Source: Streptomyces roseoviridis
Lineage (GTDB): Bacteria > Actinomycetota > Actinomycetes > Streptomycetales > Streptomycetaceae
Direction: 5' to 3'
DNA: 64,000 bases
Assembly (NCBI RefSeq): GCF_039535235.1
Contig: NZ_BAAAWU010000001.1
Span: forward strand, 4,278,001-4,342,000
This document shows, in pieces, positions 1 to 64,000 of the stretch. A model generated the notes under the pieces. That model saw only the letters and a list, made by a program, of their open reading frames with translations. It did not search any database and was not told where the DNA came from. Each line of letters begins with the position of its first letter. The stretch's first letter is position 1. The translations under genes were made by a program, and so were the position numbers.

Positions 1-784
1 GATCCTGACCCTCTCCGAGTCGGTCCTGGAGCTGCTCCAGAAGGCCCTGTGGTGGGTCATCCGCCTGGCGCCCATCGGCACCGCCGGCCTCATCGGCAAG
101 GCGATCGTCAACTACGGCTGGGACCTGCTCGGCAAGTACGCCACCTTCACCGCCGACGTCTACATCGGCTGCGCCCTGGTCCTCTTCGGCGTCTACCCGC
201 TGCTCCTGGCGACCGTGGCCAAGCTCAACCCGGTCCAGTTCTACAAGGGCGCCTGGCCGGCCATCCAGCTCGCCTTCGTCTCCCGCTCCTCGGTCGGCAC
301 CATGCCGGTCACCCAGCGGGTCACCGAGCGCCTCGGCGTCCCGAAGGAGTACGCCTCCTTCTCCGTGCCGTTCGGCGCCACCACGAAGATGGACGGCTGC
401 GCCGCGATCTACCCGGCACTCGCCGCGATCTTCATCGCGCAGATCTTCGACGTGCAGCTGGGCGTCAAGGAGTACCTGCTCATCGCCTTCGTCTCGGTCA
501 TCGGCTCGGCGGCCACCGCCGGTCTCACCGGCGCGACGGTCATGCTCACCCTGACCCTGTCCACGCTCGGCCTCCCGCTGGAGGGCGTCGGCCTGCTCAT
601 GGCGATCGACCCGATCCTCGACATGATGCGCACCGCCACCAACGTCGCCGGCCAGGCCCTGGTCCCGGTGATCGTCTCGGCCCGGGAGAAGATCCTGGAC
701 GTCGCCGCCTACGAGTCGGCGTCGGGCTCGCCGGTGGACGAGCGGGACGACGAGCGCGAGGTCGCCGTTCCGGCCGCCGCCTGA
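1..784 (+). CDS. Dicarboxylate/proton or sodium symporter, C-terminal part
   Basis: This is the 3' end of a DAACS-family (DctA/GltP type) secondary transporter for C4-dicarboxylates or glutamate; the start lies left of the window. The readable part shows hydrophobic helices and the family's re-entrant-loop region, with SRSSVGTMPVT and the conserved block PFGATTKMDGCAAIYP, followed by the last transmembrane helix containing DPILDMMRTATNVAGQA, the substrate/cation-binding signature. The C-terminal tail is short and charged. Family is clear from these motifs; the substrate cannot be fixed from sequence. A perfect hairpin terminator follows 55 bp downstream. Confidence 0.93.
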   Translation, partial: ILTLSESVLELLQKALWWVIRLAPIGTAGLIGKAIVNYGWDLLGKYATFTADVYIGCALVLFGVYPLLLATVAKLNPVQFYKGAWPAIQLAFVSRSSVGTMPVTQRVTERLGVPKEYASFSVPFGATTKMDGCAAIYPALAAIFIAQIFDVQLGVKEYLLIAFVSVIGSAATAGLTGATVMLTLTLSTLGLPLEGVGLLMAIDPILDMMRTATNVAGQALVPVIVSAREKILDVAAYESASGSPVDERDDEREVAVPAAA

Positions 785-838
785 CGCGTACGGCAGCCGT
801 CCGGCCCGTACGGCACTTCGCACCCCGCTCCTCAGCGC

Positions 839-877
839 CACCGCGCCCCGGACCGCAGCACGGTCCGGGGCGCGGTG
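839..877 (+). terminator. Intrinsic terminator after the symporter
   Basis: A perfect 16-bp inverted repeat (arms 839-854 and 862-877, 7-nt loop) follows the symporter stop. As is common in Streptomyces it has no long T run. Confidence 0.8.
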
Positions 878-921
878 CGTGGTGGCGCGGATCTGTCCAA
901 AGGGCGTGCGGAGCCCTAGAT

Positions 922-935
922 TTACTCGGAAGTAA
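922..935. promoter_or_regulatory. Inverted repeat TTACT-N4-AGTAA upstream of the acyl-CoA ligase
   Basis: The sequence TTACTCGGAAGTAA has 5-bp arms and sits 38 bp before the GTG start, in an A/T-richer patch that also contains GGTTACTGACC. Position and symmetry suggest a TetR-type operator on the fatty-acid activation gene. The cognate regulator is not identifiable here. Confidence 0.4.
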
Positions 936-972
936 GGTTACTGACCGGTTCTCGACATCCGAGGAGCCGCAC

Positions 973-2895
973 GTGCCCACCGCGTCCGAGACCCCGCCGG
1001 GCCGCCCGCCCGATCCCCGCCCCGAGCTGACCGTCGTCGACGGGACCGTCCGCGAGGTCTTCGTGCCCGCCCTCGCCCCGCCCGTCCGGAGCGGCTCACT
1101 GGCCGACCTGCCCTACGAGACCGCCCGCGCGGACCCGGCGGCCGTGCTCTTCTCCCGCAGACGGCCCGACGGCACCTGGGCCGACATCACCGCCGCCGCC
1201 TTCGCCGCCCAGGTGCACTCCGTCGCCAAGGGGCTCATCGCCCAGGGACTGCGGCCCGGCGACCGGCTCGCGCTGATGTCCCGCACCCGCTACGAGTGGA
1301 CCCTGCTCGACTTCGCCGCCTGGGCCGCCGGCCTCGTCACCGTCCCCCTCTACCCGACCTCCTCCGCCTACCAGGTCCGCTGGATCCTCCAGGACTCCGG
1401 CGCCGCCGCCTGCGTCGTCGAGGACACCGCCCAGGCCCGGCTGGTCTCCACCGAACGGCGCCAGCTGCCCGCCCTCGGGCAGCTGTGGGTCCTCGACACC
1501 GGCGCCGTCGACCAGCTGCGCGCAGCCGGCGCCCGGGTGGCCGACGAGACCGTCACCGCACGGCGCGGGCTGCTCACCCCGCAGACCCTCGCCACCCTCG
1601 TCCACACCTCCGGCACGACCGGCCGCCCCAAGGGCTGCGCCCTCACCCACGGCAACTTCTTCGCCGAGGTCGACAACGCCGTCGCCCTCCTCGACCCCGT
1701 CTTCCGCTCCGTGCGCGAAGCACCCGCCTCCACCCTGCTCTTCCTGCCGCTCGCGCACGTCTTCGGCCGCATGGTCGCCATCGCCTGCCTCCGCGCCCGG
1801 GTGCGGGTCGGGCACGCCCCCTCCGTCGAGAGCGACGAACTCCTCGCCGACCTCGCCTCCTTCCGGCCCACCTTCCTGCTCGCCCTGCCCTACGTCCTGG
1901 AGAAGGTCTTCCACACCGCCCGCGCCACCGCCGAACGCACCGGCCGCGCCGCGTCCTTCGACCGCGCCGCCCGCATCGCCGAGCGGTACGGCAGGATGAC
2001 CGCGCCGGGCCCCGGAGGCGAGGCCCGCCGGCCCCCGCTCGGCCTGCGCGCCGCCCGCGCCCTGTACGAGCCGCTCGTCTACCGGCGCGTCCGGGCCGCC
2101 CTCGGCGGCCGCGTCCGCCACGTCATCAGCGGCGGTTCACCGCTCGGCGCGCGCCTCGCCGAGTTCTACGCGGGCGCCGGAATCGAGGTCTACGAGGGGT
2201 ACGGCCTCACCGAGACCACCGCCGCCGCCACCGTCACCCCGCTTGCCGGGCCCCGCCCCGGCACCGTCGGCCGCCCCCTGCCCGGCACCGCCGTGCGGAT
2301 CGCCGCCGACGGCGAGATCTGGCTCAGGGGCGGCCACGTCTTCGCCGGCTACTGGGACGCACAGCGCGGTGCCGCCGTGCCCCACACCGACGACGGCTGG
2401 TTCCCCACCGGCGACCTCGGCACCCTCGACGACGACGGCCATCTGCGGATCACCGGCCGCAAGAAGGACATCATCGTCACCTCCGCCGGCAAGAACGTCG
2501 CCCCCGCCCCGCTGGAGGACTGGCTGCGCGCCCACCCCCTGGTCGGCCGGTGCATGGTCGTCGGCGAGGGCCGCCCGTACGTCACCGCCCTGGTCACCCT
2601 GGACCACGAGGCGCTGCTGCACTGGCGGCGGATGCGGCACAAGGACCATCTGGCGCTGTGGGAACTCGCCCGCGACGAGGACCTGCTGGCCGTGGTCCAG
2701 CGGGCCGTCGACGACGCCAACCGGCTGGTGTCCCGGGCCGAGTCGATCCGCGCCTTCCGGGTCCTCACCACCGAGTGGTCCGAGGCGGACGGGCACCTCA
2801 CCCCCTCCCTCAAGCTCAGGAGGCGGGCGGTGCTGCGGGACTTCGCCCGGGAGATCGACGCGATGTACGCGGAGCGGCCGCCGCCGGGAACGTGA
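973..2895 (+). CDS. Long-chain fatty-acid-CoA ligase (AMP-forming)
   Basis: A 640-aa ANL-superfamily enzyme that activates fatty acids to acyl-CoA through an acyl-adenylate. The P-loop-like motif TSGTTGRPKGC is at about residue 212, the A5 motif YEGYGLTETT at about 408, and the C-terminal hinge GRKKDIIVTSAGKNVAP follows GDLG. The domain order and the long-chain type tail (TPSLKLRRRAVL) resemble FadD15-type ligases. The GTG at 973 is chosen because GAGGAG lies six bases upstream; an open frame continues upstream but is only read-through of the symporter region. Its last 80 bp are overlapped by the antisense 3' end of the histidine kinase gene. Cytoplasmic; substrate chain length is inferred from family resemblance only. 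Confidence 0.92.
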   Translation: MPTASETPPGRPPDPRPELTVVDGTVREVFVPALAPPVRSGSLADLPYETARADPAAVLFSRRRPDGTWADITAAAFAAQVHSVAKGLIAQGLRPGDRLALMSRTRYEWTLLDFAAWAAGLVTVPLYPTSSAYQVRWILQDSGAAACVVEDTAQARLVSTERRQLPALGQLWVLDTGAVDQLRAAGARVADETVTARRGLLTPQTLATLVHTSGTTGRPKGCALTHGNFFAEVDNAVALLDPVFRSVREAPASTLLFLPLAHVFGRMVAIACLRARVRVGHAPSVESDELLADLASFRPTFLLALPYVLEKVFHTARATAERTGRAASFDRAARIAERYGRMTAPGPGGEARRPPLGLRAARALYEPLVYRRVRAALGGRVRHVISGGSPLGARLAEFYAGAGIEVYEGYGLTETTAAATVTPLAGPRPGTVGRPLPGTAVRIAADGEIWLRGGHVFAGYWDAQRGAAVPHTDDGWFPTGDLGTLDDDGHLRITGRKKDIIVTSAGKNVAPAPLEDWLRAHPLVGRCMVVGEGRPYVTALVTLDHEALLHWRRMRHKDHLALWELARDEDLLAVVQRAVDDANRLVSRAESIRAFRVLTTEWSEADGHLTPSLKLRRRAVLRDFAREIDAMYAERPPPGT

Positions 2896-4081
2896 CCCGC
2901 ACGGCCAGACCGCCGCCCTCCGCCCCGGTCCGGGCCGCCGCCGTCACCGACGCCCCGTGGGCGCGGGCGATCGCGTCGACGATCGACAGACCGAGGCCCG
3001 CGCCCTCCCCGGGGCCGTGGGTGCGCTCGTGCAGGCGGCGGAACGGCTCGAAGAGCAACGGGACCGTGCCGGGCGGCAGCACGGGGCCCGTGTTCGTCAC
3101 CTCGATCCCCTCCGCCCCGGTACGGATCTCCACCCGGCCGTCCGGCACGTTGTGCCGTACCCCGTTCACGAGCAGGTTGTGCAGCAGCCGGTCGAGCAGC
3201 ACCGGGTCCCCGTCGACGGCCAGCGGCCCGGCCCGTACGACGACCCTCACCCCGCGCCGTTCCGCCTCGCCCGCCAGCGCGGCCGCCGTCCGCCGGGCCA
3301 GCTCGTCCACCGCCACCCGGCGCCGCTCCCTCAGCCCCTGCTCCGAGGCCGCGAGGAGCAGCAGCCCCTCGATGATCCGCTCGCTGGAGTCGGCGACCTC
3401 GATCAGCTTCGACCGGATCCGCGCCACCCGCTCCGGGGACGGCTCGCCCGCGAGGCCGATCTCCGCCGCCGCCCGCTGCACGGCCACCGGCGTGCGCAGC
3501 TCGTGCGCCGCGTTCGCCGCGAACCGCTGCTGCGCGGCGACCAGCCGTTCCATCCGCCCCAGCATGTCGTCGAAGGTGTCCGCGAGCCGCTTGAGCTCCC
3601 CGGGCGGCCCGGCGAGGGCGATCCGCTCGTGCAGGTTCTCGCCGGAGAGGCGGCGCGCCGTGTCGGTGATCACGGCGACCGGGCGCAGCACCCGGCCCGC
3701 CACCCACCACGCGACCAGCACGGACAGCAGCGCGTACACCGCGAGGACGGTCACCGACACCGTCAGCAGCCGCTCCAGGGCGGCGGACCCGGCAGCGTCG
3801 CTGACCGTCCGGGTGATCGCGAGCACCTCGCGCGGCACGGTGCCGGGCGGCAGGGGGCCGGGACTGGCGGGCACGGCGCTGGCGACATCCGTCGGCAGGG
3901 TGGGGTGCGCGCTCGGCAGGCCCTCCAGGCGCTTCGCCGGTACGGCGGTGGTGACGGCCATGCTGATGGAGGAGTAGAGCCCCTCCTTCACCAGCGTGTA
4001 GACGACACCGGTGAGCAGGACGCCGGCGAGCACCAGCAGACCGCCGTACAGCGCCGTCAGCCGGAACCGTTCGCTCCTCAC
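2816..4081 (-). CDS. Two-component sensor histidine kinase
   Basis: A 421-aa membrane sensor kinase. TM1 is near residues 9-30, an extracytoplasmic Pro/Ala-rich sensor loop spans about 31-100, and TM2 is near 104-129. HAMP follows, then HisKA with the phospho-acceptor His193 in AANAAHELRTP. The HATPase domain has an N-box (LLHNLLVNGVRHN) and a G-box (GEGAGLGLSIV). It starts with GTG overlapping the response regulator stop (GTGA), so the two are translationally coupled. The pair is divergent from the lipoprotein/ABC operon at 4.8-8.4 kb, which it probably controls. The 3' end is oddly antisense to the last 80 bp of the acyl-CoA ligase gene. Confidence 0.93.
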   Translation of the reverse strand: MRSERFRLTALYGGLLVLAGVLLTGVVYTLVKEGLYSSISMAVTTAVPAKRLEGLPSAHPTLPTDVASAVPASPGPLPPGTVPREVLAITRTVSDAAGSAALERLLTVSVTVLAVYALLSVLVAWWVAGRVLRPVAVITDTARRLSGENLHERIALAGPPGELKRLADTFDDMLGRMERLVAAQQRFAANAAHELRTPVAVQRAAAEIGLAGEPSPERVARIRSKLIEVADSSERIIEGLLLLAASEQGLRERRRVAVDELARRTAAALAGEAERRGVRVVVRAGPLAVDGDPVLLDRLLHNLLVNGVRHNVPDGRVEIRTGAEGIEVTNTGPVLPPGTVPLLFEPFRRLHERTHGPGEGAGLGLSIVDAIARAHGASVTAAARTGAEGGGLAVRVTFPAAAAPRTSRRSPGRSPAAPPAS

Positions 4082-4737
4082 GACGCGATCCGGTAGCCCG
4101 CGCCGGGGACCGTCTCCACCACCGGCGGTTCGCCCAGCTTCGCGCGCAGCTTGCTCAGCGTCACCCGGACCGCGTTGGTGCGGTAGCTGGTGTGCTCCTC
4201 CCACACCTGCTCGATCAGGTCCTCGCCGCTGACCACCGCGCCCTCGGCCCGCAGCAGCGTCTCCAGGACGCCGAACTCCTTGCGGGACAGGTGCAGGTGG
4301 CGTCCGTCCCGGCTGGCCTGGCGGCGGGCGGTGTCCAGGACGATCCCGGCCCGCTCCAGGACGGGCGGCAGCGCGGGCCGGGCGCGCCGGCCGAGGGCCA
4401 GCACCCGGGCGAGCAGTTCGTCGTACGCGAAGGGCTTGGCCAGGTAGTCGTCGGCGCCGAGCCCGAGGCCCTCCACCCGGTCCCGTACCGTGCCGGCCGC
4501 CGTCAGCATCAGCACCCGGGTCATCAACCGCTGCTCGACCACCCTTCGGCACACGTCGTCGCCGTGCATCCCGGGCAGGTCCCGGTCCAGGATGAGGACG
4601 TCGTACTCGCCGAGACCGAGCTTGCGCAGCGCCTCCAGCCCGTCGGCCGCCACGTCCACGGCCAGCGCGGCGCGGCGCAGCCCCTCGGCGATCAGCTCCG
4701 CGAGGAAGGCCTCGTCCTCCACCACCAGTACGCGCAT
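4078..4737 (-). CDS. OmpR-family response regulator
   Basis: A 219-aa response regulator. The receiver domain (residues 1-115) has acidic VVEDE near the start, phospho-acceptor Asp51 in LILDRDLPG and Lys in LAKPF. A winged-helix DNA-binding domain follows (about 125-219: HLSRKEFGVLETLL, TNAVRVTLSKLRAKLGEP, PGAGYRIAS). The ATG at 4737 begins the canonical MRVLVVEDE; the frame is open upstream but that extension has no domain. It is the first gene of a coupled pair with the sensor kinase. The 89-bp divergent space to the lipoprotein gene contains two CGAAAC elements 18 bp apart (4778-4783, 4796-4801) that could be part of its binding site (weak). Confidence 0.93.
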   Translation of the reverse strand: MRVLVVEDEAFLAELIAEGLRRAALAVDVAADGLEALRKLGLGEYDVLILDRDLPGMHGDDVCRRVVEQRLMTRVLMLTAAGTVRDRVEGLGLGADDYLAKPFAYDELLARVLALGRRARPALPPVLERAGIVLDTARRQASRDGRHLHLSRKEFGVLETLLRAEGAVVSGEDLIEQVWEEHTSYRTNAVRVTLSKLRAKLGEPPVVETVPGAGYRIAS

Positions 4738-4826
4738 GGCCCCTGTGTATCCGAAGGGGACCTTTCGCCGGTGTAAACGAAACCGCTGAGAGAAGCGAAA
4801 CATCCCTTCGCGGCACGCTCCACGCC

Positions 4827-5330
4827 ATGACGACTCGACGGATCACCCGCGCGGCCGCCGCCGCTTCCCTGGCCGCCGCCCTCTCCCTCCTCGCCACCGC
4901 CTGCTCGGACTCCGGCACCGGTTCGTCCGCTGCCGGTCCGTCCGGGGGCAGCGAGGAGGGCAAGAAGGCGGACCAGGCATTCGAGCACCGCAAGTGCCTG
5001 CGCGAGCAGGGCCTCGACGTGCCCGAGCCCAAGCCGGGCGAGAACGGCGCCGGCCTCACCATCAGCGGCGACGGCATGTCGAAGCAGAAGATGGAGAAGG
5101 CGTTCAAGGCCTGCCAGAGCAAGGCCGGCGGCAGCGGCTTCGGCCAGGAGCTGACGCAGGCCGACAAGGACAAGGCGCTGGCGTACGCGCGCTGCATGCG
5201 CGAGAACGGCTTCAACATGCCGGACCCGAAGTTCGAGGGCGGGGGGCAGCAGGCCATGCCCATCCCCAAGGGCGCGGAGAAGGCGAAGTTCGACAGGGCC
5301 GCCAAGGTCTGTGAGGGCGTGGGCCGGTGA
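4827..5330 (+). CDS. Putative lipoprotein with internal duplication
   Basis: A 167-aa secreted protein. The N-terminal signal peptide ends in LLATAC, a slightly non-ideal lipobox, so Cys27 is the probable lipidated residue. The mature part contains two similar units, KCLREQGLDVPEPKPG and RCMRENGFNMPDPKFEGG, each with a CxREXG core and a following Cys-containing helix; this suggests an ancient duplication. No known enzyme fold is recognisable. It is the first gene of a four-gene operon with an adaptor, ATPase and FtsX-like permease, overlapping the adaptor start by GTGA. It may be a substrate-recognition or sensing partner of that exporter (inference). Confidence 0.75.
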   Translation: MTTRRITRAAAAASLAAALSLLATACSDSGTGSSAAGPSGGSEEGKKADQAFEHRKCLREQGLDVPEPKPGENGAGLTISGDGMSKQKMEKAFKACQSKAGGSGFGQELTQADKDKALAYARCMRENGFNMPDPKFEGGGQQAMPIPKGAEKAKFDRAAKVCEGVGR

Positions 5331-6463
5331 GCACCCTCGTCCCGGAGCGGAAGGAAAGGGGCCGGGAGCGGCCCCTGGGCCGGCGCCGGCTGGTGCTCGC
5401 CCTCGTGGCGATCGTCGCCGTGGCGGGCGGCGGGGCCGCCGTCACCGCCCTCACCGCGGCCCCGGGTGGCCCCCCGCCCCCCTCCGCGGGCTCCCGCGCG
5501 ATGCCGCCGGCCACCGCCCCGGTCACCCGGGGCGACCTCAGCGACAGCTCCCAGCAGGACGGCACCCTGGGCCACCTCGGCGAGCGGAAGATCAACGCGG
5601 GGGTGGCGGGCGGCACCCTGACCTGGCTCGCGGCGCCCGGCTCGGTCGTCGAGCGGGACGAGCGGCTCTACGAGGTCGACGGCGGGCCGGTGCTGCTGAT
5701 GTACGGGAACGAGCCCATGTACCGGACCCTGAAGACGGGCGACCGGGGCACCGACGTGCGCCAGCTGGAGGAGAACCTGGCCGCCCTCGGATACACCGGC
5801 TTCGACGTCGACGAGGAGTACACGGCGAAGACGGCCGCCGCCGTCAAGCGCTGGCAGAAGGCCCACGGCCTGAAGCGGACCGGCACCCTCGGCCCGGACC
5901 GGATCGCCTTCGCGGGCAGCGCGGTACGGGTCAAGGAGGCGGGCGCCTCGGCCGACGGCCGCCTCGCGCCCGGCGACCGGGTCACGGCGGGCTCCCCGGT
6001 CCTGACGGTGACCGGTTCCGAGCGGGTGGTCGGCTTCGAGGTGCCGGCGGCGGAGGCCGGTTCGGCGAAGGTCGGCACCCGGGTCACGGTCACCCTGCCC
6101 GACGGCACCCGGCTGCCGGGCAGGGTGTCGGCCGCCGGGAAGACCGCGACGGCCGGCGACGACCCGCAGGACAAGACCCCGAAGATCGACATCACGGTCT
6201 CCTTCGACGACCCGGAGAAGGCCACGGGCGTCGACCAGTCCCCGGTCACCGTCGATCTCACCGGCGAGACCCGCCGGGACGTCCTCTCCGTGCCCGTCAA
6301 CGCCCTGCTCGCGCTGCCCGGCGGCGGCTTCGGCGTCCAGGTCGTCGACGGCGGCGGGACCAGGGACGTGAAGGTCGAGCTCGGCATGTTCGCCCAGGGC
6401 CGGGTCGAGATCAGCGGCGGCGGCCTGCGCGAGGGCATGAAGGTCGGGGTGCCGTCCGTATGA
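5327..6463 (+). CDS. Membrane-anchored adaptor (HlyD/MacA-like) with peptidoglycan-binding domain
   Basis: A 378-aa protein with one N-terminal transmembrane segment (residues about 20-45). A PG_binding_1 domain follows near 125-190 (GDRGTDVRQLEENLAALGY ... AAAVKRWQKAHGL), then a lipoyl/barrel-sandwich and beta-barrel region typical of membrane fusion proteins (GDRVTAGSPVLTVTGS, GTRVTVTLPDG). It starts with GTG inside the lipoprotein stop and ends with ATGA overlap to the ATPase, so translation is coupled throughout. It probably links the ABC exporter to the cell wall. This pairing of MacA-like adaptor and peptidoglycan-binding domain is common in actinobacteria. Confidence 0.88.
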   Translation: MSTLVPERKERGRERPLGRRRLVLALVAIVAVAGGGAAVTALTAAPGGPPPPSAGSRAMPPATAPVTRGDLSDSSQQDGTLGHLGERKINAGVAGGTLTWLAAPGSVVERDERLYEVDGGPVLLMYGNEPMYRTLKTGDRGTDVRQLEENLAALGYTGFDVDEEYTAKTAAAVKRWQKAHGLKRTGTLGPDRIAFAGSAVRVKEAGASADGRLAPGDRVTAGSPVLTVTGSERVVGFEVPAAEAGSAKVGTRVTVTLPDGTRLPGRVSAAGKTATAGDDPQDKTPKIDITVSFDDPEKATGVDQSPVTVDLTGETRRDVLSVPVNALLALPGGGFGVQVVDGGGTRDVKVELGMFAQGRVEISGGGLREGMKVGVPSV

Positions 6464-7185
6464 CCGCGCCGATGACCGCCCCCGCGTCCGGGGCCGTGAA
6501 GAACGTCGTGGAACTCGAAGGCGTCGTGAAGCAGTACGCGGGCGGTGTCCGCGCCCTCGACGGCGTCGACCTCACCGTCGCGGAAGGGGAGTTGCTCGGC
6601 ATCGTCGGACCTTCGGGATCGGGCAAGTCGACCCTGCTGCACATCGTCGGCACCCTGGACCGGCCGACCTCCGGCACCGTCGCCATCGCCGGACACGACG
6701 TCGCCACGCTCACCGACCGGCGGCTGTCCGCCCTGCGCGCCCGCCACATCGGGTTCGTCTTCCAGGCCTTCCACCTCGTGCCCGGCGTCGGTGCGGTGGA
6801 GAACGTCGCCGAGGGACTGCTCTACTCCGGGCTGCCCCGGGCCCGCCGCCGGCGCATGGCCGCCGACGCGCTGGCCCGGGTCGGGCTCGCCGACCGCATG
6901 CACCACCGGCCGCACGAACTGTCCGGCGGCCAGAAACAGCGCGTCGCGATCGCCCGCGCGGTGGTGGGACAGCCCGATCTCCTGCTGGCCGACGAGCCGA
7001 CGGGCGCGCTGGACTCGGCGTCCGGCGAGGCCGTCATGGAGCTGCTGCACACCCTGAACGAGGAGGGCGCCACGATCGCCGTCATCACGCACGACGCCGA
7101 GATCGCGGGACGGCTGCCGCGCCAGGTCCGGATCAGGGACGGCCGGGTGGTCGCCGACACGGCCCGAGCAAAGGCCGCCGCCTGA
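6460..7185 (+). CDS. ABC transporter ATP-binding protein (MacB/LolD type)
   Basis: A 241-aa ATPase. Walker A GPSGSGKST is at residues 50-58, the Q-loop lies in FVFQAFHLVPG, the signature is LSGGQKQRVAIARA, Walker B is LLLADEPTGALD and the switch His is in VITHDAEIAG. The ATG overlaps the adaptor stop (ATGA), and the stop overlaps the permease start (TGATG). Its size and motifs match the ATPases of MacAB/FtsX-like exporters of peptides, lipoproteins or antimicrobials. Cytoplasmic, membrane associated. Confidence 0.95.
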   Translation: MTAPMTAPASGAVKNVVELEGVVKQYAGGVRALDGVDLTVAEGELLGIVGPSGSGKSTLLHIVGTLDRPTSGTVAIAGHDVATLTDRRLSALRARHIGFVFQAFHLVPGVGAVENVAEGLLYSGLPRARRRRMAADALARVGLADRMHHRPHELSGGQKQRVAIARAVVGQPDLLLADEPTGALDSASGEAVMELLHTLNEEGATIAVITHDAEIAGRLPRQVRIRDGRVVADTARAKAAA

Positions 7186-8399
7186 TGGCCGGTTCGCGCG
7201 CCCGTGCGCGCTCCCTGAAGGCCGCCCGGCTCGGCCCGCGCGACGTCCTGCACGTCGGCTCCGCCGGGCTGCGCAGCAGGCCCGTCCGCGTGGTGCTGTC
7301 CGCGCTCGGCATCGCCATCGGCATCGCGACGATGATCGCGGTGGTCGGCATCTCGGCCTCCAGCCAGGCGCAGTTGCTGCGGCAGCTCGACGCGCTCGGC
7401 ACGAACATGCTGGTCGCGAAGCCGGGCGAGGGGATGTTCAGCGGACAGCAGATCAAGCTGCCGAAGGACGCCGTCGGCATGGTCGGCCGCATCCAGGGCG
7501 TGGAGGAGGCCGGCGGGACGGGCGACCTGGAACGTTCGGTGCGGCGCTCCGAGAAGATCCCCAAGGGCGAGACCGGCGGCCTCTCGGTGAAGGCGGCGAC
7601 GGAGGGGCTGCTCGGGGTGCTGCGCGGCACGATGGCGTCCGGCACGTGGCTGAACGCCGCCAACGGCCGCTATCCGTCGGTGGTGCTGGGACACGTCGCC
7701 GCCGAACGGCTCGGCATCGACCGGCCCGGGCGCCAGGTCTGGATCGACGACCGGTACTTCACCGTCGTCGGCATCCTCCGGCCGCTGCCGCTCGCCCCGG
7801 AGATCGAGCGCTCCGCCCTGGTCGGCTGGGAGGGCGCCCAGCGGCTGCTGGGCTTCGACGGACACCCGACGGCGGTGTACGAGCGGTCCACGGACGCGTC
7901 CGTACAAGAGGTGCAGCGGCTGCTCGCCCCGACGATCGACCCGCGCAGCCCGCAGAACGTGGCCGTCGGTGACCCGTCCTCGGCGCTGAAGGCGAAGGCG
8001 GCGACGGAGGGAGCGTTCTCCACCCTGCTCCTGGGCCTCGGCGGGATCGCGCTGCTCGTCGGCGGCGTCGGCGTCGCCAACACCATGATCATCTCCGTCC
8101 TGGAGCGCCGCCACGAGATCGGTCTGCGCCGTTCGCTGGGCGCGACCCGGGGACAGATCCGCGTCCAGTTCGTGACGGAGTCGCTGATGCTCTCGGGCCT
8201 CGGCGGCCTCGCCGGCGTGGCCCTGGGCGCGGCGGCGACGGCGGTGTACGCGGCCACCGGCGGCCTGCCCTGGGTGGTCCCGCCCTGGGCGGCGGCGGGC
8301 GGTTTCGCCGCGACGCTGGCGATCGGCACGGTGGCGGGCCTCTACCCGGCGGTGCGGGCCTCGCGGCAGTCGCCGACGCTCGCGCTGGCGGCCGCGTAG
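7185..8399 (+). CDS. MacB/FtsX-like ABC permease
   Basis: A 404-aa permease of the FtsX/MacB type. TM1 is near residues 35-60, a large extracytoplasmic MacB periplasmic core domain spans about 65-270, and three TM helices sit in the C-terminal FtsX domain (LGGIALLVGGVGVANTMIISVLERRHEIGLRRSLGA and two more). It is the last gene of the lipoprotein-adaptor-ATPase-permease operon, whose four genes all overlap by 1-4 bases. A strong terminator follows. Likely exports an amphiphilic or peptide substrate under control of the divergent two-component system; the substrate is unknown. Confidence 0.93.
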   Translation: MAGSRARARSLKAARLGPRDVLHVGSAGLRSRPVRVVLSALGIAIGIATMIAVVGISASSQAQLLRQLDALGTNMLVAKPGEGMFSGQQIKLPKDAVGMVGRIQGVEEAGGTGDLERSVRRSEKIPKGETGGLSVKAATEGLLGVLRGTMASGTWLNAANGRYPSVVLGHVAAERLGIDRPGRQVWIDDRYFTVVGILRPLPLAPEIERSALVGWEGAQRLLGFDGHPTAVYERSTDASVQEVQRLLAPTIDPRSPQNVAVGDPSSALKAKAATEGAFSTLLLGLGGIALLVGGVGVANTMIISVLERRHEIGLRRSLGATRGQIRVQFVTESLMLSGLGGLAGVALGAAATAVYAATGGLPWVVPPWAAAGGFAATLAIGTVAGLYPAVRASRQSPTLALAAA

Positions 8400-8410
8400 G
8401 GGAGGGGAGA

Positions 8411-8448
8411 CGAGGAGGGGGCCTGCCGGCGGGCGGGCCCCCTCCTCG
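8411..8448 (+). terminator. Intrinsic terminator of the MacAB-like operon
   Basis: A perfect 13-bp stem (8411-8423 with 8436-8448) and 12-nt loop, 11 bp after the permease stop. It can also serve the convergent oxidase gene. Confidence 0.85.
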
Positions 8449-8473
8449 TGCAAAGCCGCTGGGCGAGGACCCC

Positions 8474-9151
8474 TCAGGGCCAGAGCAGCTCGCGCATCCA
8501 GCCGTCGCCCTGCGGCGGCCGCCGGTAGCGCAGCCGTACGTGCCGGCGGTCCTGGTCGCCCTGGAAGAACTCGACCTCCGCCGGCTCCACCACGTAGAGC
8601 GTCCAGCTGGGGGCGGGAGCCTCCGGGTCCTGCCGGGCCCGCTCCCAGGCCGCGGCGCTGGCCCGTTCCAGTTCGTCGAGGGAGCCGAGGACCTCGCTCT
8701 GCCGGCTCACCAGCGCCGAGGCCAGGGCCCCGGTGGTCCGGGCGTGCAGGTCCGCGTACGCCTCCTCGGGCGTCCCGGTGACCACCCGGCCCCGCACCCG
8801 CACCTGGCGGCCCTGTCCGGCCCAGTAGAAGTGCAGCGCAGCCTCGGGTCGGGCGGCGAGCTGGCGGCCCTTCGCGCTTCCCGCGTGCGAGGCGAAGTGC
8901 CAGCCGCGGGCGTCCACGTCGTGCAGGATCACCGTCCGCACGTCGGGCCGCCCGTCCGCGTCCGCCGTCGCCACCGCCATCGTGCTCGGCTCCACGACCC
9001 CGGCCGCCACCGCGTCCGCGAACCACCTGTGGAAGAGCGCGACCGGCTCCTCCGGCACGTCGGCCGGATCGAAGCCGGGCAGCTCGGTGTCCCAGACCCG
9101 TACGGACCGCAGGGCCTCCTGAAAACGCCGTTCGTCGTCCATGGCGTCCAT
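8474..9151 (-). CDS. Pyridoxamine 5'-phosphate oxidase family protein
   Basis: A 225-aa FMN-binding split-barrel protein resembling PdxH: AVATADADGRPDVRTVILHDVD in the N-terminal half, HFYWAGQGRQVRVRGRV at the dimer/FMN region and the C-terminal RLRYRRPP. True PdxH ends in a similar basic-proline block, but here it is WMRELLWP rather than the exact RLAP signature. A role in PLP synthesis or as a related phenazine/flavin oxidase cannot be separated. ATG at 9151 is preferred over 9154 because CAGGG is then seven bases upstream. It follows the monooxygenase on the same strand with a 119-bp gap that holds degenerate CACCCGTTC repeats. Confidence 0.8.
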   Translation of the reverse strand: MDAMDDERRFQEALRSVRVWDTELPGFDPADVPEEPVALFHRWFADAVAAGVVEPSTMAVATADADGRPDVRTVILHDVDARGWHFASHAGSAKGRQLAARPEAALHFYWAGQGRQVRVRGRVVTGTPEEAYADLHARTTGALASALVSRQSEVLGSLDELERASAAAWERARQDPEAPAPSWTLYVVEPAEVEFFQGDQDRRHVRLRYRRPPQGDGWMRELLWP

Positions 9152-9270
9152 CATGAGGCCCTGCGGCGGGGCGGCGCGGCAAACGGCGCGGGGCGGGGGA
9201 TCAGCCGGCGCGGTACGGCGGGCCCCGGAAGCGCATGCGAACCCGTTCCGGCACCCGTTCCCGCACCCGT

Positions 9271-10539
9271 TCAGGCGCCCGTTCGGGCCCCCGTCGAGGC
9301 GTCCGCCCGGAGGGTTCCGCCTGCCGGGTAGTCCTTCAGCGGGACCGCGTTCGCGGCCTTCTGGATGTCGTCGCGGATCTTCTTCGCGATCAGGTTCCGC
9401 CAGGGCGTCTTCGGCAGCGTCCGCACCATGAACATCCGCAGGGCGATCTTCCGCTTCGTGTCCAGGGTCATCTCCTTCACGAAGCCCTCCGCCAGCCGCT
9501 GGTTCTGCTCGACTCCCGGTCGCATCACGCGCTCGTACTCCTCGAACGCCGCGCGGTGGTCGCCGCCCGCCGCCGCCAGTTCGCCCGCCAGGACGTAGGC
9601 GCCGGTGAGGGCGAGGCCGGTGCCCTGGCCGGAGGCGGGGGAGGCGCAGTGGGCGGCGTCGCCGACGAGGACGACGCGGCCGCGGGACCAGCGGTCCATC
9701 TCGATCAGGCTGAGGGAGTCGAGGTAGAAGTCGTCGGCGTCGGCCGCGTGGCCCAGGAGCCGGGGAACCTCCCATCCGTCGCCCGCGAACGCGTCCGCGA
9801 GCAGGCGCTTCTGAGCCGTGACGTCGCGGTGGTGGAAGGAGAGCTCGGTCGGCGCGCGGAAGACGAAGAGGTTCTTCGCGTCCGTCTCGCCGGCCGAGCG
9901 GTAGACGCACACGAGCTTGCCCGGCAGGGCGTGGTACGTCTCCCAGCGCTCCAGGCCCAGGTGGTCGGGGGCCGTGAAGATCGAGATGTACGCGCCCAGG
10001 TGCCGCCTGAACCGCCGTTCGTCGCCGAAGACGAGCCGCCGGGTGTGCGAGTGCAGGCCGTCCGCGCCGACCACCAGGTCGAAGCGGCGCCGGGTGCCGC
10101 TCTCGAAGGTGACGTCGACTCCGTCGCCGTCGTCGTGCAGGGCGGCGACGGAGTCGCCGAAGAGGTACTCGACGTCGTCGCGCGTGCGCTCGTGGAGGAT
10201 CCGGGCGAGCGCACCGCGCATGATCTCGTCGTCCCCCTCGACCCGGCCGCCGAAGACGTCGGCGGGCAGTTCGCCGATGGTGCGGCCGTCGCCGTCGACG
10301 TACGAACCGCCGGCCATGTCCGTGGAGTCGGCGCGGATCGCGTCGAGGACGCCCATCCGGCGGCAGACCTCGACCGCCGTGCCGCGGATGTCGACCTTGT
10401 AGCCGCCGGTGCGCAGCGCGGGGGCACGCTCGACGACGGTGGGGACGAAGCCGTGGCGGTGGAGCCGCAGGGCCAGGGCGGGCCCGGCGACCGAGGCGCC
10501 GGAGATCAGGACGGTCTTGTTCACGGGCGGGCGCGTCAT
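9271..10539 (-). CDS. FAD-dependent monooxygenase (PHBH/TetX-like)
   Basis: A 422-aa class A flavoprotein hydroxylase. The Rossmann motif near the start is modified (LISGASVAGPALALRLHRHG, residues 9-28), the middle motif DLVVGADGLHSHTRR follows, and the second FAD motif is VVLVGDAAHCASPASGQGTGLAL. NADPH-dependent hydroxylation of an aromatic or polyketide-like compound is the family activity; some members inactivate antibiotics. ATG at 10539 has AGGAG eight bases upstream, and a near-consensus promoter lies at 10594-10622. The last residues (TGARTGA) are encoded by repetitive GC-rich DNA. It has its own promoter and no CTGACG operator, so it is probably not in the TetR regulon. Confidence 0.9.
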   Translation of the reverse strand: MTRPPVNKTVLISGASVAGPALALRLHRHGFVPTVVERAPALRTGGYKVDIRGTAVEVCRRMGVLDAIRADSTDMAGGSYVDGDGRTIGELPADVFGGRVEGDDEIMRGALARILHERTRDDVEYLFGDSVAALHDDGDGVDVTFESGTRRRFDLVVGADGLHSHTRRLVFGDERRFRRHLGAYISIFTAPDHLGLERWETYHALPGKLVCVYRSAGETDAKNLFVFRAPTELSFHHRDVTAQKRLLADAFAGDGWEVPRLLGHAADADDFYLDSLSLIEMDRWSRGRVVLVGDAAHCASPASGQGTGLALTGAYVLAGELAAAGGDHRAAFEEYERVMRPGVEQNQRLAEGFVKEMTLDTKRKIALRMFMVRTLPKTPWRNLIAKKIRDDIQKAANAVPLKDYPAGGTLRADASTGARTGA

Positions 10540-10593
10540 GGCGGGACTCCTGGTCGCGGGGCCGGCGCGGGGCCGTACCGGCCCGCACCGGCG

Positions 10594-10622
10594 ACTATAC
10601 GGACGTCCTACACGGCTGTCTA
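10594..10622 (-). promoter_or_regulatory. Sigma-HrdB-like promoter of the monooxygenase
   Basis: On the minus strand TAGACA, a 17-bp spacer and TATAGT form an almost consensus vegetative promoter. Transcription would start about 45 bp before the ATG. Confidence 0.65.
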
Positions 10623-10652
10623 TGACGCTTGTATAAGTCCTGTCGGCGGACC

Positions 10653-11834
10653 TCAGCCCCGGCCGAGCACCACCGTCCCGGAGGAGCAGAACCAGCCGCC
10701 CGTCCCCGATGCCACCGCCAGCTCCGGCAGCGCACCGTCCGGCCGCCTGACCTGGAGTCCCGGCGCCTCGCCGCGCAGCTGCCGCACCGCCTCGACCAGC
10801 AGGAACAGGCCCCGCATCCCCGGGTGGCAGGCCGAGAGCCCGCCGCCGTCGGTGTTCACCGGCAGCCGGTCCTCCTGCGCGAAGAACGCGCCGCCCTCGC
10901 CCTTGGCGCAGAAGCCCAGGTCCTCCAGGGTGACCAGCGTCATGTAGGTGAACGCGTCGTAGATCTGGGCCAGTTCGATGTCCCCCGGGCCCACGCCCGC
11001 CCGCTCGAAAGCGAGCCGGCCGCTGACCGCCGCCGGGGAGACCGTGAAGTCCTCCCACTCCGACATCGCGGCGTGCGAGACGTACTCGCCCGTGCCGAGC
11101 ACCCACACCGGCGCCTTCGCGGTGTCGGGGACGTACTCCTCGGCCGCGAGCAGCACCGCGCAGCCCCCGTCGCTGCGGATGCAGCAGTGCAGCTTGGTGA
11201 ACGGGTCCGCGATCACCGGGCCGTCGAGCACGTCGTCGACCGTGATCGGTTCCCGGAACATCGCCTCCGGGTTGAGCGCCGCGTGCGCCCGCGCCCGGAC
11301 CGCCACCTCGGCCAGCTGCTCCAGGGTCGTGCCGTACTCGTGCATGTGCCGGCGGGCCGCCATCGCGTACTTGGCGATCAGGCTGTGGCCGTACGGCACC
11401 TCGAACTGCAGCGGGCCGCGCGCCCCGAAGGACAGATTGCCGGTGCGCCGGCCCGCCCGGATGTCGGCGCGGGCGGTGGAGCCGTAGACGAGCAGGACGG
11501 CGTTCGCGCGGCCGGCTCCGATCGCGTCGGCGGCGTGCGCGGCCATGACCTCCCAGGTGGCGCCGCCGACGGCGGTGGAGTCCACCCAGCGGGGCCGCAG
11601 CCCCAGGTACTCGGCGACCTCCACCGGTGCCAGGGTGCCGAGGCCCGCCGAGGCGAGGCCGTCGACGAGGGAGCGGTCGAGGCCGCTGTCCGCGAGGGCG
11701 CGGCGGGCGGCCTGGGCGTGCAGGCTGTAGGGGGTGGCCTCGTCGACCCGGCCGCAGTCGGAGAGGGAGACGCCGACGGCGGCCACGCGACGCCGGCGCG
11801 ACGGCGATCGGCGGTTCCGCGAGGTGGTGGACAT
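10653..11834 (-). CDS. Thiolase-fold lipid-transfer-like protein (SCP2-thiolase family), probably lacking the nucleophilic Cys
   Basis: A 393-aa thiolase-superfamily protein of the actinobacterial lipid-transfer (Ltp) type, with family blocks AAVGVSLSDCGR, YGHSLIAKYAMAARRHMHEYGTT, DIELAQIYDAFTYMTLV, FCAKGEGG and VNTDGGGLSACHPGMRG. At the usual site of the acyl-accepting Cys it reads STAVGGATWEV, so the nucleophile appears absent. It may therefore act as a retro-aldolase (as reported for Ltp2-like enzymes) or carrier rather than a classical thiolase. The ATG at 11834 is right beside operator A, without a clear ribosome site, so the transcript may be leaderless or nearly so. Divergent from the acyl-CoA dehydrogenase. 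Confidence 0.85.
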   Translation of the reverse strand: MSTTSRNRRSPSRRRRVAAVGVSLSDCGRVDEATPYSLHAQAARRALADSGLDRSLVDGLASAGLGTLAPVEVAEYLGLRPRWVDSTAVGGATWEVMAAHAADAIGAGRANAVLLVYGSTARADIRAGRRTGNLSFGARGPLQFEVPYGHSLIAKYAMAARRHMHEYGTTLEQLAEVAVRARAHAALNPEAMFREPITVDDVLDGPVIADPFTKLHCCIRSDGGCAVLLAAEEYVPDTAKAPVWVLGTGEYVSHAAMSEWEDFTVSPAAVSGRLAFERAGVGPGDIELAQIYDAFTYMTLVTLEDLGFCAKGEGGAFFAQEDRLPVNTDGGGLSACHPGMRGLFLLVEAVRQLRGEAPGLQVRRPDGALPELAVASGTGGWFCSSGTVVLGRG

Positions 11835-11838
11835 AAAT

Positions 11839-11853
11839 CTGACGGTACATCAG
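11839..11853. promoter_or_regulatory. Operator A (CTGACG-N3-CGTCAG family)
   Basis: CTGACGGTACATCAG, embedded in a perfect 7-bp inverted repeat AATCTGA...TCAGATT (11836-11856). It lies 5 bp upstream of the thiolase-like start. One of nine copies of this palindrome in the window. Confidence 0.75.
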
Positions 11854-11908
11854 ATTCCCTGGATCGGGAGTCCCGTCGCACTGGGCTTCCGCCCCGCACC
11901 GGCCTAGC

Positions 11909-11923
11909 ATGACGCCCCGTCAG
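11909..11923. promoter_or_regulatory. Operator B (CTGACG-N3-CGTCAG family)
   Basis: ATGACGCCCCGTCAG, one mismatch to the consensus at position 1. It ends 17 bp before the acyl-CoA dehydrogenase ATG and directly precedes its GGAGGGGAG ribosome site. Confidence 0.7.
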
Positions 11924-11940
11924 ATACGGAGGGGAGCCCC

Positions 11941-13332
11941 ATGCGTACCGCCGCCGTCACCGTCACCGAAGAACAGCGGGAGATCCGCCGCACCCTGCGC
12001 GACCTGCTCGCCCAGCGCGCCGGACCGGCCGCGACCCGCGCCGCCGTCACCACCCCCGAGGGATACGACACGGAACTCTGGGCCACCCTGGCCGGCGCCC
12101 TCGGACTGCCCGGACTCGCCCTGCCCGAGGAGTACGGGGGCGTCGGCGGCGGCCCCGTCGATCTCGCCCTCGCCTGCGAGGAGACCGGCCGCGTCCTCGC
12201 CCCCTCCCCGCTGCTCGCCACCGGCGTCCTCGCCGCCCCGCTGATCGCCGCCCTCGGCACCCCCCGGCAGCGCGCCGGACTCCTGCCCCGCATCGCGAAC
12301 GGCACCCTCACCTGCGCCCTCGCCCTCCCCGGCGGCTCCCTCCCGCTCGCCCTCGGCCTCACCGGCGACAACACCGCCACGCCCTGGGCGGGCGGCGGCC
12401 GCTCCGGCGGCGTCCAGGCCACCCGGGCGCCCGGCGCCGATCACTGGTCGCTGTACGGGCAGGCCGACCACGTCCTCGACGGGCACAGCGCCGGACTGCT
12501 CCTGGTCGCCGCCCACACCGGCGGCTTCCCGCGCAGCCGGACCCTGCTCTTCCTCGTACGGGCGGACGGGACGGACGGGAAGGGCGCGGCGAACCGGGAG
12601 GGCGCGTCGGGCTCGGCGGGGGAGAAGGGTGCGGCGGGCTCGGCGAGGGAGAAGGGCACGGCGGGGGTGAAGGGCACGGCGGGGGTGAAGGGCACGGCGG
12701 GGGTGAACGGTCTCGTGCGGCGCCGGGAGCCCACCCTGGACCTCACCCGCTCCCAGGCCACCGTCCAACTCAGGGACGTGCCCGCGCAATTGCTGGGCGA
12801 GGAACCGGTCGACGCCCTCGCCGCCCTCGCCGCGACCGGGCGCCATGCCGCCGTGATGCTCGCCGCCGAGGCGGTCGGCGCTGCCCGCGGCGCCCTCGAC
12901 CGCACCGTGGAACACGTCGTCACCCGCGAACAGTTCGGCCGCCCCATCGGTTCCTTCCAGGCGGTCAAACACCGCCTCGCCGACCTCCTCGTCCAGATCG
13001 AGTCCGCCCGCTCCCTCACCCTGTGCGCGGCCCACGAGGAGGACCGCGTCTCCGCCGCGCTCGCCCTCGCCCAGGCCCTGGACGCCCAGCGCGCCGCCGC
13101 CGCCGAGACCGTCCAGCTGCACGGCGGCCTCGGCATCACCTGGGAGCACGACGCCCACCTCTACTTCAAGCGCGCCGCCGCCGACGAGCTCCTCTTCGGC
13201 CCCGCCCCGCGCCTGCGCGCCCACGCCGCCGCACGGGCCGGACTCTTCGACGGCGACCCGGCCGCGGCCCTCTTCGGCGGCGGCCCGGCCGGAGGCAGCG
13301 CCGGCGGCCCGGTCTCCGGGGAGGTGGCCTAG
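11941..13332 (+). CDS. Acyl-CoA dehydrogenase with repeat-encoded insertion
   Basis: A 463-aa acyl-CoA dehydrogenase-like flavoenzyme. The N-terminal helical domain carries LPGLALPEEYGGVGGGPVD, the C-terminal domain REQFGRPIGSFQAVKHRLAD and LHGGLGITWEHDAHLYFKRA. The oxidation step would be alpha-beta desaturation of an acyl-CoA. The middle beta domain is interrupted around residues 205-260 by a Gly/Ala/Lys-rich stretch (GTAGVKG repeats) built from an 18-bp tandem repeat. This class often works as heterodimers of two unlike subunits, and no partner gene is adjacent. ATG at 11941 has GGAGGGGAG just upstream. Operator B controls it; the nitroreductase-like gene follows directly. Confidence 0.88.
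   Translation: MRTAAVTVTEEQREIRRTLRDLLAQRAGPAATRAAVTTPEGYDTELWATLAGALGLPGLALPEEYGGVGGGPVDLALACEETGRVLAPSPLLATGVLAAPLIAALGTPRQRAGLLPRIANGTLTCALALPGGSLPLALGLTGDNTATPWAGGGRSGGVQATRAPGADHWSLYGQADHVLDGHSAGLLLVAAHTGGFPRSRTLLFLVRADGTDGKGAANREGASGSAGEKGAAGSAREKGTAGVKGTAGVKGTAGVNGLVRRREPTLDLTRSQATVQLRDVPAQLLGEEPVDALAALAATGRHAAVMLAAEAVGAARGALDRTVEHVVTREQFGRPIGSFQAVKHRLADLLVQIESARSLTLCAAHEEDRVSAALALAQALDAQRAAAAETVQLHGGLGITWEHDAHLYFKRAAADELLFGPAPRLRAHAAARAGLFDGDPAAALFGGGPAGGSAGGPVSGEVA
12655..12708 (+). repeat. 18-bp tandem repeat, three copies, inside the acyl-CoA dehydrogenase gene
   Basis: Three in-frame copies of ggcacggcgggggtgaag at 12655, 12673 and 12691 (last base differs), preceded by degenerate copies from about 12620. 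They encode GTAGVK units. Confidence 0.95.
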
Positions 13333-13812
13333 ATGGCCGTCGGGCTGCGTCTGATTCAGAGGGTCTCCGCGACCCGCGCCTTCGCCCGGGTCGCCCCGCA
13401 CGTCGTCCCCGCCCTGGACCGGACCGTCCACCGGCTCACCCGGGGCAGGGTGCTGCCGAGCGCCCGCATGCTGCCGGGCCTGGTCCTCACCGCCAGGGGC
13501 GCCAGGACCGGGCAGCCCCGCGTGACGCCGCTCGCCTGCGTGCCGGAGGCCGACGGGACCTGGCTGCTCATCGGTTCCAACTTCGGCCGTCCGGGGCACC
13601 CGGCCTGGACGGCGAACCTGCTCGCCCACCCGGACGCCGAGGTCAGCTGGCGCGGCGAGAGCCTTCCCGTACGGGCCCGGCTGCTCGCCGGGGAGGAGCG
13701 GGCCGAGGCGTGGCGCACCGCGCTCGCCTTCTGGCCGCCGTACGCGGCGTACCAGGCACGCGTCGAGCGGGAGATCCGGCTCTTCCGGCTCACCAGGACC
13801 GGTCGGCACTGA
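13333..13812 (+). CDS. Ddn-family deazaflavin (F420)-dependent nitroreductase-like protein
   Basis: A 159-aa split beta-barrel protein of the actinobacterial Ddn/FDOR-A family. Recognisable blocks are LTARGARTGQPRVTPLACV (cofactor-binding strand), SNFGRPGHPAWTANLLAHPDAEV and the C-terminal YQARVEREIRLFRL. Such proteins usually bind F420 and reduce quinones, enones or nitro compounds. The ATG directly follows the dehydrogenase stop, so the two genes form one operon under operator B. It gives this catabolic operon an F420 link, consistent with the two LLM proteins elsewhere in the same operator set and FbiC at 43 kb. Confidence 0.87.
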   Translation: MAVGLRLIQRVSATRAFARVAPHVVPALDRTVHRLTRGRVLPSARMLPGLVLTARGARTGQPRVTPLACVPEADGTWLLIGSNFGRPGHPAWTANLLAHPDAEVSWRGESLPVRARLLAGEERAEAWRTALAFWPPYAAYQARVEREIRLFRLTRTGRH

Positions 13813-13832
13813 GCGGAGCCGGGACACAAGAA

Positions 13833-13876
13833 CGCCGACGGCGGTCTCCCGTACGGACACGGGACCGCCGTCGGCG
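13833..13876. terminator. Bidirectional terminator between the dehydrogenase operon and tetR
   Basis: A perfect 14-bp inverted repeat (13833-13846 with 13863-13876), 20 bp after the Ddn-like stop and 37 bp from the convergent tetR stop. Confidence 0.85.
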
Positions 13877-13913
13877 CGACAGGACGGGTGAAGGAGCGGG
13901 ACGCTCGGCGGGG

Positions 13914-14561
13914 TTACTTCGTCGGCCTCTTCCCCGTGATTCCGAGATGCACCAACAGGGCCAGGTTCGGCTTGAGTTCGGCCTGCTTGACGCCCCAGGT
14001 CTGGAAGCCCTTCTGGTGGCCGGCGACCGCCGCCAGCATCGCCACCAGGGAGCCCGCCATCGCGGCGGGGCTGACGTCCTTGTCGACCTTGCCCTTCGCC
14101 TGGAGCTCCTTCACCGCGTCCGTGAGGGAGTTGGTGACCGAGTTGAGGATCTTCATGCGGATCTTGTAGAAGCGCTTGTCGCCCTCCGCCGCCCCGAGGT
14201 CCACCACCCTCAGGATCGCGTCGTGCCTGCGCCAGAAGTCCAGGAATCCCTCGACCAGTTCCTCGGAGGTCTGCCAGCCGGCCTTGCCGACCCAGGAGCG
14301 TCCGGAGACCAGTTCGGTCAACCCGGCGCCTTCCTTGGCCATTTCCTCCGCGATCTCGAGGACGGCGCCCTCGACGTCAGGGAAGTACTGGTAGAACGTC
14401 GCGGGTGAAGTACCCGCCTTCCGGGCCACGTCGATGACCTTGACGTCCCGGTAGGGCGAGGAGCTGAGCATCTCGCCGAGGCAGTCGAGCAGCTTCTGCC
14501 GCGTCGCCTGGCCGCGTCGTCCGGCCACGCGGCCGTCGACGGTGCGTACTTGTCCTGTCAT
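13914..14561 (-). CDS. TetR-family transcriptional regulator, candidate master of the CTGACG regulon
   Basis: A 215-aa TetR/AcrR regulator. The N-terminal helix-turn-helix lies around residues 18-65 (RQKLLDCLGEMLSS, VIDVARKAGTSPATFYQYF), followed by an all-helical ligand domain (GFLDFWRRHDAILRVVDL). The ATG at 14561 lies inside a variant of the nine-copy palindrome (operator C), which indicates autoregulation; no separate ribosome site is visible. It sits beside two operator-bearing catabolic units and upstream of the afsK region. The inducer is probably an acyl-CoA intermediate, by analogy with FadR/KstR-type TetR proteins (inference). I recall a TetR gene at the equivalent place in S. coelicolor. 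Confidence 0.88.
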   Translation of the reverse strand: MTGQVRTVDGRVAGRRGQATRQKLLDCLGEMLSSSPYRDVKVIDVARKAGTSPATFYQYFPDVEGAVLEIAEEMAKEGAGLTELVSGRSWVGKAGWQTSEELVEGFLDFWRRHDAILRVVDLGAAEGDKRFYKIRMKILNSVTNSLTDAVKELQAKGKVDKDVSPAAMAGSLVAMLAAVAGHQKGFQTWGVKQAELKPNLALLVHLGITGKRPTK

Positions 14562-14569
14562 GCCGTCAG
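14555..14569. promoter_or_regulatory. Operator C, overlapping the tetR start codon
   Basis: Read on the minus strand CTGACGGCATGACAG. It keeps CTGAC and CAG of the consensus, with the start codon inside it. Weakest copy; probable autoregulatory site. Confidence 0.55.
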
Positions 14570-14755
14570 CTTACCGAGGGGTGATCGGCGCGCGATTCGG
14601 CCGACTGCAAATGGGGTGCACCCCCCTCGGGAAGGCTCTCCGGGCCCTCTGCGCGGACCTTCCGACGCCCCTCAGGGGCGCCTCGGGGATCTCCGCCGGG
14701 CCCCCTCCCGACCCCTCCGGGAGGTCCCCGATCCCCGATGGGCTTATTAACAGCC

Positions 14756-14777
14756 TGTGGACAACTTCGGTGGACAA
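14756..14777. other. Pair of DnaA-box-like 9-mers in a 308-bp intergenic region
   Basis: TGTGGACAA (14756-14764, the exact complement of TTGTCCACA) and GGTGGACAA (14769-14777) occur in tandem, just after the A/T-rich TTATTAACAG. The rest of 14562-14869 holds only short GC-rich hairpins (for example CTCCCGACCCCTCCGGGAG) and the upstream region of the next gene. No reading frame here looks real. Confidence 0.4.
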
Positions 14778-14869
14778 CCCAGGCGGGACAAGGGCTCCCG
14801 CCCCCCTAAAGGCGTATATGTTCGATTTCGGGGGGTGCGGGGCGGTGGTCCCGACCCCATTCTGGAGGC

Positions 14870-15859
14870 ATGGCCGTACGCACACAGGGCACCCCGTGCT
14901 GGGTGGACGCACAGCTTCCCGACCTCGAGGCGGGCAAGCGCTTCTACGGCGAGCTCTTCGGCTGGAGATTCGACCCCGACCGCGACGAGGCCCTCCTCGG
15001 GGGCCGCCGGGTCGCCGGGCTGCTGCCCAAGCGCGACGGGCGGATGCCGACCACCTGGACCGTCTACCTGGCCACCGAGGACGCCGGTACCGTCGCCGCC
15101 CGCGTCAAGGCATCCGGCGGCCGGATGGTGATGGACCCCTACCCGGTCGGCCCCTTCGGCGTCCTGGCCCTGGCGGCCGACCCCGGCGGTGCCGTCTTCG
15201 GGCTGCGCCAGGCCGGCGACGACGACGGCTTCGAGGTCACCGGCGAGCCCGGAGCCTTCTGCTGGATGGAGGTCTACACGCGGGAGCCCGAGGCGGTCGA
15301 CACCTTCTACGCCTCCGTCTTCGGCTGGCTCGGCCGCCAGGCCGACCCCGCGGCCGAGGGCCGCAGCAGCGGCTTCGACTACCGCGTCTGGTCCCCGCCC
15401 GGCTCCCGCCCGGGTGACGACACCGCCTTCGGCGGCCGGGCCGTGATCTCCGACGACTTCCCCGCCGAGATGCCGGGCCACGTCCTCGTCTACTTCGCCG
15501 TCCGCGACTGCGACGAGACCTGCGCCACCGCCGTCCGCCTCGGCGGCCGGGTCGCCACCGACCCCTTCGACACCCCCCACGGCCGCATCGCCGTCCTCCA
15601 CGACAACCAGGGCGCCCGCTTCGCGGTCCTGGCCGAGCCCCGCGCGCAGGACGGGCCCGCCGGTCCCGCGGCACCCGGCGCGTCGGCCGCTCCCGCGGAG
15701 CCCGGCCGTGCGACTGCCGAGCCGGCGGAACCCGGCCGCGCCGCCGAACCCGCCGGATCCGCGGGACCCGGTCACGAGTCCGGCGGGACCGACGGGACCC
15801 GTGGGGCCGACGGGACCGGCGGGGCCGACGAGCCCCGGCACCCCGCCCCCGAGCTGTGA
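14870..15859 (+). CDS. Two-domain VOC (glyoxalase-fold) protein next to afsK; KbpA candidate
   Basis: A 329-aa protein with two VOC domains (about 8-115 and 125-255): PCWVDAQLPDLEAGKRFYGELFGW, then FCWMEVYTREPEAVDTFYASVFGW. It resembles the mycobacterial 27-kDa-antigen type. Residues 260-329 are a Pro/Ala/Gly-rich tail with EPGRAxEPA repeats, so the core is about 255 aa. It directly precedes afsK. KbpA, the reported AfsK inhibitor, is of that size and encoded beside afsK, so this is a candidate KbpA (inference from position and size). CATTCT six bases before the ATG fits a -10 box of a leaderless transcript. Confidence 0.8.
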   Translation: MAVRTQGTPCWVDAQLPDLEAGKRFYGELFGWRFDPDRDEALLGGRRVAGLLPKRDGRMPTTWTVYLATEDAGTVAARVKASGGRMVMDPYPVGPFGVLALAADPGGAVFGLRQAGDDDGFEVTGEPGAFCWMEVYTREPEAVDTFYASVFGWLGRQADPAAEGRSSGFDYRVWSPPGSRPGDDTAFGGRAVISDDFPAEMPGHVLVYFAVRDCDETCATAVRLGGRVATDPFDTPHGRIAVLHDNQGARFAVLAEPRAQDGPAGPAAPGASAAPAEPGRATAEPAEPGRAAEPAGSAGPGHESGGTDGTRGADGTGGADEPRHPAPEL

Positions 15860-15986
15860 GCCGCCCCTTCCGATATGACCTGTGACACCCCGATCCGCCC
15901 CCGGGTTCGCAACCACCGCCCCGGACAGGAACAATCAGGGTCCACGGGGCCGTACCCTCATGGCCCTACGGGGAGGTGGCAGGCAA

Positions 15987-18425
15987 GTGGAGCAGCTGAC
16001 GCAGCACGACCCGAGAAGGATCGGGCCCTTCGAGGTGCTGGGCCGGCTCGGCGCGGGCGGAATGGGGCTCGTCTATCTCGCGCGCTCGGCGTCCGGGCGG
16101 CGCGTGGCGATCAAGACCGTGCGGACGGAGCTCGCCGAGGACCAGCTGTTCCGCGTCCGCTTCACCCGTGAGGTGGAGGCCGCCCGCGCGGTCTCCGGCT
16201 TCTACACCGCGGCCGTCGTCGACGCCGACCCGCGCGCCGCCGTGCCGTGGCTCGCCACCGCGTACGTCCCGGCGCCGTCCCTCGAAGAAATAGTGAACGA
16301 GTGCGGGCCGCTCCCGGCCCAGGCGGTGCGCTGGCTCGCGGCCGGCGTCGCCGAGGCCCTGCAGTCCATCCACGGCGCCGGCCTCGTCCACCGCGACCTC
16401 AAGCCGTCCAACGTCCTCGTCGTCGAGGACGGCCCCCGGGTGATCGACTTCGGCATCGCGTCGGGCGTCTCCAACACGCGCCTGACCATGACCAATGTCG
16501 CCGTCGGCACCCCGGCCTACATGTCCCCCGAGCAGGCCCGCGACTCGCGCAGCGTCACCGGCGCGAGCGACGTGTTCTCGCTCGGCTCCATGCTGGTCTT
16601 CGCCGCCACCGGCCACGCCCCGTACCACGGCGCCAATCCGGTCGAGACCGTCTTCATGCTGCTCCGGGAGGGCCCCGACCTCGAAGGACTGCCCGACGAG
16701 CTGCGCCCGCTGATCGAGTCCTGCATGCAGATGGACGTCGCCAAGCGCCCCACCCCGGCCGACCTCCAGGCCCAGCTCGCCCCGCACCTCTTCGGCTCCG
16801 GCGAGGACGACAGCGGTACGGCGGCGGCCTGGCTGCCGCAGCGCGCCACCGCCATGATCGAGGCCCGGCGCGGCGGGCGGGCCACCCCGCCGCCCCCGGC
16901 CGCCCCGCCGATGCCGCCGCGCCCGCCCCGCGGGCCCGCCGACTGGAGCGGAGACCCGCGCGGCGGCGGCCGGCACGCCGGTCCCGCCGCCGGGTCCCGG
17001 CCCTCGCCGGCCTCCGCGGGCCCGGCCTCCGTCGCCGAGTCGGTGCCGGACGCGGGTCCCGTGCGGCTCGCCGGCGCCGCCGTGCCGATCGGCCCCGGCC
17101 CCCGGGTCGCCGACACCCGCGCCGCCGTCGGCCTGGCCCCCGGCGCCGCGGCCGGCACCGCCACCGGCTGGATCCGGCCGCCCGGCGGCGGCCCGCACGG
17201 CGCCGAGCCCGGCCCGCCGCCCGGCTCCCGCCCGCTGCCCGGCCAGGCCGGTGCCGCCGAGACGCGGCCGACCCCGGCGCCGGAGGGCCCCGGCCACTGG
17301 CGGCCCTGGCGTTTCCGCATGTCGAACGATGTGTGGGGCACGCCCGTCGTCGACGGCGACCTGCTCTACGTCACCTCCTTCGAGGTGCACGCCCTGGACA
17401 CGGCCAGCGGCCGGCGCCAGTTCAAGACCCGGGACGTGGCCTGGTCGATGGCGGTGGCCGGCGGCCGCATCCACGCCTCCGACGGGCCCACCCTCTACGC
17501 GCTCGACGCCCTCGACGGCAGCGAGCGCTGGCGGCTGCACACGGACGCCTGGGTGTACTCCCTTCAGGTGGACCGCGGCACCGTCGTCACCGGCACCCGC
17601 GGCGGCGGCGTGCAGGCGTGGGAGGCGTCCAACGGGGCCAAGCTCTGGGAGATCACCGGCGCCCAGACCGACTTCGAGACCCCCGAGGGCGGGCCCGCCC
17701 TGCGGGGCGACACCGTGTACGTGTGGCGCGACGCCCGGCTCCAGGCCCTCGACGCCCGTACCGGCGCGGAACGCTGGTCGTACCCGATCGGCGACGCCGC
17801 CTCCTGCGCCCACGTGCCGGTGCGGGTGGCCGCGGCCGAGGACGGCTGCGTGTACGTGGCGGCCGGTACCCGGGTGCTGTCCGTGGACATCGCGAGCGGG
17901 CACGTCCGCTGGCACTTCGAGGCGCCGGCCGTGTTCCTGTCCCCTCCGGCCTTCGCCCCCGGACCGGCGGTCACCGGCGGCGGGGTCTACCTCGCCGACC
18001 ACCTGGGCACGGTGTACGCGATCGACGCGACCACCGGCAAGGACCGCTGGCGGATCGCGACCGAGCCCCGGCAGTCCGTCGAGCCGGTGCTCGTCGCCGG
18101 GGGCAACGTCCACGTCGGCAGCGGCAGCGCGCTCTACACCCTCGACGCGGTCACCGGCACCCCGAAGTGGCGGTTCGCGGCGGGCGGCGAGCTGATCGGC
18201 AGCCCCGTCGTGGCCGACGGCCGGGTGCACTTCGGCTCGGCCGACCACGTGCTCTACACCCTGGACGCGAGCGGCGGCCAGCTCCGCTGGAAGCTCGCGA
18301 CCGGCGGCGAGATCACCGGTTCGCCGGTGGCGCGCAACGGCGTCGTGTACGCGTGCAGCAAGGACCGCTGCGTGTACGCGCTGGACGCGGTGAAGGGCAC
18401 GGCGACGAACCGGGGCGGCGCGTAG
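15987..18425 (+). CDS. afsK: AfsK, Ser/Thr protein kinase with C-terminal beta-propeller
   Basis: An 812-aa cytoplasmic eukaryotic-type kinase. Gly loop [10 protein letters not shown], catalytic Lys43 in [12 protein letters not shown] with Asp137 and DFG at 154-156 are intact. The activation segment [21 protein letters not shown] contains Thr167, equivalent to the autophosphorylated Thr of S. coelicolor AfsK as I recall. A Pro/Ala-rich linker (about 290-430) leads to PQQ-like beta-propeller repeats ([26 protein letters not shown]-type, [13 protein letters not shown]). There is no transmembrane helix. Near-identity to remembered AfsK in the kinase domain supports the name. GTG 15987 has GGGAGG upstream; ATG 15960 is an alternative. 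It phosphorylates AfsR, encoded 8 kb away. Confidence 0.93.
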
Positions 18426-18454
18426 CGCCGTCGCCCAGGCGGGGGCGACCGGGT

Positions 18455-19246
18455 TCAGGCCCGGCGCTCCGGAGGCGGCGGGGTCTCGTCGCGGCCCGGG
18501 TCCCAGGGCCGGTCGGAGGACGGCGGCGGTGAGGTCGGGGGCGGCGCCGACTCCGGCCCGCCGTCGCCCCGGCCCCCGGGCTCCTCGTACCCGCGCCCGT
18601 GGCCCTGTGCCCCGTACCCGTACGTCTGCCCGTCGTGCCCGCGCCCGTGGTGCCCGGGCTCCTCGTACCCGGGCTCCTCGTACCCGCGCCCGTGGCCCTG
18701 TGCCTCGTACCCGTACGTCTGCCCGTCGTGCCCGCGCCCGTCGTGCCCGCGCCCCTCGTACCCGTACGTCTGCCCTTGACCGGCGGCGGCCGTGGTCTCA
18801 CCCCGGGACTCGTCCAGACGGGTGGCGTGCCGACGTCCCCGGCCCGACATCACGAGCGCGGCCAGGAGCAGCAGCACCCCGCCGCCCAGGGCGGTCGCGA
18901 CGCCGTCGCCGAGGCCCCGCCCGTCGGACCCGACGGAGAGGCCGTCCTCGACCTGCCCGACCCGGACCATCCACAGGATGGTGAAGCCGAGCACGACGAC
19001 GCCGGCGACGGCGACGAGCACGCGGGAGCGCAGCACGATCCCGATCAGGGTGAGCAGGGCGGCGAAGGCGAACGGCAGGAAGAGGGAACCGATGATCTCC
19101 GCCTTGGCGTCGGTGACACCGGTGAAGAGCTCATCGATCGCGTAGTCGCGCCCGTGACGGCCGTCGTACCAGGCACGGAAGGGGCTCCAGACGGCGGCCG
19201 TCGCTCCGAGGAGCGCCAGGACCGAACCGACGATGTTACGGATCAT
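18455..19246 (-). CDS. Small polytopic membrane protein with repetitive C-terminal tail
   Basis: A 263-aa protein of unknown function with four hydrophobic helices in the first 150 residues ([73 protein letters not shown]). The remaining 110 residues are a hydrophilic tail of repeats such as [22 protein letters not shown], then [10 protein letters not shown]. The tail comes from long direct DNA repeats. ATG at 19246 has AAGGAGG seven bases upstream. It is convergent with afsK, separated by only 29 bp without a clear terminator. The Tyr/Gly/Glu tail could be a disordered cytoplasmic interaction region. Confidence 0.8.
18578..18741. repeat. 71-bp direct repeat at 93-bp offset in the membrane protein tail
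   Basis: Segments 18578-18648 and 18671-18741 are nearly identical (one visible difference). They encode the PEEYGRGHGQ / YGYTQGDH register read on the minus strand. Shorter partial copies continue to 18775. Confidence 0.85.
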
Positions 19247-19376
19247 CGAGCGGCCTCCTTCGGGTCCGGCTCTCGTTCTCGACGCTACGCCGGGTCCGGG
19301 GGGCCCGCCATCGCGGCGGCGGCCCGGCGCTAGGGTGACGCGCACACGGCGAAACGAGAGGAAGGGTGGGGTTCTC

Positions 19377-19967
19377 ATGGTCCGCACCAGGCTGAAGCTC
19401 GCGGCGACGCTCACGGTGGTGGTCCTTGCCCTGACCGGCTTCCAGACGACCGTGAACGGCAAGGGCGGCAGCGGCAAGTCGGGCAAGAGCAAGAGCAAGA
19501 GCAGGAGCAGCGGCGGCTGTTCCAGTTCCGAGAAGAAGAACGACGACTACGACGACGAGGGGGCCACCTCCGGCGACTCGGGCAACGGCTCCTCGTACAC
19601 GCCCTCGCCGACCTCGTCCCCCACCTCGGACGTCGAGGTCTTCGTCGTCGACTGCGTCGAGCCCGCGCAGAAGAAGCGCAAGGGCAAGCCGGCCCGCAAG
19701 GCGGACACCACCGCCACGCTGAAGATCACCTCGCGCAGCGCGCGGTCGAAGACGTACAAGGTGGTCCTGGAGTTCAAGGGAGCGGGCGGCTCGGCGGTGG
19801 ACCGGGCCGAGACCGTGGTCTCCGTCGACGGCAACGCGTCGAAGTCCTTCGACGTCAGGATGCGCAAGCCGAAGGCCGTCGGCCAGGTGAAGGACTGCTA
19901 CGTCTACGACGTCCGCGAGCTTTCGCCGGCCACCCCGGGCGCCACCGCCTCGGCTACCTCCTCCTGA
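19377..19967 (+). CDS. Secreted protein of unknown function, Lys/Ser-rich
   Basis: A 196-aa protein with an N-terminal signal-like segment (RLKLAATLTVVVLALTGFQTTV). A basic low-complexity stretch follows (GKSGKSKSKSRSS), then an acidic/Ser stretch. The C-terminal domain of about 100 residues is predicted beta (TTATLKITSRSARSKTYKVVLEFKG, VVSVDGNASKSFDVRM) with two Cys (VVDCVEP, VKDCYVYD) that could form a disulfide. No family is recognised; the fold looks like an Ig-like beta domain. ATG 19377 has GAGGAAGGG about ten bases upstream and TAGGGT at 19331 could be its -10. Its last 14 bp overlap the convergent hydratase gene. Confidence 0.72.
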   Translation: MVRTRLKLAATLTVVVLALTGFQTTVNGKGGSGKSGKSKSKSRSSGGCSSSEKKNDDYDDEGATSGDSGNGSSYTPSPTSSPTSDVEVFVVDCVEPAQKKRKGKPARKADTTATLKITSRSARSKTYKVVLEFKGAGGSAVDRAETVVSVDGNASKSFDVRMRKPKAVGQVKDCYVYDVRELSPATPGATASATSS

Positions 19968-20736
19968 ACCCCTGCTCCCTGCCTCTCCCGGCGAAGAGCT
20001 CCGCCTGCCGCTCGGGCGGCAGGTTCCCCAGCGTCACCAGGTGCGGCGCGTGGGCGAGGGCCTGGGCGCGGGCGGCTTCCCTGACCGACCACAGGGCCCG
20101 TACGGTCCCCTGCACGGCGCCTGTCGGACAGGCGGCGATCTCGGCCGCCGCCCCGCGTGCCGCCGCCAGCGCCCCGCCCGTCGGCGTCACCTCGCTGACC
20201 AGGCCCGTCTCGTACGCCCGCCGGGCCGAGATCCGTTCGGCGGTCCCCATCAGCGCCATCCGGGCGATCTCGCCGAACGGCATCCGCTGCGCCATGTGGA
20301 CGGTCTCGAAGGCGCTGACCATGCCGTAGGTGGTGTGCGGGTCGAAGAACTCGGCGCCCTCGCCCGCGATCAGGAACTCGGCCTCGCCGAGCAGGTAGAA
20401 GGCGCCGCCGCAGGCCATGCCCTCGACGGCCGCGATCACCGGTTTCCACAGGTCGTTGGCCTTGGGGCCGATCGTGAGCAGCGGGTCGTCGATCGTGTAC
20501 GGGGAGGAGGGCTGCGGCACCGCCACGGCGTCGTCCCGGTCGATCCCGGTGCAGAAGGCCCGCCCGCCGGCCCCGGTGAGGACGATCGCCCGGACCGCGT
20601 CGTCGTGGCGGAAGCCGCGCCACACCTCGCCCAGTGCCCGGGCCATCGCGAGGGTGATCGCGTTGTGCTTCTCGGCCCGGTCGAGGGTGACGACGGCGAC
20701 CCCGGTCCTCTCGTCCCGTTCGACCGTGACCGTCAT
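19954..20736 (-). CDS. Enoyl-CoA hydratase/isomerase family protein
   Basis: A 260-aa crotonase-fold enzyme, with oxyanion-hole segments GRAFCTGIDRDD and VIAAVEGMACGGAFYLLGEAEF. Where classical hydratases have the second catalytic Glu (PEI), this one reads FFDPHTTYGM, as I recall for a subgroup of mycobacterial/actinobacterial EchA proteins, so the chemistry may be isomerisation or hydrolysis rather than hydration. ATG at 20736 overlaps the DUF35 gene stop by four bases (ATGA). It is the last gene of the thiolase-DUF35-hydratase operon under operator D1. Cytoplasmic. Confidence 0.88.
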   Translation of the reverse strand: MTVTVERDERTGVAVVTLDRAEKHNAITLAMARALGEVWRGFRHDDAVRAIVLTGAGGRAFCTGIDRDDAVAVPQPSSPYTIDDPLLTIGPKANDLWKPVIAAVEGMACGGAFYLLGEAEFLIAGEGAEFFDPHTTYGMVSAFETVHMAQRMPFGEIARMALMGTAERISARRAYETGLVSEVTPTGGALAAARGAAAEIAACPTGAVQGTVRALWSVREAARAQALAHAPHLVTLGNLPPERQAELFAGRGREQGFRRR

Positions 20737-21158
20737 CCGCGCTCCAGGAGCCAGCGGGGCACGGTGACGCCGTCGATCTCGGCGAAGGCGACCCGCACGG
20801 CGGCCCCGATGCGCAGCCGGGCCGGATCGACCGAGTTCAGGGGGGCGCCGGGGGAGCTGACGACGTTGCCGGCGAGGCGGATGCGGGGGGCGTCGGCGAG
20901 TTCGACGAGGACCGCGTTGTAGGGGGCCTGGGCGGCGTAGTCGGGCAGCAGCGGGGGGTGGGGGACGACGAAGGACCAGATGCGGCCGCGGCCGGACATC
21001 GGGCGCCACGCGCTGTCGAAGGACTGGCAGTGGGGGCAGCAGGGCCGGGGCGGGAAGCGGAGCTCCCCGCAGCCGGCGCACGCCTGGACGCGCAGCTCGC
21101 CCCTGGCGGCGTACTCCCAGAAGGGCGCGCCGTCCTCGTCGGCGACGGGGGTCAGCAC
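20733..21158 (-). CDS. DUF35 OB-fold protein with zinc ribbon (ChsH2/Ltp partner type)
   Basis: A 141-aa protein with an N-terminal rubredoxin-like zinc ribbon (CAGC at about 28-31, CCPHC at about 40-44) followed by an OB-fold acyl-CoA-binding domain (GRIWSFVVPHPP, PYNAVLVELADAPRIRLAGNVV). Proteins of this family pair with Ltp-type thiolase-fold enzymes; in steroid side-chain catabolism the DUF35 part of ChsH2 binds the aldolase Ltp2. Here it sits 23 bp after a thiolase gene, which strongly suggests a complex between them. Start is GTG at 21158; no in-frame ATG is available. Confidence 0.88.
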   Translation of the reverse strand: MLTPVADEDGAPFWEYAARGELRVQACAGCGELRFPPRPCCPHCQSFDSAWRPMSGRGRIWSFVVPHPPLLPDYAAQAPYNAVLVELADAPRIRLAGNVVSSPGAPLNSVDPARLRIGAAVRVAFAEIDGVTVPRWLLERG

Positions 21159-21181
21159 GGCGGTTCAACTCCCATGGCGGG

Positions 21182-22324
21182 TCAGCTCCTCAGCAGGATC
21201 GCGGACGTGGGGACGCCCTCGCCGGCGGTGACGAGGCAGGTGGCGGCGTCGGGGACCTGGGCGGTGGAGCTGCCGCGGAGCTGCTTGACGCCTTCGTTGA
21301 TGAGGTTGAAGCCGTGGACGTACGCCTCGGAGAGGCCGCCGCCGCCGGTGTTGAGGGGCAGCCGGCCGCCGATCTCCAGGGCGCCGCCCTCGGTGAAGGC
21401 GGCGCCCTCGCCCCGGCCGCAGAAGCCGTAGCCCTCCAGGGAGAGGGGGACGAGCGGGGTGAAGGCGTCGTAGATCTGGGCCACGTCCACGTCCGCGGGG
21501 CCGAAGTCGGCCCGCTTCCACAGGTGGCGGGCGGCGGTCCAGGCGGGTCCGGAGAGCGGGTCGTCGTTCCAGTAGTTGACCATGCCGTGGTGCTGGGCGG
21601 GCAGGCCCTGGGCGGCGGCGTGGACGTAGACGGGCCGGTGGCGGCAGTCGCGGGCCCGTTCGGCGGAGACGACCACGCAGGCGAGCGCCCCGTCGGTCTC
21701 CAGGCAGTTGTCGAAGAGGCAGAGGGGCTCGCTGATCCAGCGGGAGGTCATGTACATCTCGCGGGTCAGCGGGCGCTCGTACATGATCGCGGCCGGGTTC
21801 TGGTTGGCCCGGTTGCGGCAGGCGAGGGCGACGTTGAAGAAGTGGTCGCGGGTGGCGCCGTACTCGTGCATGTAGCGGCGGGCGAGCATGCCGATCTCGT
21901 CGGCGGGGCGGAGGAGCCCGAAGGGCCGGGTCCACTGGCCGGGGGTGGGGAGCTGGACGGCCGTGTTCTTCCAGGGGCGGGGGCCGGAGCCGCGTTTGCG
22001 GGAGCGCCAGGCGACACCGACGGACGCCTGCCCGGTGGCGACGGCGGCGGCGAGGTGTCCGACGGTGGCGCAGGAACCGCCGCCGCCGTAGCCGGCCTGG
22101 GAGAAGAAGGTGACGTCGCCGGCGCCGATGGCCTTGGCGAGCTCGACCTCGTCGGTCTCCTCCATCGTGTACGAGGCGAAGGCGTCCACCTCGGAGGGGG
22201 CGATGCCGGCGTCGTCGAGGGCGGCGAGCACGGCCCGGCAGGCGAGGGTCTTCTCGGTCTCCGGGAGGTGCTTGGCGAAGGGTGTCTGACCTATGCCGAC
22301 GATGGCCGTGGCGTCCTTGAGCAC
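21182..22324 (-). CDS. Thiolase-fold lipid-transfer-like protein with Cys at the nucleophile position
   Basis: A 380-aa SCP2-thiolase-family protein. It has GGGGSCATVGHLAAAVATG, keeping a Cys at the site where classical thiolases carry the acyl, plus DVDVAQIYDAFTPLVPLSLEGYGFCGRGEG and LNTGGGGLSEAYVHGFNLI. It is homologous to the 10.6-kb paralogue, which lacks that Cys. The enzyme may cleave a beta-ketoacyl-CoA or act as an aldolase with the adjacent DUF35 protein. Start is GTG 22324 with GGGGAGG five bases upstream. First gene of a three-gene operon; operator D1 lies 42 bp upstream, and a divergent acyl-CoA ligase has its own operator D2. Confidence 0.88.
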   Translation of the reverse strand: MLKDATAIVGIGQTPFAKHLPETEKTLACRAVLAALDDAGIAPSEVDAFASYTMEETDEVELAKAIGAGDVTFFSQAGYGGGGSCATVGHLAAAVATGQASVGVAWRSRKRGSGPRPWKNTAVQLPTPGQWTRPFGLLRPADEIGMLARRYMHEYGATRDHFFNVALACRNRANQNPAAIMYERPLTREMYMTSRWISEPLCLFDNCLETDGALACVVVSAERARDCRHRPVYVHAAAQGLPAQHHGMVNYWNDDPLSGPAWTAARHLWKRADFGPADVDVAQIYDAFTPLVPLSLEGYGFCGRGEGAAFTEGGALEIGGRLPLNTGGGGLSEAYVHGFNLINEGVKQLRGSSTAQVPDAATCLVTAGEGVPTSAILLRS

Positions 22325-22365
22325 GGCGACCTCCCCGATCGCTGGCTGCGGCTGGCTGCTCGCTG

Positions 22366-22380
22366 CTGACAGGGCGTCAG
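22366..22380. promoter_or_regulatory. Operator D1 (CTGACG-N3-CGTCAG family)
   Basis: CTGACAGGGCGTCAG with perfect 5-bp arms, upstream of the thiolase-DUF35-hydratase operon. Its centre is 27 bp from the centre of D2. Confidence 0.72.
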
Positions 22381-22392
22381 GCTACAGCTAAT

Positions 22393-22407
22393 CTGACGGA
22401 TAGTCAG
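22393..22407. promoter_or_regulatory. Operator D2 (CTGACG-N3-CGTCAG family)
   Basis: CTGACGGATAGTCAG, flanked by AT on the left, 36 bp upstream of the acyl-CoA ligase GTG. Confidence 0.75.
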
Positions 22408-22443
22408 CTAGCTCGTGCGCGGGCCGCGGGAGGGGTGGGCGCT

Positions 22444-23985
22444 GTGGAGTGGTGCTCGGTGGCGGAGTTGGTGCGCTGGGCCGCGCGGCGGTACGGGGAG
22501 CGCGAGGCGGTCGTGGAGGGCCGCACCCGCGTCTCGTACGCCGAGCTCGGCACCCGCGTCGAACGGGCGGCGGCCGCGTGCCTGGCCGACGGCGTCCGCG
22601 CGGGGGACCGGGTGGCGGTCTGGGCGCCCAACACCCTGGACTGGATCGTCTCCGCGCTCGGCGCGGTCACGGCGGGCGCGGTCCTCGTGCCCCTGAACAC
22701 CCGCTTCAAGGGCGCGGAGGCGGCGGACGTCCTGGCCCGCTCCCGGGCCCGGCTGCTCTTCGTCACCGGCACCTTCCTCGGCACCTCGTACGTGGCGTCG
22801 CTGCGCCGCGCGGGGATCGACCTCCCCGACCTGGAGCGGGTGGTGGTGTTCGGCGACGCGGCACCGGACGAGGAGGGCTACACGACCTGGACGTCGTTCC
22901 TCTCGGAGGGGAACGGAGTCGGGTCCCGGGAGGTGCGGGCCCGGGCGGCGGCCGTGGCACCGTCGGACCCCTCGGACATCCTCTACACCTCGGGCACGAC
23001 GGGCCGCCCCAAGGGCGCGGTCATCACCCACGCCCAGACCCTGCGCTGCTACGAGGTGTGGAGCGAGCTCGCCGGCCTGCGCGAGGGCGACCGCTATCTC
23101 ATCGTGAACCCCTTCTTCCACACCTTCGGCTACAAGGCGGGGATCATCGCCTGCCTGATGAAGGGCGCGGTGATGGTCCCGCAGCCGGTCTTCGACGTGG
23201 ACACCGTCCTCGCCCACATCGCCGCCGAACGGATCTCCGTGCTGCCGGGCCCGCCCACCCTCCACCAGTCGCTCCTCGACCACCCGGCCCGCGCCTCGTA
23301 CGACCTGTCCACCCTCCGCCTCGTCGTCACCGGCGCCGCCGTGGTCCCGCTCCGGCTCGTCGAACGCCTGCGCGCGGAACTCGGCGTGGGCACGGTCCTC
23401 ACAGCGTACGGCCTCTCCGAGGCGAGCGGCATCGTGACCATGTGCCGCCGGGGCGACCCGCCCGAGGTGGTCGCGACGACGTCCGGCCGCGCCATCCCCG
23501 GCACCGAGGTCCGCCTGGCTCCCTCGGGCGAGGTCCTGGTGCGGGGCTTCCACGTGATGCGCGGCTACTTCGAGGACGAGGCGGCGACGGCGGAGGCGAT
23601 CGACGGGGACGGCTGGCTGCACACCGGCGACGTGGGGGTCCTCGACGAGGCGGGCAACCTGCGGATCACCGACCGGATCAAGGACATGTTCATCGTCGGC
23701 GGCTTCAACGCCTACCCCGCCGAGATCGAGCAGCTCCTCGGCCTCCATCCCGACATCGCCGACGTCGCCGTCATCGGCGTCCCCGACCCCCGCCTCGGCG
23801 AGGTCGGCAAGGCCTTCGCCGTCCGCCGCCCCGGCGCCCGCCTCACGGCCGACGACCTGATCGCGTGGTCCCGCCGCGAGATGGCCAACTACAAGGTCCC
23901 GCGCGAGGTGGAATTCGTGGCGCGGCTGCCGCGGAACGCCAGCGGGAAGGTGGTGAAGGGGGCGCTGCGGGGGCGGGGCGTGTGA
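22444..23985 (+). CDS. Acyl-CoA synthetase (FadD3-like, AMP-forming)
   Basis: A 513-aa ANL enzyme with the adenylate P-loop YTSGTTGRPKGAVITH (near 180), the motif LTAYGLSEASG (near 320), GWLHTGDVG, and the C-terminal hinge RIKDMFIVGGFNAYPAEIE with catalytic Lys in NASGKVVKG. It resembles FadD3-type ligases that activate cyclic or branched carboxylates in actinobacteria. GTG 22444 is preferred because GGGAGGGG lies eight bases before it, whereas the GTG at 22435 overlaps that site. It is probably the activating first step of the operator-linked pathway. Confidence 0.9.
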   Translation: MEWCSVAELVRWAARRYGEREAVVEGRTRVSYAELGTRVERAAAACLADGVRAGDRVAVWAPNTLDWIVSALGAVTAGAVLVPLNTRFKGAEAADVLARSRARLLFVTGTFLGTSYVASLRRAGIDLPDLERVVVFGDAAPDEEGYTTWTSFLSEGNGVGSREVRARAAAVAPSDPSDILYTSGTTGRPKGAVITHAQTLRCYEVWSELAGLREGDRYLIVNPFFHTFGYKAGIIACLMKGAVMVPQPVFDVDTVLAHIAAERISVLPGPPTLHQSLLDHPARASYDLSTLRLVVTGAAVVPLRLVERLRAELGVGTVLTAYGLSEASGIVTMCRRGDPPEVVATTSGRAIPGTEVRLAPSGEVLVRGFHVMRGYFEDEAATAEAIDGDGWLHTGDVGVLDEAGNLRITDRIKDMFIVGGFNAYPAEIEQLLGLHPDIADVAVIGVPDPRLGEVGKAFAVRRPGARLTADDLIAWSRREMANYKVPREVEFVARLPRNASGKVVKGALRGRGV

Positions 23986-24076
23986 CCCGGGTATCCGGGC
24001 ACACCACTCCAAGGCCCCCCCGCGCCGCGTGGCAGCGGTTCCTGTCGCGGCTGAGCGTCGAACCCCGCCGTAGTGG

Positions 24077-24562
24077 TCAGGACCCGGTGAGCTCCGGCGG
24101 TGTCCGGTCGGCCATCCTCACCCAGTGCCAGCAGCCCAGCACCAGCGCGGCCGTCAGCCACACCACCCCCAGCCACGGATAGGCGGCCTCTCCGGCGCAG
24201 TCCGCCAGGTCGGCCTCGCCGGCCGCGTGCAGCCGGTGGCACAGGCGCGGTGTCCCGACGGCCGTCTGCACCGGCCACGCCAGCACCATGGTCGCCACGA
24301 GACCCGCGACCGCGCCGAACCCGGCCGCGGCGACGGCCCGTTGAGCGCGGTCGCCAGGCGTGTGACGGGTCGGGCGGTAGAAGACGGCGATCTGGAGCGC
24401 CAGCGTGACGCCGAGCGCGAAGCTCAGCCAGTCGTACCGTCCTTCGCCCAGCGAGAGCGTGATCACCGCGGCGAGCGACGCCGACCACAGCGCGGCCTGG
24501 TCGACGACCCCCTGGTCCCCTGGTCCATGCCGCCGAGACGAGAAGCGGCCGCCCGCCGCCAC
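24077..24562 (-). CDS. Four-helix membrane protein of unknown function, start uncertain
   Basis: The C-terminal part is a convincing membrane protein with four hydrophobic segments (AALWSASLAAVITLSL, LSFALGVTLALQIAVFY, AVAAAGFGAVAGLVATMVLAW, YPWLGVVWLTAALVLGCWHWV) and Cys-containing loops. Family not recognised. The start is unclear: the frame is open up to 24700, but that region holds a strong hairpin and looks non-coding, and the GTG at 24562 has only a distant GGAGGA. An ATG at about 24527 lies in another frame (MDQ...), so a frameshift near the N-terminus is possible. It follows the ligase convergently with a 91-bp gap. Confidence 0.5.
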   Translation of the reverse strand: MAAGGRFSSRRHGPGDQGVVDQAALWSASLAAVITLSLGEGRYDWLSFALGVTLALQIAVFYRPTRHTPGDRAQRAVAAAGFGAVAGLVATMVLAWPVQTAVGTPRLCHRLHAAGEADLADCAGEAAYPWLGVVWLTAALVLGCWHWVRMADRTPPELTGS

Positions 24563-24640
24563 TCGGGAAGCGTCCGGCCGTCCTCCGATGGAGTGACGGG
24601 GGCGCACGCCCCCTCGGTGTGCGGGCGCCCCCGCGCGGCA

Positions 24641-24673
24641 AGGGCCCGGACCGGTGTGACCGGTCCGGGCCCT
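24641..24673. terminator. Perfect 15-bp hairpin in a divergent intergenic region
   Basis: AGGGCCCGGACCGGT (24641-24655) pairs perfectly with 24659-24673 across a 3-nt loop; another 8-bp inverted repeat sits at 24598-24605/24625-24632. The segment 24563-24929 holds no credible gene. A terminator-like hairpin between two divergent starts is unexpected. Just before the next gene TGATCAC occurs twice (near 24862 and 24880). Confidence 0.6.
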
Positions 24674-24929
24674 CCCCCCTTGCGCGCGCGTGGCGTGCAT
24701 CGCCCCGCACGACGGGCGGTCCCCACCGCCTGCCGTACCGGACGTGAACGATCATCATCCACATCGAACGCGGGTGCGAGGCCGGCTGGCCGAATCCGTC
24801 AGGTCGGTCTGGCGTGATCCGTATGGGCCGAAGTGCGCGGAGAGCCCGGGTGCCGGCCTCTTGATCACCGCCGACGGACATGATCACCTGAACCGGACCA
24901 GCGAACCCGCGCCCCGGAAAGGCACCCCC

Positions 24930-25325
24930 ATGCGCGTCAAAGCCTTCGACCACCTCGTGCTCAACGTGACCGACGTCGAGCGGGCCCTGGCCTTCTACAC
25001 CGGCCCGCTGGGCCTCGCGCCGGAGCGGGTGGAGGAGTGGCGGGCCGGCGAGGTGCCCTTCCCTTCCGTCCGCATCGACGAGAGCACGGTCATCGACCTC
25101 TTCTCCCGCCCGCGCGGCGAGTCCAACGTGGACCACATCTGCCTGGTCGTCGACCCCCTCGACTGGCAGGAGGTCATCGACTCCGGCACCTTCGACGTCC
25201 TGGAGGGCCCGGTCCCCCGCTGGGGCGCGCGCGGCTCGGCCGAGTCGGTCTACGTCAAGGACCCGGACGGCAACACGGTCGAACTGCGCTGGTACCCGCA
25301 GGACGTGGAGAACGCCGAGGTCTAG
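24930..25325 (+). CDS. Single-domain VOC (glyoxalase/bleomycin-resistance) protein
   Basis: A 131-aa vicinal-oxygen-chelate protein. It has the first metal-ligand region AFDHLVLNVTDVERALAFYTGPLGL, the second VDHICLVVD and the C-terminal DPDGNTVELRWYPQ, giving the His-His-Glu ligand set typical of metal-dependent VOC enzymes such as lactoylglutathione-lyase-like or dioxygenase proteins. ATG 24930 has AAAGG seven bases upstream. The stop overlaps the convergent small membrane protein gene by four bases. The reaction cannot be deduced. Confidence 0.88.
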   Translation: MRVKAFDHLVLNVTDVERALAFYTGPLGLAPERVEEWRAGEVPFPSVRIDESTVIDLFSRPRGESNVDHICLVVDPLDWQEVIDSGTFDVLEGPVPRWGARGSAESVYVKDPDGNTVELRWYPQDVENAEV

Positions 25326-25645
25326 GAGCCGGCTTCCGGCCCACTCCGCGCCCGGCGCCGGGCGCGGAGCAGGCGGAGGCCCTTGACGGCGTAGACGCCG
25401 GCCATGAGCGCGAAGCCGGCGAGGGCGATCCAGAACAGGGATTCCGCCACGAAGAGGCTCAGCAGCAGGCCGAAGAACAACAGCAGCGAACCGACGGTCT
25501 CCAGAAGGTCGAGTCGCGCCTCGGAGCGTACGGTGGGGTCGGGCCCGCGCATCCGTCGGACGACGGGAACGAGGGCGACGGCCTGCAGGACGACCAGGCC
25601 GAGGGCGACCCAGACGAACCAAGGGGATGGGTCCACGGCGTGCAT
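25322..25645 (-). CDS. Small three-helix membrane protein
   Basis: A 107-aa hydrophobic protein with three predicted helices (FVWVALGLVVLQAVALVPVV, LETVGSLLLFFGLLLSLFVA, LFWIALAGFALMAGVYAVKG) and a basic C-terminus (RARRRARSG). Function unknown. ATG 25645 is chosen with GAGGTGAG about eleven bases upstream; a GTG at 25657 would overlap that site. It lies between the VOC gene and afsS on the afsS strand, separated from afsS by a strong terminator. Confidence 0.7.
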   Translation of the reverse strand: MHAVDPSPWFVWVALGLVVLQAVALVPVVRRMRGPDPTVRSEARLDLLETVGSLLLFFGLLLSLFVAESLFWIALAGFALMAGVYAVKGLRLLRARRRARSGPEAGS

Positions 25646-25738
25646 GGCGGGGCTCACCTCAGGTGTCGGGTACGAGGGTGGTCCGGGGCGGTGGCAGCGG
25701 GGGCCGGCCGGCAGGGCCGGGGGCGCCGTGGCATGCCG

Positions 25739-25769
25739 GAGGGGCCGGGCGGCTCATGCCCGGCCCCTC
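25739..25769. terminator. Terminator downstream of afsS
   Basis: GAGGGGCCGGGC (25739-25750) pairs perfectly with 25758-25769 around a 7-nt loop. It ends the afsS transcript coming from the right. The remaining 25646-25921 interval contains only short GC-rich inverted repeats. Confidence 0.8.
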
Positions 25770-25921
25770 CTCTGCGGGCCTGTCCGGTGCGCGCGGGCCC
25801 TGCCCCAGGGGTTCCCCCCGGATCCCTCGGGCGTCCCCCGAGCCCCGCGTACCGTACGGCCCCGCCCGGCCCCGGCGACTCCCCCGATGGCGTCTCCGGA
25901 ACCGTCCCCGTGTGGTGCGGT

Positions 25922-26125
25922 CTACTTGGCGGGCTCGGTGGTGGCGTGCATGTCCATCGTCGTGATCTCGCCCGTGCCCGTGCCCGTCACCTTCTTGGTG
26001 ATGGCGTCGATCGCCGGCTCCGACGTGGCGTGCATGTCCTTCGTGGTGATCTCGGACTCCGTGCCGCCGGTGGCGTGCATGTCCTGGGGCTTCACGACAG
26101 CGTCCCGCTCGATGGGGTTGCTCAT
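25922..26125 (-). CDS. afsS: AfsS, small activator of antibiotic production
   Basis: A 67-aa protein with the hallmark AfsS repeats: KPQDMHATG, TTKDMHATS and TTMDMHATT, sharing the DMHAT core. AfsS (AfsR2) is the sigma-factor-like small protein whose transcription is activated by AfsR and which stimulates pathway activators of secondary metabolism. Its position right after afsR on the same strand is as in S. coelicolor. ATG 26125 has AGGAG eight bases upstream. Its promoter carries an AfsR/PhoP-type direct repeat at 26305-26324, giving a leader of roughly 160 nt. Confidence 0.95.
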   Translation of the reverse strand: MSNPIERDAVVKPQDMHATGGTESEITTKDMHATSEPAIDAITKKVTGTGTGEITTMDMHATTEPAK

Positions 26126-26290
26126 CTCGTCAACTCCTGCGTCTGATGGGTGGGATCCGGTGCGATCCGTCCGGCCGCTCCCCCGTGACCAGCCGGACGG
26201 ACCGCTCTTGGCCGATCACCCTAGTTGCCAGCAGTGACGGCCGCGCCGGGCGACCCGTCTGCCCCCCGACGCGACGGATCGACAAGAAGA

Positions 26291-26324
26291 AGCATGTCGG
26301 ACCGCGATAAACGAACGATGAACG
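26291..26324 (-). promoter_or_regulatory. afsS promoter with AfsR/PhoP direct repeat
   Basis: On the minus strand two 9-bp copies, CGTTCATCG and CGTTTATCG, lie 11 bp apart (26316-26324 and 26305-26313). They are followed after 8 bp by CATGCT (26291-26296) as a possible -10. The 11-bp period and 8-bp distance to the -10 match the architecture of SARP-activated promoters, and GTTCATC units also fit a PhoP box. Confidence 0.75.
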
Positions 26325-26353
26325 CGCAGGAAGGGAGGGCGGGAGCCGCTCCC

Positions 26354-26373
26354 GGCCGGCCTCCCCGCCGGCC
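26354..26373 (-). terminator. Possible weak terminator of afsR
   Basis: GGCCGGC (26354-26360) and GCCGGCC (26367-26373) form a 7-bp hairpin about 75 bp after the afsR stop, just upstream of the afsS promoter. Short, so read-through into afsS is possible. Confidence 0.4.
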
Positions 26374-26448
26374 GTTGCTCGCGCGGCCGTTCCTCGCGCC
26401 GCCGCTCTCCGCGTGGCCTCTCTCCGCGAACCGGCCCCGCGCGGTCCG

Positions 26449-29400
26449 TCAGGCCGCGGCCGCCGGGGCCAGCAGGCTCCGGACCTCGGCCGCTTCCGTC
26501 GCGCCGAGGGACTCGAAGATGTCGAGGGCCTCCTGCCAGCACACGCGGGCACGCCCCGGTTGCCCTATGCCGTCGAGGGCGCGGCCGAGCACGGTCAGCA
26601 CGTTGCCCCGCCGCCACGCGCCGCCGATTCCGCGCAGCACGGTCAGCGCCATCTCGGCGTTGGACGCCGCCTGCGCGTGGCGTTGCGCGGCGATGTCCAC
26701 CTCGGACAGGCGGAACAGCGTCATCCCTTCCCACAGGCGCTGCCGGCTGTCCCGGAAGACCTCCAGCGCCTCGCGCAGCCGCTCGACGGCGTCACCCAGC
26801 TGCTTGGCCTCGGTGAGCGCCAGTCCCAGCGCGTACCGCCCGTTGGCGCCGCGCAGCGAATGCCCCATCGAGTCGTAGATCCGGGTGCCCTCCTCGGCGA
26901 GGGCGATCGCCTGCGCGGTGCGGCCCATGGCGAGGTGGATCCGGGACAGGTTGCACAGGGCGCTCGCCTCGCCGGGACGGTCGCCGATGCTGCGGAAGCG
27001 CTCGATGGCGTGGGCGAGGTGCACCTCGCCCTCCTCGAAGCGGTTCTGGTACAGGGCGATGATGCCGCGGGCGTTCGCGGACCAGCAGGCGGGCAGCGGG
27101 TCCCCGGCCGCCTCCGCGTACGGCAGGGCCAGCTCGGCGTCACGGTCGGCTTCCTCGAACCGGCCCGCCGTGTGGTGGACGCCCGCCAGCGCCATCAACG
27201 CCCGTGCCCGGGCCCGCGCGTCGCCGTGGTCGTGCGCCGCGTCCCGCACGAAGCAGCCGACGGCCTCGAACTCCTTCGCGTTGGCACCCGACTCGCCCAG
27301 GTCCAGCGCCGCCCACAGCAGGTCCACCGCGCGGCGCAGCGTGCGCGGGTCGCTCGCGGACTGGCGGACGCAGGCGAGGAGGCAGTTGGCCTCCGCGTAG
27401 AGCCAGTCCTGCGCCGCGTGGCGGTCGGTGAAGGCGAGGCCCTCGTAGTGGGTGGGCTCCAGGTGGTCGACCAGGCGGTCGCCGGGGCGCTCGATGGCGT
27501 ACACCCGGCTCGCCGTCGACAGGTAGAAGTCGAGGAGCCGGGACAGCGCCAGCTCCCGCTCCACCGGCGTCTGTTCGTCGCGTTCCGCGCACGCACGCGC
27601 GTAGAGCCGGACCAGGTCGTGGTAGCGGTAGCGGCCGGGCGCGGCGGACTCGACGAGCGAGGTGTCGACCAGCGCCTCCAGGAGGTCCTCCGTCTCCCAC
27701 TCCGGGAGGTCCAGGACCGCGGCGGCCGCCGCCAGGGAGATGTCCGGGCCGTCGGCGAGGCCGAGCAGGCGGAAGGCGCGGGCCTGGGCCGGCTCCAGCT
27801 GCCCGTAACCGAGTTCGAAGGTCGCCTTGACGGCGAGGTCCCCGGCCTGGAGCTCGTCCAGGCGGCGCCGCTCGTCGGCGAGCTTGGCGGCGAGCACGGA
27901 GACGGTCCAGGTGCGGCGCGCGGCCAGCCGGGACGCGGCGATGCGGATGGCCAGCGGCAGGAACCCGCACGCCGCCACCACGTCGAGCGCCGCCTCCCGC
28001 TCCGCCCGCACCCGCTCCTCGCCGACGATCCGGGTGAACAGCTGGAGCGCCTCCTCGGGCGACATCACGTCCAGGTCCACGAGGTGCGCCCCGGCCAGGT
28101 CGACCATCCGGATGCGGCTGGTCACCAGCGCCGCGCAGCCGGCCGTGCCGGGCAGCAGCGGGCGGATCTGGGCGGCGTCCCGCGCGTTGTCGAGCAGCAC
28201 CAGGACCCGGCGGCCGTCCAGGGTGGAGCGGTAGAGCGCGGCCCGTTCGTCGAGGGAGTCCGGGATCGCCGAGTCGGGCGTGCCGAGGGCGCGCAGGAAG
28301 GCGCCGAGCACGGTCTCGGGGGCGGCGGCCCGCGAGCCCGCGCCCTGGAGGTCCACGTACAGCTGCCCGTCGGGGAAGTGCGGCCGGGCCTCGTGGGCGA
28401 CGTGCACGGCCAGGGTGGTCTTGCCGACGCCGCCGATGCCGGCGAGGGCGGAGACCGCCATGACCGACCCCTCGGCGGTGGCGAGCCGGTCGCCCAGCTC
28501 CCGTACGAAGGCGCTGCGGCCCGTGAAGTCCGGCACCGTGGCGGGCAGCTGGGCGGGCCGGGCCACCGGCGCGGCGGCCGGGGCCTGCTCCTCGACGGGG
28601 AGGGCGAGCTCGGCGTCCGCCTGGAGGATGCGCTGCTGGAGCCGGGACAGCTCCGGGGCGGGGTCGACGCCGAGCTCGTCGGCGAGCAGCCGGCGGGTGT
28701 CGGCGTAGACGGCGAGCGCCTCGGCCTGCCGGCCGCTGCGGTAGAGCGCCAGCATCAGCAGCTCCCGCAGCCGCTCGCGCAGCGGGTGCGCCGCCGTCAG
28801 CGCGGTCAGCTCGGAGACGGCCTCGGCGTGGGCGCCGACCTCCAGGTCGAGGTCGAGGCGGGTCTCCAGGAGCTGGAGCCGCCACTCCTCCAGGCGGGTG
28901 CGCTGGTTCTCGGCGTACGGTCCGGGTACGGAGGCCAGGGCTTCGCCGTCCCACAGGGCCAGGGCCTCGTTCAGGCGGTCGCGGGCCTCGCCGCGCCGTC
29001 CGGCGGCGCGCAGCTTCTCCGCCTCGGCGGCGAGCTCGTGGGCGGTGGTGAGGTCGAGGGCGAGGCCGGCGCGGCTGGTGCGGAGGGCGTAGCCGCCGGC
29101 GTCGCTGACGAGGACGCCGGGGTCGAGGACCTTGCGCAGCCGGGAGGCGTACGTGCGGACGGCGGCGAGGGCCTGGGAGGGCGGTTCCTCGCCCCAGATG
29201 GCGTCGATCAGCTCGGCGGCGGTGGCGGTCCGGCCGTCGCGCAGGAGCAGCGCGGCGAGCAGGGCGCGCTGCTGGGGCGAACCGGTGGGCAGCGCCTGGT
29301 CACCGCGGGCGGCGCGGACGGGGCCGAGCACGCGGAACCGCAGCTCGGCCTCGGAGGGAGAGCTTCCGGAGGGAGAGCTTCCGGAGGGGGAGTTTCCGGA

Positions 29401-29799
29401 GGGCGAGCTGTTGGAGGGTGAGCTGTCGGAGGGTGAGTCGGTGGACGCGGCGGCCTTCGCGGCCCGGGGCACCGCGGCGCCACCCCGCGCGTCGGCGCGG
29501 GGTGCCGTTCCGGTCCGGATTCCGGTTCCGGCGCTCGTACCGGTTCCGGTTCCGGCCGTTCCGTCGGTTCCGCTTCCAGCGGCTCCGGCCGTTCCGGTTC
29601 CGGCCGTCGCGCCGGTTCCGGTCCCGGCGGACCCATCGGTTCCGGTCCTTGCGGTCCCGGCGGTTCCGGTGCCCGAGGTGCGTCGTCGCTCGCCGGGTGT
29701 GCCGGAGCGCGGGTCGTCGGCCGGCCCGGTGCCGGTTCCGCCGGAACCCCTCGCCGGAGTCCGCTGCTCCGGAACTCGCGGCCCGTTCTCACGGTCCAT
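26449..29799 (-). CDS. afsR: AfsR, SARP/NB-ARC/TPR global regulator
   Basis: A 1116-aa regulator. Domains: low-complexity N-terminus (about 15-152), SARP winged helix (about 153-248, LRFRVLGPVRAARG to GYALR), BTAD (about 250-395), NB-ARC ATPase with P-loop GIGGVGKTT at 454-462, then TPR-like helices to the C-terminus. It starts MDRENGPRVPEQR, very like remembered AfsR, which is about 993 aa; the roughly 120 extra residues are Gly/Thr and SSPSG repeats before the DNA-binding domain. AfsR is phosphorylated by AfsK and activates afsS. ATG 29799 has GGGGGAG upstream. Divergent from the amidohydrolase gene, with TetR-type operator E in between. Confidence 0.95.
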   Translation of the reverse strand: MDRENGPRVPEQRTPARGSGGTGTGPADDPRSGTPGERRRTSGTGTAGTARTGTDGSAGTGTGATAGTGTAGAAGSGTDGTAGTGTGTSAGTGIRTGTAPRADARGGAAVPRAAKAAASTDSPSDSSPSNSSPSGNSPSGSSPSGSSPSEAELRFRVLGPVRAARGDQALPTGSPQQRALLAALLLRDGRTATAAELIDAIWGEEPPSQALAAVRTYASRLRKVLDPGVLVSDAGGYALRTSRAGLALDLTTAHELAAEAEKLRAAGRRGEARDRLNEALALWDGEALASVPGPYAENQRTRLEEWRLQLLETRLDLDLEVGAHAEAVSELTALTAAHPLRERLRELLMLALYRSGRQAEALAVYADTRRLLADELGVDPAPELSRLQQRILQADAELALPVEEQAPAAAPVARPAQLPATVPDFTGRSAFVRELGDRLATAEGSVMAVSALAGIGGVGKTTLAVHVAHEARPHFPDGQLYVDLQGAGSRAAAPETVLGAFLRALGTPDSAIPDSLDERAALYRSTLDGRRVLVLLDNARDAAQIRPLLPGTAGCAALVTSRIRMVDLAGAHLVDLDVMSPEEALQLFTRIVGEERVRAEREAALDVVAACGFLPLAIRIAASRLAARRTWTVSVLAAKLADERRRLDELQAGDLAVKATFELGYGQLEPAQARAFRLLGLADGPDISLAAAAAVLDLPEWETEDLLEALVDTSLVESAAPGRYRYHDLVRLYARACAERDEQTPVERELALSRLLDFYLSTASRVYAIERPGDRLVDHLEPTHYEGLAFTDRHAAQDWLYAEANCLLACVRQSASDPRTLRRAVDLLWAALDLGESGANAKEFEAVGCFVRDAAHDHGDARARARALMALAGVHHTAGRFEEADRDAELALPYAEAAGDPLPACWSANARGIIALYQNRFEEGEVHLAHAIERFRSIGDRPGEASALCNLSRIHLAMGRTAQAIALAEEGTRIYDSMGHSLRGANGRYALGLALTEAKQLGDAVERLREALEVFRDSRQRLWEGMTLFRLSEVDIAAQRHAQAASNAEMALTVLRGIGGAWRRGNVLTVLGRALDGIGQPGRARVCWQEALDIFESLGATEAAEVRSLLAPAAAA

Positions 29800-29930
29800 T
29801 CGCTCCCCCTGCCCGTACCGCTGGTTTCGCCCAAGACAGTCTGCCTTGTCCTCAGGGCGTGCGTCAGCATCGGGTCGGCCGTTCCCAGGCTGTGACAGAG
29901 GCCCCGCCGCGGGCCCCGGTGGCCCGTTTG

Positions 29931-29945
29931 CTGACGGATCGTCAG
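29931..29945. promoter_or_regulatory. Operator E (CTGACG-N3-CGTCAG family), between afsR and the amidohydrolase
   Basis: CTGACGGATCGTCAG, perfect 6-bp arms, the best copy in the window. It ends 21 bp before the amidohydrolase ATG and lies 132 bp upstream of afsR. Confidence 0.8.
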
Positions 29946-29966
29946 ATCGGCGCTACCGTGAACGGC

Positions 29967-31184
29967 ATGGAGAGCTTCCCGAAGATCATCTCGGTGGACG
30001 ACCACACCGTGGAGCCCCCGCACGTCTGGCAGGACCGGCTCCCGTCCCGTTACCGCGACACCGGACCCCGCATCGTGCGTGCTCCGCTGAAGGAAATGAC
30101 CTTTCTGGGCGGAAAGTTCGCCCCCGTGATGGGTGCCAAGGGGGACGAAGGACCCATCGGGGACTGGTGGGTCTACGAGGACCTGCACCGGCCCCTCACC
30201 CGGCTCGACACCGCCGTCGGCTGCGACCGCGACGAGATCCGCCTGGAGGTCATCACCTACGAGCAGATGCGGCCCGGCTCCTACTCGGTGCCCGAGCGGC
30301 TCGCCGACATGGACGTCAACCACGTCCAGTCGGCGCTGTGCTTCCCCACCTTCCCCCGGTTCTGTGGACAGACCTTCACCGAAGCCGCCGATCGTGAACT
30401 CGGCCTGCTCGGCGTCCGGGCCTACAACGACTGGATGGTGGAGGAGTGGTGCGGCCCCGAGGCACGGGGCCGGCTCATCCCCCTCACCCTGATCCCCCTG
30501 TGGGACCCCGAGCTGGCCGCCGCCGAGGTCCGCCGCAACGCGGCCCGGGGCGTGCGGGCCGTCGCCTTCTCCGAGATCCCGCCGCACCTCGGGCTCCCGT
30601 CGGTCCACACCGACCACTGGGACCCGTTCCTGCGCGCCTGCGACGAGACCGGCACCGTGATCGCCATGCACATCGGCTCCTCCAGCCGGATGCCGTCCAC
30701 GTCCGCCGACGCCCCGCCCGCCGTCGGCTCCACCATCACCTTCGCCAACTGCTGCTTCTCACTGGTCGACTGGCTGATGAGCGGCAGCTTCGAGCGCTTC
30801 CCGAACCTGCGGATCATGTACGCCGAGGGACAGATCGGCTGGATCCCGTACATCCTGGAGCGCGCCGACGTCGTCTGGGGGGAGAACCGCGGCTGGGGCG
30901 GAGTGGCCGAAAAAGTACTGCGCCCGCCGTCCGAGCTCTTCGCCGAGCACGTCTACGGCTGCTTCTTCGACGACGCCTTCGGGCTGCGCAACCTCGACGC
31001 GATCGGGGTCGGTCAGGTGCTCTACGAGACGGACTATCCGCACTCGGACTCCACCTGGCCCAAGTCCCGGGAGGTCGGCGAGGCCCAGATGGCCCACCTC
31101 GCGCCGGACGTCGTCGAGCGGATCGTGCGCGGCAACGCGATCGACCTCCTGGGCCTGACGGAGGACGGCCTCTGGCGACCGTGA
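29967..31184 (+). CDS. Amidohydrolase-2 family TIM-barrel hydrolase/decarboxylase
   Basis: A 405-aa member of the amidohydrolase-2 (ACMSD-like) group. The N-terminal strand is IISVDDHTVEPPHVW, where the usual H-x-H is reduced to D-x-H. Later motifs are VIAMHIGSSS, the strand RIMYAEGQIGWIPYILERAD, and the C-terminal metal Asp in VLYETDYPHSDSTWP. Such enzymes hydrolyse or decarboxylate cyclic intermediates. TACCGT (29954-29959) lies seven bases before the ATG, suggesting a leaderless transcript directly repressible by operator E. ATG 29967 is used; GTG 29958 is an alternative. Monocistronic, since repeats and a gene relic follow. Confidence 0.88.
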   Translation: MESFPKIISVDDHTVEPPHVWQDRLPSRYRDTGPRIVRAPLKEMTFLGGKFAPVMGAKGDEGPIGDWWVYEDLHRPLTRLDTAVGCDRDEIRLEVITYEQMRPGSYSVPERLADMDVNHVQSALCFPTFPRFCGQTFTEAADRELGLLGVRAYNDWMVEEWCGPEARGRLIPLTLIPLWDPELAAAEVRRNAARGVRAVAFSEIPPHLGLPSVHTDHWDPFLRACDETGTVIAMHIGSSSRMPSTSADAPPAVGSTITFANCCFSLVDWLMSGSFERFPNLRIMYAEGQIGWIPYILERADVVWGENRGWGGVAEKVLRPPSELFAEHVYGCFFDDAFGLRNLDAIGVGQVLYETDYPHSDSTWPKSREVGEAQMAHLAPDVVERIVRGNAIDLLGLTEDGLWRP

Positions 31185-31238
31185 CGGAGCGCCCTGCCGG
31201 GCCGGCACTGCCGGTGGACCGGCGCAGAGCGCGCGGAC

Positions 31239-31323
31239 GAGGGGTCCGGGTCCGTGGGGAGTCCGGGTCCGTGAGGGGTTCGGGTCCGTGAGGAGTCCGG
31301 GTCCGGGCGGGGTCCGGGTCCGC
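31239..31323. repeat. 17-bp minisatellite, five copies
   Basis: Five adjacent 17-bp units of the type gaggggtccgggtccgt start at 31239, 31256, 31273, 31290 and 31307, with 1-3 differences each. Non-coding, directly after the amidohydrolase gene. Confidence 0.92.
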
Positions 31324-31347
31324 CCCGCGAGTCGCGGCCCGCCTCGG

Positions 31348-31626
31348 CTACGGCAGGACGTCGTGGACGCTGTGCTCGCTCAGGTCCGGGGCGTGCCGAG
31401 CGAGGGTGCGGTGGTCGGCGTCGTCGTGCGGCACGGCCGGCCCGTGATGGGCCGCGGTGGCGGCGATGAGCAGGTCGACGACCGAGGCGCTCCCGTGTTC
31501 CCCGGCCCATGTCACCGACAGCAGGTCGGCGAGCCCTGCGGCCGTGAGGGCGGGGCCGCCGTGACCGCCCGCTCCTCGTCGCACCCCTTGCCCGGGCGGC
31601 CCGTCGGCGGCGAGCATGGCCCGCAC
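31348..31626 (-). pseudogene. VapC-like PIN-domain remnant (C-terminal part)
   Basis: The frame encodes at its C-terminus SASVVDLLIAATAAHHGPAV, PHDDADHRTLARHA and SEHSVHDVLP, matching the second half of PIN-domain toxin RNases (the Asp-containing SxxDxLIAATA and DxD blocks). The N-terminal half with the first catalytic Asp is missing; upstream residues are Gly/Ala-rich noise. No antitoxin gene is present. The remnant fills most of the 478-bp gap between the amidohydrolase and the LLM gene. Confidence 0.65.
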
Positions 31627-31633
31627 ACCGTAA

Positions 31634-31648
31634 CTGACGACACGTCAG
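31634..31648. promoter_or_regulatory. Operator F (CTGACG-N3-CGTCAG family)
   Basis: CTGACGACACGTCAG with perfect 6-bp arms, 14 bp upstream of the LLM oxidoreductase ATG and next to its GGGGAG ribosome site. Confidence 0.78.
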
Positions 31649-31662
31649 ACAAGGGGAGTCCC

Positions 31663-32580
31663 ATGGTGGTCTTCGGCATCCAGCTGCCCGTCCAGTCCCA
31701 GAGCACCCTGTACGCCGAGCCCTGGGAGGCCGGGGCCGGGGCCGCCGATCTGGTCGCCGTGGCGCGGGCCGCCGACGTCCACGGCTTTGACTACGTCGCC
31801 TGCTGCGACCACGTCGCGATCCCGCGCCGCCTGGCGGGGGCGATGAGCACCGTCTGGTACGACCCGGTGGCCACCCTCTCCTTCCTGGCCGCCGCGACCG
31901 AGCGGGTCCGGCTGCTCTCCCACGTCGCCGTCGTGGGCCTGCGCCACCCGCTGGTCACGGCCAAGGCGTACGCGACGCTCGACCACCTCTCCGGCGGCCG
32001 GCTGGTCCTCGGGGTCGGGGCCGGGCACGTGCGGGAGGAGTTCGAGGCGGTCGGGGCCGACTTCGCCGGGCGCGGCGGCGTGCTCGACGAGACGATCGAC
32101 GCGCTGCGGGCGGCGCTCGGGCCCGAGGAGTACCCGGAGCACGGCGGCGAGCGCTTCTCCTTCCGCGACCTCGGGCAGCGGCCCCGGCCCGCGCAGCCGC
32201 GGGTCCCGGTCTGGGTGGGCGGCTCGTCCCCGGCCGCCGTGCGCCGGGCCGCGCTCAGGGGCGACGGCTGGCTGCCGCAGGGCGATCCGCGCGACCGGCT
32301 CCCGGAGCGGATCGCGCGGCTTCGGCGGCTGCGCGAGGAGGCCGGGATCGAGGAGCCGGTCACCGTCGGCGCGATCACCGAGGCGCTGTACGTCGGCGAG
32401 CCCGGCTGGGACGTCGGGCGGCGCACGCTCGCCGGCAAGCCCGAGGCGCTGGCGAGCTCCCTGCGCGCCTACGGGGAGATGGGCGTGCACCAGATCCAGG
32501 TGCGGTTCCGCTCCCGGAGCCGCACCGAACTCACCGACCAGATGGCCGCGTTCGCGGCCGAGGTGGCACCCCACCTCTAG
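31663..32580 (+). CDS. LLM-class F420-dependent oxidoreductase
   Basis: A 305-aa luciferase-like TIM-barrel protein, with strand FGIQLPVQSQ, then YVACCDHVAIPRR, the conserved [28 protein letters not shown] and PVWVGGSSPAAVRRAALRGDGWLP. The LSGGR...GVGAG segment is typical of F420-using LLM proteins in actinobacteria. ATG 31663 is preceded by GGGGAG and operator F. The SDR gene follows after 17 bp, so the two oxidoreductases probably act on successive intermediates of the operator-linked pathway. Confidence 0.9.
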   Translation: MVVFGIQLPVQSQSTLYAEPWEAGAGAADLVAVARAADVHGFDYVACCDHVAIPRRLAGAMSTVWYDPVATLSFLAAATERVRLLSHVAVVGLRHPLVTAKAYATLDHLSGGRLVLGVGAGHVREEFEAVGADFAGRGGVLDETIDALRAALGPEEYPEHGGERFSFRDLGQRPRPAQPRVPVWVGGSSPAAVRRAALRGDGWLPQGDPRDRLPERIARLRRLREEAGIEEPVTVGAITEALYVGEPGWDVGRRTLAGKPEALASSLRAYGEMGVHQIQVRFRSRSRTELTDQMAAFAAEVAPHL

Positions 32581-32597
32581 AGGCGAGGAGTACGGGC

Positions 32598-33359
32598 ATG
32601 GGCAAGCTGGACGGGCGGGTCGTCGTCATCACGGGCGCGGCGCGCGGGCAGGGCGAGCAGGAGGCGCGGCTCTTCGCCGCCGAGGGGGCGCGGGTGGTCC
32701 TCGGGGACGTGCTCGACGCGCCCGGCGAGGCGCTGGCGAAGGAGCTGGGCGAGGAGCGGGCGCTCTACGTCCACCTCGACGTGACCAGCGAGCAGGACTG
32801 GGCCGCCGCCGTGGCCGCCGCGAAGGAGCGCTTCGGCCGGATCGACGGCCTGGTCAACAACGCGGGCATCCTCCGCTTCAACGAGCTGGTGTCGACGCCG
32901 CTCGACGAGTTCCAGGCGGTCGTCCGGGTCAACCAGACGGGCTGCTTCCTGGGCATCAGGGCCGTCGCGCCGGAGATCGAGGCGGCCGGCGGCGGCACGA
33001 TCGTCAACACCGCCTCGTACACCGGCGTCACCGGCATGGCCGGGGTCGGCGCCTACGCGGCGAGCAAGCACGCCGTGCTCGGCCTGACCCGGGTCGCGGC
33101 CCTGGAGCTCGCGGGCAGGGGCATCCGGGTCAACGCGGTCTGCCCCGGGGCCGTCGACACGCCCATGAGCCGTCCGGAGGGCGTCGACCCGGCGGCGACG
33201 GCCGAGCTGTACCGCTCCCTGGTGCCGCTGGGGCGGATCGGGCGGCCGGAGGAGGTGGCGGCCCTGGCGCTGTTCCTGACCGGCGAGGACTCCTCGTACA
33301 TCACCGGCCAGCCGTTCGTGATCGACGGGGGCTGGCTGGCGGGCGTGCGGCTCTTCTGA
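32598..33359 (+). CDS. Short-chain dehydrogenase/reductase
   Basis: A 253-aa classical SDR, with cofactor motif TGAARGQG at 12-19, NNAG near 88, catalytic Ser140 (NTASYTG), Tyr153 and Lys157 (YAASK), and the C-terminal SSYITGQPFVIDGGW. Asp after the second strand (VVLGDV) suggests NAD rather than NADP. The TGAARGQG variant is common in mycobacterial-type SDRs acting on lipids, terpenes or steroids. ATG 32598 has GAGGAG upstream. It is the second gene after the LLM oxidoreductase; operator G follows its stop and belongs to the next unit. Confidence 0.93.
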   Translation: MGKLDGRVVVITGAARGQGEQEARLFAAEGARVVLGDVLDAPGEALAKELGEERALYVHLDVTSEQDWAAAVAAAKERFGRIDGLVNNAGILRFNELVSTPLDEFQAVVRVNQTGCFLGIRAVAPEIEAAGGGTIVNTASYTGVTGMAGVGAYAASKHAVLGLTRVAALELAGRGIRVNAVCPGAVDTPMSRPEGVDPAATAELYRSLVPLGRIGRPEEVAALALFLTGEDSSYITGQPFVIDGGWLAGVRLF

Positions 33360-33402
33360 ACCGTGCGCTGATCCGTGCGCCGAACCGCGCCCCCGAGGGT
33401 GC

Positions 33403-33417
33403 CTGACGCCCCATCAG
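33403..33417. promoter_or_regulatory. Operator G (CTGACG-N3-CGTCAG family)
   Basis: CTGACGCCCCATCAG, one of two sites before the LLM-deacylase-ALDH operon, centred 45 bp from operator H. Confidence 0.7.
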
Positions 33418-33447
33418 GTATTGACAGGCCCCGGCGCATCACACAAT

Positions 33448-33462
33448 CTGACGGAACGTCAG
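33448..33462. promoter_or_regulatory. Operator H (CTGACG-N3-CGTCAG family)
   Basis: CTGACGGAACGTCAG, perfect 6-bp arms, 25 bp upstream of the TTG start. TTGACA at 33421-33426 could be the -35 of the promoter it blocks. Confidence 0.78.
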
Positions 33463-33487
33463 AAACTCTCGAGGACGGTGAACTCCC

Positions 33488-34612
33488 TTGGAATTCGGGA
33501 TCTTCGTACAGGGATACGTCGGCAAGCGCGCCGAGACCGATCCCGAAGCCGAGCACAAGGCGCTCATGGAGGAGACCGAGTACGTCATCCAGGCCGACCG
33601 GTCCGGGTTCAAGTACGCCTGGGCCTCCGAGCACCACTTCCTGGAGGAGTACTCCCACCTCTCCGCGAACGACGTCTACCTCGGGTACCTCGCCCACGCC
33701 ACCGAGCGCATCCACCTCGGCTCCGGCATCTTCAACCCGCTCGCCCCCGTCAACCACCCCGTCAAGGTCGCCGAGAAGGTCGCCATGCTCGACCACCTCT
33801 CCGGCGGACGCTTCGAGTTCGGGTCGGGGCGCGGCGCGGGCTCCCACGAGATCCTCGGGTTCATGCCGGGCATCACCGACATGAACCACACCAAGGAGAT
33901 CTGGGAGGAGACGATCGCCGAGTTCCCCAAGATGTGGCTCCAGGACGAGTACGTCGGCTTCCAGGGCAAGCACTGGTCGCTCCCGCCGCGCAAGGTCCTG
34001 CCCAAGCCGTACGGCAGGTCCCACCCGGCCATGTGGTACGCGGCCGGGTCCCCGACCTCGTACGCGATGGCGGGCCGGATGGGGCTCGGGGTCCTCGGCT
34101 TCAGCGTGCAGAAGGTCTCGGACATGGAGTGGGTCGTCGAGTCGTACAAGACGGCGATCAAGGAGGCGAAGGCCGTGGGCGACTTCGTCAACGACAACGT
34201 CATGGTGACCTCGACCGCGATCTGCGCCGAGACCCACGACAAGGCCGTCGAGATCGCCGCCGGCGGCGGTCTCAACTACCTCCAGTCGCTGCTCTTCCGC
34301 TACCACGACACCTTCCCCCGGCCCGAGGGCGTCCCCGAGTGGCCGGAGCTCCTCCCCGAGTACTCCACGGAGATCATCGAACTCCTCATCCAGGAGGAGC
34401 TGATGATCTGCGGCGACCCGGACGAGGTGCGCGCGCAGTGCGGGCGGTGGGAGCGGGCCGGGGCCGACCAGCTGTCCTTCGGGCTGCCGATCGGGATCTC
34501 GTACGAGGACACGATGAACACGATCAAGCTGATCGGCGAGCACGTGATCCCCGCCGTCGACACGGACCCGGTCCACCGCACGACCCGTTTCCGGCAGGCC
34601 GCCGGCTCCTGA
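33488..34612 (+). CDS. LLM-class oxidoreductase (bacterial luciferase-like)
   Basis: A 374-aa luciferase-fold protein, with FGIFVQGYVGK, YAWASEHHFLEEYSHLS, LGSGIFNPLAPVNHPVKVAE and [21 protein letters not shown]. The EHHFLEEYS segment resembles the luciferase alpha-subunit type, which uses FMNH2 or F420. The start is taken as TTG 33488, with GGTGA six bases upstream; the product begins (M)EFGIFVQG, the normal start of the fold. First gene of a three-gene operon with an amidohydrolase (after 127 bp) and aldehyde dehydrogenase, under operators G and H. Possibly a monooxygenase opening a ring or cleaving a chain (inference). Confidence 0.88.
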   Translation: MEFGIFVQGYVGKRAETDPEAEHKALMEETEYVIQADRSGFKYAWASEHHFLEEYSHLSANDVYLGYLAHATERIHLGSGIFNPLAPVNHPVKVAEKVAMLDHLSGGRFEFGSGRGAGSHEILGFMPGITDMNHTKEIWEETIAEFPKMWLQDEYVGFQGKHWSLPPRKVLPKPYGRSHPAMWYAAGSPTSYAMAGRMGLGVLGFSVQKVSDMEWVVESYKTAIKEAKAVGDFVNDNVMVTSTAICAETHDKAVEIAAGGGLNYLQSLLFRYHDTFPRPEGVPEWPELLPEYSTEIIELLIQEELMICGDPDEVRAQCGRWERAGADQLSFGLPIGISYEDTMNTIKLIGEHVIPAVDTDPVHRTTRFRQAAGS

Positions 34613-34739
34613 CGGGCCCCACCCAGCGCGGGGCGGTGTCTTCCCGGACCGCCGCCCCGTACCGGCCCCGGCCGGCGGCCGTTCCGCGGCGGCCCCGGTC
34701 CGGGGCGCACCCGTGCCCACGTGCAGAGAGGGGAACGTC

Positions 34740-36479
34740 ATGCTCGATCACCTGATCGAGGGCGCCACCGTCGTCGACGGCACCGGCGCCCCCGCCCGCG
34801 TCGCCGACGTCGGCGTCCGCGACGGCCGGATCGCCGTGATCGCCGACGCCGGAGGCGTCACCGAGGAGGCCCGGAGCACCGAGGACGCCGGCGGTCTCGT
34901 CCTCGCCCCCGGCTTCGTCGACCCGCACACCCACTACGACGCCCAGCTGTTCTGGGACCCGTACGCCACGCCCTCCATGAACCACGGCGTCACCACCGTC
35001 GTCGGCGGCAACTGCGGCTTCACCCTGGCCCCGCTGCACCCCGGCCGGCCCGAGGACGCCGACTACACCCGGCGCATGATGTCCAAGGTCGAGGGCATGT
35101 CCCTCACGGCCCTGGAGGAGGGCGTCCACTGGAGCTGGTCGTCGTTCGGCGAGTACCTCGACGCCCTGGAGGGGCGGATCGCGGTCAACGCCGGCTTCAT
35201 GGCCGGCCACTGCGCCCTGCGGCGGTACGTGATGGGCCCGGACGCCGTCGGCGGACGGCCCACGCCGGCGCAGCTGGACCGGATGGTCGCCCTGCTGAAG
35301 GAGGCCATGGACGCCGGAGCCTTTGGCCTGTCCACCACCCAGTCCGCCACCCATTCCGACGGCGACGGCGCCCCCGTCCCCTCCCGGCACGCGGCCCCCG
35401 ACGAACTGATCGCCCTGTCCCGGGCCGTCGGCGAACACGAGGGCACCCAGATCGAGGCGATCCTGGCCGGCTGCCTCGACCAGTTCTCCGACGCCGAGAT
35501 CGACCTCTTCGTCGAGATGACGGCCGCCGCCGGCCGGCCCCTCAACTGGAACGTGCTGACCATCGACGCCACCGTCCCCGAACGCGTCCCGCGCCAGCTC
35601 CTCGCCTCCGAACGGGCCCGGAAGTCCGGCGGCCGGATCGTCGCCCTCACCATGCCGATCCTCACCCCCATGAACATGTCGCTCGGCACCTTCTGCGCCC
35701 TCAACCTCATCCCCGGCTGGGGCGAGATCCTCGGCCTTCCCGTGCCCGAGCGCATCGCGAAGCTGCGCGACCCCGCCGTACGGGCCGGGATGCTGCGCCG
35801 CGCCGACTCCCGCGAGGCCGGCGTCTTCCGGCGGCTCGCGCACTTCGGCCGCTACGTCATCGGCGACACCTACAGCCGCGAGAACGAGGGACTGACCGGC
35901 CGGGTGGTCGGCGACATCGCCGCCGCACGCGGCCAGGACCCCTTCCAGTGCCTCGTCGAGATCTGCGCCAACGACGACCTGCGCACCGTCCTGTGGCCGA
36001 TGCCCGCCGACAACGACCCGGCGAGCTGGGCGCTGCGGCGGGAGACCTGGCAGCACGAGGACGTGCTGCTCGGCGGCTCCGACGCCGGGGCCCACCTGGA
36101 CCGGATGTGCGGGGCGCCGTACACCACCCGCTTCCTCGGCGACTGTCTGCGCGGCCGCGGCCTCCTCCCGCTGGAGCAGGCGGTGCGGATGCTGAGCGAC
36201 GACCCGGCGCGGCTCTTCGGGCTGCGCGGCCGCGGCCGGATCGCCGAGGGCTTCCACGCCGACCTGGTCCTCTTCGACCCCGGGCGGATCGACGCCGGCC
36301 CCGCGACCCTCGTGCACGACCTGCCGGGCGGCAGCCCGCGCCTGGACTCGCGGGCGAGCGGGATCGTGTCGGTGCGGGTCAACGGGGTGGAGACGGTCCG
36401 GGACGACGAGGTGACCGGCGCGGTCCCGGGGCGGGTGCTGCGCTCGGGCCGCGACACGAGGACGGTGAGCACCCGGTGA
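34740..36479 (+). CDS. D-aminoacylase/dihydroorotase-like amidohydrolase (amidohydrolase-3)
   Basis: A 579-aa zinc-dependent amidohydrolase of the N-acyl-D-amino-acid deacylase group. It has the metal site PGFVDPHTHYDAQLFWDP near 60-77, GGNCGFTLAP, and a late metal Asp in LLGGSDAGAHLDRMCG, followed by the composite beta-sandwich (IAEGFHADLVLFDP). The family hydrolyses acyl-amide or cyclic amide bonds; the substrate here is unknown. ATG 34740 has GAGGGG about seven bases upstream. The stop overlaps the aldehyde dehydrogenase GTG (GTGA), so those two genes are coupled. Confidence 0.9.
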   Translation: MLDHLIEGATVVDGTGAPARVADVGVRDGRIAVIADAGGVTEEARSTEDAGGLVLAPGFVDPHTHYDAQLFWDPYATPSMNHGVTTVVGGNCGFTLAPLHPGRPEDADYTRRMMSKVEGMSLTALEEGVHWSWSSFGEYLDALEGRIAVNAGFMAGHCALRRYVMGPDAVGGRPTPAQLDRMVALLKEAMDAGAFGLSTTQSATHSDGDGAPVPSRHAAPDELIALSRAVGEHEGTQIEAILAGCLDQFSDAEIDLFVEMTAAAGRPLNWNVLTIDATVPERVPRQLLASERARKSGGRIVALTMPILTPMNMSLGTFCALNLIPGWGEILGLPVPERIAKLRDPAVRAGMLRRADSREAGVFRRLAHFGRYVIGDTYSRENEGLTGRVVGDIAAARGQDPFQCLVEICANDDLRTVLWPMPADNDPASWALRRETWQHEDVLLGGSDAGAHLDRMCGAPYTTRFLGDCLRGRGLLPLEQAVRMLSDDPARLFGLRGRGRIAEGFHADLVLFDPGRIDAGPATLVHDLPGGSPRLDSRASGIVSVRVNGVETVRDDEVTGAVPGRVLRSGRDTRTVSTR

Positions 36480-38008
36480 CCCGGCACCCGGCACACGGTC
36501 CGGCGCGCGGCCCCGCACACGGTCCGGCGCGCGGGCCGGCGCGCGAGCCGGTCAGCGAGCGCCTCTATATAGGAGGGGAGTGGGTCGAGCCCGACGGCGG
36601 GCACTACGAGGTGGTCGACCCCGCCACCGAGGAGGTCGTCGGCCTCGCCCCCGAGGCTTCCCGCGCCCAGGTGTACGAGGCGGCCGAGGCGGCCCGCGCG
36701 GCCTTCGCGTCCTGGTCCCGCACGAAGCCGCAGGAGCGGGCCGCGATCCTGGACCGGGCCGCGGACGTGATGGCCCGCGACGCCGGGGCGAACGCCCTGC
36801 TGGCCCGGGCCGAGACCGGTGCGACCACCGCCACCGCCCGCGGGATGCAGGTCGCCGTCGGCGTCTCCCGCTTCCGCCGCTACGCCCGGGGCGCCCTGGA
36901 ACCCGTCGAGCAGCCGCTGCCCCCGCAGATCAACGAGGCCGGCCCCTTGGGCGGCGCCGGGATCGTCGGCGCGGTGGCGGTGCGGCGCCCGGTCGGGGTC
37001 GTCACCTGCGTCACCTCGTACAACAACCCCTGGGCGAACCCGGCCGGGAAGATCGCCCCGGCGCTCGCGATGGGCAACACGGTCGTGGTGAAGCCGGCCC
37101 CGCAGGACCCGTTGTCCGTGTACGCGATGGCCCGGGCGCTGGAAGAGGCCGGGGTCCCGGCCGGGGTGGTCAACGTGGTCACCGGCTCCGCGCCCGCCGT
37201 GGGCGAGGCGGCCGTGGACTGCCCGGCGGTCGACATGGTGTCCTTCACCGGCTCCACGGCCGTCGGGCAGGCCATCGGCGAGGTGTGCGGCCGGGACCTG
37301 AAGCGGCAGCTGATGGAGCTGGGCGGCAAGGGCGCGGCCCTCGTCCTCGACGACGCCGACCTGGAGTCGGCGGTGCGGGGGATCGGGACGACCTTCTCCT
37401 TCTACAGCGGGCAGATCTGTACGGCGCCGACCCGGGTGCTCGCCCAGCGCGCGATCCACGACCGGCTGGTCGCCGCTCTCGCCGGGTACGCCGGCCGGCT
37501 GAGGGTGGGGGATCCGGCGGCGGCCGGCACGGTGGTCGGCCCGGTGATCTCGGCGGCGCACCGCGAGCGGGTGGAGTCCTACGTGGAGCTCGGCCGCAAG
37601 GAGGGCGCCCGGGTCGTCGTGGGGGGCGAGCGGCCGGTGGTCGGCGACGGGCGGGGCTTCTACGTGGCGCCGACGCTGCTCGCGGACTGCACCCCCGGGA
37701 TGCGGGTGGTGCGGGAGGAGATCTTCGGGCCGGTGGTCGTGGTGGTGCCCTTCGACGACGAGGAGGAGGGGATCGCGCTGGCGAACGACACCGACTACGG
37801 CCTGATCGACTACGTGTGGTCCGGCGACGTGGCCCGCGCATTCCGCATCGCGGCCCGGCTGCGGGCCGGCGGGGTGGGGGTGAACACGATCGCCCGGAAC
37901 ATGGAAGCGCCGTTCGGCGGCTTCAAGAAGAGCGGAATCGGTCGCGACGTGGGCTCGTACGCACTGCACGCGTACAGCGAGCTACAGGCTGTGGTCTGGC
38001 CGGGCTGA
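36476..38008 (+). CDS. Aldehyde dehydrogenase
   Basis: A 510-aa NAD(P)-dependent aldehyde dehydrogenase. Catalytic Cys315 is in FYSGQICTAPTR, the general-base Glu281 is in MELGGKGA, and the nucleotide-binding region is SFTGSTAVGQAIGE; the C-terminal part has EEIFGPVVVVVPF and NTIARNMEAPFGGFKKSGIGRD. The first 25 residues are a low-complexity Gly/Pro/Ala/Arg stretch (HGPARGPAHGPARGPAREP) encoded by a 19-bp repeat, so translation may really begin at the later GTG of PVSERLYIGG. It is the last gene of the operator G/H operon and would oxidise an aldehyde released upstream to the acid. Confidence 0.93.
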   Translation: MTRHPAHGPARGPAHGPARGPAREPVSERLYIGGEWVEPDGGHYEVVDPATEEVVGLAPEASRAQVYEAAEAARAAFASWSRTKPQERAAILDRAADVMARDAGANALLARAETGATTATARGMQVAVGVSRFRRYARGALEPVEQPLPPQINEAGPLGGAGIVGAVAVRRPVGVVTCVTSYNNPWANPAGKIAPALAMGNTVVVKPAPQDPLSVYAMARALEEAGVPAGVVNVVTGSAPAVGEAAVDCPAVDMVSFTGSTAVGQAIGEVCGRDLKRQLMELGGKGAALVLDDADLESAVRGIGTTFSFYSGQICTAPTRVLAQRAIHDRLVAALAGYAGRLRVGDPAAAGTVVGPVISAAHRERVESYVELGRKEGARVVVGGERPVVGDGRGFYVAPTLLADCTPGMRVVREEIFGPVVVVVPFDDEEEGIALANDTDYGLIDYVWSGDVARAFRIAARLRAGGVGVNTIARNMEAPFGGFKKSGIGRDVGSYALHAYSELQAVVWPG

Positions 38009-38259
38009 AACCGGGGCCGGGAGACCTCCGCGAAAATTCCTCGGGAAAATTTGAAAACGGACATTTGGGGCACCGCTGCGGTTCCCGCATATCGGACGGT
38101 CGGTCAGGCGCCTACCGGTTGGTCGGTTCGCCGGGGTCGTCGATCTTTCAATCATTGGCGTGCGTCCGATTTTGACCTCGCAATGCAAGGTATAGATCGT
38201 CGAGACCGGCGGAGTTCGATCTTCCGGATGTGGAAACCGCAGCATTTAACGTCCTGTTC
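38009..38259 (+). promoter_or_regulatory. A/T-rich leader region of the APC permease
   Basis: This 251-bp gap is clearly richer in A/T than its surroundings (for example GAAAATTTGAAAAC near 38043-38056). It contains three GGTCGGT-like elements between 38097 and 38134, plus TTTTGACC and TATAGATC near 38170-38200, whose spacing (about 13 bp) is too short for a standard promoter. No gene is seen. A regulator site is likely but not identified. Confidence 0.35.
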
Positions 38260-39822
38260 ATGACTCAGGTGGAAGCGCGGCCCCAGGCCGGAGACACGGT
38301 AAGGGGCGTCACGCCGGGCGACAGTCACGGTGTGCGTACCAAGGGCCTCGGTGGGAACTCCGTGGGCCTCCTCGGCAGTGCCGTCATCGGCATCTCCACT
38401 GTCGCCCCGGTTTACTGCCTCACCTCGACGCTCGGCTCCACGGCCGGCGAGGTGGGACTGCAGATGCCCGCCGTGTTCCTCGCGGGCTTCCTGCCGATGC
38501 TTCTCGTCGCGTTCGCGTACCGCGAGCTCAACCGGGTGATGCCGGACTGCGGCACCTCCTTCACCTGGACGGTGAAGGCCTTCGGCCCGAAGATCGGCTG
38601 GATGTGCGGCTGGGGCCTGGTCATCGCGACGATCATCGTCCTCTCCAACCTGGCCGGCGTCGCGACCTCCTACTTCTGGCTCCTCGCCGGTGAGATCACC
38701 GGCAGCGAATCGGTCGCCGCCCTCGACGGCAACAAGGCCGTCCACATCCTCACCTGCCTCACCCTGATCGCCGTCGCCACCGCGATCAGCTACCGCGGCA
38801 TGACCGCCACCAAGGGCGTGCAGTACGCCCTCGTCGGCCTCCAGCTCGTCGTCCTCGGCCTCTTCGTGGCGATGGCGCTGTCGAAGGCCGGCTCCTTCGA
38901 GACCTCGGTCGACTTCTCCTGGTCCTGGATGAACCCCTTCGCGGTCCAGTCCTTCGCCGCCTTCACCGCCGGCCTCTCCCTGTCGATCTTCATGTACTGG
39001 GGCTGGGACGCCTGCATGGCGACCAACGAGGAGACCACCGGCAGCCAGAAGACCCCCGGCCGCGCCGCGCTGATCGCCATGGTCGTCCTGGTCGCCTCCT
39101 ACCTGGCCACCGGCATCGCCGCCCAGATGGCCGTCGGCTCCGGCGACCAGGGCCTCGGCCTCGCCAACCCGGAGACCTCCGACAACGTCTTCGCCGCCCT
39201 CGCCGGCCCCGTCATGGGCCCCGCCCTCGGCATCCTGCTCTTCGTCGCCGTCCTCGCCTCCGCCGCCGCCAGCCTGCAGACGACCTTCATCCCGGTCGCC
39301 CGCACGGTCCTCGCGATGTCGACCTACGAGGCCCTGCCGAAGTCCTTCACCAAGGTCCACCCGGTCTTCAAGACCCCCGGCAAGGCCACGGTCGTCGCCG
39401 GTGTCGCGACCGGCGTCTTCTACACCGTGATGACCCTGGTCAGCGAGAACGTCCTGGTCGACACGATCTACGCGCTCGGTCTGATGATCTGCTTCTACTA
39501 CGCCCTGACGGCCTTCGCCTGCGTCTGGTACTTCCGCGCCGAGCTCTTCCGCTCCGGCCGCGACTTCGCCTACAAGGGCCTCATGCCGCTGCTCGGCGGC
39601 CTGATGCTGACCGCCGTCTTCGGCAAGACGCTCTACGACATGTGGGACCCGGCCTACGGCTCCGGCTCCGCCGTCCTCGGCGTCGGCTCGGTCTTCGTGA
39701 TCGGCGTGGGACTGCTGCTGCTCGGCGTGGTGATCATGCTGGTCATGCAGCGCCGCAGCCCCGCCTTCTTCCGGGGCGAGGTGCTCACCAAGGAGACCCC
39801 GTCACTGGTCGTCGAGGACTGA
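38260..39822 (+). CDS. APC-superfamily amino acid permease
   Basis: A 520-aa transporter with about 12-14 transmembrane helices. The first helix region GLGGNSVGLLGSAVIGISTVAPVYCLTSTLG carries the substrate-binding unwound segment of APC transporters. SIFMYWGWDACMATNEETTGSQKTPGRAA is the helix 6-7 signature of this subfamily. Family substrates are amino acids or polyamines; specificity is not readable. ATG 38260 (MTQVEARP) is taken, without a clear ribosome site. An upstream in-frame ATG at 38230 exists. A terminator follows at 39857. Confidence 0.9.
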   Translation: MTQVEARPQAGDTVRGVTPGDSHGVRTKGLGGNSVGLLGSAVIGISTVAPVYCLTSTLGSTAGEVGLQMPAVFLAGFLPMLLVAFAYRELNRVMPDCGTSFTWTVKAFGPKIGWMCGWGLVIATIIVLSNLAGVATSYFWLLAGEITGSESVAALDGNKAVHILTCLTLIAVATAISYRGMTATKGVQYALVGLQLVVLGLFVAMALSKAGSFETSVDFSWSWMNPFAVQSFAAFTAGLSLSIFMYWGWDACMATNEETTGSQKTPGRAALIAMVVLVASYLATGIAAQMAVGSGDQGLGLANPETSDNVFAALAGPVMGPALGILLFVAVLASAAASLQTTFIPVARTVLAMSTYEALPKSFTKVHPVFKTPGKATVVAGVATGVFYTVMTLVSENVLVDTIYALGLMICFYYALTAFACVWYFRAELFRSGRDFAYKGLMPLLGGLMLTAVFGKTLYDMWDPAYGSGSAVLGVGSVFVIGVGLLLLGVVIMLVMQRRSPAFFRGEVLTKETPSLVVED

Positions 39823-39856
39823 TGGACTCCTCGGACGACCGGTAGCGGAAACGGCG

Positions 39857-39888
39857 AGGTGGCGGGCCCGTGGGGGGTCCCGCCACCT
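39857..39888. terminator. Terminator after the APC permease
   Basis: AGGTGGCGGG (39857-39866) pairs with CCCGCCACCT (39879-39888) and is followed by TCGTCGTG. It can serve both the permease and the convergent small secreted peptide. Confidence 0.72.
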
Positions 39889-39918
39889 TCGTCGTGTCCC
39901 GGCCCGGCGGCCGCCGGC

Positions 39919-40137
39919 TCAGTGGTGCCCCGGCAGCAGGCCCCCCACCAGCCGGTTGGCGGCGGGCATGTCGGCCGGGGCCGCGGGCTTCTCTGCGGGG
40001 TCCAGCAGACCGCTCAGCGGGAGCGACGGGCCGAGGCTGTTGCCGCCGCTCTCGGCGGCGGCTGTCCCGGCGGTGGCGGCGAGCCCGCCCGCGACGGCGA
40101 GCGAGGTCAGGGCGGCGGTGGTGAGGAACTTCTTCAT
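39919..40137 (-). CDS. Small secreted peptide
   Basis: A 72-aa protein with a classical signal peptide (MKKFLTTAALTSLAVAGG, with AGTAAA cleavage region near residue 28). The mature peptide of about 44 residues has no Cys and is rich in Leu, Pro, Ala and Gly (SLGPSLPLSGLLDPAEKP, ANRLVGGLLPGHH). Small secreted peptides of this kind are frequent in Streptomyces; no function known to me. The ribosome site before ATG 40137 is weak. Confidence 0.7.
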   Translation of the reverse strand: MKKFLTTAALTSLAVAGGLAATAGTAAAESGGNSLGPSLPLSGLLDPAEKPAAPADMPAANRLVGGLLPGHH

Positions 40138-40195
40138 GCCGCACCCAACGGCGACCGGCCGCGCCGGGTTACGTACCGCTCCCTACGATGCCGTC

Positions 40196-40669
40196 ATGTC
40201 GTACGCGCACACGGAACCGAACTGGTCTCTCCGCCCGGGCCGGGCGGAGGACGTGGAGGTCATCGCCGAGCTCAGGGCCCGGGTGATGCGGGACGACCTC
40301 GAACGCCTCGGCCGCTACGACGAGCACCGGGTCCGCAAGCGCCTGCGGGACGGCTTCTCGCCCGCCCACACCTCGGTCGTCGAGACCGACGGCGCCTTCG
40401 CGGGCTGCGTGACACTCCGCCCCGCCGAGAACGGCGGCGGCCTCCACCTGGAGCACTTCTACCTGGTCCCCGAGGCCCAGGGCCGCGGCCTCGGCACGGC
40501 GGTCCTGCGCGCCCTCCTCGCCCGCCCCGACGCACGCCGCGTCCCCGTCCGCCTCGTCGTCCTCCAGGGCAGCGCCGCCCGTCGGCTCTACGAGCGGGAG
40601 GGGTTCACCGTCGAGGCCGAGGACCCGGTCGACGTGTGGATGGTCCGCGAGCCGGCGGCGGGGCGGTGA
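40196..40669 (+). CDS. GNAT-family N-acetyltransferase
   Basis: A 157-aa acetyltransferase with the acetyl-CoA binding motif VPEAQGRGLGTAVLRALL (Q/RxxGxG/A) and C-terminal RLYEREGFTVEAED. Acceptor unknown. TACGAT at 40184-40189 ends six bases before the ATG, without a ribosome site, so the mRNA is probably leaderless. Divergent from the secreted peptide gene across 58 bp. Confidence 0.9.
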   Translation: MSYAHTEPNWSLRPGRAEDVEVIAELRARVMRDDLERLGRYDEHRVRKRLRDGFSPAHTSVVETDGAFAGCVTLRPAENGGGLHLEHFYLVPEAQGRGLGTAVLRALLARPDARRVPVRLVVLQGSAARRLYEREGFTVEAEDPVDVWMVREPAAGR

Positions 40670-40716
40670 GCGCGGGCACCTGAGCGGAGGGCGCGTACGG
40701 CCCGTCGGCGTGCGAG

Positions 40717-41502
40717 CTACCCGGCCTGCTCCGCCTCCGCCTCCGTCTGCTCCGACTCCGCCGGTTCCGCGATCAGGGCCGTGGCGATCGTACGGAAGCC
40801 CAGGCGGGCGTAGAGGCGGGCCACCGTCTCGTCGGTGGCGGTGAGGAAGACCGTCTCGGCGCCCCGGGCCCGGGCGTCCGCCACGAGGGCGGCCGTGACC
40901 GCGAGGCCCAGGCCCCGGCGGCGGGACTCCGGGCGGGTGCCCACGCCGACGACCTCGGTGACCGGGCCGACCGGCTGGTGCTGGCCGGCCGCGAGGGCCG
41001 TGCCCGACGCGTCGAGGGCGGCCGCGAGCCGGGTCAGGCCGGCCTCGATCCGGGCGGCGACCTGCGCGACGGCGCCGGGCGCGGGGGCCGCGCCGAAGGC
41101 CGCGTACGGGGCGGCGACCGAGGTCTCCAGGGCCGGATCGCCGGCGCCGACCATCCGCACGGTGACGTCCCGCGGCGGCGCGGGCAGCTCCTCCGCGGCC
41201 CCGTCGAGCACCATCAGCGGATGCTCGTGCACCACCAGACCGCTCTCCTCGACGGCCGCCCGCAGCCCCGGCGTCGTCTCGGCGACCCACTCGAAGGCCT
41301 CCGGCACCCCCAGCTCCCGCTGTCGCGCCCGCACCTTCTGCACCGCCTCGACCCCGACCGGTCCGGTGTGGCCGAGCGCGGGCCGCGCGTAGTAGGGCCA
41401 GCCCCCGCCCTCCCGTACGAAGAGGGTGAGCGGTCCGAAGTCCTCGGCGCGGGCGGCCGAGCGGGGGACGGCGTCGTAATAGGTTTCGATTCGGTTCAGC
41501 AC
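40717..41502 (-). CDS. GNAT-family N-acetyltransferase with N-terminal extra domain
   Basis: A 261-aa protein. The C-terminal half is GNAT (VVGVGTRPESRRRGLGLAVTAALVADARARG ... YARLGFRTIATALI), while the N-terminal half has a divergent, GNAT-like tandem arrangement. The start is GTG 41502: on the minus strand TACCGT ends seven bases upstream, fitting a leaderless transcript, and the longer open frame upstream runs into the neighbouring divergent gene. C-terminus is Glu/Ala-rich (TEAEAEQAG). Substrate unknown. Confidence 0.82.
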   Translation of the reverse strand: MLNRIETYYDAVPRSAARAEDFGPLTLFVREGGGWPYYARPALGHTGPVGVEAVQKVRARQRELGVPEAFEWVAETTPGLRAAVEESGLVVHEHPLMVLDGAAEELPAPPRDVTVRMVGAGDPALETSVAAPYAAFGAAPAPGAVAQVAARIEAGLTRLAAALDASGTALAAGQHQPVGPVTEVVGVGTRPESRRRGLGLAVTAALVADARARGAETVFLTATDETVARLYARLGFRTIATALIAEPAESEQTEAEAEQAG

Positions 41503-41581
41503 GCGGGCCACGGTAGAGGCGGGCGAGGGCGGGCGCAGGCGGATTTCCGGCGGCCGGCCGGGCACGCGCGATGATGGACCC

Positions 41582-42115
41582 ATGACCGAGATCCTCACGC
41601 CCCGACTCCTCCTGCGCCGCTGGACCGACGACGACCTCGTCCCCCTGGCCGAGATCAACGCCGACCCCGAGGTCATGCGGTGGATCGGCGACGGCTCGGT
41701 GCGCGACCTGGAGCAGACCGCCGAGGCCATCGAGCGGATCGAGGAGATGTGGGACGAGGAGGGCTTTGGCCTGTTCGCCGTCGAGCTCCTCGGGTCCGGC
41801 GAGCTGATCGGCTTCACCGGCCTGTCCGTTCCGGAGTTCCTCCCCGAGGTCCTTCCCGCCGTGGAGATCGGCTGGCGGCTCGGGCGTCCCTTCTGGGGGC
41901 AGGGCTACGCCTCCGAAGCCGCGCACGCCGCCCTGGAGTTCGCCCTGGAGGACCGGGGTCTCGACCGGGTCATCAGCATCGCCAGGATCGGGAACACCGC
42001 CTCCGAGAACGTGATGCGCAAGCTCGGCATGGTCCCGGAGCGGGAGACCGTCGACCCCGAGTACGGCCACCCGCTGCGGGTCCACGCCATCGACCTCACG
42101 GAGTACCGGGCCTGA
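41582..42115 (+). CDS. RimJ/RimL-type GNAT acetyltransferase
   Basis: A 177-aa GNAT of the Acetyltransf_3 type, with TPRLLLRRWTDDDLVPLAEI at the start, VEIGWRLGRPFWGQGYASEAAHAALEFA for acetyl-CoA binding, and NTASENVMRKLGMVPE near the end. Related to ribosomal-protein-alanine and antibiotic acetyltransferases. GATGAT six bases before ATG 41582 may be its -10 (leaderless). Divergent from the preceding GNAT gene across 79 bp. Confidence 0.92.
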   Translation: MTEILTPRLLLRRWTDDDLVPLAEINADPEVMRWIGDGSVRDLEQTAEAIERIEEMWDEEGFGLFAVELLGSGELIGFTGLSVPEFLPEVLPAVEIGWRLGRPFWGQGYASEAAHAALEFALEDRGLDRVISIARIGNTASENVMRKLGMVPERETVDPEYGHPLRVHAIDLTEYRA

Positions 42116-42196
42116 CGCGCTCCTCCCGAGGTCCCGTGGCACCGCATTCCTGTCACGGCCCTCGGAAAACCGCGCCCCGCCCCCTACCGTGCCCCC

Positions 42197-43033
42197 ATGC
42201 GGATCTCGACCACGATCTTCCTGACCGACGAGACGATCACCCCCGTGCGGCTCGCCCGCGAGCTCGAACAGCGCGGCTTCGCCGGGCTCTACCTGCCCGA
42301 GCACACCCACATCCCCGTCGAGCGCGCCACCCCCTACCCGGCGGGCGGCCCGCTCCCGCGCGAGTACGGCCGCACCCTCGACCCCTTCGTGGCCCTCGGG
42401 CAGGCCGCGGCCGTCACCGAGCGCCTCGGCCTGGGCACCGGCATCACGCTCGTCGCCCAGCACGACCCGATCGCCCTCGCCAAGCGGATCGCGACCCTGG
42501 ACCACCTCTCCGGCGGGCGCTTCACGCTCGGGGTCGGCTTCGGCTGGAACCGGGAGGAGGCCGCCGACCACGGCGTGGACTGGGCCGGGCGCCGCGAACG
42601 CACCCGCGAGGCGATGCACCTGATGCGGGCCCTGTGGGCGCCCGAACCCACCCCGTACGAAGGCCCGACCTCGGGCCTGTCCGTCCGCGCCTCCCACGCC
42701 TGGCCGAAGCCCGTCACCGGCGGCGCCCCCCGCACCCTCGTCGGCGGCGCCGCGGGGCCCGGGCTCTTCTCCCACGTCGCCGACTACGCCGACGGCTGGA
42801 TGCCGATCGGCGGCCGCGGCCTGACGGAGACCGTCCCCGCGCTCCGGGAGGTCTGGGCCCGGGCCGGCCGCGACCCGAAGGCGCTCCAGGTCGTCCCGTA
42901 CGCGGTCCTGCCCAGCCCCGGCAAGCTCGCCCACTACGAGGAACTGGGCTGCGAGGAGGTCGTGCTCCAGCTGCCGCCGGGGGACGAGCGGGAGGTTCTG
43001 GGGGTGCTGGACGAGTTCGGACGCCACCTCTGA
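42197..43033 (+). CDS. LLM-class F420-dependent oxidoreductase
   Basis: A 278-aa luciferase-like protein of the TIGR03619 type, with [77 protein letters not shown] and [30 protein letters not shown]. These enzymes use F420. TACCGT (42185-42190) lies six bases before the ATG, so it is probably leaderless. It stands just upstream of fbiC, which makes the F420 chromophore, but has no CTGACG operator and so is not part of that set. Confidence 0.9.
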
Positions 43034-43166
43034 GCCCTGCCTTCGGAACACGCTCCGAAGTGCGGTCGGGGCATGCCGCCCCCGGGCCGCGCTTCGCGAC
43101 GAACGCGGTCCGGCCCCCGGCTTCGGACCCCACCCGCGCCCCCTCACCCGCTCGTATGCTCGGTCC

Positions 43167-45767
43167 ATGACCGATCAGCAGGCACCCCGGACCCCCGTAC
43201 CCACCGAGAACGCCATGCGCCGCGCGCTCCGGCGGGCCAGGGACGGGGTCGCGCTCGATGTCACCGAGGCCGCCGTGCTGTTGCAGGCGCGGGGCGCGGA
43301 TCTGGAGGACCTGGTCGCGACGGCCGGACGGGTGCGGGACGCGGGCCTGGAGGCGGCCGGGCGGCCCGGGGTCATCACGTACTCGAAGAGCGTGTTCATA
43401 CCGCTCACACGGCTGTGCCGGGACAAGTGCCACTACTGCACCTTCGCGACCGTCCCCGGCAGGCTGCGCCGCGAGGGCCACGGGATGTTCATGTCGCCGG
43501 ACGAGGTGCTCGACATCGCCCGCAAGGGCGCCGAACTCGGCTGCAAGGAAGCCCTGATCACCCTCGGCGACAAGCCCGAGGACCGCTGGCCCGAGGCCCG
43601 CGAGTGGCTGGACGCGCACGGCTACGACGACACCCTCGCGTACGTACGGGCCATGTCCATCCGCATCCTGGAGGAGACCGGGCTGCTGCCCCACCTCAAC
43701 CCCGGGGTGATGTCGTGGACCGACTTCCAGCGGCTCAAGCCCGTCGCCCCCAGCATGGGCATGATGCTGGAGACCACCTCCCGGCGGCTGTGGGAGGAGC
43801 CCGGGCAGCCCCACTACGGCTCGCCCGACAAGGAGCCCGCCGTGCGCCTGCGGGTCCTGGAGGACGCGGGGCGCTCCTCCGTGCCGTTCACCTCGGGGCT
43901 GCTGCTCGGCATCGGCGAGACCTACGAGGAGCGGGCCGACTCGCTGTTCGCGCTGCGCCGGATCGCCCGCGCCTACCACGGCATCCAGGAGCTGATCATC
44001 CAGAACTTCCGCGCCAAGCCGGACACGGCGATGCGCGGCATGCCGGACGCCGAACTCGACGACCTCGTCGCCACCGTGGCCGTGGCCCGGCTCATCATGG
44101 GCCCCTCCGCCTGCCTCCAGGCCCCGCCGAACCTGGTGGACGCCGAGTACGGGCGGCTGATCGCCGCCGGCATCGACGACTGGGGAGGGGTGTCCCCGCT
44201 CACCATCGACCACGTCAACCCCGAGCGGCCCTGGCCCCGCATCGAGGAGCTCGCCGAGAAGTCCGCCGCCGCCGGCTTCCGCCTGCGCGAACGGCTTTGC
44301 GTCTACCCCGAGTTCGTCACCCGCGGCGAGCCCTGGCTCGACCCCCGCCTGCTGCCGCACGTGCGCGCCCTCGCCGACCCGGAGACCGGTCTCGCGAAGG
44401 CGGACGCGCCGGTGCGCGGACTGCCCTGGCAGGAGCCCGACGAGACCTTCGCCGCCGCCGGCGGCACCGGCCGCACCGACCTGCACCGCACCATCGACAC
44501 CACCGGCCGCACCGGTGACCGCCGCGAGGACTTCGACCACGTCTACGGCGACTGGGAGGCCCTGCGCGAGGCCGCGGCGCCCGGCATGGTGCCCGAGCGG
44601 ATCGACGCCGACGTCCGGGAGGCGCTGGCCGTCGCCGCCGACGACCCGACCCGGCTGACCGACCCGCAGGCCCTCGCCCTGCTGCACGCCGACGGCCCGG
44701 CCCTGGACGCGCTGTGCGCGGTCGCCGACGACCTGCGCAGGTCGGTGTCCGGCGACGACGTGACGTACGTCGTCACGCGGAACATCAACTTCACCAACGT
44801 CTGCTACACCGGCTGCCGCTTCTGCGCCTTCGCCCAGCGCCGCACCGACGCCGACGCCTACACCCTCTCCCTCGGCCAGGTCGCCGACCGGGCCCAGCAG
44901 GCGTGGGACGTCGGCGCCGTCGAGGTCTGCATGCAGGGCGGCATCCACCCGGACCTGCCCGGCACCGCCTACTTCGACATCGCGCGGGCGGTGAAGGAAC
45001 GCGTCCCCGGCATGCACGTGCACGCCTTCTCTCCGATGGAGGTCGTCAACGGCGCCTCCCGCACCGGCCTGTCGATCCGCGAGTGGCTGACCGCCGCCAA
45101 GGAGGCCGGCCTCGACTCGATCCCGGGGACGGCCGCGGAGATCCTCGACGACGAGGTCCGCTGGGTCCTCACCAAGGGCAAGCTGCCCACGGCCACCTGG
45201 ATCGAGGTGATCACCACCGCGCACGAGCTGGGCATCCGCTCCAGCTCCACGATGATGTACGGGCACGTGGACCAGCCCCGCCACTGGCTCGGCCACTTCC
45301 GCACCCTGGCCCGCATCCAGCAGGAGACGGGCGGCTTCACCGAGTTCGTGACGCTGCCGTTCATCCACACCAACGCGCCCGTCTACCTCGCCGGCATCGC
45401 CCGCCCCGGCCCGACCGTCCGCGACAACCGGGCCGTCACCGCCATGGCCCGGCTGCTGCTCCACCCGCACATCCCGAACATCCAGACCAGCTGGGTCAAG
45501 CTGGGCGCGGAGGGCGCGGCCGAGATGCTGCGCTCGGGCGCCAACGACCTGGGCGGCACCCTGATGGAGGAGACCATCTCGCGCATGGCCGGGTCGAGTT
45601 ACGGCTCGTACCGCTCGATCCGGGACCTGGAGGCCATCGCCGAGGCGGCGGGCCGCCCCGCCAGGCCCCGGACGACCCTGTACGGGGAGGTGCCCGAGGA
45701 GCGGCAGCGCGCGGCCCGCGCCTCCGACGGGCACCTGCCGGAGCTGCTGCCGGTCGTCCAGGAGTAG
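43167..45767 (+). CDS. fbiC: FbiC, bifunctional F0 synthase (CofG/CofH fusion)
   Basis: An 866-aa enzyme with two radical-SAM domains that builds 8-hydroxy-5-deazaflavin (F0), the chromophore of F420, from tyrosine and the flavin precursor. The N-terminal CofG-like half has its [4Fe-4S] triad Cys84, Cys88, Cys91 (CRDKCHYC). The C-terminal CofH-like half has Cys546, Cys550, Cys553 (CYTGCRFC). Length and order match actinobacterial FbiC. TATGCT six bases before the ATG suggests a leaderless transcript. F420 made here is the expected cofactor for the LLM and Ddn-like proteins of the window. Confidence 0.97.
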
Positions 45768-45839
45768 GGCGCCCCGCGGCCCTTCATGGACCGGACAAAG
45801 TGCGGTCAAAAGAGGACTGAAGGGCGACGGATCACATAA

Positions 45840-45857
45840 CGTTCCGGCCCCCGAACG
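45840..45857. promoter_or_regulatory. Inverted repeat CGTTC-N8-GAACG before the ADP-ribosylglycohydrolase
   Basis: CGTTC (45840-45844) and GAACG (45853-45857) form a small inverted repeat 60 bp before the GTG; CTATTACAGT lies just downstream. Possible operator, weak. Confidence 0.3.
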
Positions 45858-45916
45858 AGCGCATCCAGTCTATTACAGTGCTGGACCAGGAGCTGCTGAC
45901 CGGGGGAGGGCACGTC

Positions 45917-47041
45917 GTGACCACCACAGCCGCGGTTGTGTGGGGCCGCACCGAACAGCAGGACTTCCGGTCCAGGGTCCGCGGCTGTCTGCTCGGAGGG
46001 GCGGTCGGCGACGCCCTCGGCGCCGGGGCCGCCGGGCGCTCGCTCGAGGAGCTCCGCGCGGCCCACGGACCCGAGGGCCTGACCGAGCCCGTCCCCGCGC
46101 ACGGCCGCAGGGGCGCCGTCACCGCCGCCACCCAGATGTCCCTGTTCACCGTCGACGGCCTCATCCGCGCCCACGTCCGCCGCGACACCGGCGCCTGGCA
46201 CCCGCCCACCGACGTCCACCGGGCGCATCTGCGCTGGGCGGCGACCCAGCGCGACTGGGGCCCGGACGAGCGGCGGCCCGACCTCGGCTGGCTGGCCCGC
46301 GAGGAGTGGCTGTACGCGCGGCGGGACCCGGCGCGGTCCTGTCTGACCGGGCTCGGGGACGAGGTCCTCGGCACGGTCGACCGGCCCAAGAACCCGGGTG
46401 CCGCCGACAGCGGCGCCCTGGTCCGCTCGGCGCCCTTCGGTCTGCTCGTCGGCTGGGAGCCGCAGCTGGTGTGCCAGCTCGCCGTGGAGTGCGCCGCCCA
46501 GACCCACGGGGACCCGGCCGCCTACCTGTCGGCGGGCGCCCTCGCGGTCGTGGTGCACGGTGTCGCCCGCGGCGACAGCGTGGAGGGCGCCGTCCGCACG
46601 GCCCTGGAACAGCTCGCCCCCCGCTCCGGCCACCAGCCGGTCACCGATGCCCTTGCGGCCGCGCTGGCCGCCGTACGGCAGGGAACGCCGGACGCGGAGC
46701 GGGTGACCGCGCTCGGCGCGGGGGAGGACCGGGCCGACGGGCAGCTGGCGGCGGCCGTCTACTGCGCCCTGGTCGGCGAGGACGTCCGGCACGGATTGCG
46801 CCTCGCGGTCAACCACGACGGCCCGTCGGCGGCGACCGGCACCCTCACCGGGGCGCTGCTCGGCGTCCTGCACGGCGAGACGGCCCTCCCGCCGGCCTGG
46901 GTGGCCGAGCTGGAGGGCCGTGGCACCGTCCTGGAGCTCGCGGACGACTTCGCGATGGAGATGACCCAGGGGGGCGCCCTGCACGGGCCGGGTGTCGCGG
47001 AGTCGGCCTCGGGCTGGCTGGCCCGCTACCCGCGGGTCTGA
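45917..47041 (+). CDS. ADP-ribosylglycohydrolase family protein
   Basis: A 374-aa all-helical protein of the DraG/ARH family. The N-terminal motif FRSRVRGCLLGGAVGDALGAG is typical, MSLFTVDGLIRA corresponds to the T-x-D metal region, and the C-terminal AVNHDGPSAATGTLTGALLG supplies the second metal site (usual form GxDxDTxA; here N-H-D-G-P-S, a variant). It would remove ADP-ribose from proteins or small acceptors. GTG 45917 has GGGGGAGGG seven bases upstream; an in-frame GTG at 45878 would add 13 unlikely residues. Confidence 0.87.
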   Translation: MTTTAAVVWGRTEQQDFRSRVRGCLLGGAVGDALGAGAAGRSLEELRAAHGPEGLTEPVPAHGRRGAVTAATQMSLFTVDGLIRAHVRRDTGAWHPPTDVHRAHLRWAATQRDWGPDERRPDLGWLAREEWLYARRDPARSCLTGLGDEVLGTVDRPKNPGAADSGALVRSAPFGLLVGWEPQLVCQLAVECAAQTHGDPAAYLSAGALAVVVHGVARGDSVEGAVRTALEQLAPRSGHQPVTDALAAALAAVRQGTPDAERVTALGAGEDRADGQLAAAVYCALVGEDVRHGLRLAVNHDGPSAATGTLTGALLGVLHGETALPPAWVAELEGRGTVLELADDFAMEMTQGGALHGPGVAESASGWLARYPRV

Positions 47042-47072
47042 CCGGCGCGGTGACCGGCCGGGGCCGGCTTGA

Positions 47073-48617
47073 TCAGCCCAGCGGCTGACCGGTCCGCTCG
47101 TCCGCCGACTGACCGGGGATCGCGGCGGCCGGGCTGCCGTCGTCGCTGTGCAGCCGGTCGAGGAGCGCGTCCCGCTCCGGGGTGGCCTCGGGCTTCACGT
47201 ATCCGATGAGGACGTAGAGGACCAGCGAGGTGGCGAGCGGCGAGACGATCTGGACCTGGAGCTCGACGCCGTCGAGGCCGTAGTTGGTGAGCCAGAAGGC
47301 GAAGAGCCCGGCCGCCCACGACACGAGCGCCGCCGTCGGGCCCGACTTCCGGAAGGCACGCAGCAGACCGAGCATGAACGGGATGGCGATGGGCCCCATG
47401 AGTCCGGCGACCCACTTGATGACGACGGTGATGATGTCCTTGAAGGTGGGGGAGTTGACCTGGGTGGCGACCGCCATCGACAGGGCGAGGAAGGCGATCG
47501 TCGACCAGCGGGCGGCGAGCAGCCCGGCCGCCTGCGACCAGGAGCGGGCCGACTTGCTGAGGACGGGCGCGATGTCCCGGGTGAAGACGGCCGCGATGGC
47601 GTTGGCGTCGGAGGAGCACATGGCCATGGTGTGCGAGAAGAAGCCGACGATGACGAGGCCCAGCAGGCCGTGCGGCAGGAGCTGTTCGGTCATCAGGGCG
47701 TAGGAGTCGGAGGCGTCGGGCTTCTTCGGGTCGACGAGCAGCGGCGCGACCCACATGGGGAAGAAGAGGACCAGCGGCCACACGAACCACAGGACGGCGG
47801 AGAGCCGGCCGGACCGGGTGGCCTCGCGGGCGGTCGGGGTGGCCATGTAGCGCTGGGCCTGGTTCCACATGCCGCCGCTGTACTCGAAGGTCTTGATGAA
47901 GAGATAGGCCAGGAGGAAGGTCAGCGTGTACGGGCCGGCGGTCGGCGCCGTGTGCCCCTGGAGCTCGGGCCGGTCCCACACGGTCCACAGCGCGCTGACC
48001 CCGCCCAGCTCGGCGAGGACGGCGACGAGCATGGCGATGCCGGCGAAGAACTGGATGACGAACTGCCCGAGTTCGGTGAGCGCGTCGGCCCACAGGCCGC
48101 CGACCGTGCAGTAGATGCCGGTGATGACCCCGGTGATGAGGATGCCCTGGTTGAGGGAGATTCCGGTGAAGACGGACAGCAGGGTGGCGATCGCGGCCCA
48201 CTTGGCGCCCACGTCCACGATCTTCAGCAGTACGCCGGACCAGGCGAGGGCCTGCTGGGTGGGCAGGTCGTAGCGGTTCTTCAGGTACTCCAGGGGCGAG
48301 GCGACGTGCAGCCGGGAGCGGAGCCGGTTGAGGCGGGGCGCGAAGAGGTGGGCGCCGACGGCGATGCCGATCGCGATGGGGAAGGACCAGGTGACGTAGG
48401 AGGTGACGCCGTAGGTGTAGGCGATGCCGGCGTATCCGGTGAACATCACGGCGCTGTAGCCGGACATGTGGTGGGAGATGCCGGAGAGCCACCAGGGCAT
48501 GCGGCCGCCGGCGGTGAAGAAGTCGGAGACGTCGTCCACCCGCTTGTGGGACCAGACGCCGATCGCGACCATGACGCCGAAGTAGCCGATGAGCACGGCC
48601 CAGTCGAGACTGTTCAT
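47073..48617 (-). CDS. Sodium:solute symporter (SSS family)
   Basis: A 514-aa transporter with about 13 helices. It starts with LDWAVLIGYFGVMVAIGVWS, followed by DFFTAGGRMPWWLSGISHHMSGYSAVMFTGYAG (typical SSS helix 1-2 with unwound Na+ site) and the conserved GGLWADALTELGQF. Family substrates include sugars, proline, pantothenate and acetate; this sequence is closest in feel to sialic-acid/sugar type SSS proteins, but substrate is not determined. ATG 48617 has GGAGGGGG upstream. Two inverted repeats (48650-48662 and 48741-48756) flank its probable promoter. Confidence 0.92.
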   Translation of the reverse strand: MNSLDWAVLIGYFGVMVAIGVWSHKRVDDVSDFFTAGGRMPWWLSGISHHMSGYSAVMFTGYAGIAYTYGVTSYVTWSFPIAIGIAVGAHLFAPRLNRLRSRLHVASPLEYLKNRYDLPTQQALAWSGVLLKIVDVGAKWAAIATLLSVFTGISLNQGILITGVITGIYCTVGGLWADALTELGQFVIQFFAGIAMLVAVLAELGGVSALWTVWDRPELQGHTAPTAGPYTLTFLLAYLFIKTFEYSGGMWNQAQRYMATPTAREATRSGRLSAVLWFVWPLVLFFPMWVAPLLVDPKKPDASDSYALMTEQLLPHGLLGLVIVGFFSHTMAMCSSDANAIAAVFTRDIAPVLSKSARSWSQAAGLLAARWSTIAFLALSMAVATQVNSPTFKDIITVVIKWVAGLMGPIAIPFMLGLLRAFRKSGPTAALVSWAAGLFAFWLTNYGLDGVELQVQIVSPLATSLVLYVLIGYVKPEATPERDALLDRLHSDDGSPAAAIPGQSADERTGQPLG

Positions 48618-48649
48618 TGCGCCCCCTCCATGAGATCCGGTCCGCCTTG

Positions 48650-48662
48650 TGAACGCGGTTCA
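48650..48662. promoter_or_regulatory. Inverted repeat TGAAC-GCG-GTTCA
   Basis: TGAACGCGGTTCA lies 33 bp before the symporter ATG; same half-sites as the second palindrome at 48741 but in opposite polarity. Confidence 0.4.
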
Positions 48663-48740
48663 TGGTGTGGGGAGTTGGAAGGCAGCGACAAGCCGAGGAA
48701 AGGTCAAGGGGAGGTAAAATCGTTCGGTTTACTGACCCTC

Positions 48741-48756
48741 GTTCATATTCATGAAC
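48741..48756. promoter_or_regulatory. Palindrome GTTCAT-N4-ATGAAC
   Basis: Perfect 6-bp arms, about 125 bp upstream of the symporter start, beside an A/T-rich TAAAATCGTT segment (48716-48725). Candidate operator of a GntR/LacI-type regulator. The rest of 48757-48890 shows no gene. Confidence 0.45.
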
Positions 48757-48890
48757 CGTTGGGCGGACCGGAGACCCGTGGACGGGACTGGGTGCGATCT
48801 TCCCCCGGGCAAGGCCGAGCCCCCTCGGCCAGGACGGCGGACCGGTCGAGAGGGCTCACTCCTTGTCGCGCGCAGAGGCGGGCGCGGGGC

Positions 48891-49091
48891 TCACAGGGCC
48901 CCGGCACTCACCTCGCCCACGAACGCGTTCCACGAACCGGGTCCGAAAGAGAGGGACGGCCCCTCGGGGGCCTTCGAGTCGCGCACCGCGATGGCGTTCA
49001 CGACGGGGGACTTCACTTCGACACAGGCCCCGTTGCCGCCGGAATACGACGACTTCGTCCACGTGTCCGTACCGCCCTGAAGAATGGCCAT
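48891..49091 (-). CDS. DUF397 small protein
   Basis: A 66-aa DUF397 protein, with the family core WTKSSYSGGNGACVEVK, AIAVRDSKAPEGPSLSFGP and the end WNAFVGEV. In Streptomyces these proteins are encoded next to XRE/DUF5753 regulators, as here, and such pairs (for example BldB-like and abaA-type loci) influence development and antibiotic production. ATG 49091 has GGAGTGAG upstream. Three CTGCCAGT repeats stand 17-43 bp before the start, suggesting its own promoter rather than read-through from the XRE gene. Confidence 0.92.
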   Translation of the reverse strand: MAILQGGTDTWTKSSYSGGNGACVEVKSPVVNAIAVRDSKAPEGPSLSFGPGSWNAFVGEVSAGAL

Positions 49092-49107
49092 GCTTCTCAC
49101 TCCGGTT

Positions 49108-49134
49108 CTGCCAGTGCTGCCAGTAGCTGCCAGT
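49108..49134. repeat. Three CTGCCAGT direct repeats before the DUF397 gene
   Basis: CTGCCAGT at 49108-49115, 49117-49124 and 49127-49134. The CTGCCA half-site recurs as a palindrome in front of the XRE regulator gene. Confidence 0.7.
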
Positions 49135-49219
49135 GGATGTCACGCCAAACGTTCTTGCTGTGTGGCGTGATCGACGCTACTCGCCCGGCCCCGTCGCGCG
49201 GGACCGTCGTTCACCCGAC

Positions 49220-49239
49220 CGGATGGCATATTCCATCCG
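49220..49239. promoter_or_regulatory. Perfect inverted repeat CGGATGG-N6-CCATCCG
   Basis: Arms 49220-49226 and 49233-49239 around CATATT, between the XRE stop and the DUF397 promoter. Could be the XRE terminator or an operator; no T run on either side. Confidence 0.4.
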
Positions 49240-49327
49240 CGCTTCCGCCGGAGCGAGTCGGGGGTGTACCGTACCGGCCTCTTCCCCTGCCCTCCCGCGA
49301 AATGACGGCATTCGGACCGGCCCGCCC

Positions 49328-50191
49328 CTATTTTCCGCCCGCGTACTCCTTCGCGATGTCCGTCAGGAAAACCCGGGTGTCCTCCGCATTCAGCGCCTGT
49401 GCCCGCAGGTGCTCGTACATCACGCTGTACTTCGCGACATCCTGCGCCTTCTCCAGATAGAGGTCGCTCGTCACGCCCTCGATGTAGACCACCGAGGAGT
49501 CGGAGGCGTCCGGGAATTCCAGAATCGCGTAATGCCCGCTGATGCCCGGATGCGCCCCCATGTGGAACGGCAGCACCTGCACGGTCACGTGCGGCAGGTG
49601 CGACTGCTCGATCAGGTGCTCCAGCTGCTCCACCATCAACTGCCGGCTGCCGACCACCCGGCGCAGCGCGCCCTCGTCGATGACCGCCCACAGCCGCAGC
49701 GGACGCTCCCCGTCCTTGATGCGGTCCTGGCGGCGGGTCCGCACGGTCACCCGCTTGTCGATGTCGGCGGGCGTCGACTCCGGCAGCGCGCCGCTGATCA
49801 CCGCCTCCGCGTACGCGTGCGTCTGCAGCAGGCCCGGGATGATCTGCGGCTCGTACACCCGCAGGCTCTCGGCGTCCGTCTCCAGGCCGATGTAGACGCT
49901 GTACGGGATGTCGCCGAAGGCGTGCCACCAGCCCTGCTGGCGCGAGTCCTTGGCCATCTGCATGAGGGAGTCGACCACCCGGTCGTCCTCGACCTCGTAC
50001 ACCCCGCACAGATCGCGGACGTCACGCTGGCTGATCGAACGGCGGCCGTTCTCGAGGCGACTGATCTTGGACTGGGAGACGAGCAGACGGTCGGCGACCT
50101 GCTCGGCCGTCATGCCCTTCGCCTCCCGGAGCCGGCGCAGCTCCTGACCCAATCGGCGTCGCCTGACGGTGGGGTTGACACTGGACGCCAC
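49328..50191 (-). CDS. XRE-family regulator with DUF5753 domain
   Basis: A 287-aa regulator. The N-terminal helix-turn-helix spans residues about 12-68 (LGQELRRLREAKGMTAEQVADRLLVSQSKISRLENG). The C-terminal DUF5753 domain (about 95-275) contains YEPQIIPGLLQTHAYAEAVI, LWAVIDEGALRRVVGS, HVTVQVLPFHMGAHPG and FPDASDSSVVYIEG. This domain order is the usual Streptomyces partner of DUF397 proteins. Start is GTG 50191, with GGAGGTGCAG upstream. A perfect TGGCAG-A-CTGCCA palindrome 50 bp upstream suggests autoregulation. Confidence 0.93.
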   Translation of the reverse strand: MASSVNPTVRRRRLGQELRRLREAKGMTAEQVADRLLVSQSKISRLENGRRSISQRDVRDLCGVYEVEDDRVVDSLMQMAKDSRQQGWWHAFGDIPYSVYIGLETDAESLRVYEPQIIPGLLQTHAYAEAVISGALPESTPADIDKRVTVRTRRQDRIKDGERPLRLWAVIDEGALRRVVGSRQLMVEQLEHLIEQSHLPHVTVQVLPFHMGAHPGISGHYAILEFPDASDSSVVYIEGVTSDLYLEKAQDVAKYSVMYEHLRAQALNAEDTRVFLTDIAKEYAGGK

Positions 50192-50241
50192 GGAAACTGC
50201 ACCTCCGGCTGTCGGCTGCGTAGCTGTGAGTATCTACTGCT

Positions 50242-50254
50242 TGGCAGACTGCCA
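50242..50254. promoter_or_regulatory. Palindrome TGGCAG-A-CTGCCA, candidate XRE operator
   Basis: Perfect 6-1-6 palindrome 50 bp upstream of the XRE start; shares the CTGCCA half-site with the triple repeat before DUF397. Confidence 0.6.
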
Positions 50255-50293
50255 CCAAAGGTGCGGTGTGCGCTGGGAAATCGGCACAACGCA

Positions 50294-50333
50294 CGTGTGC
50301 GGGACGGCCGTGACGTCGGCCGTCCCGCACACG
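50294..50333 (-). terminator. Terminator after the GPP34 gene
   Basis: A perfect inverted repeat of 16 bp (50294-50309 with 50318-50333). The rest of the 304-bp gap 50192-50495 is a degenerate GGTGCGGGTGGTGC tract (about 50355-50490) that shows no gene. Confidence 0.8.
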
Positions 50334-50495
50334 CATGCGGCTCCCGGTGGTCCGGGTGTGGTGGTGCGGGTGGTGCTGGTGCGGGTGTGCGGTGCTCAGG
50401 TGCTGGGGACGTGCGGGTGGTGCGCTGCTGAGGTGGTGCGGACTGTGCGGGTGGTGCGTACCGGGGGTGGTGCGCGGTGCGGTCGGTGCGGGCCG

Positions 50496-51200
50496 TCACA
50501 TGGCGGCGCGCGCCATGGTCCCGCGGCGCGGCTGGGACGGCACGCCGCCCGCCGCCGCGTTACGACGGGGCTGGGCGCCCACGCCGTTCTGGACGTCCAT
50601 CACGGCGTGCGCCACGAGGCCGCCCATCGGGTCGTGCCGGATCAGGTCGCGCAGTCGCGACCGCGACGACCGTCCTTCGTTGCCCGGGTACAGGTGCTTG
50701 CCGAGACCGACCGCGTGGGCCAGCGCGGCGAGCGCCGCGGTCCGCGGGTCCGGCGGTACGCCGGTGCGGATCGCACTGTCCAGCCGGGCCCTGATCTCCC
50801 GGCTGATCGCCGTGTCCGTCGCCTGGTAGCGAGTCGTCGGCAGCACCCCGCACATCTGGCCCTCCACGGCATGCACCATGCCGCAGCGCTCCAGATGCGA
50901 GAGGTACGTCTGGCGGAGCCCCAGTCGGGGCCCGCCGATCCAGTGGACGGCCCGAACCGGGCTGCCGCGCCTGCGCAGCAGTTCCAGTGCGGAGTCCAGA
51001 GTCGGATCTCCGGTCGGCCGTGGCATCACCACGGCGATACGATCCCCGTCAGGGGCTATCCGTCCCGCCAGAGCCAGCTCCACTAGCTGTGCTCCGGCGA
51101 GGCCCAGGTCGAGCGACTGCGGCTGCGCTGTGGTACCCGTGGCCGGGTCCAGAGCGAGCAACAGAAGCTCCTCCGGAAGTGTTCTGCGGCTCCTGCCCAT
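50496..51200 (-). CDS. GPP34 (GOLPH3-like) family protein
   Basis: A 234-aa protein resembling the GOLPH3/Vps74 fold as found widely in Streptomyces, starting SRRTLPEELLLLALDPATG with the family segment LGLAGAQLVELALAGRI, then LSHLERCGMV and YPGNEGRSSRSRLRDLI. Eukaryotic members bind phosphoinositides; the bacterial role is unclear. The C-terminal 30 residues are Arg/Ala-rich. ATG 51200 has GGGGAGG upstream. Divergent from the carboxypeptidase gene, with an 8-bp inverted repeat GATGAATG...CATTCATC (51218-51251) between. Confidence 0.82.
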   Translation of the reverse strand: MGRSRRTLPEELLLLALDPATGTTAQPQSLDLGLAGAQLVELALAGRIAPDGDRIAVVMPRPTGDPTLDSALELLRRRGSPVRAVHWIGGPRLGLRQTYLSHLERCGMVHAVEGQMCGVLPTTRYQATDTAISREIRARLDSAIRTGVPPDPRTAALAALAHAVGLGKHLYPGNEGRSSRSRLRDLIRHDPMGGLVAHAVMDVQNGVGAQPRRNAAAGGVPSQPRRGTMARAAM

Positions 51201-51383
51201 CCATGCCTCCCCGCGTGGATGAATGACAGGGTGACCCCTCTCACATTCATCTGTCGAGAGTGCCTGGTCGGTTCGTACGGGAACCGGCAGGTATGTCGTT
51301 CTCGTCTAGCACGGGAGCCGAGGGGTTCACACAGGACACTGGTAGACGGTTCGGACGTACGCATGAGCGATGGAGGAGGCACG

Positions 51384-53888
51384 GTGGCGGGCGAGTCCCC
51401 CGACAAGTCGGAGCAGCGGGAGAGCGCGGTCGGCGGAGACGGCAAGGACCCGCGGCTGTCCGTTCTCCAGGGCCGCGTGGACGAGCCGACGGCCGTCTTC
51501 AAGGCCCTGGCCCCGCGCACGGCCCCGGAGGACGCGCCTTCGGCGTCCGAGCCTTCGGTGACGAAGCCTTCGGCGACGGAGGACGCGCAGGAAGGCGCTC
51601 AGGAAGGCGCGGGCGACGACGCCGGCGAGACCGCGGAGGCCGCGCAGGCCGCGCAGGCCACGAAGCGTCCGGAGCCGGAGGCGCGGCCGGAGCCGAAGTC
51701 GGAGCCGAAGCCGGCGGTTGCCGGTGCGGCCGAGGCCGACGGCGAGGGCGAGGCCGACGGCGACGGTGAGGGCGAGCGACTGCGCGACGCCGTCGCGGCG
51801 TGGGTGTCGACGGCCGGGGACGCCGAGGAGCCGGCGACGGGCCGACCCGAGGCGAAGGCGCCCGAGGCCGAGGCAGCTGAGGCCGAGGCGCCCGAGGCGG
51901 AGACCGTCACGGAGCCCGCGTCGGACGACGCCGGTGCGGCCGACGCCGACGCCGGTGACGGCCGCGGCACGTCCTGGTTCGCCGCGCGCAAGCCGGCCGA
52001 GGCCATGGTGGAGCCGAAGCAGGAGTCGCAGTCCGAGCCGGAGCAGGAGTCGAGGCCGAAGTCGGAGCCGGGGCGGGAGTCGGGCTCCGCGCCCGCGTCG
52101 GCCGACGAGCCCCAGGTGAAGCGATCCGGCGCCGAGGAGCGGGAGGCGGCGCCGTCCGCGGCAGCCGAGCCCGAGTCCGGTCGTGAGTCCGGACGTGAGT
52201 CCGAGCCCCGTCCCGTCGACCAGCCGACCGCGGTCTTCAAGTTCAAGCCGCCCGCGGAGTCCGCCGCCCCGGCCGAGCCCGCCGACTCCGCCGCCTCGGC
52301 CAAGTCCGCCGGGCCCGTCACCCCGGCCAAGCCCGCCGACTCCGCTGCCGCCCCCGCCACCCCGGCCAAGCCCGCCGAGCCGGCCGCGCCCGTCGGGCCG
52401 CCCGTCGACCAGCCGACGACCGCCCTCAAGCTGCCGCAGTCCACCTTCCGCCCGCTCCGGGACGACATCACCCAGGAGCAGCCGAAGCCCGTGCCCGCGG
52501 CCGCGCCCGCGACGGCTCCGCAGCCCGCGGCCGCCGCCGCGGCCGCGGCCGTACCGCCGTCCCTCAGCGAGCCCGAGCGGACCCGGCAGCAGCCGCTGCC
52601 GCCCCGCCCGCCGCTGGAGATACTCGCGGAGCTCACGAACACCCCGCCGCCGCCGGAGACGCCGCTGCGCAACACGGTCCGCCGGCTGAAGATCTGGACC
52701 CCGCTGGTCCTGCTGCTCCTGATCGTCTTTGCGGTCGTACAGTTCGTGCGGCCGCTCCCGGAGCCCAAGCTCGTGCTGTCCGCCTCACCCACGTACACCT
52801 TCGAGGGCGGCGAACTGCGGATGCCGTGGCCGTCCGAGGGGCAGGGCGCCGCCGAGGTCGAGGGCGTCGGTTCGCTCGGCACGTACGGGCCGCAGAAGCC
52901 CGCCCCGATCGCGAGCGTCGCGAAGACCATGACGGCGTACGTGATCCTCCGCGACCACCCCATCAAGGGGAAGCAGAAGGGCCCGCAGATCCCGGTCGAC
53001 AAGACCGCCGGCGAGCAGGCCAAGGCGAAGGACGAGTCGACCGCGCAGATCAAGGAGGGGCAGACCTACTCGCAGAAGGAGCTCCTCCAGCTCCTGATGA
53101 TCCCGTCGGGCAACAACGTGGCACGGCTGCTCGCCCGCTGGGACGCCGGTTCGGAGGCCGCGTTCGTCGAGAAGATGAACGCCGCCGCCAAGGACCTGGG
53201 CATGACGGCCTCCACGTACACGGACCCGTCCGGCCTCCAGTCGACGACCGTGTCGACCCCGCTCGACCAGCTGAAGCTGGCGAGGGCGGTCATGCAGTAC
53301 GACGTGTTCCGCGAGATCGTCGACACGCCGGACATCGTCATCGACGGCATCCCGAAGAAGATCATCAACAACAACTCGATCCTGCTGCAGCCGGGCGTGA
53401 CCGGCATCAAGACCGGCTCCTCCACCCCGGCCGGCGGCAACCTGCTGTGGGCGGCGAACACGGTCGTCGACGGCGAGAAGCGCCGCATCCTCGGCATCGT
53501 GATGGGCGCCAAGGACGCGCCCGAGCTGTGGCAGAAGCTGGAGCTGGCCATACAGAACAGCCTCAAGCTCATCCAGAAGGCGCAAGCGGACGTGACCTCC
53601 GCCGCCGTGGTCAAGAAGGGCGAGGTCGTCGGCTACGTCGACGACGGGCTCGGGGGCCGCACGCCGGTCGTGGCGACCAAGGACCTCAAGGCCGTCGGCT
53701 GGCCGGGCCTGAAGGTGGACCTCCGCCTCGGCGGCAGCGGCAAGGCCGTCCCGCACACCGGCAAGGCCGGGGACGTCGTCGGCCAGGTCTCGATCGGCTC
53801 CGGCACCGGACGGGTCAGCGCCCCGGTGGCGCTGCAGAAGGACCTCGCGGAGCCCGGTATCGACAAGAAGCTGACCCGACTGGGCTGA
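51384..53888 (+). CDS. D-alanyl-D-alanine carboxypeptidase with long disordered cytoplasmic tail
   Basis: An 834-aa membrane-anchored low-molecular-weight PBP. Residues 1-430 are an Ala/Glu/Pro/Ser disordered region with the recurrent motif VDEPTAVFK, VDQPTAVFK and VDQPTTALK. One TM helix is near 436-456. The extracellular S11 peptidase domain has Ser511-x-x-Lys514 (ASVAKTM), Ser575-Gly-Asn (PSGNN) and Lys676-Thr-Gly (GIKTGSS). It trims the last D-Ala of peptidoglycan stem peptides. GTG 51384 is chosen with GGAGGAGG close upstream; ATG 51363 lacks a ribosome site. The cytoplasmic tail is far longer than in classical DacA enzymes. Confidence 0.93.
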   Translation: MAGESPDKSEQRESAVGGDGKDPRLSVLQGRVDEPTAVFKALAPRTAPEDAPSASEPSVTKPSATEDAQEGAQEGAGDDAGETAEAAQAAQATKRPEPEARPEPKSEPKPAVAGAAEADGEGEADGDGEGERLRDAVAAWVSTAGDAEEPATGRPEAKAPEAEAAEAEAPEAETVTEPASDDAGAADADAGDGRGTSWFAARKPAEAMVEPKQESQSEPEQESRPKSEPGRESGSAPASADEPQVKRSGAEEREAAPSAAAEPESGRESGRESEPRPVDQPTAVFKFKPPAESAAPAEPADSAASAKSAGPVTPAKPADSAAAPATPAKPAEPAAPVGPPVDQPTTALKLPQSTFRPLRDDITQEQPKPVPAAAPATAPQPAAAAAAAAVPPSLSEPERTRQQPLPPRPPLEILAELTNTPPPPETPLRNTVRRLKIWTPLVLLLLIVFAVVQFVRPLPEPKLVLSASPTYTFEGGELRMPWPSEGQGAAEVEGVGSLGTYGPQKPAPIASVAKTMTAYVILRDHPIKGKQKGPQIPVDKTAGEQAKAKDESTAQIKEGQTYSQKELLQLLMIPSGNNVARLLARWDAGSEAAFVEKMNAAAKDLGMTASTYTDPSGLQSTTVSTPLDQLKLARAVMQYDVFREIVDTPDIVIDGIPKKIINNNSILLQPGVTGIKTGSSTPAGGNLLWAANTVVDGEKRRILGIVMGAKDAPELWQKLELAIQNSLKLIQKAQADVTSAAVVKKGEVVGYVDDGLGGRTPVVATKDLKAVGWPGLKVDLRLGGSGKAVPHTGKAGDVVGQVSIGSGTGRVSAPVALQKDLAEPGIDKKLTRLG

Positions 53889-53895
53889 TCCGGAC

Positions 53896-53922
53896 GGGCG
53901 CCCGGGGGCTCCCCGGGCGCCC
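53896..53922 (+). terminator. Terminator after the carboxypeptidase
   Basis: GGGCGCCCGGGG (53896-53907) pairs perfectly with 53911-53922, loop of 3, 7 bp after the stop. Confidence 0.85.
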
Positions 53923-53985
53923 AGCTGTTAGCGTTCCGACGGGGACGAGGAAGGCCAGTCGAGGGCGCACGGGAAAGGGCCGCAG

Positions 53986-55869
53986 TTGACCACCGCCGAG
54001 CCGACACGCGCCGCCGTGTCTCCACCGGAGCCCGCACCCGAGGCCGCACCCATGGACTCTTCCTCACCCTCTTCGTCGTCCTCCTCTTCGCCTTCGCGAA
54101 TAGAACTCCCGGCCCCCCGCCTCTCGGCGGAACAGGCCCCGCCCGCCCGTCCCCGGCGGCGGAGGCGGCGTTATCCGGTGATCGTCGCCACCGGCGTGGC
54201 CGCGCTCACCCACGTCCTGTGGTTCTTCTTCTTCGCCAACAGCGGCGGCGATCTGGCGGCGCAGGACGCGTGGGCGGAGTTCGTCGGACGGCACCCGGAC
54301 TCGGCGTACAACCTGGCGTGGTACGGGGGGATGCACCCGGTCTCGTACAGCGTGGTGTCCCCGTACGTGATGTCCCTGATCGGGGTCCGCTCGACGATGA
54401 TGATCGCCGGGACGGTCTCGGCCGGTCTGACGGCGCTGATCCTGGTGCGGGTGCGCGCGGTGCGCAATCCGATGGCGTGCGGGCTCGCCGGCGTCTTCGC
54501 GTTCCTGTGCAACGCCCTGTCGGGGCGGGTCACCTTCGGCCTCGGCATGATGTTCGCGCTCGGGGCGGTCGCGGCGGTGTTCTGCTGGCCGTACCGCTGG
54601 CGCTACCGGCGCTGGGCGAAGGCCGCCGTCGCGGCCCCGCTGGCCGGCCTCGCGACGGCGTGCAGCCCGGTCGCCGGGCTCTTCCTGGGCGTGGTGGCCG
54701 CGGCGCTCTTCCTCAACAAACGCCGCCCGGGCGCGTACGCCCTCGGCCTCGCGCCGGTCGCGGTGGTGGCGCTGTCGGCGTGGCTGTTCCCCTTCTCGGG
54801 CACCCAGCCGATGAGCCTGATGTCGACGTCGCTGCCCTTCCTCTTCGGCGTCCTCGTCCTCGTCCTCGTGCCGCGGGAGTGGCGCACGGTGCGGACGGCG
54901 GCGGCCGTCTACGCGGCGGGCACGCTGCTCACGTGGATGGTCGACTCCCAGATCGGTTCGAACGTGAGCCGGCTGGTGATGCTCTTCGCGGGCGTGGTCC
55001 TGCTGGCCGCCCTGCCCTACGCCCGCCCCCGCTCACGCCGCTGGTACGCGGTCGTGCTGGCCTTCGTCGGCCTGAACGTCTGGATCGGCTTCAAGGGCGT
55101 CGACGACGTGATCCGTACGGCGCCGGACGCCTCGTGGACCCGGGAGGTCGCGCCGCTGATCAACCAGCTCCAGGTGCGCGGCGCCGAGAAGGCCCGGGTC
55201 GAGGTCGTCCCGGCCTCCAGCCACCGCGAGTCCTCGGCCCTGGCGCCGTACATCAACCTGGCGCGGGGCTGGAACCGGCAGGCGGACATGGAGCGCAACC
55301 CGCTCTTCTACGACGACACCCTCAACGCCACGAACTACCACGACTGGCTCGGCCGCTGGGCCGTCCACTACGTCGTCCTGCCGACCGGCGCGCCCGACTC
55401 GGGCGCGGAGCGGGAGGCGGAGCTGGTCGGCCGCGGGCTGCCCTACCTGAAGCAGGTGTGGTCGGACGCCAACTGGCGCCTGTACGAGGTGACGAACCCG
55501 ACGCCGCTGGCCGACCCGCCGGCCGAGGTGCAGCGCGCCGAGGCCAACGAGGTCGTCATCCGCCTGGACGCCCCGGGCCGCGTACGGATCCGCGTCCCCT
55601 ACTCCCCGTGGCTGGCCCTCCTCGACGAGCAGGGTGCCAAGATCGAACCGCCGCAGGAGACGGAGGCGTCGAAGAAGGCCCGCGAGGAGTCCGAGACGGA
55701 GCTTCCGAAGGTCTTCGCCAACGAGCACGGCTGCCTGCTGAAGGCCGAGCCGGACGCGGAGGGCGACGAGTGGACCGAACTCCTCGCCCCGAAACCCGGC
55801 ACCTACCGCCTGGCGGCCCCCTACAAACTCTTCCCCCGCGGCACGACCTGCCCGGACGAGCTGCGCTGA
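53986..55869 (+). CDS. Polytopic membrane protein, GT-C glycosyltransferase-like or transporter-like
   Basis: A 627-aa protein. A Ser/Pro-rich basic N-terminus (residues 1-65, including an eight-Ser run) is followed by about ten transmembrane helices (VIVATGVAALTHVLWFFFF onward). A C-terminal extracellular domain of about 230 residues has VPASSHRESSALAPYINLARGW and NEHGCLLKAEPDAEG. The first loop with an acidic patch (AAQDAWAEFV) and the soluble C-terminal domain resemble GT-C glycosyltransferases, though such proteins are often labelled as transporters. Start is TTG 53986 with AAGGG upstream; ATG 54052 is an alternative. Confidence 0.75.
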   Translation: MTTAEPTRAAVSPPEPAPEAAPMDSSSPSSSSSSSPSRIELPAPRLSAEQAPPARPRRRRRRYPVIVATGVAALTHVLWFFFFANSGGDLAAQDAWAEFVGRHPDSAYNLAWYGGMHPVSYSVVSPYVMSLIGVRSTMMIAGTVSAGLTALILVRVRAVRNPMACGLAGVFAFLCNALSGRVTFGLGMMFALGAVAAVFCWPYRWRYRRWAKAAVAAPLAGLATACSPVAGLFLGVVAAALFLNKRRPGAYALGLAPVAVVALSAWLFPFSGTQPMSLMSTSLPFLFGVLVLVLVPREWRTVRTAAAVYAAGTLLTWMVDSQIGSNVSRLVMLFAGVVLLAALPYARPRSRRWYAVVLAFVGLNVWIGFKGVDDVIRTAPDASWTREVAPLINQLQVRGAEKARVEVVPASSHRESSALAPYINLARGWNRQADMERNPLFYDDTLNATNYHDWLGRWAVHYVVLPTGAPDSGAEREAELVGRGLPYLKQVWSDANWRLYEVTNPTPLADPPAEVQRAEANEVVIRLDAPGRVRIRVPYSPWLALLDEQGAKIEPPQETEASKKAREESETELPKVFANEHGCLLKAEPDAEGDEWTELLAPKPGTYRLAAPYKLFPRGTTCPDELR

Positions 55870-55903
55870 CCCCCTGCGCGAAGGCCCGCTACCGGGCTCG
55901 GTA

Positions 55904-55945
55904 GGGGCCTCTGCGACGGTGCCCCCGGCAGGATTCGAACCTGCG
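55904..55945. repeat. att-like copy of the tRNA-Arg 3' end (left)
   Basis: 42 bp nearly identical (40/42) to 56587-56628. They include the T-arm, acceptor strand and CCA of tRNA-Arg plus the flank ggggcctctgcg. Beyond it the sequence diverges from a tRNA. It fits the distal attachment site of an element integrated at tRNA-Arg. Confidence 0.75.
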
Positions 55946-56026
55946 GGACATCTGCTCCAGGAGTTCGGTCGGGGTGCCGTTGGGCTGCTGCTCGCGGCTG
56001 CTGCGAGGAGCCGTGGTGGACTGCTG

Positions 56027-56275
56027 TCATCCACCGTCGTTGATGTCGGTCGTGGATGTCGGCGGTCGGCGGCCTGCGAACGGCCGGTGATAGTCCGACG
56101 CCTCCCCGATCGGGGGGTAGTCCCGGCCGAACACCACGTAGACGGGGTGCTCGGGGTCGCCGGCTTCCATCATGGCGAAGATGTCCACGTCGTGGTTCGC
56201 GAACCGGTGCAGATACTGGATGAAGAGCTCAAGCTCCTCGTCAGACAGCCGCTCGTCGTGCCGTTGGTTGTGCAT
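56027..56275 (-). CDS. Small hypothetical protein inside the att-flanked relic
   Basis: An 82-aa acidic protein (DERLSDEELELFIQYLHRFAN, VYVVFGRDYPPIGEASDY). ATG 56275 has a G-run ribosome site. It follows the GntR relic on the same strand, within the 641-bp segment between the two att-like repeats, so it is probably a surviving gene of the former integrative element. Its end (PPTSTTDINDGG) runs into GTCGTGGATGTC-type repeats. No family is recognised. Confidence 0.55.
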   Translation of the reverse strand: MHNQRHDERLSDEELELFIQYLHRFANHDVDIFAMMEAGDPEHPVYVVFGRDYPPIGEASDYHRPFAGRRPPTSTTDINDGG

Positions 56276-56289
56276 GTCGCCCCCCCGCT

Positions 56290-56490
56290 GACGGTTGATC
56301 GGAATCGTAGAGGATCTCGCACAGGGCGGCGGGGACGACGATGTCCGCCGTCTCGACGGGGCGCCCGTGGTCGCTTTAGTACGTCCGCCGGACGCCAGTC
56401 AGCTCGTCGACCTCGACCTGAATGGCGGTCTCCTCTCCACCACTACCGGGGGCAGCGTCGACTACGGACAGTAGCGCGACCGGCGTCGTG
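56290..56490 (-). pseudogene. GntR-family (UTRA) regulator relic with nonsense codon
   Basis: One minus-strand frame reads IQVEVDELTGVRRTY, then a TAA stop (56376-56378), then SDHGRPVETADIVVPAALCE and ILYDSD. This is the C-terminal ligand-domain ending of GntR/UTRA regulators such as the KorSA-type proteins of actinomycete integrative elements, where the stop replaces an expected Tyr. The DNA-binding half is absent. The gene is therefore dead. It lies in the 324-bp gap between the small hypothetical gene and tRNA-Arg. Confidence 0.7.
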
Positions 56491-56564
56491 CGGGGCGCCG
56501 TGGAGCCCGATCATGGAGTGGCCGCCGTTGATGTCAGCCGTGGACGTCAGTCGTGGATGTCAAA

Positions 56565-56592
56565 GGCCCCCCACCGAGATCGGCAGGGGGCC
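56565..56592 (-). terminator. Terminator of tRNA-Arg
   Basis: GGCCCCC (56565-56571) pairs with GGGGGCC (56586-56592), with an inner CCGA/TCGG pair. On the minus strand it is followed by TTT, 8 bp after the CCA end. Confidence 0.65.
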
Positions 56593-56628
56593 TCTGCGCT
56601 GGTGCCCCCGGCAGGATTCGAACCTGCG
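56587..56628. repeat. att-like repeat at the tRNA-Arg 3' end (right)
   Basis: Partner of 55904-55945, overlapping the 3' half of the intact tRNA gene. Confidence 0.75.
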
Positions 56629-56675
56629 ACACCCGCTTTAGGAGAGCGGTGCTCTATCCCCTGAGCTACGAAGGC
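56600..56675 (-). tRNA. tRNA-Arg (anticodon CCU), CCA encoded
   Basis: Full cloverleaf on the minus strand. The acceptor GCCTTCG pairs with CGGGGGC, discriminator A, and CCA is genome-encoded (56600-56602). The anticodon stem CCGCT/AGCGG carries loop CTCCTAA, giving anticodon CCU for the AGG codon; the T-arm is GCAGG-TTCGAAT-CCTGC. The gene is intact and is the apparent insertion target of the neighbouring element relic. The 211 bp up to the next gene are G-rich with nothing recognised. Confidence 0.96.
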
Positions 56676-56886
56676 AAGGCGTGTCGTCAGTGTAGCGGGT
56701 GGCGCTCGTGGGGGCGGGAGGGCGGGAGTGTGGGGCGTCGCCGGGGGTGGTGGGCTCACGCGGCCGGGCTCGACGGCGCGGGGATTTTGGGGTGGGCCGG
56801 GCGGAAGGATGGGGTGGTTCTCCCCGTTTGATTCGGCAGAGCCGTCCGTGGTCGACGGCCGTCGTTCAGGCAGAGAGGCAACCGCC

Positions 56887-57597
56887 GTGAAGGTAGAGAT
56901 CTGGTCGGACATCACGTGCCCCTGGTGCTACGTCGCCCAGGCCCGGTTCGAGAAGGCGCTGGACGCCTTCCCGCACCGCGCGGGTGTCGAAGTGGTGCAC
57001 AAGTCGTACGAGTTGGAGCCGGGACGGGCCAAGGGGGATGTGGAGCCCATCATCAAGGTGCTCATGAAGGGGAAGGGGTGGAGCGAGGCGCAGGCGCTCG
57101 CCAACGAGCGGAACCTCACCGCCCAGTCCGCCGGCGAGGGGCTGCCGTACGTCGCCGGGCGCGACCACGGGAGCACCTTCCACATCCACCGGCTGCTGCA
57201 CTTCGCCAAGGCCCGCGGCAAGCAGCACGAGCTCGTGAAGGCGCTCTACCGGGCCAACTTCGCCGAGGAGGAGTCGATCTTCGTCGACGACGAGCGGCTC
57301 GTCGCGCTGGCCGTCGAGGTCGGCCTCGACGCCGACGCCGCCCGCGCCGTGCTCGCCGCCCCGAACGCCTACGCCGACGACGTCCGCGCCGACGAGCGCG
57401 AGGCGGCGCAACTCGGCGTCTCCGGCGTGCCGTTCTTCGTCTTCGACCGGCAGTACGGCGTCTCCGGCGCCCAGTCCGCCGAGGCGTTCACCCGGGCCCT
57501 CACCCAGGCCTGGGGCGACCGTCCCCCGCTCCTGACCGTCGCCGGCGCCGAGGACGCCCACGCGTGCGGGCCGGACGGGTGCCCCGTCCCCCACTGA
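56887..57597 (+). CDS. DsbA-family oxidoreductase (FrnE-like)
   Basis: A 236-aa thioredoxin-fold protein starting VEIWSDITCPWCYVAQARFE, with the redox motif Cys11-Pro-Trp-Cys14, the cis-Pro loop GVSGVPFFVFDRQYGVSGAQ, and a C-terminal Cys pair (ACGPDGCPV). No signal peptide, so it is cytoplasmic, like polyketide-cluster FrnE proteins and 2-hydroxychromene-2-carboxylate isomerase relatives. GTG 56887 has GAGAGG upstream; the longer open frame upstream is G-rich non-coding DNA. Confidence 0.92.
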   Translation: MKVEIWSDITCPWCYVAQARFEKALDAFPHRAGVEVVHKSYELEPGRAKGDVEPIIKVLMKGKGWSEAQALANERNLTAQSAGEGLPYVAGRDHGSTFHIHRLLHFAKARGKQHELVKALYRANFAEEESIFVDDERLVALAVEVGLDADAARAVLAAPNAYADDVRADEREAAQLGVSGVPFFVFDRQYGVSGAQSAEAFTRALTQAWGDRPPLLTVAGAEDAHACGPDGCPVPH

Positions 57598-57614
57598 TAC
57601 GGACGGGACGGAAC

Positions 57615-57664
57615 ACGGACGCCATGGGCGGTCCTCCTCCGGGAGGACCGCCCATGGCGTCCGT
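57615..57664. terminator. 23-bp-stem terminator after the DsbA-family gene
   Basis: Perfect inverted repeat, arms 57615-57637 and 57642-57664, loop of 4; the longest perfect hairpin noted in the window. Confidence 0.9.
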
Positions 57665-57687
57665 CTGTTCGTGGGGGGGAGACGCCG

Positions 57688-57727
57688 GACGGCGCCGTGC
57701 TCCGGAAGGGAAGAGCACGGCGCCGTC
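57688..57727. terminator. Terminator of the P450-MFS operon
   Basis: Perfect 15-bp stem (57688-57702 with 57713-57727), 10-nt loop, 25 bp beyond the MFS stop. Confidence 0.85.
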
Positions 57728-57751
57728 TGCGACGCACGGGGCGGCCCCCGC

Positions 57752-59218
57752 TCAGCCGATCACGTGCTGCGGCGTCTTCTCGGACTCGGACAGGTCGCTG
57801 CCCTCGACCTTGACGGTGGCCGACGGCGAGTCCTTCTTCAGGGCCAGGGCGAGGATGCCGCCCAGGACCAGGAGGCCGGCGCCGACGTAGCCGGCCAGGT
57901 GCAGGCCCGACAGGATGTCCGCCTTCGCGGCCTCCGCGTAGGTGCCGGAGAAGGTGGAGTTGGCGATGGCGACCAGGAACGCGAGGCCCACCGCGCCGCC
58001 GACCTGCTGCGAGGTCGAGGCCATGGCGCTCGCCACGCCCTGCTCCTCCGGGCCGACGCCCGAGCTGGCGGAGGCGAAGACGGAGACGAAGACGAGACCG
58101 CCGCCGATGCCCCAGATGATCGAGCCCGGCAGCAGGGCGTAGAACGAGCCGCCGACGGACATGCCGAGGATGGTCGCCGCGATGCCGATGCCGTTGACGA
58201 CCATGCCGGTCGACAGCGTGGCGCGCATGCCGTACCGCTCCATGAACTTCGGCGCGAGCTTGCCCGAGCCGATGATCGAGACCAGCGTGAGCGGCAGGAA
58301 GGCGAGGCCGGCCTGGATCGCGGTGTACTCCAGGATCGGCTGCACGTAGGTGGTGAAGGTGTAGTACGCGCCGGCCAGCGCCGTCTGGAAGACGAAGAGG
58401 ACGGCCATGGCGACGACCAGCGGCCGGTTCTTCAGGAGCCGGAGCGGCATGAGCGGGTTCGCGGTCTTCGCCTCGGTGATGAAGAAGGCGACGAGCAGGA
58501 CGGCGCCGACGATCAGCGAGCCGAGGGCGAGCGGGGAGCCCCAGCCCTCCTCGGGGCCGGTCACCAGGCCGGTGACGATCGCGGAGACGCCGATCGTGGA
58601 GAGCAGCGCGGCCGGGATGTCGAAGCCCTTGGAGAGGTTCGCCGGGCCGTCCGGACGGATCGCGCCGGGGGCCGGGAGCAGGGCGATCAGCGCCAGCGGG
58701 ATGTTGATGAAGAAGATCCAGCGCCACGAGACCAGGTCGGTCAGCACGCCGCCGAGCAGCGCGCCGGCCGCGAGGCCGAGGGAGCCGGCGGCACCCCAGG
58801 CGGCGAACGCCTTGTTGCGCTGGGAGCCCTCGAAGGAGGTGGCGATCAGGGCGAGGACCGCCGGGAAGAGCAGCGCGCCGCCGACACCCTGGAAGAGGCG
58901 GGCGCCGATGAGGACGCCCTGGGTGGTGGCGAGGCCGCCGACGAGCGAGGAGACCGCGTAGAAGGCGAGGCCGGTCATGAAGAGCCGGCGGGCGCCGATG
59001 CGGTCGACCGCGCGGCCGCCGAAGAGCAGCAGACCGCCGAAGGCCACCGCGTAGGCGGAGACGACCCATTGCAGCGACTGGGCCGAGAAGCCGAGGGCGG
59101 TGCCGATGTCGGGCAGCGCGACGTAGACGATGTTGAGGTCGACGCTGATGATGAACTGGGAGAAGGCCAGCAGGAAGAGGACGAGTCCTGTCTTCTTGGC
59201 TGGTGTCGACGTGGTCAC
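57752..59218 (-). CDS. MFS drug exporter, DHA2 (14-TM) family
   Basis: A 488-aa transporter. The helix 1 motif D1 is SVDLNIVYVALPDIGTALG, motif A-like is LFGGRAVDRIGARRLFMTGL, and motif C in helix 5 is AAGSLGLAAGALLGGVLTDLVSWRW. The length and SW-R-WIFFINIP motif are typical of EmrB/QacA-type proton antiporters. GTG 59218 has GGAGG about five bases upstream and gives the usual short N-terminus. It follows the cytochrome P450 by 117 bp on the same strand. Together they look like a tailoring/export or detoxification pair. Confidence 0.92.
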   Translation of the reverse strand: MTTSTPAKKTGLVLFLLAFSQFIISVDLNIVYVALPDIGTALGFSAQSLQWVVSAYAVAFGGLLLFGGRAVDRIGARRLFMTGLAFYAVSSLVGGLATTQGVLIGARLFQGVGGALLFPAVLALIATSFEGSQRNKAFAAWGAAGSLGLAAGALLGGVLTDLVSWRWIFFINIPLALIALLPAPGAIRPDGPANLSKGFDIPAALLSTIGVSAIVTGLVTGPEEGWGSPLALGSLIVGAVLLVAFFITEAKTANPLMPLRLLKNRPLVVAMAVLFVFQTALAGAYYTFTTYVQPILEYTAIQAGLAFLPLTLVSIIGSGKLAPKFMERYGMRATLSTGMVVNGIGIAATILGMSVGGSFYALLPGSIIWGIGGGLVFVSVFASASSGVGPEEQGVASAMASTSQQVGGAVGLAFLVAIANSTFSGTYAEAAKADILSGLHLAGYVGAGLLVLGGILALALKKDSPSATVKVEGSDLSESEKTPQHVIG

Positions 59219-59335
59219 AAGACCTCCATGGTCTTCATGGACGTGTTTTCCGGGGGGTTCGTCCACGGCGCGCGGGGCGCCGCCGTGCAGTCGAGCGGTC
59301 TGCGCGGAGGCGCCCGGCGCGTCCGTGGCGGGGGC

Positions 59336-60562
59336 TCAGCCGAAGCGCAGCTGAAGTTCGTTGGGGCCGGTGATGCCGATCGCCGGGCGCCAGGTGATGT
59401 CGCCGACGACCTTCGGGGCGTCGAGGCGGCGGGCGAGCGCGGGCAGCGCCTCGGTGATCTCCATCCGGGCGAGGGGGGCGCCCAGGCAGTAGTGCGGGCC
59501 GCCGCCGAACTGCATCACGGCCGTCTTGCGCTCCGCCGTGATGTCGAAGACCTCGCCGCCGGGGTACGCGAGCGGGTCGCGCTGCACCGCCTGCACGCCG
59601 ATCATGAACATCGTGCCCTCGGGGATGTGCTGCCCGCGGAACTCGATGTCCTCGGCCGCGTACCGGTACACGGCGTTGGAGGAGGGGCGCCAGCGCATGA
59701 CCTCCTCGACCGCCCGCGGGGCGAGCTCGGGGCGCTCGCGGAGCAGGGTCCACTGGTCGGGGTGCTCGGAGAAGGTGACCATGGCGTTGGCCAGCTGCAG
59801 GCGCGTGGTGTCGTGCGCGGCGAACACCATGGTGACGACGAGGTTGCGCAGCTCCTCCAGGGTGACCCTGTTGCCGTCGACGTCCTCCTTCTGGGCGGTG
59901 ACGAGGGCGGAGATGAGGTCCTGGGTCGGCGCCTCGGCCTTCTGGGCCATGAGGGCGTCGACGTACTCGTACAGGCCGACGACGGCGGCCTCGACGCGGC
60001 CCGGTATGTCGCCGCCGAGGGCGAGGCTGAAGACGAGGCCGATCTCGGAGCTCCAGTTGCTGAAGCGCGGGTAGTCCTCGGCCGGCACGCCGAGCAGCTC
60101 GGACATGACGGTCAGCGGCAGCGCGTCGGCGAACGCCTCGAAGAAGTCGACCTCGCCCTTGGCGGCGATGTCGTCGGCGAGGCGCTCGGCGGCCTGCTTG
60201 ATGACCGGGCGCAGGTTCTCCAGCATGCGCGGGGTGAACGCGCGGCCGACGAGGCCGCGCAGCCGGCGGTGGCTGTCGCCGTCCTGGTTCACCAGGCCGT
60301 TGACGAACCAGTCGTAGACGGGGCCGCCGGTGATGCCGTTCTGCTCCATGAAGCCGGTGCCGTTGTGGGTGAGCCGGCCGTCCCGGACCAGTTCCGACGC
60401 CTCCGCGTGGCGCAGGACGAGCATGCCGAGCGGGGTCTCGGCGTACCAGCCCGCGGCCTGGGCCCGGACGACCTCGGGCAGGTCGAAGCGGAAGTCGGGG
60501 TCGATGACGTTGATGAACGGGACCTCGGAGGACTCCGGCACGGACAGGGTTTCCGCTGACAT
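59336..60562 (-). CDS. Cytochrome P450
   Basis: A 408-aa bacterial class I P450. The I-helix reads FAAHDTTR, the ExxR motif is EEVMRW, and the heme loop FGGGPHYCLG carries the thiolate Cys359. The substrate is unknown; the window contains no ferredoxin gene. ATG 60562 is used. It leads the MFS exporter on the same strand, and two perfect palindromes upstream (60651-60662, 60695-60709) suggest ligand-controlled repression. Confidence 0.95.
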   Translation of the reverse strand: MSAETLSVPESSEVPFINVIDPDFRFDLPEVVRAQAAGWYAETPLGMLVLRHAEASELVRDGRLTHNGTGFMEQNGITGGPVYDWFVNGLVNQDGDSHRRLRGLVGRAFTPRMLENLRPVIKQAAERLADDIAAKGEVDFFEAFADALPLTVMSELLGVPAEDYPRFSNWSSEIGLVFSLALGGDIPGRVEAAVVGLYEYVDALMAQKAEAPTQDLISALVTAQKEDVDGNRVTLEELRNLVVTMVFAAHDTTRLQLANAMVTFSEHPDQWTLLRERPELAPRAVEEVMRWRPSSNAVYRYAAEDIEFRGQHIPEGTMFMIGVQAVQRDPLAYPGGEVFDITAERKTAVMQFGGGPHYCLGAPLARMEITEALPALARRLDAPKVVGDITWRPAIGITGPNELQLRFG

Positions 60563-60650
60563 GTCTTGACCGTCCTTGAGAGGGATCAGAAGAAGGAGAA
60601 GGAGGAGGGAACTCGGAACTCGCGGCTCGCTTATCGCGACATTACATAGC

Positions 60651-60662
60651 TACCGTTCGGTA
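60651..60662. promoter_or_regulatory. Palindrome TACCG-TT-CGGTA upstream of the P450
   Basis: TACCGTTCGGTA with 5-bp arms, about 90 bp before the P450 ATG. On the minus strand it is followed by GCTATGTAAT, a possible -10, so it would overlap the -35. Confidence 0.55.
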
Positions 60663-60694
60663 TTCTTTGTTGGGCGGGGGACCGGGGAACGGGT

Positions 60695-60709
60695 TTGGCA
60701 ACTTGCCAA
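60695..60709. promoter_or_regulatory. Palindrome TTGGCAA-C-TTGCCAA
   Basis: Perfect 7-1-7 palindrome in the P450/acyl-CoA synthetase intergenic region (60563-60823), about 130 bp upstream of the P450 start and past the 3' end of the synthetase gene. Confidence 0.55.
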
Positions 60710-60823
60710 GACCTCACCGGATTCGGTGACTTGGCTTGCGCGGCGCCCCGCCGCGCCGGTCCGGGCACGCTCGAACCGGCGATCGGCGGGGGTGCGGCGC
60801 GCGCCGCTCCGGCCCCGGTTCCC

Positions 60824-64000
<3,177 letters not shown>

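Follow-up and report, generated by a model that had tools for sequence, protein, structure and literature searches.

A 0.7-kb segment beside a tRNA-Arg(CCU) gene of Streptomyces roseoviridis, very probably the deletion remnant of an AICE

We analysed a 64-kb stretch of Streptomyces roseoviridis DNA (the window), in which a single tRNA gene, tRNA-Arg(CCU), was found. The 3′ end of this gene is the right copy of a near-perfect 42-nt direct repeat (55904-55945 and 56587-56628), the two copies being identical at 40 of 42 positions and spaced 683 bp apart, with an unbroken identity of 28 nt (55918-55945 in the left copy). A chance origin of the repeat was ruled out by single-base shuffling of the left flank, as the top 42-nt match in 300 shuffles reached 26 positions, against 40 in the real sequence. 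A third exact copy of the 27-nt T-arm sequence was found inside tRNA-Arg(CCG) of the same genome, indicating that the T-arm alone is not diagnostic. Copy counts of this sequence, which matched in 389/392 genomes, were therefore left out as a measure of occupancy. The features of the locus are given below, those of the segment in the order in which they follow one another on the minus strand from the tRNA gene with attL leftwards (numbers with G and L denote compared genomes and loci).

56887-57597, plus strand: DsbA-family gene (domain match), the right chromosomal neighbour
56600-56675, minus strand: tRNA-Arg(CCU), the integration target, intact (tRNA gene search)
56602-56644, minus strand: 43-nt att core inside the tRNA gene (attL), intact
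56565-56592, minus strand: terminator-like inverted repeat followed by T residues, found by eye; L069, L085 and L122 have a comparable hairpin after the tRNA
56526-56561, minus strand: three direct repeats of the GACATCMACG type with a 13-bp step, one carrying one mismatch; putative arm-type sites, attL side
56438-56525, no strand assigned: 88-nt stretch
56391-56435, minus strand: 45-nt NUDIX hydrolase gene fragment fused to the GntR relic (14/15 aa and 86.7% DNA identity to the NUDIX gene of the G098 element)
56283-56392, minus strand: what remains of the C-terminus of a GntR/UTRA regulator, interrupted by an in-frame stop near 56376-56378 (domain names taken from the G004 homologue)
56027-56275, minus strand: small ORF of 82 aa, open, of no known family, its last codons running through the arm repeats as in relatives
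56038-56060, minus strand: two direct repeats, GACATCCACG and GACATCAACG, with a 13-bp step (motif scan); putative integrase arm-type sites, attR side
55946-55970, minus strand: anticodon-side half of the attR core, decayed
55904-55945, minus strand: the left repeat copy, made up of the tRNA 3′ end and the bases after it; attR scar, aligning with the attR of L069 and L128
53986-55869, plus strand: gene for a 627-aa membrane-type protein without a Pfam or NCBIfam match, the left chromosomal neighbour

Little is left of the regulator, for which about 33 C-terminal residues could be aligned. Among the 20 of 121 matched records listed from a plasmid DNA search, two Streptomyces records matched the GntR-relic part, and one of them was annotated as GntR. 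The 88-nt stretch gave no convincing match in sequence comparisons, and although 56434-56529 weakly matched an integrase gene (L122), this match was set aside because its orientation was wrong relative to the tRNA. Neither int, rep nor tra was found between the repeats in the ORF list, in the six-frame reading or by tblastn (E 1e-8) against the 3.2-kb locus (L088), searches which very short fragments would escape, and no xis was found there in the ORF list. Of what defines a functional AICE, we thus found in the 0.65-kb interval no recombinase (int) with excisionase, no FtsK/SpoIIIE-type tra, and neither a RepSA match nor another candidate ORF for a replication initiator. Three integrase matches were identified in the whole genome, one being an 81% C-terminal piece at a tRNA-Val remnant and the other two reaching 26-28%, and no intact integrase of the element's family was found in the genome.

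Near both ends of the segment, the GTGGATGTC repeats are placed where integrase arm sites belong, and on position and motif they are best read as putative arm-type sites that an integrase would bind. The exact motif GACATCMACG occurs four times in the window, in all four cases within the two end clusters; when one mismatch was allowed, 21 matches were counted versus 7.3 expected (shuffled mean). The exact motif was present in 10 of the 12 other loci scanned and absent in L086 and L123. It adjoins the att ends of tRNA-Arg and tRNA-Val elements, e.g. in L069, L128, L068, L085 and L122, and matches without a tie to an att end were found as well (L119 6862/6875, L120 9891, L121 13519, L122 897 and L124 15408). 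Altogether, the first-pass annotation had described a near-perfect 42-bp repeat of the tRNA 3′ end at a distance of 683 bp, direct GTGGATGTC-type repeats at both ends, and the loss of the integrase, rep and transfer genes, all of which were borne out, the end repeats as two units on the left and three on the right. The dead GntR/UTRA regulator and the small ORF that it placed between the copies were both recovered, the former being refined to its few residues and to the fused 15-aa NUDIX fragment, which had gone unnamed.

The segment lies at the 3′ end of a tRNA gene between flanking direct repeats, as is characteristic of AICEs. In the window attR, the T-arm half of the core is unchanged, and the anticodon-side half, compared by eye with the intact core, carries substitutions and two extra bases. 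This decayed half contains AGCAGATGTC, which is identical to the tRNA-Val att core and differs from the tRNA-Arg core, so that simple decay accounts for it only via coincidence. The attR core looks hybrid, with a tRNA-Arg T-arm half and a tRNA-Val-like anticodon half. In the relatives, the att cores start at CTCCTAA in the anticodon loop.

We then compared the locus with fuller relatives at the same tRNA, a check proposed in the first-pass annotation, and found them in G098, G004 and Streptomyces griseoluteus NRRL ISP-5360, each with the same left neighbour gene. G098 (L134, L085), whose neighbour gene shares 86% aa identity over 567 residues, carries a 15.8-kb AICE with int, xis, a pSAM2-type RepSA, an FtsK-type Tra, NUDIX and GntR regulators between identical 44-nt att cores (genome coordinates: attR 4654666-4654709, attL 4670466-4670509). 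Its first GntR gene (4656008-4656763) and its NUDIX gene (4663009-4663476) are followed by a second GntR-type gene, the FtsK-type tra, RepSA, xis, int and attL. By analogy only, the second GntR-type gene, 30% to the first GntR protein, may be likened to pSAM2 KorSA. Pfam and NCBIfam supported RepSA, FtsK and NUDIX for the G098 proteins; for int, excisionase and GntR/UTRA, the support came from the G004 homologues. The G098 Rep scored 849 bits with NCBIfam RepSA against a cut-off of 700, and the earlier label 'pSAM2-like' was thus right for replication; the target of pSAM2 is tRNA-Pro. By its gene set of tyrosine integrase, excisionase, RepSA, FtsK-type Tra, GntR regulators and NUDIX, the G098 element resembles pSAM2/RepSA-type AICEs, from which the window copy differs in having no int, xis, rep or tra.

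The fragment order NUDIX, GntR, attR is common to the window and G098. However, no match of the small ORF was listed for G098 and none was found in L085, and the G098 attR is separated from the neighbour gene by about 8 kb of other genes, so that the exact parent element was not found. G004 (L069) has int, xis, a RepSA-like gene, a GntR gene and identical 48-nt att cores 11.1 kb apart, and its tra is truncated at the N-terminus, showing that this element is itself damaged. S. griseoluteus (L128) shares the tRNA, the neighbour gene, the small ORF and GntR, and is half-decayed: its integrase is split among several frames and lies some 3.7 kb from the tRNA, with other genes in between. The right half of the window feature aligned with it over 417 nt at 83% (345/417), spanning the small ORF, the arm repeats and the attR core. 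G186 (L120) has retained the small ORF and, at the tRNA, the C-terminus of an integrase, and an attR core was not detected there, while G294 (L123) has kept the small ORF and showed no exact arm motif and no attR match. Compared by sequence, the locus appears as a graded decay across relatives, with the window copy near the end of the series.

The window thus contains both att sites, and its gene fragments are homologous to parts of an AICE at the same site and keep their order. We conclude that the 0.7-kb segment is very probably what deletions have left of an AICE that a tyrosine recombinase inserted in the 3′ half of tRNA-Arg(CCU), and the occurrence of same-family elements at the same tRNA bears out the earlier reading of a relic of an integrative element. 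When tyrosine recombinases that target tRNA genes integrate via the anticodon-loop half, the tRNA is restored (attL), and its former 3′ end is moved to the opposite side (attR). Here, an incoming AICE would have left the tRNA with arm repeats as attL and the displaced 3′ end with arm repeats as attR. At least three internal deletions would then have taken place, one covering int and all that followed it as far as NUDIX, one the bulk of NUDIX plus the GntR N-terminus, and one the sequence from GntR to the small ORF. Subsequent changes in the crossover half of attR, together with the loss of the integrase, would have fixed the remnant in place. The anticodon-side changes of attR should block strand exchange, and as the genome yielded no intact family integrase, the relic is most likely unable to leave the site. 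It is probably inactive now, apart from leaving a normal tRNA as a landing site for new AICEs.

There is a slim chance that the remnant is a minimal non-autonomous element, whose retained arm sites and attL would continue to capture arriving AICEs of the tRNA-Arg and tRNA-Val types or to exchange with them, the hybrid-looking attR then recording an exchange between the two occupied sites of the genome. In a related proposal, which we consider very improbable, the segment would be CIME-like, so that the integrase of an incoming AICE could excise its 0.65 kb, or mobilise it after tandem integration. The segment resembles a CIME in having lost the recombination genes and kept two att sites, its attL core is retained along with the two sets of arm repeats, and the available part of PMC9513070 raises possible cis mobilisation of such remains. 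However, the attR core is damaged in the very half where the crossover is expected, an intact helper integrase of the family was not found in the genome, and the segment, unlike a CIME, has no cargo of evident use.

The small ORF is open and might, through a host function, be the reason why the remnant was kept. It matched no family in Pfam, NCBIfam or PHROGs, and tblastn (E 1e-5) gave no match in 72,556 plasmid or 50,697 phage records. Its homologues were identified in 41/392 genomes of the genus, the own genome counted. The dN/dS of the window copy against six relatives was 0.12-0.29, a measure unable to tell selection before decay from selection after, and the 15 pairs among the six relatives gave 0.15-0.90, mostly in the same range. 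This overlap means that the constraint may wholly predate decay and implies no host function. Moreover, dS to S. griseoluteus was 0.40 for the small ORF versus 0.49 for the neighbour gene, as fits plain inheritance, and 351/392 genomes of the genus had no match. A remnant kept for a host function of the small ORF is thus very unlikely. The agreement of the two dS values is consistent with one insertion inherited by the window genome and S. griseoluteus; separate insertions of the same family may also have occurred in the two lineages.

In 15-20 kb read around the small ORF at 13 loci (L083, L118-L126 and L128-L130), the family integrase was matched in seven and not found in six (L083, L118, L121, L123, L125 and L130), indicating that the small ORF alone is no proof of a mobile context. 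This, together with the terminator-like inverted repeat after both copies, is what a tandem tRNA duplicate with ordinary chromosomal genes in between would lead one to expect, but we regard such an origin as extremely unlikely, because the left copy extends inwards into element sequence that aligns with the attR ends of relatives (L069, L128), has no preceding 5′ tRNA half and runs into the small ORF and arm repeats, and because, in G004, G098, G133 and S. griseoluteus, elements that carry int are bounded by identical 43-48-nt cores.

A deletion remnant of an AICE at this position agrees with published descriptions. In the available text of PMC9513070, decayed AICEs of a Streptomyces population retain a partial integrase, cargo and repeats, with a degree of decay that varies by strain; accretion is described for a tRNA-Arg gene where a remnant is shared, as are AICEs at tRNA-Val. 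The relic resembles these DAICEs and AICE traces in its remains between att repeats, strain-graded decay and tRNA-Arg accretion with a remnant in common; unlike the DAICEs of Figure 4 of that source, as far as its available text goes, which keep a truncated integrase, it has none that we found, and one att core is itself damaged. The accessible part of PMC4891641 places pSAM3 in a tRNA-Arg gene with 21-bp repeats. In that of PMC3218068, NUDIX (Pif) and GntR (KorSA) are associated with AICEs, and fragments with two or fewer key components are set aside and taken for probable AICE remnants, prophages, transposons or islands of another kind. As AICE decay and tRNA-Arg accretion are already published (PMC9513070, available text), the window relic is an ordinary case of a known genomic fossil. 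It represents a late step in the decay series that a single AICE family shows at a single tRNA across Streptomyces, from the AICE gene set through a half-decayed element and an integrase stub to an att scar only. Arm-type repeats can reveal such remains once all mobility genes are gone, which is of value for annotation and adds no new principle.

The membrane-protein gene also adjoins the site in G098, G004, G015, G186, G294 and S. griseoluteus. The distance from the tRNA to this gene varies among relatives between about 0.9 kb in G010 and about 93 kb in G025, identifying the site as an insertion hot spot; in several relatives, the two lie on different contigs or are otherwise oriented to each other. 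In G010 (L071:4977-5869), where the tRNA and neighbour are the same, the 3′ end of the tRNA recurs in diverged form (43 nt, 88%) at a distance of about 0.8 kb from it, perhaps as an independent att scar of similar size. In G315 (L118:9601-9900), the element end continues through CTCCTAAAG and then departs from the tRNA sequence, which suggests a secondary site or a rearranged attR. On the other side of the window locus, the DsbA gene is followed at 57615-57664 by a perfect 23-bp inverted repeat with a 4-nt loop, terminator-like in appearance. Elsewhere in the same genome, an AICE-derived segment lies at tRNA-Val(UAC) (L068:8442-14795; G000:C1 about 5316442-5322795), with identical 49-nt att cores 6.3 kb apart and arm repeats, and of its integrase only a C-terminal piece is left, which abuts a NUDIX fragment. 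Judged by these features, it would be a better candidate for a cis-mobilisable element than the tRNA-Arg relic.
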